This document shows, one piece after another, positions 1 to 28,226 of a stretch of DNA of 28,226 bases. Position 1 is the first letter of the stretch; each line of letters opens with the position of its first letter. Origin of the DNA: a virus. The translations under genes and the position numbers were made by a program. The notes below the pieces were generated by a model. That model worked only from the letters and a program-made list of their open reading frames with translations. It did not search any database and was not told where the DNA came from. The stretch spans positions 1 to 28,226 of IMG/VR virus record IMGVR_UViG_3300043448_000425; one strand, 5' to 3'.

Positions 1-745
1 TTTTGTCCTGACTAACATTATAAATTGGAGAATACTCGCTCCAGGAAGATCCTTTTTCTACCCATTCATCAATTGCAAGCTGTCCGTCTACATACATTCT
101 AAATCCATCATCTGTATATCCAGCAAAGTAGGTGGTAGTCCAATGAGAGGGAACCGTAATCTTTCCAGTAAATTTAACTATAAAGTTTTCATAATAACCG
201 CATACTGGCGGCTGCATTGAATTTGAATTCCATACTCCAGTACATATAACTGAATCTGGTATTGCTACGCCGCCCCAGCCTCTTGTAAGATGATAAACTG
301 TATATTGTAGTCCCTGATTGCCAGCAGATTGAACAGTAGATTGCGTTGTTTGTAGATTTATATTTGCTATATCTAATGCATCTTGAGCATCGTTTTTATC
401 TTCTAGGGCTGTAGCAACTGTTACCGTTTGCCCATCTACTGCTGATTGAGCTGTATTCTTTTCTTGTAATGCTGTTGCCTCTGCTGCTACCGCCGCATCA
501 TATGCATCATATGCATCATCCCTAGCCTCTTTTGCGGCTACTGCATCATCATATTTATCTTCTGCTATATCTATAAGGGCTTGAGTTTCAGCCTCTTCTG
601 TTAGGTTGCCAACTTTTTCGTTTAGCTCTTGTATTTCTTGAGCGGCTAAACTTAATGGATCATCGCTATAAGCAGGTGTGAGGAATAGCCAACCAAACCC
701 TAAAATGGCTGTTAATGTTAATCTCCATAGTTTAGTCCTAGTCAA
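1..745 (-). CDS. Exported coiled-coil/PA14-domain protein, 3' end cut by the window
   Basis: The reading frame is open from a TTG at 745 to the window edge, giving 248 residues without a stop. The TTG is preceded by a GAGGAG ribosome site seven bases away. Residues 1-27 form a signal peptide: a basic start (TRTKLWR), a hydrophobic core, then AYS before DDP. Residues about 28-125 are Ala/Glu/Asp-rich with coiled-coil character. From about 145 the protein resembles a PA14 domain, with the hallmark YTDDGFRMYVDGQLAIDEW followed by SSWSEY. PA14 domains are beta-barrels that often bind carbohydrate. A signal peptide is rare on phage virion proteins, so it could be exported to the host envelope, or it could be a tail protein with a misleading hydrophobic start. 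It has its own promoter. The export call is inference; the PA14 call is fairly secure. Confidence 0.75.
   Translation of the reverse strand, partial: MTRTKLWRLTLTAILGFGWLFLTPAYSDDPLSLAAQEIQELNEKVGNLTEEAETQALIDIAEDKYDDAVAAKEARDDAYDAYDAAVAAEATALQEKNTAQSAVDGQTVTVATALEDKNDAQDALDIANINLQTTQSTVQSAGNQGLQYTVYHLTRGWGGVAIPDSVICTGVWNSNSMQPPVCGYYENFIVKFTGKITVPSHWTTTYFAGYTDDGFRMYVDGQLAIDEWVEKGSSWSEYSPIYNVSQDK
495..519. repeat. Short 9-base tandem repeat inside the coiled-coil gene
   Basis: The unit gcatcatat occurs almost three times in a row. It is in frame and encodes the DAYDAYDA stretch of the exported coiled-coil protein, so it would add or remove three residues per unit without shifting the frame. 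Confidence 0.7.
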
Positions 746-755
746 CTAATAACTC

Positions 756-778
756 CTCGTTATAACTTTTATAACAAG
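756..778 (-). promoter_or_regulatory. 5'-leader hairpin of the PA14 gene
   Basis: Read on the minus strand, a ten-pair stem (one T-G wobble) closes a three-base loop: the arm at 778-769 pairs with 765-756. The predicted transcription start (about 775) lies at the base of the stem. The 3' arm overlaps the first half of the GAGGAG ribosome site at 758-753, so the fold could reduce initiation or stabilise the 5' end. Confidence 0.55.
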
Positions 779-781
779 TTA

Positions 782-790
782 ATTATATCA
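782..790 (-). promoter_or_regulatory. Extended -10 promoter for the PA14 gene
   Basis: The minus strand reads TGATATAAT, a perfect -10 hexamer with the TGn extension. It lies about 37 bases before the TTG start at 745. I see no good -35 box, which is normal for extended -10 promoters. Confidence 0.6.
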
Positions 791-795
791 TTGAA

Positions 796-978
796 CTATT
801 TAGCGTTATCTGTTTTGTAAAAGCCAGAACCTTTAAACTGAATACCGAATGAGTTATAAACTTTAATCATTGCATAACCACACTTGTCACATACTTCTCC
901 GTCAGAAGCATTTGCCATAGGCCTATTTACTTCTTTTGTGTAGTCACATTCCATACAACCAAACTCATACGTTGGCAT
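796..978 (-). CDS. FmdB-family zinc-ribbon protein
   Basis: This 60-residue protein starts MPTYEFGC and ends FKGSGFYKTD, the two signatures of the FmdB putative regulatory family. Cys8 and Cys11 with Cys30 and Cys33 form two CxxC knuckles for one zinc. The molecular role of the family is not established; the name comes from a gene near formamidase/amidase operons. The ATG at 978 has a GGGAG ribosome site seven bases upstream. It overlaps the last 14 bases of the monooxygenase-like gene, so the two are translationally coupled and probably act in one process. Similar short FmdB proteins are known in phage genomes. Confidence 0.85.
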   Translation of the reverse strand: MPTYEFGCMECDYTKEVNRPMANASDGEVCDKCGYAMIKVYNSFGIQFKGSGFYKTDNAK

Positions 979-1756
979 CTATTAGCTCCCTTACAAAGTC
1001 ATGTATATATTCTGCTTCTTCTTCACAATGTGCTCTATCTATAAGAATATCATTAATTCCGTATTGTTTCAAGTCATTTATCCGATATTTTACATAATCT
1101 TTTGTTCCATATATAGTGTTCATTTTGTCCACTGGGTTTAAAGTTTTAGCCAAAGCTTCAGCATCTTCTTGCGTGTCTCTAATCAAAATTGAAAAATTAA
1201 TCATTATTTTATTTATATCTTTAAAGGTATTTTTATTCCACATAAAATCTTTATACATAACAAGGCCATAATCGCCATAATCTTTTGCTGTTCTCACAGC
1301 AGTTGGAGCTGCTCCGCTTATTAATATAGTTGGTCTATCATCTTTCATTGAAAACAGCTCAATATATTTTTTGACAAACTTCCTAACATATAGTCTTCTT
1401 TTTTCTTTATCGTCTATATCTATATCTACACCGTCTGGGTCTGTAGGGTTTATTTCTCTTGGGTAGAATTCGCCAGACACAAAGTTAATCATTAATCTAT
1501 TTGGCTGTATTTCATTAAAAGATTTTGTCATCATATAACAATATTCTGGACTTATTGCGTATGGCCTCATAGCAAACATATATTTAATAGAATGTTCTGT
1601 ATTCAAAGTTCTTGCTGCTTTAATCCAATAGTCAGACATCTTAGTACCAAATAGTAAAAGAACTGATTGGTATCCTATTTTATCAAGCTTATCAATTAAT
1701 ACTGGAAAATCTTTTATAGAGATTTCTGGGTGCCTAGCCATCCAATGATAATTCAA
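965..1756 (-). CDS. Luciferase-like (LLM/SsuD-type) flavin-dependent monooxygenase homologue
   Basis: The 263-residue protein resembles the bacterial luciferase-like TIM-barrel family, nearest by eye to alkanesulfonate monooxygenase SsuD. The SDYWIKAARTL segment, then FAMRPYAISPE near residue 60, then NRLMINFVSGEF near 90, match in order the SsuD pattern (D.W..A, ALRP...SP, R...N.V.G). Family members use reduced FMN and oxygen. It is about 110 residues shorter than SsuD, so activity is uncertain and it may be a repurposed barrel. The start is TTG at 1756, the first possible start after an in-frame stop, with AGAG just upstream; an ATG at 1741 would remove the first beta-strand. It has its own promoter and a leader of roughly 90 bases, and overlaps fmdB. 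A monooxygenase in a phage is unusual. Confidence 0.7.
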   Translation of the reverse strand: MNYHWMARHPEISIKDFPVLIDKLDKIGYQSVLLLFGTKMSDYWIKAARTLNTEHSIKYMFAMRPYAISPEYCYMMTKSFNEIQPNRLMINFVSGEFYPREINPTDPDGVDIDIDDKEKRRLYVRKFVKKYIELFSMKDDRPTILISGAAPTAVRTAKDYGDYGLVMYKDFMWNKNTFKDINKIMINFSILIRDTQEDAEALAKTLNPVDKMNTIYGTKDYVKYRINDLKQYGINDILIDRAHCEEEAEYIHDFVRELIDANV

Positions 1757-1776
1757 ATTAACTCTAATCTATTTTG

Positions 1777-1799
1777 TGAGCAGTTTAAACACATGCTCA
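1777..1799 (-). promoter_or_regulatory. Inverted repeat in the monooxygenase leader
   Basis: TGAGCA and TGCTCA form a perfect six-base inverted repeat around an 11-base centre that contains the palindrome GTTTAAAC. It sits between the 5' hairpin and the ribosome site of the luciferase-like gene. It could be an operator or a second RNA hairpin. There is no U-tract, so it is not a terminator. Confidence 0.4.
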
Positions 1800-1829
1800 G
1801 GTGTATCCTAAGGCGTAACTATTAGCCCG

Positions 1830-1848
1830 TGCCCCATCCAATGGGACA
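1830..1848 (-). promoter_or_regulatory. 5'-end hairpin of the monooxygenase transcript
   Basis: On the minus strand TGTCCCA pairs with TGGGGCA (seven pairs, one T-G) around a five-base loop. The predicted start of transcription (about 1847) is the first base or two of the stem, so the mRNA would begin with this hairpin. Confidence 0.5.
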
Positions 1849-1853
1849 AGACT

Positions 1854-1859
1854 ATTATA
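1854..1859 (-). promoter_or_regulatory. -10 box of the monooxygenase/fmdB unit
   Basis: A perfect TATAAT lies directly after the hsp20 stop codon (1862-1864), followed seven bases later by the hairpin. It lacks the TGn extension and a clear -35 box, so it is the weakest promoter call here. Its position between two genes and before a long leader supports it. Confidence 0.45.
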
Positions 1860-1861
1860 CC

Positions 1862-2284
1862 TTATTTGATTTTAATGGTTTTCGGCTTCTTCTCTTCTGG
1901 GATGATTCTTTCCACATGGATATTAAGAAGGCCGTTCTCCAAGTCAGCACCTGACACCTCCATATATTCTCCAAGAGCAAAGGTACGAGTAAACTTCCTA
2001 GCTGCAATTCCTTTATGAACTACATTCTTAGGAACATCTTCAATATCTCTTTCTCCTTTAATAACAAGAGTGCCATTATCAACTTGTACTGAAATATCAT
2101 CTTTACTAAATCCTGCTACTGCAAGAGTAATGATGTATTCATCTTCATCAATTTGTGCCACATCATATGGTGGATAAGATTGATTAGTTGCTATATTGTG
2201 TACTGAATGTAGGCGATCAAACATATCGTTGAAGCCAATAAAAAAAGGATCTTTAAAAAGATCCATGGTCAAATGTGTTACCAT
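1862..2284 (-). CDS. hsp20: Small heat-shock protein (Hsp20/IbpA type)
   Basis: The 140-residue protein is a full-length small heat-shock chaperone that holds unfolding proteins in the cytoplasm. The N-terminal segment DLFKDPFFIGFNDMFDR is the IbpA-like arm. The alpha-crystallin domain spans about 40-128, with AVAGFSKDDISV, GTLVIKGER and ENGLLNIHVER. The tail ends IKIK, matching the IxI motif that docks on neighbouring subunits. The ATG at 2284 follows AAAAGGAGATAAA, a near-ideal ribosome site. Hsp20 genes are well known in cyanophages, usually linked to capsid folding or stress. This copy stands alone with its own promoter, a structured leader and a terminator-like hairpin in codons 7-16, suggesting post-initiation control. 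Confidence 0.93.
   Translation of the reverse strand: MVTHLTMDLFKDPFFIGFNDMFDRLHSVHNIATNQSYPPYDVAQIDEDEYIITLAVAGFSKDDISVQVDNGTLVIKGERDIEDVPKNVVHKGIAARKFTRTFALGEYMEVSGADLENGLLNIHVERIIPEEKKPKTIKIK
2240..2264 (-). terminator. Intrinsic-terminator-like hairpin inside the 5' end of hsp20
   Basis: On the minus strand GGATCTT (2264-2258) pairs with AAGATCC (2253-2247) around a four-base loop, followed at once by seven T residues (2246-2240). This is the layout of a rho-independent terminator, though the stem is only moderately GC-rich. It lies within codons 7-16, so ribosomes translating hsp20 would prevent it from folding. It could act as a translation-sensitive attenuator, or merely reflect codons for a conserved DLFKDPFF motif. 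Confidence 0.45.
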
Positions 2285-2308
2285 TTTATCTCCTTTTAAG
2301 CGAGTAAA
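2285..2308 (-). promoter_or_regulatory. Possible RNA thermometer over the hsp20 ribosome site
   Basis: In the leader TTTACTC (2308-2302) can pair with GAG-A-TAAA (2292-2285), seven pairs with one bulged A and a nine-base loop. This would mask GAG of the AAGGAG ribosome site and the bases just before the ATG. Weak, bulged, AU-rich stems of this kind are typical of simple RNA thermometers in small heat-shock genes. Function is inferred only. Confidence 0.35.
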
Positions 2309-2310
2309 TT

Positions 2311-2343
2311 AATATACGGGCCCCATTTGGCGACCCGTATATT
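2311..2343 (-). promoter_or_regulatory. Strong 5'-leader hairpin of hsp20
   Basis: AATATACGGG (2343-2334) pairs with CCCGTATATT (2320-2311), ten perfect pairs. The inner part can add TC and CC pairing with GG and GG around a bulged G and an AAAT loop. The predicted transcription start (about 2337) falls inside the 5' arm, so at least the ACGGG/CCCGT core is transcribed at the very 5' end. Confidence 0.55.
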
Positions 2344-2372
2344 ATTATAGCAAATATTAAAAGATATGTCTA
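2344..2372 (-). promoter_or_regulatory. hsp20 promoter
   Basis: The minus strand has TAGACA (2372-2367), a 17-base spacer, then TATAAT (2349-2344) preceded by TGC, so it has a near-consensus -35 and a full extended -10. The -35 overlaps the stop codon of the upstream lysine-rich gene. This is one of the best promoters in the window. Confidence 0.75.
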
Positions 2373-2564
2373 CTTCTTTTTTGTAGTTTTCTTTGCAGTT
2401 GTCTTTTTGACTGGAGCCTTCTTTACTGCTGGCTTCTTTACTGCTGGCTTCTTCTTAGCTGGCATTACCTTTTCCTCCTTATCAATTTCCTCAAGGAACG
2501 CATCTGCGTCCAAAACTGGTGATGGAAATCCAAACCATTGCTTAAATCTTTTCCTTAGCGACAT
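2370..2564 (-). CDS. Small protein with a histone-H1-like lysine/proline/alanine tail
   Basis: The 64-residue protein has an N-terminal half of about 33 residues (MSLRKRFKQWFGF, then an acidic FLEEIDKEEK) joined to a tail rich in KKPAVKK and KKTTAKKTTKKK repeats. Such tails are seen in histone H1 and in bacterial H1-like proteins, where they bind DNA or RNA without sequence preference. Here it may neutralise packaged or replicating phage DNA; that is inference. The ATG at 2564 has a perfect AAGGAGGT ribosome site that lies in the last codons of the upstream glycosyltransferase frame, with one base between the genes. The tail codons form short tandem DNA repeats, so its length may vary between relatives. 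Confidence 0.75.
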   Translation of the reverse strand: MSLRKRFKQWFGFPSPVLDADAFLEEIDKEEKVMPAKKKPAVKKPAVKKAPVKKTTAKKTTKKK

Positions 2565-2565
2565 T

Positions 2566-3693
2566 TTAAACCTCCTTTCCTATTATATCACTTGCGCCTT
2601 CGGCAGGAGTCGAACCTGCGACCAAGACCTTAGAAGAGTCCTGCTCTGTCCTCTGAGCTACGAAGGCATCTTGAAAGTAGGAATCTTCTTTAATTTTATT
2701 AACAATATAATTGCCATCTGGGATAGCCATTCTTACTTTCTTCCAAGGTATATTATACTTCTCAAAAGTAAGTCTGTAAATACCCACGTCATATTTATGA
2801 GATTCAATTTCATAAATATATGTATTTTGGTTGGCAAATAAACAATTAAATAATGATGATCCACTTTGAACTACAATGTGACTGGACTCCTGTACTATTT
2901 TAATTTGTTCTAATACTGAATGATTTTCAAAATATATTGTCTCATATCCAATTGAAGTCATATATTCAATTAAAGAGTCTTCATTTTTTAATATCCTGTC
3001 TCCAAAATTTTTTCTGGCTATATAAACTTTTCTATTTTTTGTATTATATTTAGGAGCCCACTCCAACAGTAGATCAACCCTTGTTTCCATAGATTCTTTA
3101 GTATGAGTTATACAAGGCTCATGTGGAACATGGCTCCTCAGATACATTTTTTTAGGATATGCCCTTGTTAAATTTTCATAAAAAAGGTTATCAATGTTAT
3201 CATAAAAAAAATAACCAGACTTAGGAACCATTTCTAAAAAGTCTTTAGATGTACTTGGAAAACATACGTAGTTAATTTTTTCAAAATCTAAAAGTTGTTT
3301 GAAAGAATGTGATCTGTTTGCCTCATCACTATCTTCCCATCCGTAAGGCAATCTTGTTTGCGGATTCCAATCATCCTGTTTGTCGCATACAACAACTAAC
3401 ATAAAATCTTTTTTATGTTTTTTTAAATATAAAATATTAGTAAAAAATTCCATCATATTATGAAAATATTTTTCTATATATGGTATTACGTATACGTCTT
3501 TATGCAAATTAATATTCATATCTTCTTTAAAATAAGGGTAAGGTATCCAATTTCTATTGTGGGGAACTCTTCTGGCACCTGCCCTGGTTGGGTCTGCCGT
3601 GTTTATAATTTGCTGCTTATTTACATACGTTGGCTTTGCAATTTGTAAAATAAAAGAACGATCCGATACTGGGATTATATCTAATATGTTCAT
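2566..3693 (-). CDS. GT61/DUF563-like glycosyltransferase whose 3' coding end contains a tRNA
   Basis: The 375-residue frame resembles GT61/DUF563 glycosyltransferases. It has a variable N-terminal half, then KVYIARKNFGDR near 225, and an HIVVQSGSSLFNCLFANQ segment near 275-290 followed by TYIYEIES. This is the family's 'may-be-the-donor-site' loop (usually H-G-A...PGT..IE) in altered form: the usual H-G-A is replaced by QSGSS, so the fold is clearer than the activity. It probably adds a sugar to a virion or surface glycan. The last 35 codons run straight through the tRNA-Arg gene (residues AFVAQRTEQ to STPAEGA are tRNA read as protein) and stop at 2566, one base before the next ATG. The original gene may have ended near residue 340. 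Confidence 0.7.
   Translation of the reverse strand: MNILDIIPVSDRSFILQIAKPTYVNKQQIINTADPTRAGARRVPHNRNWIPYPYFKEDMNINLHKDVYVIPYIEKYFHNMMEFFTNILYLKKHKKDFMLVVVCDKQDDWNPQTRLPYGWEDSDEANRSHSFKQLLDFEKINYVCFPSTSKDFLEMVPKSGYFFYDNIDNLFYENLTRAYPKKMYLRSHVPHEPCITHTKESMETRVDLLLEWAPKYNTKNRKVYIARKNFGDRILKNEDSLIEYMTSIGYETIYFENHSVLEQIKIVQESSHIVVQSGSSLFNCLFANQNTYIYEIESHKYDVGIYRLTFEKYNIPWKKVRMAIPDGNYIVNKIKEDSYFQDAFVAQRTEQDSSKVLVAGSTPAEGASDIIGKEV
2582..2590 (-). promoter_or_regulatory. Extended -10 box just after the tRNA, before the H1-like gene
   Basis: TGATATAAT lies between the 3' end of tRNA-Arg and the AAGGAGG ribosome site. A start about 2575 would give a leader of about ten bases with the ribosome site at its 5' end. 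It lets the H1-like gene be expressed independently of the tRNA-carrying transcript. No -35 box is visible because the tRNA occupies that space. Confidence 0.45.
2595..2667 (-). tRNA. tRNA-Arg, anticodon UCU
   Basis: Read on the minus strand, the 73-base sequence folds as a complete cloverleaf. The acceptor GCCTTCG pairs with CGAAGGC. The D arm contains AGCTCAG...AGAGC. The anticodon stem GGACT/GGTCT closes the loop CTTCTAA, giving anticodon UCU. The T arm is GCAGG-TTCGACT-CCTGC and the discriminator base is G. CCA is not encoded. It reads AGA, the favoured arginine codon of this AT-rich phage and a rare one in GC-rich hosts, the usual reason for a phage to carry it. It lies wholly inside the open reading frame of the upstream glycosyltransferase. 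Confidence 0.95.
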
Positions 3694-3695
3694 AT

Positions 3696-4157
3696 TTATT
3701 TCTTAAGAAACTCTTCAACCTTAATACAGTAATCTGTGCATATACCGTATATTTCTCCGCCAATGTCTTTAAAATCATTAACTTCTGGCATTACAGATAT
3801 TGAATATGGTGTCAATGGTCTGCCTGGATAAGTCCATATATAGTTATTGCTTGTCAAAGTAAAGTCATCATTTTGATGCCAAAAATATTTATAATAATGT
3901 GTTGAGTTGCTAAAATAATATAGAGCCTCTACATTTTTACAATGCCACCAAGCTTTTGTCTTTAAGCTTTCTACAGTTTCAATTGTAGTTTCATATTGTG
4001 GAAAATCATGCCCAAAAAATACCATATCATTTTCATATATCCAGACATCAATTTCTACATCAAAACCTTTTCGTATTGCATCGTATATATGCAACAAAGA
4101 ATTTTCTTTTTCTGGATTAGGACCTTCAGTATTTCCTCTATGCGCTATAAGTTTCAC
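3696..4157 (-). CDS. Glycerophosphodiester phosphodiesterase-like protein
   Basis: The 153-residue protein opens MKLIAHRGN and continues with ENSLLHIYDAIRKGFDVEIDVW and FFGHDF. These match the start of the GDPD TIM barrel: the catalytic HR, the metal-binding ExD (EID) and the second His in GHD. GDPD enzymes split glycerophosphodiesters. At 153 residues it is shorter than the roughly 240 of cellular enzymes but retains the catalytic N-terminal motifs. Similar short versions occur in capsule and surface-polysaccharide clusters, where they may act on phospho-linked glycans. The start is GTG at 4157, preceded by AAGGTGG. It overlaps the cupin gene by 20 bases, so it belongs to the glycan cassette. 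Confidence 0.7.
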   Translation of the reverse strand: MKLIAHRGNTEGPNPEKENSLLHIYDAIRKGFDVEIDVWIYENDMVFFGHDFPQYETTIETVESLKTKAWWHCKNVEALYYFSNSTHYYKYFWHQNDDFTLTSNNYIWTYPGRPLTPYSISVMPEVNDFKDIGGEIYGICTDYCIKVEEFLKK

Positions 4158-4479
4158 GATTTACAACCACCTTATCTCCTCGTATGCCTGGGATCTTTAC
4201 ACAAACAACTTCGCAATCCTCAATAAATTCTGGGTCAGCTATTTCGTATGGATATAAAATAAATATGTCTCCGCTTTTAATAATTTTGCCTTGCATTTTC
4301 ATTGTGCCACGCACCAAAAGATTAATTTCTGTTATTTTTTCTTGATAATGTGTTGGCCAATGTTCTCCTTTGTGGTGATATTTATAAGAAACCTCACAAG
4401 CATCTGTTTGAAAAGCTGCCTTGGGAAAGTTTCCTACAAACCATCCTCCGATAGTATTTTCTAATTGTGATAGCTTCAT
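4138..4479 (-). CDS. Cupin-fold small protein of the glycan cassette
   Basis: The product has 113 residues. The pattern ITEINLLVRGTMKMQGKIIKSGD followed by IFILYPYEIADPEF is a cupin: a beta-strand pair, a G(X)5-GD turn and P/E at the second motif. Metal ligands are only partly recognisable (H35/H36-type residues in KYHHKGEHWP), so it may be a sugar-nucleotide isomerase relative or a non-enzymatic binder. The start is ATG at 4479, which overlaps the upstream stop (ATGA) and follows GGGAGG; a TTG at 4497 would add six residues but has no ribosome site. It sits between the nucleotidyltransferase-HAD gene and the GDPD gene, typical of sugar-modifying cassettes. Confidence 0.6.
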   Translation of the reverse strand: MKLSQLENTIGGWFVGNFPKAAFQTDACEVSYKYHHKGEHWPTHYQEKITEINLLVRGTMKMQGKIIKSGDIFILYPYEIADPEFIEDCEVVCVKIPGIRGDKVVVNRETYSA

Positions 4480-5570
4480 AATCCGTAATCCTCCCAATAA
4501 ACATTTTCAAAACCTTCATTTGTTAGAAGGTTAATAGACCTTGCACGATCACCATCAGCTGCAGTCAGTTTATCATTAATAAGAACTCTTGTCCCACTAG
4601 TAACACCCATAAGCAAAACATCCCAAGGAAGTCCCATGTCTGATAGCTGCTTTTCTGTAAACTGTCTTGCCGACTCTTTTCTAGCCGTAGTTAATATAAT
4701 TTTGTGTCCTTTTGAATCCCACTCATTAAACTTTTTCAATACACCTGGCAAGATATTGGTTTGAAATTTTGACAGATCACTAAATTTATGGACATGCTTT
4801 ATGATGGTACCATCAATATCACAAAATATTGTTCTAGGTTTTTCTGTATAAAACTCTTTTACTTTTCCAATATATAAATCAACATCTTCGGGAGTGCCAA
4901 GATTTATGTATTCATTGTTTGGAACAAAATAAGGGTCTATATTTCTACCTTCATTAATTAAAATCTGATAGGTTTGAGAAATATAAACTTCATCTGCTAG
5001 GTCATCTTCAAGTAGTTTTTTTGCGCTCCATACAAAATCAGAGCCTTCTCTCCAGTAGTGTATTCCAATCAAAGCATCATCAGAGATAGGATCTTTTTCT
5101 ACAATTCTTACAATTTCATCATTTATAATTTCAACAAAACTATGCTTAGGGTCTGTAGCTTTGAATAAAACAACAGAGCCATCGCATCCAGAATCTTCAA
5201 CTTCATTAATAAATTTTTTAGCGTCCCACATCATTCTTTGATCACAATTTGCAATTACTAATGGGTCTTTGTTATTAATATATTTTTCTGCGTATAGAAC
5301 AGCGTCCGCTGCGCCTCTTTGTTTTTGCTCTACCTGTATTTCAATACAGTCTGGATCTAATGATTTTAAAACATTTGTCAGTTCAATATTATAATCTTTG
5401 TTTTTATATTTTTTTGTGATAAAAATATATCTTCCTTTTATGCCAAGGGTTTCTACGGCATGCTCAATTAGCCTTTTGCCATCAACAACAACTAATGGCT
5501 TTGGCGTATCAATTCCTTTAGAAGAAAACCTTTTTCCTTCTCCTGCCAACGGTATTACTATATTAATCAT
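4476..5570 (-). CDS. Nucleotidyltransferase-HAD phosphatase fusion (sugar-nucleotide synthesis)
   Basis: This 364-residue protein has two domains. Residues 1-235 are a sugar-phosphate nucleotidyltransferase: IPLAGEGKRFSSKG with the downstream PKPLVVVDGK lysine, the metal-binding ANCDQ, and EYINLGTPEDV at the end. Residues 245-364 are a HAD-type phosphatase: TIFCDIDGTI (the DxDGT nucleophile), ILTTARK (motif II) and LINDK (motif III/IV region). It therefore can activate a sugar or polyol phosphate with a nucleotide, and the HAD domain probably makes or removes a phosphate on the same route. Comparable fusions exist in bacterial capsule loci. It overlaps its neighbours by 8 and 4 bases, so it is co-translated with the cupin and GT61 genes. 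Confidence 0.85.
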   Translation of the reverse strand: MINIVIPLAGEGKRFSSKGIDTPKPLVVVDGKRLIEHAVETLGIKGRYIFITKKYKNKDYNIELTNVLKSLDPDCIEIQVEQKQRGAADAVLYAEKYINNKDPLVIANCDQRMMWDAKKFINEVEDSGCDGSVVLFKATDPKHSFVEIINDEIVRIVEKDPISDDALIGIHYWREGSDFVWSAKKLLEDDLADEVYISQTYQILINEGRNIDPYFVPNNEYINLGTPEDVDLYIGKVKEFYTEKPRTIFCDIDGTIIKHVHKFSDLSKFQTNILPGVLKKFNEWDSKGHKIILTTARKESARQFTEKQLSDMGLPWDVLLMGVTSGTRVLINDKLTAADGDRARSINLLTNEGFENVYWEDYGL

Positions 5571-5877
5571 TTGGTATATCCTCCTGTGGAAAATCTATAA
5601 GTCCGTATTCTTTTGCTCTTTCATATCCGCCTTTTGATATTCTAAACACGGGCTCTAGATCTTCATCATACTCTATTTCAAGCAAACCTTCTTCAAAAAG
5701 TTTTGTTAAAGCATTATCTATATGATTTATATGAGACTCCCAAAGCTCTGGAGCAAGCTCTTCTGCTGATTCATGTATAGCATAAATAGGCTCACCGCTT
5801 TCATCCATTCCTTCTAAAGTAACTACTCCAATTTCTTGGTAGTACCTAAGCCTGTCTAGGTAATTATCTTCATCCAT
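5563..5877 (-). CDS. Acidic small protein of unknown function
   Basis: The 104-residue protein is very acidic and probably helical. It starts MDEDNYLDRLRYYQEIG and has alternating short helices and hairpins (VVTLEGMDESGEPIYAI, LLEIEYDEDLEPVFRIS), a layout compatible with a winged-helix domain but with no recognisable motif. I do not recognise the family. It sits between a GT61 gene and the nucleotidyltransferase-HAD gene with overlaps of 8 bases on each side, so it is part of the same operon. Confidence 0.7.
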   Translation of the reverse strand: MDEDNYLDRLRYYQEIGVVTLEGMDESGEPIYAIHESAEELAPELWESHINHIDNALTKLFEEGLLEIEYDEDLEPVFRISKGGYERAKEYGLIDFPQEDIPND

Positions 5878-6970
5878 TAATAAATCCTGCTTTCTTATAC
5901 CTGTCTAAAATGACTTTAAAATTTGAAAACAAATTTTTACCATCATAGCAAGACCTTAGATCTATGCTTATAATATCAACTGGAGCAATCTCTGTCAAAT
6001 ATGAATAAGAAAAGTTATACAAATTGTCAACGTATATTTGCATAATTTTAGTATTGGGTTTAGAAATAAAGCCTCCAAGCATTCCAGTCCCGCACATACC
6101 AGCAATATGAGTAGCATTATAGTAGAAATTTAACTGGTCTATGTAGCCATAGTCTGTCATAACTATAGGGGTGTATCCATTATTAACAAAATAATCTTTA
6201 ATATGATATTCTTTTGAAAAATATCTTTGTTTTAAATTTGGGTCGCTATTTATATATTCTCTATATTTTTTATTAGCGTCCGACCTATCTATGTATATCT
6301 TTTGGGGCAAATCTTTTTCTTGAACAAAATTTTTAAATCTTTCTCTAATTAATTTCATTCCATCTTTTTCCCAAGAGCTTAAATTGTTTGATAAATTACT
6401 CCAAGGAGCATGATCTGATTCAAAAATAATATTACCTTCTGGATTCTTTTTGTGTTTTCCTTGAAGCCAGTAAGGTTTTCCTATATTTGCTTTGACATAA
6501 GATCCACGATTAATTAATCTCCTTAAATCAAATATCATATAACAATTTGTTATTGTTAAATTAGATTTGTAAAAATTATAAATTTTTTCTTGAGAATAGT
6601 TTTCTCCATAGTATACTTTAAATATGTCTTCCATATAAGCTAAATTATTATAATGATCAACTTTTTTTAATTTTTCCATAAACTCTTTTATAGTAAGAAC
6701 TGGCTCTTCAAAAGCTTGATTCCCCAAAGCAACAAACAAAAGCTTTAAATCAGGAACTTCTTTTAGCAACAATTCATATTGAGTTAATGCTTCTGATATA
6801 AAATGCCAAAGGTAATCGTCTGGATACAATACAAAATAGTTTCCATCTAAAACAATTTCTTCTCCAGACTTTACATTTTTATTTTTAAAATTTTTAAAAT
6901 TGTAATAGGTATAATTACCAGATCGACTAGTAAAAATTTGTGCATCAGTAAACCATGCTGATTCACTCAT
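5870..6970 (-). CDS. GT61/DUF563-like glycosyltransferase, paralogue B
   Basis: The 366-residue protein is a clear paralogue of the next gene upstream (6963-7997): both share YFV..D..LWH..SE...QY.LLLK..PDLKL near residue 45-80, KIYIDRS near 225, and AG.CGTG....FI.KPNT at the donor-site loop near 295-310. In GT61/DUF563 enzymes this loop is usually HGAGL...PGT; here it reads CGTGMLGGFISKPNTKI, conserving the small residues and PNT. It probably transfers a sugar in the cytoplasm to a phage structural or surface target. Its start overlaps the end of its paralogue by eight bases, consistent with tandem duplication followed by divergence. Confidence 0.75.
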   Translation of the reverse strand: MSESAWFTDAQIFTSRSGNYTYYNFKNFKNKNVKSGEEIVLDGNYFVLYPDDYLWHFISEALTQYELLLKEVPDLKLLFVALGNQAFEEPVLTIKEFMEKLKKVDHYNNLAYMEDIFKVYYGENYSQEKIYNFYKSNLTITNCYMIFDLRRLINRGSYVKANIGKPYWLQGKHKKNPEGNIIFESDHAPWSNLSNNLSSWEKDGMKLIRERFKNFVQEKDLPQKIYIDRSDANKKYREYINSDPNLKQRYFSKEYHIKDYFVNNGYTPIVMTDYGYIDQLNFYYNATHIAGMCGTGMLGGFISKPNTKIMQIYVDNLYNFSYSYLTEIAPVDIISIDLRSCYDGKNLFSNFKVILDRYKKAGFING

Positions 6971-7997
6971 ATAAAGCCTCTTCTTTTAACATTCTTATTA
7001 CCCTATTATTAATAACAGCAGTTCTTCCTAAAAATCTTAAATCTATAGATTTTATTTTAATTGGTGCTATATCTTGAAGATAGCCAAACCCTCTTCCAAA
7101 TTCAAGTTTTCCACCATCTTTTTCTGGGGTTGCCTCAACAAACATTTCTATAACAGTAGTATTTGGTTTACAAATAAATGAATTTAGTATTCCCGTGCCA
7201 CAAAGACCAGCAATTACATCTGCATTATAAAAATAATTTAGTTGTTCTAAATAATTAAATTCAGTTAAAACTACTGGAACATACCCCAAAGACACAAATA
7301 AATCTTTAATTAAATTTTCTTGATTAAAGGTCCTATTGGTATCTGTGGATCTATCTATATAAATTTTTTTAGGAGAAGATGGGTTTTCTTTTACTAAATT
7401 TAGTAGTCTTTCTCTTGTAAGTCTCATTCCATATAAAGACCAACGAGCATCTGGATTTTCAATACTATTTTCTCTTCCAACCCATGGTTGATGCCCGTCT
7501 TTTTTAGACCAATATGGCTTAAATAAATATTTAGAGTATTCTTTAGGGTTAATTAACATTCTTGTATCACAAATAAAATAGCATTCTTCTAGCATAAAAT
7601 CTGAATTATCTGCACTATATATTAAACTGTCTGTATTTGTATATGCCGAAACCAAGTCTTTAAAAAATGCCAGGTTTTTAAACACACATCTTTCTAATGC
7701 TAGTTTTGAAAATTCCTCTATTGTTAAAATAGGTTCTTGAACTTCTGGGGTTATATTCATAAAAAATAATTTTAAATCAGGTATCTTTTTTAATAATAGA
7801 TCATACTGAGCAAATTGTTCTGACAAGGAATGCCAAAGCTTTCCATCACTTGTTATTACAAAATATTTACCAGGAAAATACTGTGCATTTTCTGTTGCTT
7901 TATGATTTTTAAAATTATTATATTTATAGTACTTAAAATTTTCATCATAATCAAGTTCTTCTACAGAATCGCATTTGGCTTCAAACACTTTGAGCAA
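6963..7997 (-). CDS. GT61/DUF563-like glycosyltransferase, paralogue A
   Basis: The 344-residue protein aligns with paralogue B along its length. Shared blocks are KYYKYNNFKNHK at the N-terminus, GKLWHSLSEQFAQYDLLLKK near 50, GMRLTRERL near 190, KKIYIDRSTDTNR near 215, and AGLCGTGILNSFICKPNTTV near 270. The ending IAPIKIKSIDLR is also shared. Differences are insertions in the middle, as expected if acceptor specificity has changed. It directly follows the small zinc protein and the large terminase gene in the transcript, an unusual place for glycan genes. The acceptor and donor are unknown. Confidence 0.75.
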   Translation of the reverse strand: MLKVFEAKCDSVEELDYDENFKYYKYNNFKNHKATENAQYFPGKYFVITSDGKLWHSLSEQFAQYDLLLKKIPDLKLFFMNITPEVQEPILTIEEFSKLALERCVFKNLAFFKDLVSAYTNTDSLIYSADNSDFMLEECYFICDTRMLINPKEYSKYLFKPYWSKKDGHQPWVGRENSIENPDARWSLYGMRLTRERLLNLVKENPSSPKKIYIDRSTDTNRTFNQENLIKDLFVSLGYVPVVLTEFNYLEQLNYFYNADVIAGLCGTGILNSFICKPNTTVIEMFVEATPEKDGGKLEFGRGFGYLQDIAPIKIKSIDLRFLGRTAVINNRVIRMLKEEALYE

Positions 7998-8217
7998 TAC
8001 TCTTTTCTACTACTTGTTGTACGTATTCAGAAAAATGTTTTCTTACCTTCCCAGATGGTCTAGAGCCAGTTGTTGCCCATATTCTTTTATATTCAATTAC
8101 ATTTGCAAATGTAGTAGGGCAAAGCATTGTGCCTTCAAACTCTTTTAATACAGTGGGAAGCGGGACATGTTTTCCGCAACATTGACATTGTTTTGCAAGT
8201 TCTTGATATGTACTCAT
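7981..8217 (-). CDS. Small Cys-containing protein downstream of terL
   Basis: The 78-residue protein has a possible zinc site from CQCCGKHVPLP in the first 20 residues and a later CP near residue 33 in GTMLCPTTFANVIEYK. The remainder is basic with a helical end. I do not recognise a family; similar small zinc proteins often sit next to phage terminases and could be a DNA-binding or HNH-like remnant, but no HNH residues are visible. It overlaps terL (ATGA) and the GT61 gene, so it is in the terminase operon. Confidence 0.7.
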   Translation of the reverse strand: MSTYQELAKQCQCCGKHVPLPTVLKEFEGTMLCPTTFANVIEYKRIWATTGSRPSGKVRKHFSEYVQQVVEKSIAQSV

Positions 8218-10013
8218 ATTATCATCATCCTATCCATAGCTTCCTTTAAGTCTGGCGGCATTTTAGGCGCCCTGATCATATTAGATCCGTATTCTTCTTC
8301 TTTATCTGTGTTAAAATCTTGATCATAACTCATAGACTCATAAGTATGAATTTTAATTTCATCATTTCTGTCTGGCCTAGTTAAACTAATTGCATTGTAT
8401 ATAGAACCACAAACAGCGTCTGCTAAATCTTTAGAACCTTTTCTTGGGTGATCTACCTTATCTTTCATTATTCGTAGCTGTAATAATTCATCTATAAGTA
8501 AAGGGATATGCGGACCATGCAATCTTTCTTCTAAAACAATCATAGCCATATCATCATAATGTTTTTTTGCTACGGATAAAGTTTCTGTTCTGATTCCGTA
8601 CTGTGATAATTGCTGCATCATATCGTGTGAGTTCCATCTATCAAATGTACATATTCTAATTTTAAAACCAGCAGTTCTTAAAGCCAATATATAATCTCTT
8701 ACTTCAGCAAAATCAACTGACTTGTCTGGGGTTGGAGTCCAATACCTTACGGCATCTACTTCAACTATAGGAGCTGGCTGCGAATATGTATCTGTGACTT
8801 TTACATTCACCCAGCGCTGAACATGTGCAAGTGATACTGCACAGTGGTCATGTTTTTGGGCCAAGTCAACGTGAATAAAATATTCTTTGTCTGGGTCTGG
8901 GGCAAACCACGGCTCAAGTCTTCCAAAACTATCTACTGCTAATGCCATGTTTCTAAAAGCTTTTTCTATTTTTTCTCTTGACTTAAAAAAGGCGTCTACC
9001 GCATCAGATGGCATGCAAGCGAATCTGCTTAAAGCATCTGGCATATTTTTATAGAACTCCACTTTAAAATTTTCAATAGTTTTTGTTGGATTAATTTCCC
9101 AAGTAGGTCTTTTTATTGCATATGTGTTTGGAATCTTATATGAAATAATATTATCTTCTTCCCATTCAACAGTAATTTCATTACCAGTAATTCCATCAGG
9201 CAATTCATTATCCATTTTTAATGTCTTGCTTCTAACAATTGTTTCTTTTTCTGCAATAACTGAATCATAAAATTTTTGAATAGGATCATTTTTAAATCTT
9301 GGAAATGAAAGTAAAATAACCTTGCCATAGTCTGGAAAACGAGAAACTACGGATCCACGATACATATCATATATAGCATCAGCAGTTTTAGCTTGGTCAT
9401 GTCCAGTAGTATTTTCTGTGGCAAAACCTGAAATTTCGTCTAGAATAACTGCAATTACGTTATAACCCTCAAACGCTTCTCTTTCAGAGTGGCCAGAATA
9501 TACGTTTACATTTTTGTTAAATCTTATTTCTGCAGCTTTTGGATCATACTTACCTACAAACCATGGAGAGCGCTCTACTCTTGTTTTTAATCCCTTGAAA
9601 AAAACATTATTGGCTTGTTGTGCGTTAACCGCAATATTAAGAATATCAATTGTATCTCCAGGCGGTTTACCATAATATGTTGCTGGGTCTTTTAAACATA
9701 ATAGTAAATAAACTATATATGAAACAGAGATGGTTGAACAATAATCTTTTCCACTACCTTTGCCAAGCTGAGCAATAACTTCATTGCATGTTTGTTTAAA
9801 TCTGCGTCTTCCTTCTTCTTCCCCAAATAATTTTATTAAGGTAGACTCTTTATAGATCTGGCTGCTTTTCTCAATGAGTGTATACTGGTGCTCCGAAAGC
9901 GGAGGTAAGCCGAGGTAATCTGGGCTTGTAACAAATGTTCGTAAATCGACTGGTCTTTCATCAAATTCCTCTCCGTCTAGGATATCAATGAGATCATTAA
10001 AATTAAGATCCAC
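8214..10013 (-). CDS. terL: Terminase large subunit (packaging ATPase-nuclease)
   Basis: The 599-residue protein is the DNA-packaging motor. The P-loop AQLGKGSGKDYC is near residues 82-92; the last position is Asp rather than the usual Ser/Thr, a variant I have seen in phage terminases. VIAVILDEIS near 195 is Walker B with the catalytic Glu. The C-terminal nuclease has IHVDLAQKHDHC near 380, CTFDRWNSHDM near 465, and SKDLADAVCG near 535, supplying the RNase-H-like acidic residues. Length is usual for the family. It overlaps terS by 11 bases upstream and a small protein downstream. No portal or capsid gene follows, so structural genes lie outside the window. Confidence 0.95.
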   Translation of the reverse strand: MDLNFNDLIDILDGEEFDERPVDLRTFVTSPDYLGLPPLSEHQYTLIEKSSQIYKESTLIKLFGEEEGRRRFKQTCNEVIAQLGKGSGKDYCSTISVSYIVYLLLCLKDPATYYGKPPGDTIDILNIAVNAQQANNVFFKGLKTRVERSPWFVGKYDPKAAEIRFNKNVNVYSGHSEREAFEGYNVIAVILDEISGFATENTTGHDQAKTADAIYDMYRGSVVSRFPDYGKVILLSFPRFKNDPIQKFYDSVIAEKETIVRSKTLKMDNELPDGITGNEITVEWEEDNIISYKIPNTYAIKRPTWEINPTKTIENFKVEFYKNMPDALSRFACMPSDAVDAFFKSREKIEKAFRNMALAVDSFGRLEPWFAPDPDKEYFIHVDLAQKHDHCAVSLAHVQRWVNVKVTDTYSQPAPIVEVDAVRYWTPTPDKSVDFAEVRDYILALRTAGFKIRICTFDRWNSHDMMQQLSQYGIRTETLSVAKKHYDDMAMIVLEERLHGPHIPLLIDELLQLRIMKDKVDHPRKGSKDLADAVCGSIYNAISLTRPDRNDEIKIHTYESMSYDQDFNTDKEEEYGSNMIRAPKMPPDLKEAMDRMMII

Positions 10014-10539
10014 TTACTTCCTCAATTATTTCGACTGGCTCTACTATTCCAGTAATTTGTGACAAACGCTTTGCCACTTCTAATTTACATTTAGGACATG
10101 TTGCTGTTACTTCTTTTAGAATTTTTACAAGAATGTCTTGCTTACGTTCTGTTTCTGCTAGTTGGGTTGCAAGCTCTGCATTGTCTAGTAATCCCACCTC
10201 TTGAAGCATTCCAATTCTTTTGCCCTCTATATCAGCAATTAATTTAAGAGCAGTGGCTTTTACATTTAGTTGCCCTGCTTGATCAGCGTCTTCTACGGTT
10301 TTCCATGCTTCTTTAATTAACATAGCGTAGTGCTGGTCTGCCCCAGAGATGGCTTCCTTTGCCCTTTCACGGGCTCCAGAATCGCTTCTAACGACCTGTT
10401 TCCACTCATCTATATAGTCCAGTACTTCAGCCCTCTTAAAACCTGTTATAGAGGCGATTTGAGTAGGATTGTTGCCTTTAAGTAATTCGGCAACTACCTG
10501 ATTCATGCGGTCATAATGATCCGCTAATTCAATTTCCAT
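10003..10539 (-). CDS. terS: Probable terminase small subunit
   Basis: The 178-residue protein directly precedes terL and overlaps it by 11 bases. The N-terminal 50 residues form a helix-turn-helix (LLKGNNPTQIASITGFKRAEVLDYIDEWK), as small terminases use to bind packaging sites. The middle is helical and likely oligomerises, and a CPKC pair sits near residue 148, perhaps a half zinc site. Position and domain layout make the call likely, but the sequence is not diagnostic. The ATG at 10539 lies seven bases after a perfect TATAAT with no ribosome site, so the mRNA should be leaderless. Confidence 0.75.
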   Translation of the reverse strand: MEIELADHYDRMNQVVAELLKGNNPTQIASITGFKRAEVLDYIDEWKQVVRSDSGARERAKEAISGADQHYAMLIKEAWKTVEDADQAGQLNVKATALKLIADIEGKRIGMLQEVGLLDNAELATQLAETERKQDILVKILKEVTATCPKCKLEVAKRLSQITGIVEPVEIIEEVSGS

Positions 10540-10545
10540 ATATAC

Positions 10546-10554
10546 ATTATACCA
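10546..10554 (-). promoter_or_regulatory. Extended -10 promoter giving a leaderless terS mRNA
   Basis: TGGTATAAT is followed by six bases and then the ATG of terS, so transcription should start on the A of the start codon. Upstream there is no convincing -35. Leaderless genes with this exact spacing are common in actinobacteria. Confidence 0.65.
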
Positions 10555-10571
10555 TCTTAGTTGACTAAGAT
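10554..10571 (-). promoter_or_regulatory. Inverted repeat in the terS promoter (possible operator)
   Basis: ATCTTAG and CTAAGAT form a perfect seven-base inverted repeat with a four-base centre, abutting the extended -10 and covering the spacer. A dimeric regulator bound here would block RNA polymerase. It also overlaps the stop codon of the upstream gene (10565-10567). There is no U-tract, so a terminator is unlikely. Confidence 0.5.
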
Positions 10572-10891
10572 TGGGATTTAGCTATTTTTAATAGGACCAA
10601 ATATCCAATTAAATCATCAATGTCATTGTCTCCTGGATAGTCTGTGCCCTTCATAAGCCTATTTAATTTGTCATCAATACGAACATGTAGTTGTTCTCTT
10701 GGCCCTGCCTTTGAAAATATACGCACAGGGTCAAGCGCTGAATTGCCATAAGCAATATTCTTTTTAATTAACATATGTGCAATTTCATGGCAGGTTTCCC
10801 AAATTTGTTTACCCGCTTCTGTGCCTACTGTAAGTAAATATAAATCTTCACAACGGAATTCTTTTACGTCTGGGTATACTGGTTCAAGCAT
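10565..10891 (-). CDS. DUF1599/Nmad1-like protein
   Basis: The 108-residue protein has the pattern KNIAYGNSALDPVRIFSKAG near residue 44, then VRIDDKLNRLMKG near 72, then DIDDLIGYLVLLKIA at the end. This order (K..YGNS, R..DK..RL, D..DL.GY) is that of the DUF1599, nucleotide-modification-associated Nmad1 domain, found in phages with altered bases and in nucleotide metabolism. An HExxH-like CHEIAHML near residue 34 looks like a metalloprotease motif but is probably chance in this fold. The exact reaction is unknown. It overlaps the epimerase gene by eight bases. Confidence 0.6.
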   Translation of the reverse strand: MLEPVYPDVKEFRCEDLYLLTVGTEAGKQIWETCHEIAHMLIKKNIAYGNSALDPVRIFSKAGPREQLHVRIDDKLNRLMKGTDYPGDNDIDDLIGYLVLLKIAKSQS

Positions 10892-11786
10892 TTTGGACTC
10901 CTATCCAATCTTCTAATTTAACTTTAGGATACCATCCAAGAACTTTTTGTGCTCTAGTAATATCCGCCTGCGTTGCTGTGGCCTCGCCTCGTCTTGCTGG
11001 CAAGATTTCGTACTGGTCTGATATCATACCACAAACTTCCAAAATTGAAAAGCTTTTACCAGTTCCAATATTATATATTTTTCCAGTATTATGTCTATCT
11101 AATTCAGTATACATTGCAAGCATATTTGCATTTACTACATCTGATATGTGAGTAAAGTCTCTTCGCTGTGCGCCGCCGTAAATTGTTAATGGCATATTAT
11201 TTTTCTTCTGATTAAAAAATCTTCCAATAGCAGTTGCATATTCTCCAGATCCTGGCTGGCGCTCTCCGTATACATTAAAGTATCTTAAAATAATTGTTTC
11301 TACATAATAGTTTTCGTTATATATTTTACATAAGCTTTCTCCTAATACTTTAGAAGCAGCATATGGAGTTAAACAATCAGTTTTATCTATTTCTTTATTT
11401 GGCAAAGTTAAAGCATTTCCGTATGCAGAAGATGTACTAGCAAATATAACCCTATGAACATTTTCATTAGCTGATGCATTTAATACATTAAGGGTACCTA
11501 TTGCATTAACTTCTATACTTTTTAACGGATTTTCAAATGATGCTTGTATTCTAGCATCCGATGCTAGGTGAAATACAAACTCTACTTCTTTAAATAAATC
11601 TTTTATTTGTTCATAATCTGTTATATCTGCTATATGGTTTTCAGCCCCAGCATTCCAGTAAAATTGTTCATTTGATTCTGCAGATTCATTGTCTATTGCT
11701 ATAACTTGATGTCCTTCATAAACTAGCCTATCTACAAGATGCGAACCAATAAATCCAGCTGCACCAGTAACTAAACACTTACTCAT
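10884..11786 (-). CDS. NAD-dependent sugar epimerase/dehydratase (SDR family)
   Basis: The 300-residue protein is an extended short-chain dehydrogenase acting on nucleotide sugars, of GalE or dTDP-glucose-dehydratase type. It has VTGAAGFIGSHL (dinucleotide site) at 6-17, DITDYEQI near 54, FASTSSAYGN with the catalytic Ser near 120, and YAASK with the Tyr and Lys near 142-146. RYFNVYGERQPG is the usual sugar-contact segment. It is complete in length. It makes a sugar nucleotide for the GT25 or GT61 enzymes encoded nearby. The exact substrate cannot be read from the sequence. Confidence 0.9.
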   Translation of the reverse strand: MSKCLVTGAAGFIGSHLVDRLVYEGHQVIAIDNESAESNEQFYWNAGAENHIADITDYEQIKDLFKEVEFVFHLASDARIQASFENPLKSIEVNAIGTLNVLNASANENVHRVIFASTSSAYGNALTLPNKEIDKTDCLTPYAASKVLGESLCKIYNENYYVETIILRYFNVYGERQPGSGEYATAIGRFFNQKKNNMPLTIYGGAQRRDFTHISDVVNANMLAMYTELDRHNTGKIYNIGTGKSFSILEVCGMISDQYEILPARRGEATATQADITRAQKVLGWYPKVKLEDWIGVQNA

Positions 11787-12417
11787 TACCTCTCCTTATA
11801 GTTGTTGGATATTTTTTATTAATAGAAATTTTTATTGTTCTTGGAGGCATAGGAGCATAGTTTTTTAAAATATCGTGTTCTCCAAAATTAAGCATAAAGT
11901 TGTCTACTGGCCTAGTCATACCGTACTCATGAGTCAATTCAATTAATTTTTTTGCACCACGATTACTTATTAAATAGCATTGTGTACTCCAGTTTTGATA
12001 TGCCTTGCAAATAAAATCATTGCCAATATAGTCTCTACTAAACTTAAATAGTTTTGACATTTCTGCATCGTAATAGACAAAAAATGTATCATAGTCCTTT
12101 GGCAAAAATTTAGTAAAATAATTTAGATCGTCTATAAAACTTGATTCAATAGTACTATCATCTTCTATAATCAATAAATTTTCTAGATCATTTTCTACAA
12201 CATATTTCCATCCATTATAATGACTTGCAAAACAGCCAACTTCTGAAGTATTTATCTTGTCGCCAGTTACTACAAACCTATAATTTTTACTATAAAAGGA
12301 ATCAAGATCATCAGAATGTACGGATTCACAATTTATTCTATCTTCACCCAAAAAATTTACCATTATATCTACGTTGTCCTGCCTAGATTTATCAGCATTA
12401 ACAATAAAGTATTTCAT
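11779..12417 (-). CDS. GT25-like glycosyltransferase
   Basis: The 212-residue protein resembles glycosyltransferase family 25 (LPS/collagen type): MKYFIVNADKSRQDN at the start, VGCFASHYNGWKYVVEND near 80, then LLIIEDDSTIESSF with the metal-binding EDD near 100, and STQCYLISNRGAKKLIEL near 145. The family transfers galactose-like sugars from UDP donors. It lies next to an epimerase and overlaps it by eight bases, so donor synthesis and transfer are probably coupled. The acceptor is unknown. Confidence 0.8.
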   Translation of the reverse strand: MKYFIVNADKSRQDNVDIMVNFLGEDRINCESVHSDDLDSFYSKNYRFVVTGDKINTSEVGCFASHYNGWKYVVENDLENLLIIEDDSTIESSFIDDLNYFTKFLPKDYDTFFVYYDAEMSKLFKFSRDYIGNDFICKAYQNWSTQCYLISNRGAKKLIELTHEYGMTRPVDNFMLNFGEHDILKNYAPMPPRTIKISINKKYPTTIRRGNE

Positions 12418-12554
12418 TTTATAAGACCAAAATCTTTTAATTGTCTATAGATAGTCATTACAGTTACGTGACATTCTTTTGCAATTTCTTCCATAGATTT
12501 TCTTTGAACTACATACCTGCGGTATAACCAGTCCTTGCTTTTATATAACTTCAT
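12414..12554 (-). CDS. 46-residue helix-turn-helix protein
   Basis: The protein starts at the ATG 12554, which follows AGGAAAG, and ends at 12414. It is almost entirely one HTH: MEEIAKECHVTVMTIYRQL with flanking KDWLYRRYVVQRKS. This is the resolvase/sigma-like HTH type. It could be a DNA-binding regulator or an accessory domain split from a larger enzyme. It overlaps the methyltransferase stop by 14 bases and the GT25 start by four. Confidence 0.65.
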   Translation of the reverse strand: MKLYKSKDWLYRRYVVQRKSMEEIAKECHVTVMTIYRQLKDFGLIK

Positions 12555-13134
12555 TATCTTTCCTATAAAGATATATTGCTTTAGTTTCTTGAAAAGAAAC
12601 ATATGTGTTAATGATCTGTAAATTTTTATAATTAAACGGATCCTTTTTTAAATCTAGCCCTCGGTATTCTCCGTTTTTTATATCTTCATTATTCTCAGTT
12701 AATAAAATATCGTTTGTTATAATTGCATATTTACATGAATTAAATATTTTATCCATTACTGTTTTAATAAATTCAATTTCTAAATGCTGTAAGACATCTT
12801 TAATTAATATCAAATCAGCTTTTGGATATTCACATTTAACTATGTCATCATTAATAACAGTAACATCTCTTTTAAAATTTTTATAATATTTATTAATTGC
12901 AAAATCGCTTACTTCTACGCCAGTGTATTCATCAACATTTGTTAAATCTAGCTCTCTAAATACTTTTGTATCGCCCATACCTAGATCTAATATTGATTTA
13001 ATATTATATGCTTTTATAAAACCGTTGACATAGTTTATATATTCTCTAGCATGCTCTTTTAAAGAGCCTGTCCCGCTGTCTTTTCCCCAAAGATTTTTTT
13101 GATATATATTGTTAAATATTTCTTGATTAGACAT
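12541..13134 (-). CDS. Class I SAM-dependent methyltransferase
   Basis: The 197-residue protein has the Rossmann methyltransferase pattern: SILDLGMGDTKVFREL (SAM site) near residue 44, YTGVEVSD (motif II acidic residue) near 68, INDDIVKCEYPKADLILIKDVLQHL (motif IV) near 95-115. It lacks a DPPY/NPPY motif, so DNA methylation is unlikely; sugar or small-molecule methylation fits its neighbours GT25 and the epimerase. It starts TAATG on the RuvC stop, so it is co-translated. Confidence 0.8.
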   Translation of the reverse strand: MSNQEIFNNIYQKNLWGKDSGTGSLKEHAREYINYVNGFIKAYNIKSILDLGMGDTKVFRELDLTNVDEYTGVEVSDFAINKYYKNFKRDVTVINDDIVKCEYPKADLILIKDVLQHLEIEFIKTVMDKIFNSCKYAIITNDILLTENNEDIKNGEYRGLDLKKDPFNYKNLQIINTYVSFQETKAIYLYRKDNEVI

Positions 13135-13700
13135 TATCTCTCCGTCAATACTGTATTAGAATAATGTGCAATTCCAAATGCATCTGCAACATCAAAATCA
13201 TTTAAAGCCAAGCTATACTTTTTGTTAAAATAATCTACGGTCCTTTGTTTTCTTATCTGTCTTAATTTATTTTTATACCAAGAGTCAGCGTACCCTGGAT
13301 TGGCTGCTCTTATTGCAGACTTCTCATCTTTCGTCGGATTTTTGTTGCCAATGTGCGCCTGCCATGCGGTAGGGCTAATTGTAATAACCTTAGCGCCAGT
13401 AGACATAAGCTCAGCAATAACAACTCCATAGACATATGATAATTTTATCACAGCATCTGGTGATCTGACAAGTACTGCGCCCTCAACAACAATATAATCG
13501 CTTTCTAATTCATTTAGCATAGCATGGACTTTAACTTTTGCATCATATATTTTTTCATATATATCAGCACCAACAAATTCAATTTTCCCCCATTTAATTG
13601 GTTTATCATTTTCCATAAGGCAAAAGGCAACTGAATTAGTAGAGGCATCTATTCCTAAAACTTTATTTGCTTTAGTTTTAACAAGATCAGCTAATTTCAT
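13134..13700 (-). CDS. ruvC: RuvC-like Holliday-junction resolvase
   Basis: The 188-residue protein has the RuvC/RNase-H fold signature: VLGIDASTNSVAFCLM (first Asp, residue 18), DYIVVEGAVLV (Glu near 73) and FDVADAFGIAHY (terminal Asp pair near 170). RuvC cuts four-way junctions during recombination and packaging. Length matches cellular RuvC (about 175). A KNKLRQIRKQ basic stretch before the last motif probably contacts DNA. It follows a zinc protein by an overlap of 14 bases and lies in the same transcript as recA. Confidence 0.8.
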   Translation of the reverse strand: MKLADLVKTKANKVLGIDASTNSVAFCLMENDKPIKWGKIEFVGADIYEKIYDAKVKVHAMLNELESDYIVVEGAVLVRSPDAVIKLSYVYGVVIAELMSTGAKVITISPTAWQAHIGNKNPTKDEKSAIRAANPGYADSWYKNKLRQIRKQRTVDYFNKKYSLALNDFDVADAFGIAHYSNTVLTER

Positions 13701-13968
13701 CTATCATCCTTAACAATTTGTCTTTACTATTTTTATTTCTTTTCTTAATGCATGATGCACACAGATCCTCTTGTTGATACTTGCTTAAATTAGATTTACA
13801 CTTTTTACATTTTTTAATTATTTTGCCTCTACGAATATCTTTTTTTTCGTAGTACTTTTCCATAATTCTTTTATTTGTTGCAATCCTGCAGCATTCATCT
13901 GAACAGTATTTTTGATTATGGGTTCGAGCCTCAAAATCTTTTTTACAATCAGTGTTGCCACAAATCAT
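13687..13968 (-). CDS. Zinc-ribbon protein with two Cys clusters
   Basis: The 93-residue protein has an N-terminal CGNTDCKKDFEARTHNQKYC followed by SDEC, then KKCKKCKSNLSKY and CASC near residue 75. These form two four-Cys zinc sites joined by a basic linker (YYEKKDIRRGKIIKK). The first site resembles the short zinc finger seen in phage HNH endonucleases, but no HNH residues follow. It probably binds DNA and lies between the Cas4-like nuclease and RuvC. The ATG at 13968 overlaps the nuclease stop (ATGA). Confidence 0.75.
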   Translation of the reverse strand: MICGNTDCKKDFEARTHNQKYCSDECCRIATNKRIMEKYYEKKDIRRGKIIKKCKKCKSNLSKYQQEDLCASCIKKRNKNSKDKLLRMIDEIS

Positions 13969-14768
13969 AAGCTTGGAACCTCATATGGCTCTATCTGAAC
14001 TTCTCCAGCTTCTCCTGCCCAACATTCTTTTTTAATAGGACAACTCTTACAGGCATAAGATGTTTTTGCAAATGGCCTCATAGGAAGTCCGCCATCTTTA
14101 AAATTATCATAAACCTCACACAGCCATAAAAATAAATCATCAATAATTTTTTTATTTTTTTCTGTTAACTGAATTGGTATTAAAAGAATTTCTTGTGTAT
14201 TTTTATTTTCATATAAGAAAAAGGCTTCTTTAACATTACGCAACTTCATGTAAGTTAGTAATTGTAGCATGTGGTTAGCTGATGGAGACATCTCTGCCTG
14301 TCTTGTATCCCAAACCTCTTGCTTAGCAGTTTTAATTTCTCCAATAACTTCTTCATCATCCCAATTAATTACTAGGTCTATGAATCCACGAATAGGAGGA
14401 TATTCATTTGTTATTTCTATTTCAGTTTTAACATCTTTTAAAGAATTAGTTTTAAACAAGTCTGATGATTGACTTGATATAAGCTTTTGAAGTCTGTCGT
14501 GTGCTTGAGTTCCTTGGGCCATATTAGCAACTGCTTGTGCATCATTGCTATCTATAAAATGTGCCCCACTAAATGCCATATACCAATACCTTGGACAATT
14601 ACCTTGCCCATAACCAAAACTGCTTGGGCTAAATGATTTTTTAGTCATTGATCCATCTGGTCTTTTTGTTGCTAAGTAAGCGTCGTCAAGCAGTTTAGCA
14701 AATTCTTTTACATCAAACTTTCCTTCATATTTTTTAAACTTAAGATTTTTTACTATATCTCTAGCCAT
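13965..14768 (-). CDS. Cas4/RecB-like PD-(D/E)XK nuclease with probable 4Fe-4S cluster
   Basis: The protein is 267 residues if it starts at ATG 14768, giving MARDIVKNLKF. The nuclease core reads RGFIDLVINW (metal Asp), then EEVIGEIKTAK (ExK) near residues 120-145, with HMLQLLTYMKL after it (the QxxxY of RecB-type nucleases). One Cys in GNCPRYWYM near 57 and three in CKSCPIKKEC near 250 match the cluster Cys of Cas4/AddB. Known members are 5'-3' exonucleases that process ends in recombination. No CRISPR array is present here, so a replication role is likelier. An earlier start at 14789 (AAGGG three bases upstream) is possible. Confidence 0.8.
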   Translation of the reverse strand: MARDIVKNLKFKKYEGKFDVKEFAKLLDDAYLATKRPDGSMTKKSFSPSSFGYGQGNCPRYWYMAFSGAHFIDSNDAQAVANMAQGTQAHDRLQKLISSQSSDLFKTNSLKDVKTEIEITNEYPPIRGFIDLVINWDDEEVIGEIKTAKQEVWDTRQAEMSPSANHMLQLLTYMKLRNVKEAFFLYENKNTQEILLIPIQLTEKNKKIIDDLFLWLCEVYDNFKDGGLPMRPFAKTSYACKSCPIKKECWAGEAGEVQIEPYEVPSL

Positions 14769-15246
14769 TTGGAACCCACAACCTTTCATTTCCCTTATTA
14801 TGATATCTAGCCATAACAAATAATAGATCTGATAGTCTATTTAAGTATTTAGGAATAATCATGTTTATATTTTCTACTGCCCAAACTCTACGTTCTGCTC
14901 GTCTTACTATGCTTCTAGCATTATGAATTGGACCTGTTGGCAAAACAAAAGATCTTAATGGCTCCAAGTATTCATTATAATCATCAATTACGCTTTCTAG
15001 CCAAACTATTCTATCTTCATTTATTTTTAATTCAGATCTGGCAAGATCGGCACCGAGATCAAATAAATCATTTTGAATATATTGAACTATATCATTGTAA
15101 GGAATAAGTCCAATAGCTGAATTTGCTTCATCTACTGCACCTATTGCTTCTATTACTGGATCTGTTTTAAAAGTTCTTTCACGATTTGCAAGGTCTGTAA
15201 ACCCTTCATCTCCAGTCTTTGTATAAATTTTACTTAATATTACCAT
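14761..15246 (-). CDS. pduO: ATP:cob(I)alamin adenosyltransferase (PduO type)
   Basis: The 161-residue protein has all the motifs of the PduO family: IYTKTGDEGFTDL at residues 6-18, EAIGAVDEANSAIGL near 34-48, LPTGPIHNARSIVRRAERR near 103-121 with the ATP/corrinoid Arg and Glu, and PKYLNRLSDLLFVMAR near 132-147. The enzyme attaches a 5'-deoxyadenosyl group to reduced cobalamin, making adenosylcobalamin. Its ATG overlaps the stop of the 43-residue membrane protein (TAATG) and follows AGGGGG. In a phage the likely need is a B12-dependent class II ribonucleotide reductase, which is not in the window. The Gly-Gly seen in many family members (LPGG) is Thr-Gly here. Confidence 0.93.
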   Translation of the reverse strand: MVILSKIYTKTGDEGFTDLANRERTFKTDPVIEAIGAVDEANSAIGLIPYNDIVQYIQNDLFDLGADLARSELKINEDRIVWLESVIDDYNEYLEPLRSFVLPTGPIHNARSIVRRAERRVWAVENINMIIPKYLNRLSDLLFVMARYHNKGNERLWVPNG

Positions 15247-15377
15247 TAATGCCCCCTAATAGAACGCCAAATATCTACACTCAATTTATTAGCCATATAT
15301 AAATAAAATAAAGTTACAAGTAGTTGTAAGACTAGCCATACGTTAACTCTATTTTTTACCTTAGTTATTTGGGCCAC
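15246..15377 (-). CDS. 43-residue single-pass membrane protein
   Basis: A short frame fills the gap between the DUF4430-like gene and pduO. It starts GTG at 15377 with GGAG seven bases upstream and stops TAA at 15246, sharing a base with the pduO ATG. The product has a basic start (MAQITKVKNRVN), one hydrophobic span (VWLVLQLLVTLFYLYMA) and a short tail ending IRGH. Both ends are translationally coupled, which makes it a probable true gene. It could anchor or accompany the exported neighbour; function is unknown. Confidence 0.7.
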   Translation of the reverse strand: MAQITKVKNRVNVWLVLQLLVTLFYLYMANKLSVDIWRSIRGH

Positions 15378-15814
15378 TTTAAATCTCCATTGGTTGAAAA
15401 TACTAACCCTAAAGAGTCCCCAGGATTTAAATAGGTTTCATTAATTGCTTTTTGTGCCCAGCCCCAATCATTAATTGGAATTGGGGTAATGTTTTTCTTT
15501 TTAATAATTACAGCCCAAAAAGCATTCTCTGGTGGCATGTCTTGACAAGATTCTTTTAATCGATCTGGGAAACCGTTTACCCTACATACAACAGCATTCC
15601 CATATTTTTGAGTACCTTCTATCTTAAAGCCTGAGTTTATTAAAATATCCAAAGCGTTTGTTTTAGCATTTGATTCAATACATTTTTCAAAAACTTTATT
15701 ACTTTTACCATAGTCTACATAAATATCTATACAATTATTATTTAGTCTATTGATTGAAAAAATTCCTAAAAAAATAAGTCCAAATACTAAAAATAAAGAT
15801 ACTCTTTTTTTCAT
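15365..15814 (-). CDS. Exported DUF4430/transcobalamin-C-like protein
   Basis: The 149-residue protein has an N-terminal export signal or anchor (KKRVSLFLVFGLIFLGIF) then a Cys-containing extracytoplasmic domain. The core reads NALDILINSGFKIEGTQKYG, then AVVCRVNGFPD, CQDMPPENAFWAVI, and LNPGDSLGLVFS. This is the DUF4430 pattern (L..L...G, GY....I.G, W......G, ...GD.....), the beta-domain also found at the end of transcobalamin and intrinsic factor. From memory similar GTQ..G.AFVCR and TPP..AYW signatures occur in actinobacterial exported proteins; I cannot verify their neighbours here. Beside a cobalamin adenosyltransferase it may bind corrinoid outside the membrane. It starts TAATG on the upstream stop. 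Confidence 0.65.
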   Translation of the reverse strand: MKKRVSLFLVFGLIFLGIFSINRLNNNCIDIYVDYGKSNKVFEKCIESNAKTNALDILINSGFKIEGTQKYGNAVVCRVNGFPDRLKESCQDMPPENAFWAVIIKKKNITPIPINDWGWAQKAINETYLNPGDSLGLVFSTNGDLKWPK

Positions 15815-16149
15815 TATGAGTTATACCTTACTACATACTTTAAAGCATCAACCAATTTGTCTATAGATTCTTTTACAGAATAATAAACATTCTTTTTATT
15901 ATTGTTTACTGTGCCAGCCTTATCTTTTCCAACTGTTGTATAGTATGCAGCAAGCATACCAAATTTTGCTGACATGGCCTGCAATTCAATAATTAATTGA
16001 GGAGCTTTTGCTGCTGGGACATCTGGTGTCATTAATAGTTTTACAACAATAGCCATAACCTTGTCTAGGTGTTCGTCCTTCATGTATTCATGAAGATCAT
16101 TAAATTCTGTTATGTCACTAATTAATTCTAGACTACTTTTGTCGCTCAT
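15814..16149 (-). CDS. Helical protein of unknown function (possible recombination accessory)
   Basis: The 111-residue protein starts at ATG 16149 with AAGGAG five bases upstream. It is all-helical by pattern, with MTPDVPAAKAPQLIIELQA in the middle and a well-kept KKNVYYSVKESIDKLVDALKY at the C-terminus. It sits in the recA-ruvC transcript, and size, charge and position recall T4 UvsY-type recombination mediators, but I see no direct sequence match and do not assign it. Confidence 0.7.
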   Translation of the reverse strand: MSDKSSLELISDITEFNDLHEYMKDEHLDKVMAIVVKLLMTPDVPAAKAPQLIIELQAMSAKFGMLAAYYTTVGKDKAGTVNNNKKNVYYSVKESIDKLVDALKYVVRYNS

Positions 16150-16237
16150 TATGTCTCCTTGTATAATCAATTGCCCAAAGCCCTAGGGGATATCCGACTA
16201 TGAATCCTAGCATTACCCCAAATAAAAATTGTGTCAT
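16133..16237 (-). CDS. 34-residue membrane protein
   Basis: A short frame starts ATG 16237, sharing a base with the stop of the XapX gene (TAATG), and stops TAG at 16133 inside the next gene. The product is MTQFLFGVMLGFIVGYPLG followed by LWAIDYTRRHNERQK: one glycine-rich hydrophobic span and a basic end. Its short length leaves room for doubt, but the coupling on both sides supports it. Confidence 0.6.
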   Translation of the reverse strand: MTQFLFGVMLGFIVGYPLGLWAIDYTRRHNERQK

Positions 16238-16395
16238 TATGAAAATGCCTTTGTGACAAGGGCATATCCTATCCACAACCCAACAATTCCCATCAAGCCA
16301 GCAAATACTGGTGGCGCAGGAATAGGCAATTTGAATGCGCTAAAAATTCCACCAACCATAGCGCCAACCAACGTAGTCATTAATATATCTCTCAT
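16237..16395 (-). CDS. XapX-domain (DUF1427) small membrane protein
   Basis: The 52-residue protein has two hydrophobic helices joined by the hallmark FKLPIPAPPVFAGLMGIVG, followed by LWIGYALVTKAF. This is the XapX/DUF1427 signature (LPIPAPP.(L/F)AG..GI.G...GY). XapX is found in a few bacterial small proteins and its function is unknown. The ATG at 16395 overlaps the upstream stop (ATGA), and GGGAAG lies about ten bases before. It is followed by another tiny membrane protein, so a two-component membrane element is possible, for example a holin-like or transport accessory. I am sure of the domain, not of the role. Confidence 0.8.
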   Translation of the reverse strand: MRDILMTTLVGAMVGGIFSAFKLPIPAPPVFAGLMGIVGLWIGYALVTKAFS

Positions 16396-16697
16396 TTATG
16401 ATTTTCTTCCCAGAATGTAATTAGTTCTTGAAGCATGGACCATTCTACAATACCAAGCCTCACTTTTGAATCTTGTCCAATAATAACTTTTAAGCATGGG
16501 TGCATATTTCTATTTACTGCAAAAGTATCAGTGCATATCTTAGCCCAAACATCTTTGTTTAAATTAAAAGAAGAATTTGCTTCTTTATAATCAACAACAA
16601 ATGAAAACCATTTGGCATCGCCTTTTTGATATTTACCACGACCCGAATTTTTTTGAGCTTTGGCATTATCTCTTTTAACTTCGCCACGTTCTGACAT
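16392..16697 (-). CDS. Small basic protein, possible nuclease-like fold
   Basis: The protein is 101 residues from ATG 16697, which shares a base with the stop of the zinc protein upstream (TAATG). A basic lead (RDNAKAQKNSGRGKYQKGDAK) is followed by FSFVVDYKEANSSFNLNKDVW, LKVIIGQDSKVRLGIVEW and a helix at the end. The VVDYKEA...F.L...W pattern recalls small PD-(D/E)XK resolvases of the Hjc type (E.K..F), but one motif is not enough. Function in recombination fits its place after recA. Confidence 0.6.
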   Translation of the reverse strand: MSERGEVKRDNAKAQKNSGRGKYQKGDAKWFSFVVDYKEANSSFNLNKDVWAKICTDTFAVNRNMHPCLKVIIGQDSKVRLGIVEWSMLQELITFWEENHK

Positions 16698-16885
16698 TAT
16701 GCCACCGTATGCTGGGTAACATGTCCGTCTGGGCATGTCCATGTTAATTGAAATGTTGTTGGGTCCCAAAACCCTTCTTCTGCATCTTTATCGCATTTAG
16801 AGCATGGCTTCATCCCAGTCATTCTTTGAAGCTCTGGCTTTCCTAGTTTTTCTGGTTTATGAAAGAACTCATTAATATTTGGCAT
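16697..16885 (-). CDS. Small zinc-finger protein downstream of recA
   Basis: The 62-residue protein starts at ATG 16885, with GAGAAG upstream, inside the last codons of recA (14-base overlap). A CSKC pair near residue 33 and a later TCPDGHVTQH give a Cys3-His type zinc site around FWDPTTFQLTWT. It is co-expressed with recA. I do not recognise a family. Confidence 0.7.
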   Translation of the reverse strand: MPNINEFFHKPEKLGKPELQRMTGMKPCSKCDKDAEEGFWDPTTFQLTWTCPDGHVTQHTVA

Positions 16886-17876
16886 CAATTTCTTCTCTCA
16901 ATTTATCAACAACGTCTGGATTCTCTTTTAAATACTGTACAGCTTTTGCACGTCCCTGTAATCTTTCTCCATTAACCGTATACCAAGCTCCACCTTTTTC
17001 TACAATGCCACACATTTCGGCAACGTCTAAGGTTTCACCAACTCTATCTACTCCTTTTGTTTCACCTTGGAAGTAGAAGTCATACTGCCCAGATAGATTT
17101 GGTGGTCCAAGTTTGTTGTAATCAATAATCCAGTTAACTGGTCGTCCGACTCTTTGTTCAATAATTTTATCGCCAACTTTAACGCCAGCCTTGATAGCAT
17201 TAGCCTCAGCCTCGGAAGACCAAAGCTTAATGACTGTGGAGGAGAAGAATTTGACTGCCATTCCTCCCGTAGGTATGTGGCTGGCATGCATAGACCCAAA
17301 TTGATTTCTTTGTTGGGAAATGAGAACAAGTAATGTATTTTTGTTTGCATAATTTAACATTTTGACCGCATGGGTCATATCCTTTGCTTCTGCGCCTATT
17401 TGTTTTGTGTCCTCAAGCTTTTTGAGTTCTGTTGAGTCCTTTTCAAAATAAATGGCTGGGAGTAGTGCAGATATTGAATCTACAACAATAATGTCTACTT
17501 CTGCTTCCATTAATTGTGTTGCAACATCAACCATGTCATTAATAGTTTTAGCAGGAGAGTATATTAATTTGCTTGAGTCTACTCCCAGTTGTTCTGCCCA
17601 CGCCTGATCATAAGAGGCCTCTGCGTCAATCCATGCACAGGATTTGCCATTCTTTTGCGCTTCTGCGATCATCTGTAAACAGAAAGATGATTTACCAGCA
17701 GACTTATTTCCCCAAACTAAAACTTGTCTTCCAAATCCTAATCCACCACGCAAGGCAAAATTAAGTCCAATACTTGGAGTAGGCTGCTTTTCTATTTGAA
17801 CATCTACTGCAGACTGAACTCTATTTCTAGTTTTAGGGTCAAGCTTTGCTAATATATCATCTAATTTAATTGTCAT
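16872..17876 (-). CDS. recA: RecA recombinase
   Basis: The 334-residue protein is a full RecA core. The P-loop GNKSAGKS is at residues 56-63; IIVVDSISALLPA is Walker B near 130; LLVLISQQRNQFG is the Q-motif and loop region near 185; STGG-type loop MASHIPTGGMAVKFFSS follows near 200. It lacks the long acidic C-terminal tail of cellular RecA (E. coli has 352 residues). It coats single-stranded DNA and pairs homologous strands in phage recombination-dependent replication. It has its own promoter. The ribosome site is weak (GAGAAAAG before ATAATG). No LexA-type SOS box is evident. Confidence 0.95.
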   Translation of the reverse strand: MTIKLDDILAKLDPKTRNRVQSAVDVQIEKQPTPSIGLNFALRGGLGFGRQVLVWGNKSAGKSSFCLQMIAEAQKNGKSCAWIDAEASYDQAWAEQLGVDSSKLIYSPAKTINDMVDVATQLMEAEVDIIVVDSISALLPAIYFEKDSTELKKLEDTKQIGAEAKDMTHAVKMLNYANKNTLLVLISQQRNQFGSMHASHIPTGGMAVKFFSSTVIKLWSSEAEANAIKAGVKVGDKIIEQRVGRPVNWIIDYNKLGPPNLSGQYDFYFQGETKGVDRVGETLDVAEMCGIVEKGGAWYTVNGERLQGRAKAVQYLKENPDVVDKLREEIDAKY

Positions 17877-17900
17877 TATATTCTTTTCTCTTAGAGTATC

Positions 17901-17929
17901 ATTATACCATTAAAACAGGTTTCCGTGAA
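17901..17929 (-). promoter_or_regulatory. recA promoter
   Basis: TTCACG (17929-17924), a 17-base spacer, then TATAAT (17906-17901) with a TGG extension. The start at about 17894 gives a leader of about 18 bases before the recA ATG. It overlaps the end of the MazG-like gene. Confidence 0.7.
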
Positions 17930-18254
17930 GCTTTGGTCTATGCGAATTTCTTTCCATTTTTTTAGACATAACTTCATCTAAGGAATCTTCAACTAATCCT
18001 TCATTCATCATTGCTGCATATAGATCTAAAATTCTAATAATAGAATCTGCAATTTCTTCAACAATGTATTCTTTTGGCTTTTGTTTTCTAATTGCTTCTA
18101 ACACTTCTGTTATTTCAGAATGACACAAAGCAAGCTTATTTCCAATTTTATCGTATGTAATTTCTCCATCCCAAAAACCTTTTTCAACTGCAGTTTCATG
18201 TAATACTGCAGATAAAGCGTCTAGGCCATACTCAGTTACTATTTGGTTGTTCAT
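17910..18254 (-). CDS. mazG: MazG-like nucleotide pyrophosphohydrolase
   Basis: The 114-residue protein has the MazG helix pattern: NKLALCHSEITEVLEAIRK (EExxE-type) near residue 38 and IVEEIADSIIRILDL (ExxD) near 62. MazG enzymes hydrolyse nucleoside triphosphates to monophosphates and pyrophosphate, and phage versions are thought to tune nucleotide or ppGpp pools. Size fits the short phage type. It starts 23 bases inside the upstream gene. Confidence 0.85.
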   Translation of the reverse strand: MNNQIVTEYGLDALSAVLHETAVEKGFWDGEITYDKIGNKLALCHSEITEVLEAIRKQKPKEYIVEEIADSIIRILDLYAAMMNEGLVEDSLDEVMSKKMERNSHRPKLHGNLF

Positions 18255-18468
18255 TTTCTACTTCTCCTTTTACTGGTCTGATATCAAAAGTAAATGTTGG
18301 TCCGCCTTCAGCATCTCCATCATAATCAATTAATATTTCTTCTTGGACAGATCCAGCTTTTAAAAATACATCAACTGGAATTGTCTGTGGCCCACTATGG
18401 CCAATAATTGCAGAAATGATTTTGCTTGCACTCATCATCTTCTGAATTTCATCTTTATCTACTGTCAT
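18232..18468 (-). CDS. Small acidic protein between dnaE and mazG
   Basis: The 78-residue protein starts ATG 18468, overlapping the dnaE stop (ATGA), and runs 23 bases into mazG. It has a helical first third (DEIQKMMSASKIISAII) and a beta-rich centre (EEILIDYDGDAEGG) with an acidic, disordered tail. I do not recognise it. Its consistent coupling to the polymerase gene suggests a replication accessory. Confidence 0.65.
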   Translation of the reverse strand: MTVDKDEIQKMMSASKIISAIIGHSGPQTIPVDVFLKAGSVQEEILIDYDGDAEGGPTFTFDIRPVKGEVENEQPNSN

Positions 18469-21400
18469 TTTATTTCCTTTACCATTAGTGTGCCATCGTC
18501 TAATTTAGATAATGTAACTTTACATTTCATTCCATCTCTCATTTTTGCAAGAGAAATTTTATACATTGTTGGGAAAACAATTACTCGTGTTAGATTTTTA
18601 TTCTTGTCTGAGAGAATAATATGGCTCATGGTTTTACCAGCTTTGGTCTGATAAGGTGTAAAGTTTACCACAATATACTCATCTTCTTCAAGATCATATT
18701 CTTTTCTATATAAATAATCTACAAAAAGATCTGCGCCTTTAGGGTCTATATCGCTAACTTTTATATACCTAGCAATACGGTTATCTCCTACTAATATAAA
18801 ATACATTTGATTAGTTTCTATCTGTGTCTGTTCATTATGGAATAAACCAATAGATCCTGTTTCATCTACTAATTCTACACGTGCCCAACCAGTTCCACGT
18901 TTAATATTTTTAACCATACCGAACATAACAAATGAACCAAGTGGATCAAAATCTTCAATTGGTCTACATTGTGCTTTAATTCTTGGAGGCAAATCAATAC
19001 TAAATGTTGGTATACTTAAGTATTCATAATAATTATCTTTTTCATTACCAGACCTAGGGTTGTCTTCAAACGCTGCTCCGCCAATAAAATTAAGAGCAGC
19101 AATAGCTCTACTATTAATACCACTTTTTTTAACGGAGGCTTTTTTAATAAAATCTGCATAACTAGAATATGGTCTTTTTTCAATTATTTTATTTGCGATG
19201 CTATCAGAAATATATTTAATTTCTGCTAGTCCAAATTGAATAGCATCACCTTTTAATGAAAAATATGGCTCTGATTCATTTATATGTGGAAGCTTAATTC
19301 TTAGCCCAAGCCGCTTTGCCTCAATTAAATATTCAGTCCTAGTATCTTTATTGCCTTCATTTTTAAGTAGTGAAAACATGAACTCAAGAGGATAATAATG
19401 CTTGAGCCAAGCAGTATAATAAGAAAGAAGAGAGTAAGCAACAGCATGAGAACGATTGAAAGAATAACCTGCATGAGCCTCAAACATATGCCAAAGCGTT
19501 TCCGCTTGTTTCTTAGAAATGTGTTTTGAAGCGCCATCAATAAATTTATCCTTGAACTGGTCGAATTCTCTTGCATCTTTCTTTTTACCAATGATCTTGC
19601 GAACCTTATCGGCCTCTGACCAAGTCATCCCTCCTAGGTGTACGCATGCTTGCATAACCTGCTCTTGGTATATAATAACACCATATGTATTCTGAGTAAA
19701 GGGCTGCATAATTGGATGAACATATTGAACTGCTTCATTCCCGTGCTTTCTTTTAATATAAGAGGCACCCACAGTATTCATTGCTCCTGGACGGACTAGC
19801 GCATTTGACGCAGCAAGATCTTCAAATTTATCTACTCCCATTTTCATAAGAAGATTGGTGTACGGAGTTGCTTCAGCCTGAAATACTCCTTTAGTATATC
19901 CTTCGCTTAAAGTTTTATACACATCTTTATCATCTAAGGGTAGCTTAGACAAATCAATATTTTTATTATATCTTTCTGAAATTGATTTTAAAGTATCAGA
20001 TATTACTGATAGAGTTTTTAATCCTAAGGCATCTAGTTTAATTAGACCAATATCAGCAACCGTATCCATATCATAGGCTACAACTGGTATGCGACCAGAT
20101 ACTTTATCGTTTGCATCTTCACGAGATTCTACTGGTGCATATTTCCTAATATCTTCTTTAGCAACCACAACTCCTGCAGCATGAACTCCAACAGATCTAA
20201 TTCGCCCACGCAATTTTTCTGCAAGCCACAACACTTCTGGATATTTTGCTCTAAATTCTTTTGTGTTAGGGGACTCAGCAAAATCTTCAAAAGTATCTAC
20301 GGATTTTAATGCACGATTAACATCAGAGAGAGGAACCATAAATACACGAGCAGCATCACGAACTACACCTTTATCTTTAAAATAAGTAAATGTAGAAATA
20401 GATGCAACATGTTTAAATTTCTTTTTTAAATAATCTTTTACTTCTTTACGACGACGGTCTTCAAAATCTGTATCAATATCAGGAAAGTCATTACGTTCTG
20501 GGTTGATAAATCGGAAGAATAGTAAGTCATATTTAATTGGATCTACATCTGTAATTCCAAGGGCATAACAAACAAGAGAGCCTGCTGCAGAACCACGACC
20601 AGGACCAACCATAATATTATTTTGCTTGGCCCAATTAATCATGTCTGCAACTACAAGAAAATAAGACGCAAAGGATTTATCCTTAATTACAGATAACTCT
20701 TCTTCAAGCCTATCAATATAAGTCTTATCCTTGTCAAGGGATAGCCTTTTAAGGCCCTCTAAGGCCATCTGGCGAAGCTTTTGATCTGCATTGGTCTTAG
20801 GTACTGGGAGGAGGTCTAATCCCTGGTCAAATCTATATTCTTCAATTTTATTTGAAATCTCTTGGGTATTATCAAATATATCAGTTCTATTAATTCCAGC
20901 TTTTTTAAAATCAAATTCTATTTCTTCACGACTCTGTATAAATAAATTCATGCCCTGGAATGTCATTCTTCGATCTGGATATAAGTAATTAAATCTTTCA
21001 CCCATATCTTTAATTTGTCTAGACATATCAAAGTCTGCTTCTTTATCTGCTTTTGGATTTGTAGATAATATTAGAACAGCCTCTTCTAGTATTCTATCTT
21101 GTTCTTTAGCAAAATGGGCATCGCCAGTTGCTACAGACTTTATTTTTAATTCGTCTGCTAATTCTAAAAGTTTTTCATTTACTTCTTTAGGATTATGAGA
21201 TTGTACTTCAACGTAAAAATCTTCCCCAAAAGTTTGCTTAAAATCTTTGAGTATAAGCTTGGCTTCTGAGAATTCCTTACGTTCAATAGCTTTACTAATA
21301 AGGCCATTAAGACATCCAGAAAGAACGATAATACCTTCCGCATATTCTTTTAATACCTCTCTATCGATTCTAGGCTTATGATAAAATCCTTCATTCCAAG

Positions 21401-21731
21401 CAAGTTCTTGGAGAATATGGATATTGTCTAAACCTTTTTGATTTTTTGCTAGTAATATTATGTGGTTATATGCCTGTATACTTTTATCTGTAGCTGAAGA
21501 CCTGTCAAACCTATCTGTTGGAGCAATGTAAGCTTCGACTCCAAGTATTGGCTTTATGTCTTGATCTTTACAAGCAATTTGAAATTCTCTATGAGATGAA
21601 AGAGTTCCATGGTCTGTGATTGCTATTGATTTTTGACCAGCATCTTTTGCTGCTTTAACTAACTCGGCAGGAGAGTTAAGTCCATCCATAAGGGAATAAT
21701 ATGAATGCACATGTAAGTGTGTAAATGACAT
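18465..21731 (-). CDS. dnaE: DNA polymerase III alpha subunit (DnaE)
   Basis: The 1088-residue protein is a C-family polymerase close to full cellular length (about 1160). The PHP domain opens THLHVHSYYSLMDG and has AITDHGTL and LGVEAYIA. The palm has GPGRGSAAGSLVCYALG and FPDIDTDF near residue 415 with the catalytic Asp pair; SVGVHAAGVVV and YGVIIYQEQVM follow. Helix-hairpin-helix and an OB-fold region (GTGWARVELVDETGSIGLF) sit near the C-terminus. It replicates the phage chromosome. Most phages use A- or B-family enzymes; C-family is less usual. Proofreading may come from PHP, since no separate exonuclease gene is seen. The ATG at 21731 has GGCGGAGAG upstream. Confidence 0.97.
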   Translation of the reverse strand: MSFTHLHVHSYYSLMDGLNSPAELVKAAKDAGQKSIAITDHGTLSSHREFQIACKDQDIKPILGVEAYIAPTDRFDRSSATDKSIQAYNHIILLAKNQKGLDNIHILQELAWNEGFYHKPRIDREVLKEYAEGIIVLSGCLNGLISKAIERKEFSEAKLILKDFKQTFGEDFYVEVQSHNPKEVNEKLLELADELKIKSVATGDAHFAKEQDRILEEAVLILSTNPKADKEADFDMSRQIKDMGERFNYLYPDRRMTFQGMNLFIQSREEIEFDFKKAGINRTDIFDNTQEISNKIEEYRFDQGLDLLPVPKTNADQKLRQMALEGLKRLSLDKDKTYIDRLEEELSVIKDKSFASYFLVVADMINWAKQNNIMVGPGRGSAAGSLVCYALGITDVDPIKYDLLFFRFINPERNDFPDIDTDFEDRRRKEVKDYLKKKFKHVASISTFTYFKDKGVVRDAARVFMVPLSDVNRALKSVDTFEDFAESPNTKEFRAKYPEVLWLAEKLRGRIRSVGVHAAGVVVAKEDIRKYAPVESREDANDKVSGRIPVVAYDMDTVADIGLIKLDALGLKTLSVISDTLKSISERYNKNIDLSKLPLDDKDVYKTLSEGYTKGVFQAEATPYTNLLMKMGVDKFEDLAASNALVRPGAMNTVGASYIKRKHGNEAVQYVHPIMQPFTQNTYGVIIYQEQVMQACVHLGGMTWSEADKVRKIIGKKKDAREFDQFKDKFIDGASKHISKKQAETLWHMFEAHAGYSFNRSHAVAYSLLSYYTAWLKHYYPLEFMFSLLKNEGNKDTRTEYLIEAKRLGLRIKLPHINESEPYFSLKGDAIQFGLAEIKYISDSIANKIIEKRPYSSYADFIKKASVKKSGINSRAIAALNFIGGAAFEDNPRSGNEKDNYYEYLSIPTFSIDLPPRIKAQCRPIEDFDPLGSFVMFGMVKNIKRGTGWARVELVDETGSIGLFHNEQTQIETNQMYFILVGDNRIARYIKVSDIDPKGADLFVDYLYRKEYDLEEDEYIVVNFTPYQTKAGKTMSHIILSDKNKNLTRVIVFPTMYKISLAKMRDGMKCKVTLSKLDDGTLMVKEIK

Positions 21732-21756
21732 TAACTCTCCGCCTTTTATTTAGTTG

Positions 21757-22431
21757 TTACCAATCCAAGCTACTAGCAGAGTTGGATTCGGTTTTTTCCT
21801 CGGTGTTACCTTCTCCTGCAAAGAAGGCTTCCTGCTCCGTGTAAGGGAGATCACGGACTGCAGTTTCTTCAAGTTTATACAGTTCAAGCCCAGATGAATC
21901 GAAGGGGGTTTCATCTTTAGCTAGGGGGATAATTGTATAACTTGTGTCTGTCTTGGAACCAGTACGCTTTATACGCCACATTAGGTTGGTGATAGAACCC
22001 ATCTCGCCAGCGTACTCGATTAGTGTAGGAGTAACAGTTTTACCACTGCTTCCTTGTGACAGGATGGCAACATATGGATCTTCTTTGCCATCATCTACAA
22101 GAACATTGATGTAAAGACGGGAACGGCCTTTCCATCCTGCCTTGTAATCCTTACGGTGTTGTTCGCAACCATAGCATTTACCTTGATCGTCCATGGTGCA
22201 TAATGCCTTACGGCGATAATCTTTTGGATTAGTATGTTCTACAGCAATAAAGCCTAGACCATTTTTATCATTATAACTTGGTGAGTCTGGATCTAACTCT
22301 TGGAGGAAACGAATTTTAACGCTTTCTCCGTCTTCTAATTTAGCCCAACGTGCTTTTGTTCCATCGCCTTCAGAATATGTAGGCTTGTCCATTACTTGAT
22401 TTAGTCCCTTAAGACCTTTTACGATACCCAT
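21757..22431 (-). CDS. ssb: Single-stranded DNA-binding protein (T4 gp32-like)
   Basis: The 224-residue protein has a gp32-like OB core: SVKIRFLQELDPDSP, a zinc loop ALCTMDDQGKCYGCEQH near residue 80-95, then GRSRLYINVLVDDGK, and TNLMWRIKRTGSK near 150. Cys-x8-Cys-x2-Cys-x2-His supplies a zinc site. The C-terminal tail is acidic (NTEEKTESN...LDW), used to recruit partners. Length and order fit gp32 of T4-like and actinobacterial phages. It starts a transcription unit with dnaE. The ribosome site AAGGAGATACAA is strong. Confidence 0.85.
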   Translation of the reverse strand: MGIVKGLKGLNQVMDKPTYSEGDGTKARWAKLEDGESVKIRFLQELDPDSPSYNDKNGLGFIAVEHTNPKDYRRKALCTMDDQGKCYGCEQHRKDYKAGWKGRSRLYINVLVDDGKEDPYVAILSQGSSGKTVTPTLIEYAGEMGSITNLMWRIKRTGSKTDTSYTIIPLAKDETPFDSSGLELYKLEETAVRDLPYTEQEAFFAGEGNTEEKTESNSASSLDW

Positions 22432-22456
22432 TTTGTATCTCCTTTATTATATATTT

Positions 22457-22473
22457 GACGGTATAGATCCGTC
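22457..22473 (-). promoter_or_regulatory. 5'-leader hairpin of ssb
   Basis: GACGG pairs with CCGTC around a seven-base loop, beginning about three bases after the predicted transcription start (about 22476). The ssb ribosome site lies roughly 15 bases further on, free of the stem. Confidence 0.5.
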
Positions 22474-22482
22474 TGTTCTTTT

Positions 22483-22491
22483 ATTATATCA
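22483..22491 (-). promoter_or_regulatory. Extended -10 promoter of the ssb-dnaE unit
   Basis: TGATATAAT lies across the end of the primase gene, 52 bases before the ssb ATG. There is no clear -35 box. The leader runs AAAAGAACAGACGG into the hairpin. Confidence 0.6.
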
Positions 22492-23487
22492 CGTATTCCA
22501 AGATCTGTATTCGATATCAGAAACCGCATTTTTGATACAAAGCTTTATTTCTTCATCAGTCATATCGCCAGCATCTTTTGCTTCATGAGGATATATCTTA
22601 CCATATTCATAAGAAGCCCACAAGAGGTTTTTATTACGAAGTTTATAACAAATTGTTTTTCCTAGGTCTCTACCTGCCTGATCTGTATCTGTCATTATAG
22701 TAATTTTATTAAAGTATCTATTTAATAGTTTAATATTGTCTTCAGAGATATGGCCCCCTAATGTTGCAACAACATTTGGGAATCCTGCTTGATGAACACG
22801 TATTGCATCAAAGTTAGACTCAACAACAATTACATGGTCTCCAATTCTTTTTGCCCTATGTATATTAAATAAAGTTTTATTTTTTGGAAGTCCTGTGCTA
22901 TTTTTAAAATCTTTGCCTTCAATTGATCTTCCAACTATTCCTACTGGAATTCCATCTGGGCTGTGGACAGGGGTAGAAACCATATTCATTTTCAATGAAT
23001 AACCTAATTTAAAATAATGCATTGACTCTTCATTAATACCACGAGATATTAAATATTGCTTGGCTTTTTCTGATTGGCCTAAACTCTGATATAAATTATT
23101 TAATACATCTTCTGGGAATTCTACAAAGTCTGGCTTATCAATAAACATGTCTTTTAATGTGTCTTCAAAGGCATCATATGTTTGAAACTCATCAGACATT
23201 ATGTATCTCATAGCCTGAAAATCATTTTTGTCTAATATTCTTTTAACCATTTCAACCAATGTGCCTGTTTCACCGCAAGAAGGATTAAAACAAATCCATG
23301 CCCCAGAATCTTTATTAATACTACAACTTGGGCTATGTGTATTATTATGAAATGGACAAAAGAAACCTATTTCAATATTAGTTTCATGTGATATATTAAC
23401 GCCAATAGATTGCAGTATATGTTTTACTTGATTTGGTGCATACTGCGTGGTATCTGCTTGTTTTGCGTTATACCTTCCAGTTGACAT
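22489..23487 (-). CDS. dnaG: DnaG-type primase (zinc finger plus Toprim)
   Basis: The 332-residue protein has an N-terminal zinc finger (FFCPFHNNTHSPSCSINKD, then WICFNPSCGETG; Cys-His-Cys-Cys) and a Toprim core with HVIVVESNFDAIRVHQAG (acidic Glu) near 215, VVATLGGH and TIMTDTDQAGRDLG (DxD) near 265. It lacks the long C-terminal helicase-binding part of cellular DnaG. It makes RNA primers for DnaE together with the helicase encoded next to it. The ATG at 23487 follows GAGG. Confidence 0.9.
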   Translation of the reverse strand: MSTGRYNAKQADTTQYAPNQVKHILQSIGVNISHETNIEIGFFCPFHNNTHSPSCSINKDSGAWICFNPSCGETGTLVEMVKRILDKNDFQAMRYIMSDEFQTYDAFEDTLKDMFIDKPDFVEFPEDVLNNLYQSLGQSEKAKQYLISRGINEESMHYFKLGYSLKMNMVSTPVHSPDGIPVGIVGRSIEGKDFKNSTGLPKNKTLFNIHRAKRIGDHVIVVESNFDAIRVHQAGFPNVVATLGGHISEDNIKLLNRYFNKITIMTDTDQAGRDLGKTICYKLRNKNLLWASYEYGKIYPHEAKDAGDMTDEEIKLCIKNAVSDIEYRSWNT

Positions 23488-23717
23488 GCTTTCCTCTTTC
23501 CTACATATACACCATGAATAGTTAATTTAAACTTCCATGTCTCGCCTGTGAATTCTACCGAAAAAGCTGGGTCTATGTCAAGTAGTCTTACATACCCTTT
23601 TGACCTCATGTCATGAGTCAATAAATTTTCGTATTGCGGTCTTAAACTTATCAGCTGTGCATTGTCTTGAAACTCAACATCAATCTGAAATCGTTTAATT
23701 CTTCTGTGTGTCGTCAT
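23424..23717 (-). CDS. Small protein between helicase and primase genes
   Basis: The 97-residue protein is mostly beta-strand by pattern (FQIDVEFQDNAQLISL, FSVEFTGETWKFKLTIHG) with a basic C-terminus. I do not recognise a family. It overlaps the helicase end by 23 bases and the primase start by 64 bases; its last 20 residues contain the primase ribosome site. It is likely a replication accessory. Confidence 0.6.
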   Translation of the reverse strand: MTTHRRIKRFQIDVEFQDNAQLISLRPQYENLLTHDMRSKGYVRLLDIDPAFSVEFTGETWKFKLTIHGVYVGKRKACQLEGITQNKQIPRSMHQIK

Positions 23718-24948
23718 TCTTCATGTTAGGAAGATTTTCGTAAATCTCTTTTACGATACCCCTATTAATATCCCAATCAAGATAAAAATCAAACTCCTGC
23801 CCATGACGATTTTTTCTACTAACCACTTCAATCATATTTGTATTTGGATACCTGTGGATAGCCATAGCCATATCAGCATCATATTCAATTGCTTTTGACC
23901 ATGCTACTTGGCTCATCATGGGAGGATCGTCTTGATCCGAAATATCGTCTGCCGTTGCAGCGGTAATATCGATAATCGGAATATTGTTTGCTACAGCAAG
24001 AAGTTTAAACTCTCTAGAAATGTTTCTATTTCGCTCAACTTCCGAATTGCTTCTCTTATTATCATTAAATAATTGATGATAATCAAGAATAACTAAATCT
24101 GGTTTGTGTTGATCAATCTTTCCTTGTACTGTTGCAGGAGTGACTTCTGCTGTACCTTCATTCGAAATAAGTACAAACGAATTCTTCCCTTCAAACTTTT
24201 TCTTTCCCCATGATTTGAAATCATCTATATTAATATCTCCTTTTGATAAATCACTAGCCCTAAATAGGCCAGAGCCAAGCATTGTGTAAATTCGATCACG
24301 CATATTCTCTGGTGACATTTCCAAAGATATAATCATTGGTTTAAATCCTTGTTCCCACGCTTTACATGCAAGATAAGAAGTAAACCATGTTTTACCTTTT
24401 CCAGGCCAACCAATTGCAACAATTAAATGTCCTGGTGCCATACCTGTAGGGTAAGCTTTATCAATCGCCTCAAACCCAGTCAAAATTCCTGGGCTACCGC
24501 CCATTGCTATTGATCTTTCTTTTACAGACTGATAGTGTCTCTCTGCAGCATCTAAGTCGGTAACATCCACGTCTCTAACATTATTAGTAAATTTTGCAAG
24601 GGTTGCTAATTTACTTTGCATATCAGACAATACTCTGCTTGCTGCATTTTCTTTTAGCAAAGATCCAGATTGTAAAATAACATTTTTTAATCTAGCAGTA
24701 AGGTACTCGTTTTTTAGTTTATCTAAATAGTAACCTGTTTCTGCTTTTGTTTCTACTGGATCAAAATCTCTATGGCGTTCCATTAACACGCCAACATCAG
24801 GCACAGCCTTAAACTTATAATAATAAGTTTTTAGGCTGTCCCAAATGTCTTTATGAGAAGTAAATATTTCATCTACATTGTCTGCTAGTAGGGTGCTTAT
24901 ATCTTTATTCTTGCACACAGCAGATATTAATTCTGCTTCTGTATTCAT
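23695..24948 (-). CDS. dnaB: DnaB-like replicative helicase
   Basis: The 417-residue protein has the RecA-like helicase core: IVAIGWPGKGKTWFTSYLA (P-loop GWPGKGKT) near residue 175-185, PDLVILDYHQLF (Walker B) near 280, PMMSQVAWSKAIEYDADM near 345 and SRKNRHGQEFDFYLDWD at the end. An N-terminal helical collar of about 110 residues is shorter than in cellular DnaB. It unwinds DNA ahead of DnaE and works with the primase. It overlaps its upstream gene by four bases. Confidence 0.92.
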   Translation of the reverse strand: MNTEAELISAVCKNKDISTLLADNVDEIFTSHKDIWDSLKTYYYKFKAVPDVGVLMERHRDFDPVETKAETGYYLDKLKNEYLTARLKNVILQSGSLLKENAASRVLSDMQSKLATLAKFTNNVRDVDVTDLDAAERHYQSVKERSIAMGGSPGILTGFEAIDKAYPTGMAPGHLIVAIGWPGKGKTWFTSYLACKAWEQGFKPMIISLEMSPENMRDRIYTMLGSGLFRASDLSKGDINIDDFKSWGKKKFEGKNSFVLISNEGTAEVTPATVQGKIDQHKPDLVILDYHQLFNDNKRSNSEVERNRNISREFKLLAVANNIPIIDITAATADDISDQDDPPMMSQVAWSKAIEYDADMAMAIHRYPNTNMIEVVSRKNRHGQEFDFYLDWDINRGIVKEIYENLPNMKNDDTQKN

Positions 24949-25262
24949 TCTCCGCCCTCCACAAGCTTCTTTGTCTCTTCACGTAGATGGTCCCTATGGA
25001 TCCTATCTTTTTGTATATCCTGTTCCATTCTATCAATTCTATCAAAGTTATAAAAAAAGAATTGTAATGGATGATTAAATTTACTTGTTTTAAAATAATA
25101 TTCAATCAGTTCTTTTGCACGGTCATATCCTACACTATCTATGACATCTTGCATAGCCCATTTTTCACGAAATTTATTTAGGCGTGGCCTTTTACCATAT
25201 TTATCTTTATATAAAGTTTCATATAGGCCAATTAAAATATAGGGCCCCTTATCATTTGCCAC
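24945..25262 (-). CDS. Small protein upstream of the helicase (possible loader)
   Basis: The 105-residue protein has KDKYGKRPRLNKFREKWAMQ then DSVGYDRAKELIEYYFKT and FNHPLQFFFYNFDRIDRM, a conserved-looking helical layout. I do not recognise a family. It directly precedes the helicase gene with a coupled start (ATGA), a common place for helicase loaders, which is only a positional hint. Confidence 0.7.
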   Translation of the reverse strand: MANDKGPYILIGLYETLYKDKYGKRPRLNKFREKWAMQDVIDSVGYDRAKELIEYYFKTSKFNHPLQFFFYNFDRIDRMEQDIQKDRIHRDHLREETKKLVEGGE

Positions 25263-25458
25263 TCTTTAATTCCTCTTCAATTTCACGGGTTTTGTCTACT
25301 AATTTATTTTCAACAAAAGCATATACCCTTTCGGTTGCAGAATCTACATTTTCTCCGTCACGAACAAAATCTTCTACTCCAATGCCAATTTTAATACTTT
25401 CATAATTACCAAGATTTCTAGTAAATGAAAGATCTACCTTTACTTTTGTTTCGCTCAT
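25252..25458 (-). CDS. Small protein common in phages, function unknown
   Basis: The 68-residue protein begins VKVDLSFTRNLGNYESIKIG and continues VEDFVRDGENVDSATERVYAFVENKL with an acidic helical tail. The LxxNLGNYESxKIxxGxE pattern is familiar from many phage genomes, with no known role. It overlaps both neighbours by a few bases. Confidence 0.7.
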   Translation of the reverse strand: MSETKVKVDLSFTRNLGNYESIKIGIGVEDFVRDGENVDSATERVYAFVENKLVDKTREIEEELKSGK

Positions 25459-25565
25459 TTATGTTCTGCTTTCTTGTGTCTTGACAAAGCATCATGCCCA
25501 AATATACCCCACCTAAGCTCAATTTGTTTTGAGCATATATCACAAATAACCTGTCTATTACTCAT
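25455..25565 (-). CDS. 36-residue C2H2-type zinc-finger protein
   Basis: This short frame starts ATG 25565 (sharing a base with the upstream stop TAA) and stops TGA at 25455, overlapping the next ATG. GGCGG lies four bases before the start. It encodes CDIC then a 17-residue spacer and HDALSRHKKAEH, giving C-x2-C...H-x5-H. The loop (KQIELRWGIFGHDALS) is longer than in a classic finger. It probably binds DNA. Coupling on both sides supports it. Confidence 0.7.
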   Translation of the reverse strand: MSNRQVICDICSKQIELRWGIFGHDALSRHKKAEHK

Positions 25566-26047
25566 TAATCCGCCTTCCATACTGGTACAAAGTTTCCTTC
25601 AACGGTCTTAGTATACAATATAATGTTGTGTTTGAGAAGAGCCTCTAATTCTTTTTTTGAAGGAATTTCTAAAGAATGTCCAGCATCTAATATAAATTGA
25701 TGAATATCTAAAATGTCTTTTTGATTAAACATATATTTGCTCCAAGTACTTGAAGGGTTACTTATTGGATATACTTTTTGTGGGGCTTTAATTTTACCCT
25801 CTAAAATATAATCAATAATTGTAACCTTATGCTTATTTAACATCTTACAAACATCATTAATTCCATATGCTGTTTCAGAATACTTTTTTACATCTGCATA
25901 CGAGTACAGCACACGTTTTTTATCTGGATAGCACCAAGCAATTAGCTCGTCTTTAGCCCTAGATGATCTTAATACTTTATGTATCTTATCATTTAAGAAG
26001 AAATAGACGACCCTTTTCTGTACTCTCTGTCGTTTTTTTCTAGCCAT
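25565..26047 (-). CDS. Protein with a MerR/excisionase-like HTH
   Basis: The 160-residue protein starts with a basic arm (MARKKRQRVQKRVVYF) and has YGINDVCKMLNKHKVTIIDY then ILEGKIKAPQKVYP near residue 62-95, a winged-HTH of the MerR/excisionase class. SKYMFNQKDILDIHQFI near 107 fits the wing and following helix. It probably binds DNA, perhaps as a regulator. The start overlaps the zinc-ribbon gene; a good ribosome site is not close (AAGGAG is 17 bases away). Confidence 0.7.
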   Translation of the reverse strand: MARKKRQRVQKRVVYFFLNDKIHKVLRSSRAKDELIAWCYPDKKRVLYSYADVKKYSETAYGINDVCKMLNKHKVTIIDYILEGKIKAPQKVYPISNPSSTWSKYMFNQKDILDIHQFILDAGHSLEIPSKKELEALLKHNIILYTKTVEGNFVPVWKAD

Positions 26048-26181
26048 CGTCCGAAAGAATTAGTCTCCTTGCTAATCATCCATCTTTTTCCACATAAAAT
26101 ACAAAACAATTCCATGCTTGTTAATTGTGAAAATACTCTGTCAATAAATACTCTGCCACCACATCTGCGACAGTGCATCAT
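25993..26181 (-). CDS. Zinc-ribbon protein
   Basis: The 62-residue protein has CRRCGG at residues 4-9 and FCILCGKRW at 26-34, a four-Cys ribbon. The tail is charged. The first ATG overlaps the phosphoesterase stop (ATGA). The last 55 bases overlap the HTH gene, more than usual here, so a shorter product is possible. Confidence 0.65.
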   Translation of the reverse strand: MMHCRRCGGRVFIDRVFSQLTSMELFCILCGKRWMISKETNSFGRWLEKNDREYRKGSSISS

Positions 26182-26978
26182 AACTTAAACACCTTCCCAT
26201 CGACAACACAAGAATAATCTGGTGCTACGTGAACCATTTGAATATGAGGATAATCATTTACAATATGTGCAATTGCAAAGCCCTTTTGCCAGTCATGATG
26301 TTGAGTATATTTCATGCCTGGTCCCTTTTCGTCACACATGTGACCAATTTCATAGCCTCGAAGAGTTTCTCCATCTCCATTATTTCTTAATTCATATGTG
26401 ACCATATGAGAAGCAATTCTATGAGAGTGCCCACGAATTAATGAAACTTGCATATCTTCCATATCTTTTCTTACAGATCCAGTAGCAGAAATTGAAATTC
26501 CATGATGCACATGAATGTCGCCAAATCTACGTTTAGGCAATGAATCATAATAAATATATTCGTAACCAAGAGAGTCTAAATTCCATAAAGCTTCTGGGGT
26601 TACTTGAGATATGTAATCAGGAAGCTTTGCATCTACATAATTAAAAATTCTAATATCATGGTTTCCTAAAGCTGAAAAAAGTTGTGCGTCTGGAAGCATT
26701 TCACGAGTCTTTGCATAAAAATCTCTTGCTCCTTTTGCTTCATGTCTCATTGTTGGAATAATTAAATCTGCACTATCTGTTTTATATAGATTTAAAAATT
26801 CTGCAGATCGACCTTCTGTATATTTACTATAACAAGCCTGATCGTCTGTATCACCTAAGTAATCTACTACATCTGGCTTAAACCATTTCATTACCTTAAA
26901 CCAAAGCTCAATCATCTTATCATCTTGATAAGGGAATTGCTGGTCAGATGATAACATCCACCTTAAATCATTGCTCAA
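26178..26978 (-). CDS. Calcineurin-like metallophosphoesterase
   Basis: The 266-residue protein has the metallophosphoesterase motifs: SSDQQFP at residues 10-16, VVDYLGDTDDQ near 38, SALGNHDIR near 101, HHGISIS near 152 and LIRGHSHRIASH near 178. The first motif is DxQ instead of the usual DxH. Substrate unknown; phage members include DNA or RNA phosphatases and cyclic-nucleotide enzymes. The start is TTG at 26978 with AGGAT six bases before it; no better start exists. It is the first gene of the replication transcript. Confidence 0.85.
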   Translation of the reverse strand: MSNDLRWMLSSDQQFPYQDDKMIELWFKVMKWFKPDVVDYLGDTDDQACYSKYTEGRSAEFLNLYKTDSADLIIPTMRHEAKGARDFYAKTREMLPDAQLFSALGNHDIRIFNYVDAKLPDYISQVTPEALWNLDSLGYEYIYYDSLPKRRFGDIHVHHGISISATGSVRKDMEDMQVSLIRGHSHRIASHMVTYELRNNGDGETLRGYEIGHMCDEKGPGMKYTQHHDWQKGFAIAHIVNDYPHIQMVHVAPDYSCVVDGKVFKL

Positions 26979-27001
26979 TTTTTTATCCTAACGTATGTAA
27001 T

Positions 27002-27021
27002 GGTCATGCTTTCGCATGACC
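27002..27021 (-). promoter_or_regulatory. 5'-end hairpin with GAAA tetraloop, replication transcript
   Basis: On the minus strand GGTCATGC pairs with GCATGACC around a GAAA loop, a perfect eight-pair stem with the most stable class of tetraloop. The predicted start (about 27020) is the first or second G, so the RNA begins with the hairpin. No U-tract follows, so it is not a terminator. Confidence 0.65.
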
Positions 27022-27026
27022 TGGTA

Positions 27027-27054
27027 AGTATAACATTTAAACTAAATCTGTCAA
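27027..27054 (-). promoter_or_regulatory. Consensus promoter of the replication operon
   Basis: TTGACA (27054-27049), a 16-base spacer, then TATACT (27032-27027) with a TGT extension. It overlaps the stop codon of the upstream virion gene and is probably the strongest promoter in the window. Confidence 0.8.
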
Positions 27055-27476
27055 GCGTGACAGATTGCTATATAACTAACCCAAATTTTCATTGGGGCTC
27101 CTGAACCTGATGGCATAAAACATTGTAGTGTGCATCCTGTTGATGATGTAGTTCCTGTCTTTACATCAATTTGAGGGTGCCATTTACTAGCATTTGATCC
27201 TGATGTTCTTGACTGAATTATAATTGCTTTAGGAGTTCCATTCATTGGAGTTGTAAAAGTAATTGGCCATTCATTTTTACCAGCCTGAAGTACTCTTTCA
27301 CCAGCATTCCCACCTTGAATTTGTGGAACAACTGCTTGCTGAATTGTCCTATTGTCAACAGAAATAGTAGTTGTAGAACTTCCTATTGTTGGTAAAGTTG
27401 AATTTAATACGCTAATGTCTTGTTCAAGTTTACCAAGCTTTGCTGCGTCTAAAGGTTCTCCGTCATTAAATGCCAT
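27051..27476 (-). CDS. Virion-type structural protein, tail or fibre related
   Basis: The 141-residue protein starts MAFNDGEPLDAAKLGKLE and continues with Ser/Thr-rich linker and beta-strands (KEWPITFTTPMNGTPKAIII-like, then WVSYIAICHA at the end). The opening 'MAFNDG.P.DA..L..LE' is frequent in phage tail or fibre proteins. The C-terminus looks like a small beta-sandwich. No enzyme motif is seen. It precedes the replication promoter and overlaps its upstream gene by one base. Confidence 0.65.
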   Translation of the reverse strand: MAFNDGEPLDAAKLGKLEQDISVLNSTLPTIGSSTTTISVDNRTIQQAVVPQIQGGNAGERVLQAGKNEWPITFTTPMNGTPKAIIIQSRTSGSNASKWHPQIDVKTGTTSSTGCTLQCFMPSGSGAPMKIWVSYIAICHA

Positions 27477-27871
27477 TATAAATCTTCTCCTAATTCATGA
27501 GCCTTGATTTCATACTCCGCAACTTCTACAACCTTAGATCTATCAAGGCCATATTTGCTAAATACATCAGGGTCTTTAATGTGTCTTAGTTTATTCTGTG
27601 ACAACAAATACATTTTACCATCTGCTATATTTTTTATCAAGGCTCCATCTCTAAACCCTAGTTTACCTACCAGTTTAATATTAGACAGAGCTGATTCGGC
27701 AGCATTTACCGTAGTAAAAGACCATGAACTAGCAGCCCTATCAGAAATTAATTTATACCTTTTCCCGTCTTTGATCCAGTATGTTGCTTTATCTGTTCTT
27801 ACAGCAATTCCAGAAGGAAAATTAGTTGGTGAGGTTATTAAGTTCAGCTGAGTATTCTTGAACAGCCGCAT
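27476..27871 (-). CDS. Virion-type protein with two surface-type repeats
   Basis: The 131-residue protein starts at ATG 27871, after AAAGGGACG, rather than at the earlier 27937. It has two similar units: first GIAVRTDKATYWIKDGKRYKL, then GALIKNIADGKMYLLSQNKLRHI followed by FSKYGLDRSKVVEV. Each has a beta-hairpin with a (Y)W/YLI..GK(K/R) core, a repeat known in secreted and phage tail proteins. It may bind a surface sugar or form part of the tail tip. Function inferred from neighbours only. Confidence 0.65.
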   Translation of the reverse strand: MRLFKNTQLNLITSPTNFPSGIAVRTDKATYWIKDGKRYKLISDRAASSWSFTTVNAAESALSNIKLVGKLGFRDGALIKNIADGKMYLLSQNKLRHIKDPDVFSKYGLDRSKVVEVAEYEIKAHELGEDL

Positions 27872-28004
27872 TTTTTGCGTCCCTTTCTTCAACCAGCTGA
27901 GTAATCTCTGCCCGTAATATTGCAATCTGAGTTTCATAGTTAGAAACTAACTCTCCTATACGTTGCTGTAATGCGGCAACAACAAGTTCCGCTTTTTCTG
28001 CCAT
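27822..28004 (-). CDS. Small coiled-coil protein
   Basis: The 60-residue protein is one continuous helix with a heptad pattern (VVAALQQRIGELVSNYETQI...). The ATG at 28004 follows ATAGGAATAGAC. The 3' end overlaps the next gene by 50 bases. It resembles the preceding partial coiled-coil protein in composition; a tail chaperone or fibre stem is possible. Confidence 0.6.
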   Translation of the reverse strand: MAEKAELVVAALQQRIGELVSNYETQIAILRAEITQLVEERDAKNAAVQEYSAELNNLTN

Positions 28005-28012
28005 GTCTATTC

Positions 28013-28226
28013 CTATTCTGTAAGAGCGTTTACCTTAGCCGCTTCTGCGTCTAGGGCTGCTAGTTGGTCGTCTATTTCATCGACTCTGGTATTAATAGAA
28101 CTAATTGTTTCAGCGCTTGGTGCAGTTCTTGCATTTTCTGCAACTAAATCAATTTCAAGGTTATACTTTGCATAAAGCAAACCTTTTTTATGGCTATTAA
28201 TTACCTGTAATTTATCTTCTTTTGTA
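28013..28226 (-). CDS. Coiled-coil protein, 5' end cut by the window
   Basis: The frame enters from the window edge and stops TAG at 28013, giving 70 residues. The last part (SSINTRVDEIDDQLAALDAE, then AAKVNALTE) is a heptad coiled coil. It belongs to the structural group just upstream of the small coiled-coil gene. Nothing else can be said without its N-terminus. Confidence 0.65.
   Translation of the reverse strand, partial: TKEDKLQVINSHKKGLLYAKYNLEIDLVAENARTAPSAETISSINTRVDEIDDQLAALDAEAAKVNALTE

What the first reader, a model, noticed from the sequence alone, without database searches (positions are those of the whole stretch)
2240..2372. Layered RNA control of hsp20: 5' hairpin, SD-masking stem and translation-sensitive terminator-like hairpin
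The leader has a strong hairpin at the RNA start, then a weak bulged stem that masks the ribosome site, then, in codons 7-16, a seven-pair hairpin with seven U that looks like an intrinsic terminator. A ribosome started only when the weak stem melts would prevent the terminator from forming. This would couple heat sensing to transcription read-through, a logic I do not know for any phage heat-shock gene.
Basis: partly seen in the sequence, partly recalled or inferred. Interest (0 to 1): 0.6.

Follow-up and report, generated by a model that had tools for sequence, protein, structure and literature searches.

The report
Phage heat-shock gene with RNA thermometer
The mRNA of this virus's small heat-shock gene starts with a ROSE-type RNA thermometer like those of bacteria, found here on 329 of 330 phage heat-shock genes compared, and in this virus's own group it is followed inside the gene by a strongly conserved hairpin that looks like a stop signal for transcription.

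Summary
All three RNA elements are present at the stated coordinates, on the minus strand. The sensor hairpin has the UCGCU motif with a bulged G opposite the Shine-Dalgarno. Rfam ROSE_3 (RF02523) matches its whole length at 31.9 bits, below the gathering score of 43. Hairpin I shows massive compensatory change in relatives. The sensor motif precedes 329/330 distinct phage hsp20 genes in five lineages, against 5/527 control genes. I found no report of phage ROSE elements in the open-access papers searched.

The terminator-like hairpin (codons 7-16) is restricted to the window's clade. On one genome it is no more than chance gives. Across the clade it is under nucleotide-level selection: T/C wobble bases of five focal codons (8, 12, 14, 15, 16) changed 4 times against about 71 expected, while neighbouring wobble bases vary freely. 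That it terminates transcription, and only when ribosomes are absent, is plausible but untested; its invariant core allows no covariation test.

Verdict: phage-borne ROSE-type thermometer (about 0.88); added translation-sensitive terminator (about 0.4).

The parts
2344..2372 (-). promoter: TAGACA, 17 nt, TGcTATAAT (extended -10)
   Evidence: 11/12 consensus match; TATAAT 55-63 nt before the start codon in 112/112 distinct relatives
2316..2338 (-). hairpin I at the RNA 5' end, with bulged G (ACGGGUC-G-CC-AAAU-GG-GGCCCGU); the DNA palindrome extends to 2343..2311
   Evidence: fold; all 10 pairs of hairpin I have compensatory changes in relatives; aligned to hairpin I of Rfam ROSE_3
2284..2308 (-). 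hairpin II: UUUACUC-G-CU-UAAA-AG-GAGAUAAA, ROSE motif UCGCU opposite the Shine-Dalgarno AGGAG
   Evidence: fold; ROSE_3 alignment; motif in 329/330 phage hsp20 leaders vs 5/527 control genes
2279..2339 (-). whole ROSE-like leader (full-length match to RF02523 ROSE_3, 31.9 bits, below the gathering score of 43)
   Evidence: matched at 51.5 bits by the clade covariance model R1
1862..2284 (-). hsp20, small heat-shock protein, 140 aa
   Evidence: Pfam HSP20 69.4 bits; PHROG 432 Hsp20, 142.8 bits
2247..2264 (-). terminator-like hairpin inside codons 7-13, core GGAUC/GAUCC
   Evidence: synonymous wobble sites of codons 8 and 12 almost frozen in 118 genes
2238..2246 (-). U-tract TTTTTTTAT (codon 13 third base to codon 16)
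   Evidence: codons 14 and 15 are TTT in 118/118 and codon 16 ATT in 117/118, though neighbouring Phe codons 5, 10 and 18 are 45-53% TTC

Best explanation
The leader is a phage-borne, two-hairpin ROSE-type RNA thermometer. Hairpin I sits at the 5' end of the RNA and is a stable scaffold or 5' cap. Hairpin II holds the Shine-Dalgarno in an imperfect helix with the UYGCU motif and a bulged G, and loosens when the cell warms, so that the phage small heat-shock protein is made on heat. In the window's clade a second layer follows: a 5-8 bp hairpin and U-tract in codons 7-16, kept by selection on the nucleotides. Most likely it stops or pauses RNA polymerase on transcripts that no ribosome has entered, and a translating ribosome prevents it from forming. 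Shown by comparison: the anatomy, conservation and covariation of the leader, and selection on the in-gene element. Inferred: heat melting, termination and the coupling. Sub-estimates: ROSE-type thermometer 0.88; in-gene element acts in termination or pausing 0.4.
For: Full-length ROSE_3 match with the bulged G of both hairpins in register. Hairpin I and II pairs: 94.7% of cells paired, 120 double-changed cells vs 28 +/- 4 in shuffles, covariation score 0.472 vs 0.198, slid controls at most 0.144. Model R1, built from 21 leaders of the clade, finds only hsp20 leaders in 345 kb, including cyanophage S-SM2 (28.1 bits) and Methylophilales phage Melnitz-3 (26.5). UYGCU/SD motif in 329/330 distinct phage hsp20 leaders vs 5/527 other genes. 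Same two-hairpin architecture as the tested Pseudomonas ibpA thermometers (PMC3669281). In-gene element: 4 T/C wobble changes at codons 8, 12, 14, 15, 16 vs 71 expected; d>0 in 34/35 loci at this place and only 4 times elsewhere in 195 kb; no such site in pelagiphage or C48C1-type genes; no general 5'-end synonymous conservation in four other lineages.
Against: The Rfam gathering score is not reached (31.9 vs 43). Energy models keep hairpin II folded to 42 C. The in-gene hairpin core is invariant, so there is no covariation support, and its upper pairs are broken in many relatives (clade with Asn at codon 11). The frozen AAT codon 11 and GTA/ACA codons 2-3 are not explained by the terminator model. 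The terminator is AU-rich and moderate. A ribosome would have to start within about a second of the SD emerging to beat RNA polymerase to the U-tract (inference). No expression data exist.
Confidence: 0.8

Rival explanations
1. ROSE thermometer only: the terminator-like hairpin is a by-product of the conserved peptide (M/L)DLF(K/N/R)DPFFIG and of AT-rich codon use, with no effect on transcription.
For: The peptide alone gives d>0 in 8-30% of synonymous reshuffles. A single window gives about 0.8 such sites by chance. No covariation. Absent from other ROSE-bearing phage lineages.
Against: Codons 14-15 are TTT in 118/118 while Phe codons 5, 10 and 18 are mixed; 4 vs 71 expected wobble changes at five focal codons. 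The few GAC exceptions re-register into an equally stable hairpin.
Confidence: 0.25
2. The frozen codons 8-16 are a primary-sequence motif: a pairing site for a small RNA, a protein or Hfq-type site on the U-tract, or a polymerase pause, rather than a terminator.
For: Conservation is of sequence rather than of variable pairs. Codon 11 AAT is frozen although not paired in its clade.
Against: The variable positions are the ones a hairpin plus U-tract tolerates: loop (codon 10) and spacer (codon 13). No other complement of the element exists in the window; the only match is the element itself.
Confidence: 0.2
3. The 5' hairpin is an operator or a terminator of the upstream gene rather than part of a thermometer.
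For: It is a near-perfect DNA palindrome overlapping the start site.
Against: Its stem sequence varies freely with compensatory changes, as an RNA stem does and an operator does not. No U-tract follows. It aligns to hairpin I of ROSE_3.
Confidence: 0.04

Closest known systems
Short two-hairpin ROSE-like thermometers of Pseudomonas ibpA (Krajewski et al. 2013, PMC3669281)
   Same: About 60-nt leader of a small heat-shock gene, two hairpins, U(U/C)GCU motif opposite the SD, stable hairpin I, start codon outside the sensor hairpin.
   Different: Phage-encoded; AT-rich; in this clade followed by a conserved terminator-like hairpin in codons 7-16. Thermoregulation not measured here.
Rfam RF02523 ROSE_3
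   Same: Full-length alignment, both bulged G positions in register, at the same distance from the start codon.
   Different: 31.9 bits against a gathering score of 43; shorter linker after the SD.
Bacteriophage lambda cIII RNA thermometer
   Same: A thermometer in a phage mRNA leader.
   Different: lambda cIII uses two alternative conformations and gives less translation at higher temperature (PMC4166951). Unrelated sequence and gene.
Ribosome-dependent attenuators and synthetic temperature-responsive terminators (Rossmanith et al. 2018, cited in PMC9611254)
   Same: A terminator whose formation depends on ribosomes or on temperature.
   Different: Here the candidate lies inside the main coding sequence behind a natural thermometer, and its function is untested.

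Membership tests
ROSE-type RNA thermometers | 5' leader of a small heat-shock protein gene | tested here: met
   hsp20 by Pfam and PHROG; ATG 2284, predicted RNA start about 2338
ROSE-type RNA thermometers | U(U/C)GCU motif paired with the Shine-Dalgarno in the last hairpin, with a bulged G | tested here: met
   UCGCU opposite AGGAG; 329/330 phage hsp20 leaders
ROSE-type RNA thermometers | one or more stable hairpins 5' of the sensor hairpin, structure conserved by compensatory change | tested here: met
   all 10 pairs of hairpin I with changes on both sides
ROSE-type RNA thermometers | temperature-dependent opening and translation | not testable with these tools
   energy model inconclusive
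Rfam RF02523 ROSE_3 (formal membership) | score at or above the gathering threshold of 43 bits | tested here: not met
   31.9 bits, E 1.8e-4 to 1.2e-6 by search size; so called ROSE-like, not filed as an RF02523 member
FourU thermometers | four consecutive U paired with the SD | tested here: not met
   SD partner is CUCGCU
Synechocystis hsp17-type thermometer | a single short hairpin | tested here: not met
   two hairpins, both conserved
Intrinsic transcription terminators | GC-containing stem directly followed by a U-tract | tested here: met
   7 bp with 3 G-C, T7, d = 15.4; conserved in the clade
Intrinsic transcription terminators | RNA 3' ends at the U-tract | not testable with these tools
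   no transcript data
Ribosome-mediated attenuators | terminator whose formation depends on translation | not testable with these tools
   position inside codons 7-16 fits; no separate leader peptide

The most novel reading that the evidence does not exclude
A natural thermo-attenuator in a phage: a ROSE thermometer decides whether a ribosome starts, and the ribosome decides whether a terminator in codons 7-16 forms, so that temperature sets transcription read-through as well as translation of hsp20. In the cold the phage would make a roughly 100-nt terminated leader RNA, possibly itself a regulator.
Probability: 0.35. Interest if true: 0.75.

Novelty: new variant of a known kind. Interest (0 to 1): 0.62.

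Why it matters
[quoted passage not shown] This work shows the same device on nearly every phage hsp20 examined, in freshwater phages, pelagiphages, T4-like cyanophages and others, with different promoters in front of it. That suggests phages carry a ready-made temperature sensor together with the chaperone gene, independent of the host's heat-shock regulators. It makes phage responses to temperature directly testable. If the in-gene terminator works as proposed, it would be a natural case of one RNA thermometer controlling both translation and transcription.

Tried and rejected
Rfam search for known families: only ROSE_3 was meaningful; preQ1-II, DUF2815, cspA and Histone3 hits are weak chance matches.

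Melting of the SD stem by nearest-neighbour folding at 10-47 C: no clear melting; inconclusive.

Pairing of the U-tract with the AAUAAAA between SD and start codon: predicted probability only 0.04-0.08; rejected as main reason for the frozen U-tract.

General 5'-end codon conservation as the cause: rejected, since Phe 5, 10 and 18 vary and four other lineages show no such effect.

Programmed frameshift at T7: considered from the sequence; the shifted frame meets a stop within a few codons, and the base before T6 varies (A, T, C); not pursued.

Covariation of the in-gene stem: not informative, core invariant.

RNAalifold on the plain MAFFT alignment of leaders failed because hairpin I arms were misaligned; replaced by the covariance-model alignment.

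A literature search for phage ROSE elements and phage hsp20 thermometers found none; subscription papers and preprints are not covered.

Full report
What is there. The gene is hsp20, 2284..1862 on the minus strand, with the HSP20 domain of Pfam (69.4 bits) and the phage Hsp20 family of PHROGs. A TAGACA-17-TGcTATAAT promoter lies at 2372..2344, so the RNA should begin near 2338 (inference). The transcript then has hairpin I (2338-2316), hairpin II with the Shine-Dalgarno (about 2308-2284), the start codon at 2284, and, in codons 7-15, GGATCTTTTTAAAGATCC followed by seven T (2264-2240).

What the first two hairpins are. Rfam finds one meaningful family: RF02523 ROSE_3, full length (model 1-69 at 2339..2279), 31.9 bits, E 1.8e-4 in a 1-kb search, below the gathering score of 43. 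In the alignment both hairpins are in register, including one unpaired G in each. Hairpin II carries UCGCU opposite AGGAG, the U(U/C)GCU motif that defines ROSE elements (PMC3669281). The same paper describes two-hairpin, 61-62-nt ROSE leaders of Pseudomonas ibpA in which hairpin II melts locally, hairpin I stays closed, and deletion of single bases in the sensor helix locks the device. The window's leader (about 54 nt) has that architecture. I call it ROSE-type by anatomy, not a formal RF02523 member.

Conservation. In 112 distinct close relatives from viral contigs, TATAAT 55-63 nt before the start and the UYGCU/SD hairpin are present in all 112, and the hairpin I pattern in 108. On a covariance-model alignment of 64 leaders, 94.7% of cells pair, with 120 double-changed cells against 28.3 +/- 4.4 in shuffles and a covariation score of 0.472 against 0.198; versions slid by 1-3 columns reach at most 0.144. 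That alignment was fitted to the structure, which inflates the counts somewhat, but hairpin I stems switch between AU, UA, GC and CG at most positions. The model built from 21 leaders of the clade hits only hsp20 leaders in 345 kb, among them cyanophage S-SM2 and Methylophilales phage Melnitz-3. Searching whole records, the hsp20 leader is the best hit in the four relatives and in S-SM2, Melnitz-3 and pelagiphage HTVC103P; HTVC008M and Phosso gave only weak hits elsewhere, and Syn1 and C48C1 gave none at this sensitivity.

Reach. A simple motif test (T[CT]GCT, 3-13 nt, [AG]GG, 3-13 nt, start) is met by 127/127 leaders of the window's clade, 43/44 pelagiphage-type, 36/36 C48C1-type, 65/65 S-SM2-type and 58/58 Melnitz-type leaders, against 5 of 527 other genes of the same loci. 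The regular expression was chosen after seeing some of these leaders, but the control rate of 0.9% makes the contrast safe. Bacterial homologues found by protein similarity (Alteromonas and others) mostly show the same motif by eye. I found no paper on phage ROSE elements; [quoted passage not shown]

The third hairpin. On one genome it is not remarkable: it is the only site with d>0 in the window, but shuffled windows have 0.83 on average. The comparison changes the picture. In 118 distinct genes of the clade, Phe codons 14 and 15 are TTT without exception, codon 16 is ATT in 117, and Asp codons 8 and 12 are GAT in 114 and 116. The Phe codons at 5, 10 and 18 are mixed TTT/TTC with 10-18 parsimony changes each. 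Over all T/C wobble columns, the five focal codons show 4 changes where 71 are expected from the other columns (the five codons were picked because they lie in stem core and U-tract and were seen to be conserved, so the Poisson figure overstates significance; the Mann-Whitney value is 4e-4). The free positions are those a hairpin plus U-tract tolerates: loop (codon 10), top of the stem (codon 9) and spacer (codon 13). The rare GAC variants re-register into an equally stable hairpin. d>0 is kept in 113/118 genes against 8-30% in synonymous reshuffles. In 35 non-redundant loci (195 kb) 34 carry the site and only four other d>0 sites exist. Pelagiphage and C48C1-type genes have none, Melnitz-type 0/80 and S-SM2-type 3/80, and none of these lineages shows general 5'-end synonymous conservation.

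Limits. The five core pairs hardly vary, so covariation is silent. In the sub-clade with Asn at codon 11 only the five-pair core remains, and the frozen AAT there, like GTA and ACA at codons 2-3, is not explained. My terminator score re-implements the published formula with ViennaRNA energies. Relatives are not independent; the parsimony counts correct for this only in part. Energy models do not show melting of hairpin II between 10 and 42 C, a known weakness for ROSE helices held by non-canonical pairs.

Mechanism. Most likely: translation of the phage chaperone is held down in the cool and released on warming by hairpin II. In this clade a terminator- or pause-like element just inside the gene acts on RNAs without a ribosome. 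Step one rests on homology and covariation. Step two rests on selection and anatomy only. Term-seq in E. coli shows that the rpoH thermometer leader has discrete 3' ends (PMC7815308), so such coupling has precedent as a possibility.

Host. The polymerase III alpha subunit is closest to Streptomyces phages (57% identity) and the tRNA-Arg to tRNAs of actinobacteriophages, so the host may be an actinobacterium (inference). If so, this ROSE-type element works outside the proteobacteria in which most were described.

Noticed in passing
2370-2564, minus strand: Small lysine-rich protein with repeats AKKKPAVKKPAVKKAPVKK directly upstream of hsp20, histone H1-like in composition; no Pfam or PHROG match.
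   Followed up: partly
14761-15246, minus strand: Cobalamin adenosyltransferase (Pfam PF01923, 155 bits) in a phage, with no PHROG family: a candidate auxiliary metabolic gene.
   Followed up: partly
18465-21731 and 2594-2667, minus strand: DnaE-type polymerase closest to Streptomyces phages (57%) and a tRNA-Arg(TCT) similar to those of actinobacteriophages, pointing to an actinobacterial host.
   Followed up: partly
1826-1858, minus strand: Right after hsp20, another TATAAT followed by a strong hairpin TGTCCCAT-TGG-ATGGGGCA before the next gene; 5'-end hairpins may be a general feature of this phage's transcripts.
   Followed up: no
L070 and L037, about 75 nt upstream of the hsp20 start: A strong intrinsic-terminator-like hairpin ends just before the hsp20 promoter, with the -35 TTGACA inside the hairpin.
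   Followed up: no
window 2316-2338 vs 2284-2308, and relatives: Both hairpins share the same local design, a bulged G in YC-G-CY opposite RG-GR; hairpin I looks like a copy of the sensor hairpin without an SD function.
   Followed up: partly
L330-L409 (C48C1-type phages): Here the ROSE-like leader follows a T4-late-type TATATATA/TATAAATA box instead of TATAAT: the same RNA device under a different promoter class.
   Followed up: no
codons 2, 3 and 11 of the clade's hsp20 genes: GTA (117/118), ACA (62/62) and AAT (66/66) are also frozen at synonymous sites and not explained by the terminator model.
   Followed up: no
L412:1161-1225: A second weak ROSE_3 match (24.9 bits) about 490 bases downstream of the hsp20 start in an Alteromonas genome, perhaps before a second small heat-shock gene.
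   Followed up: no
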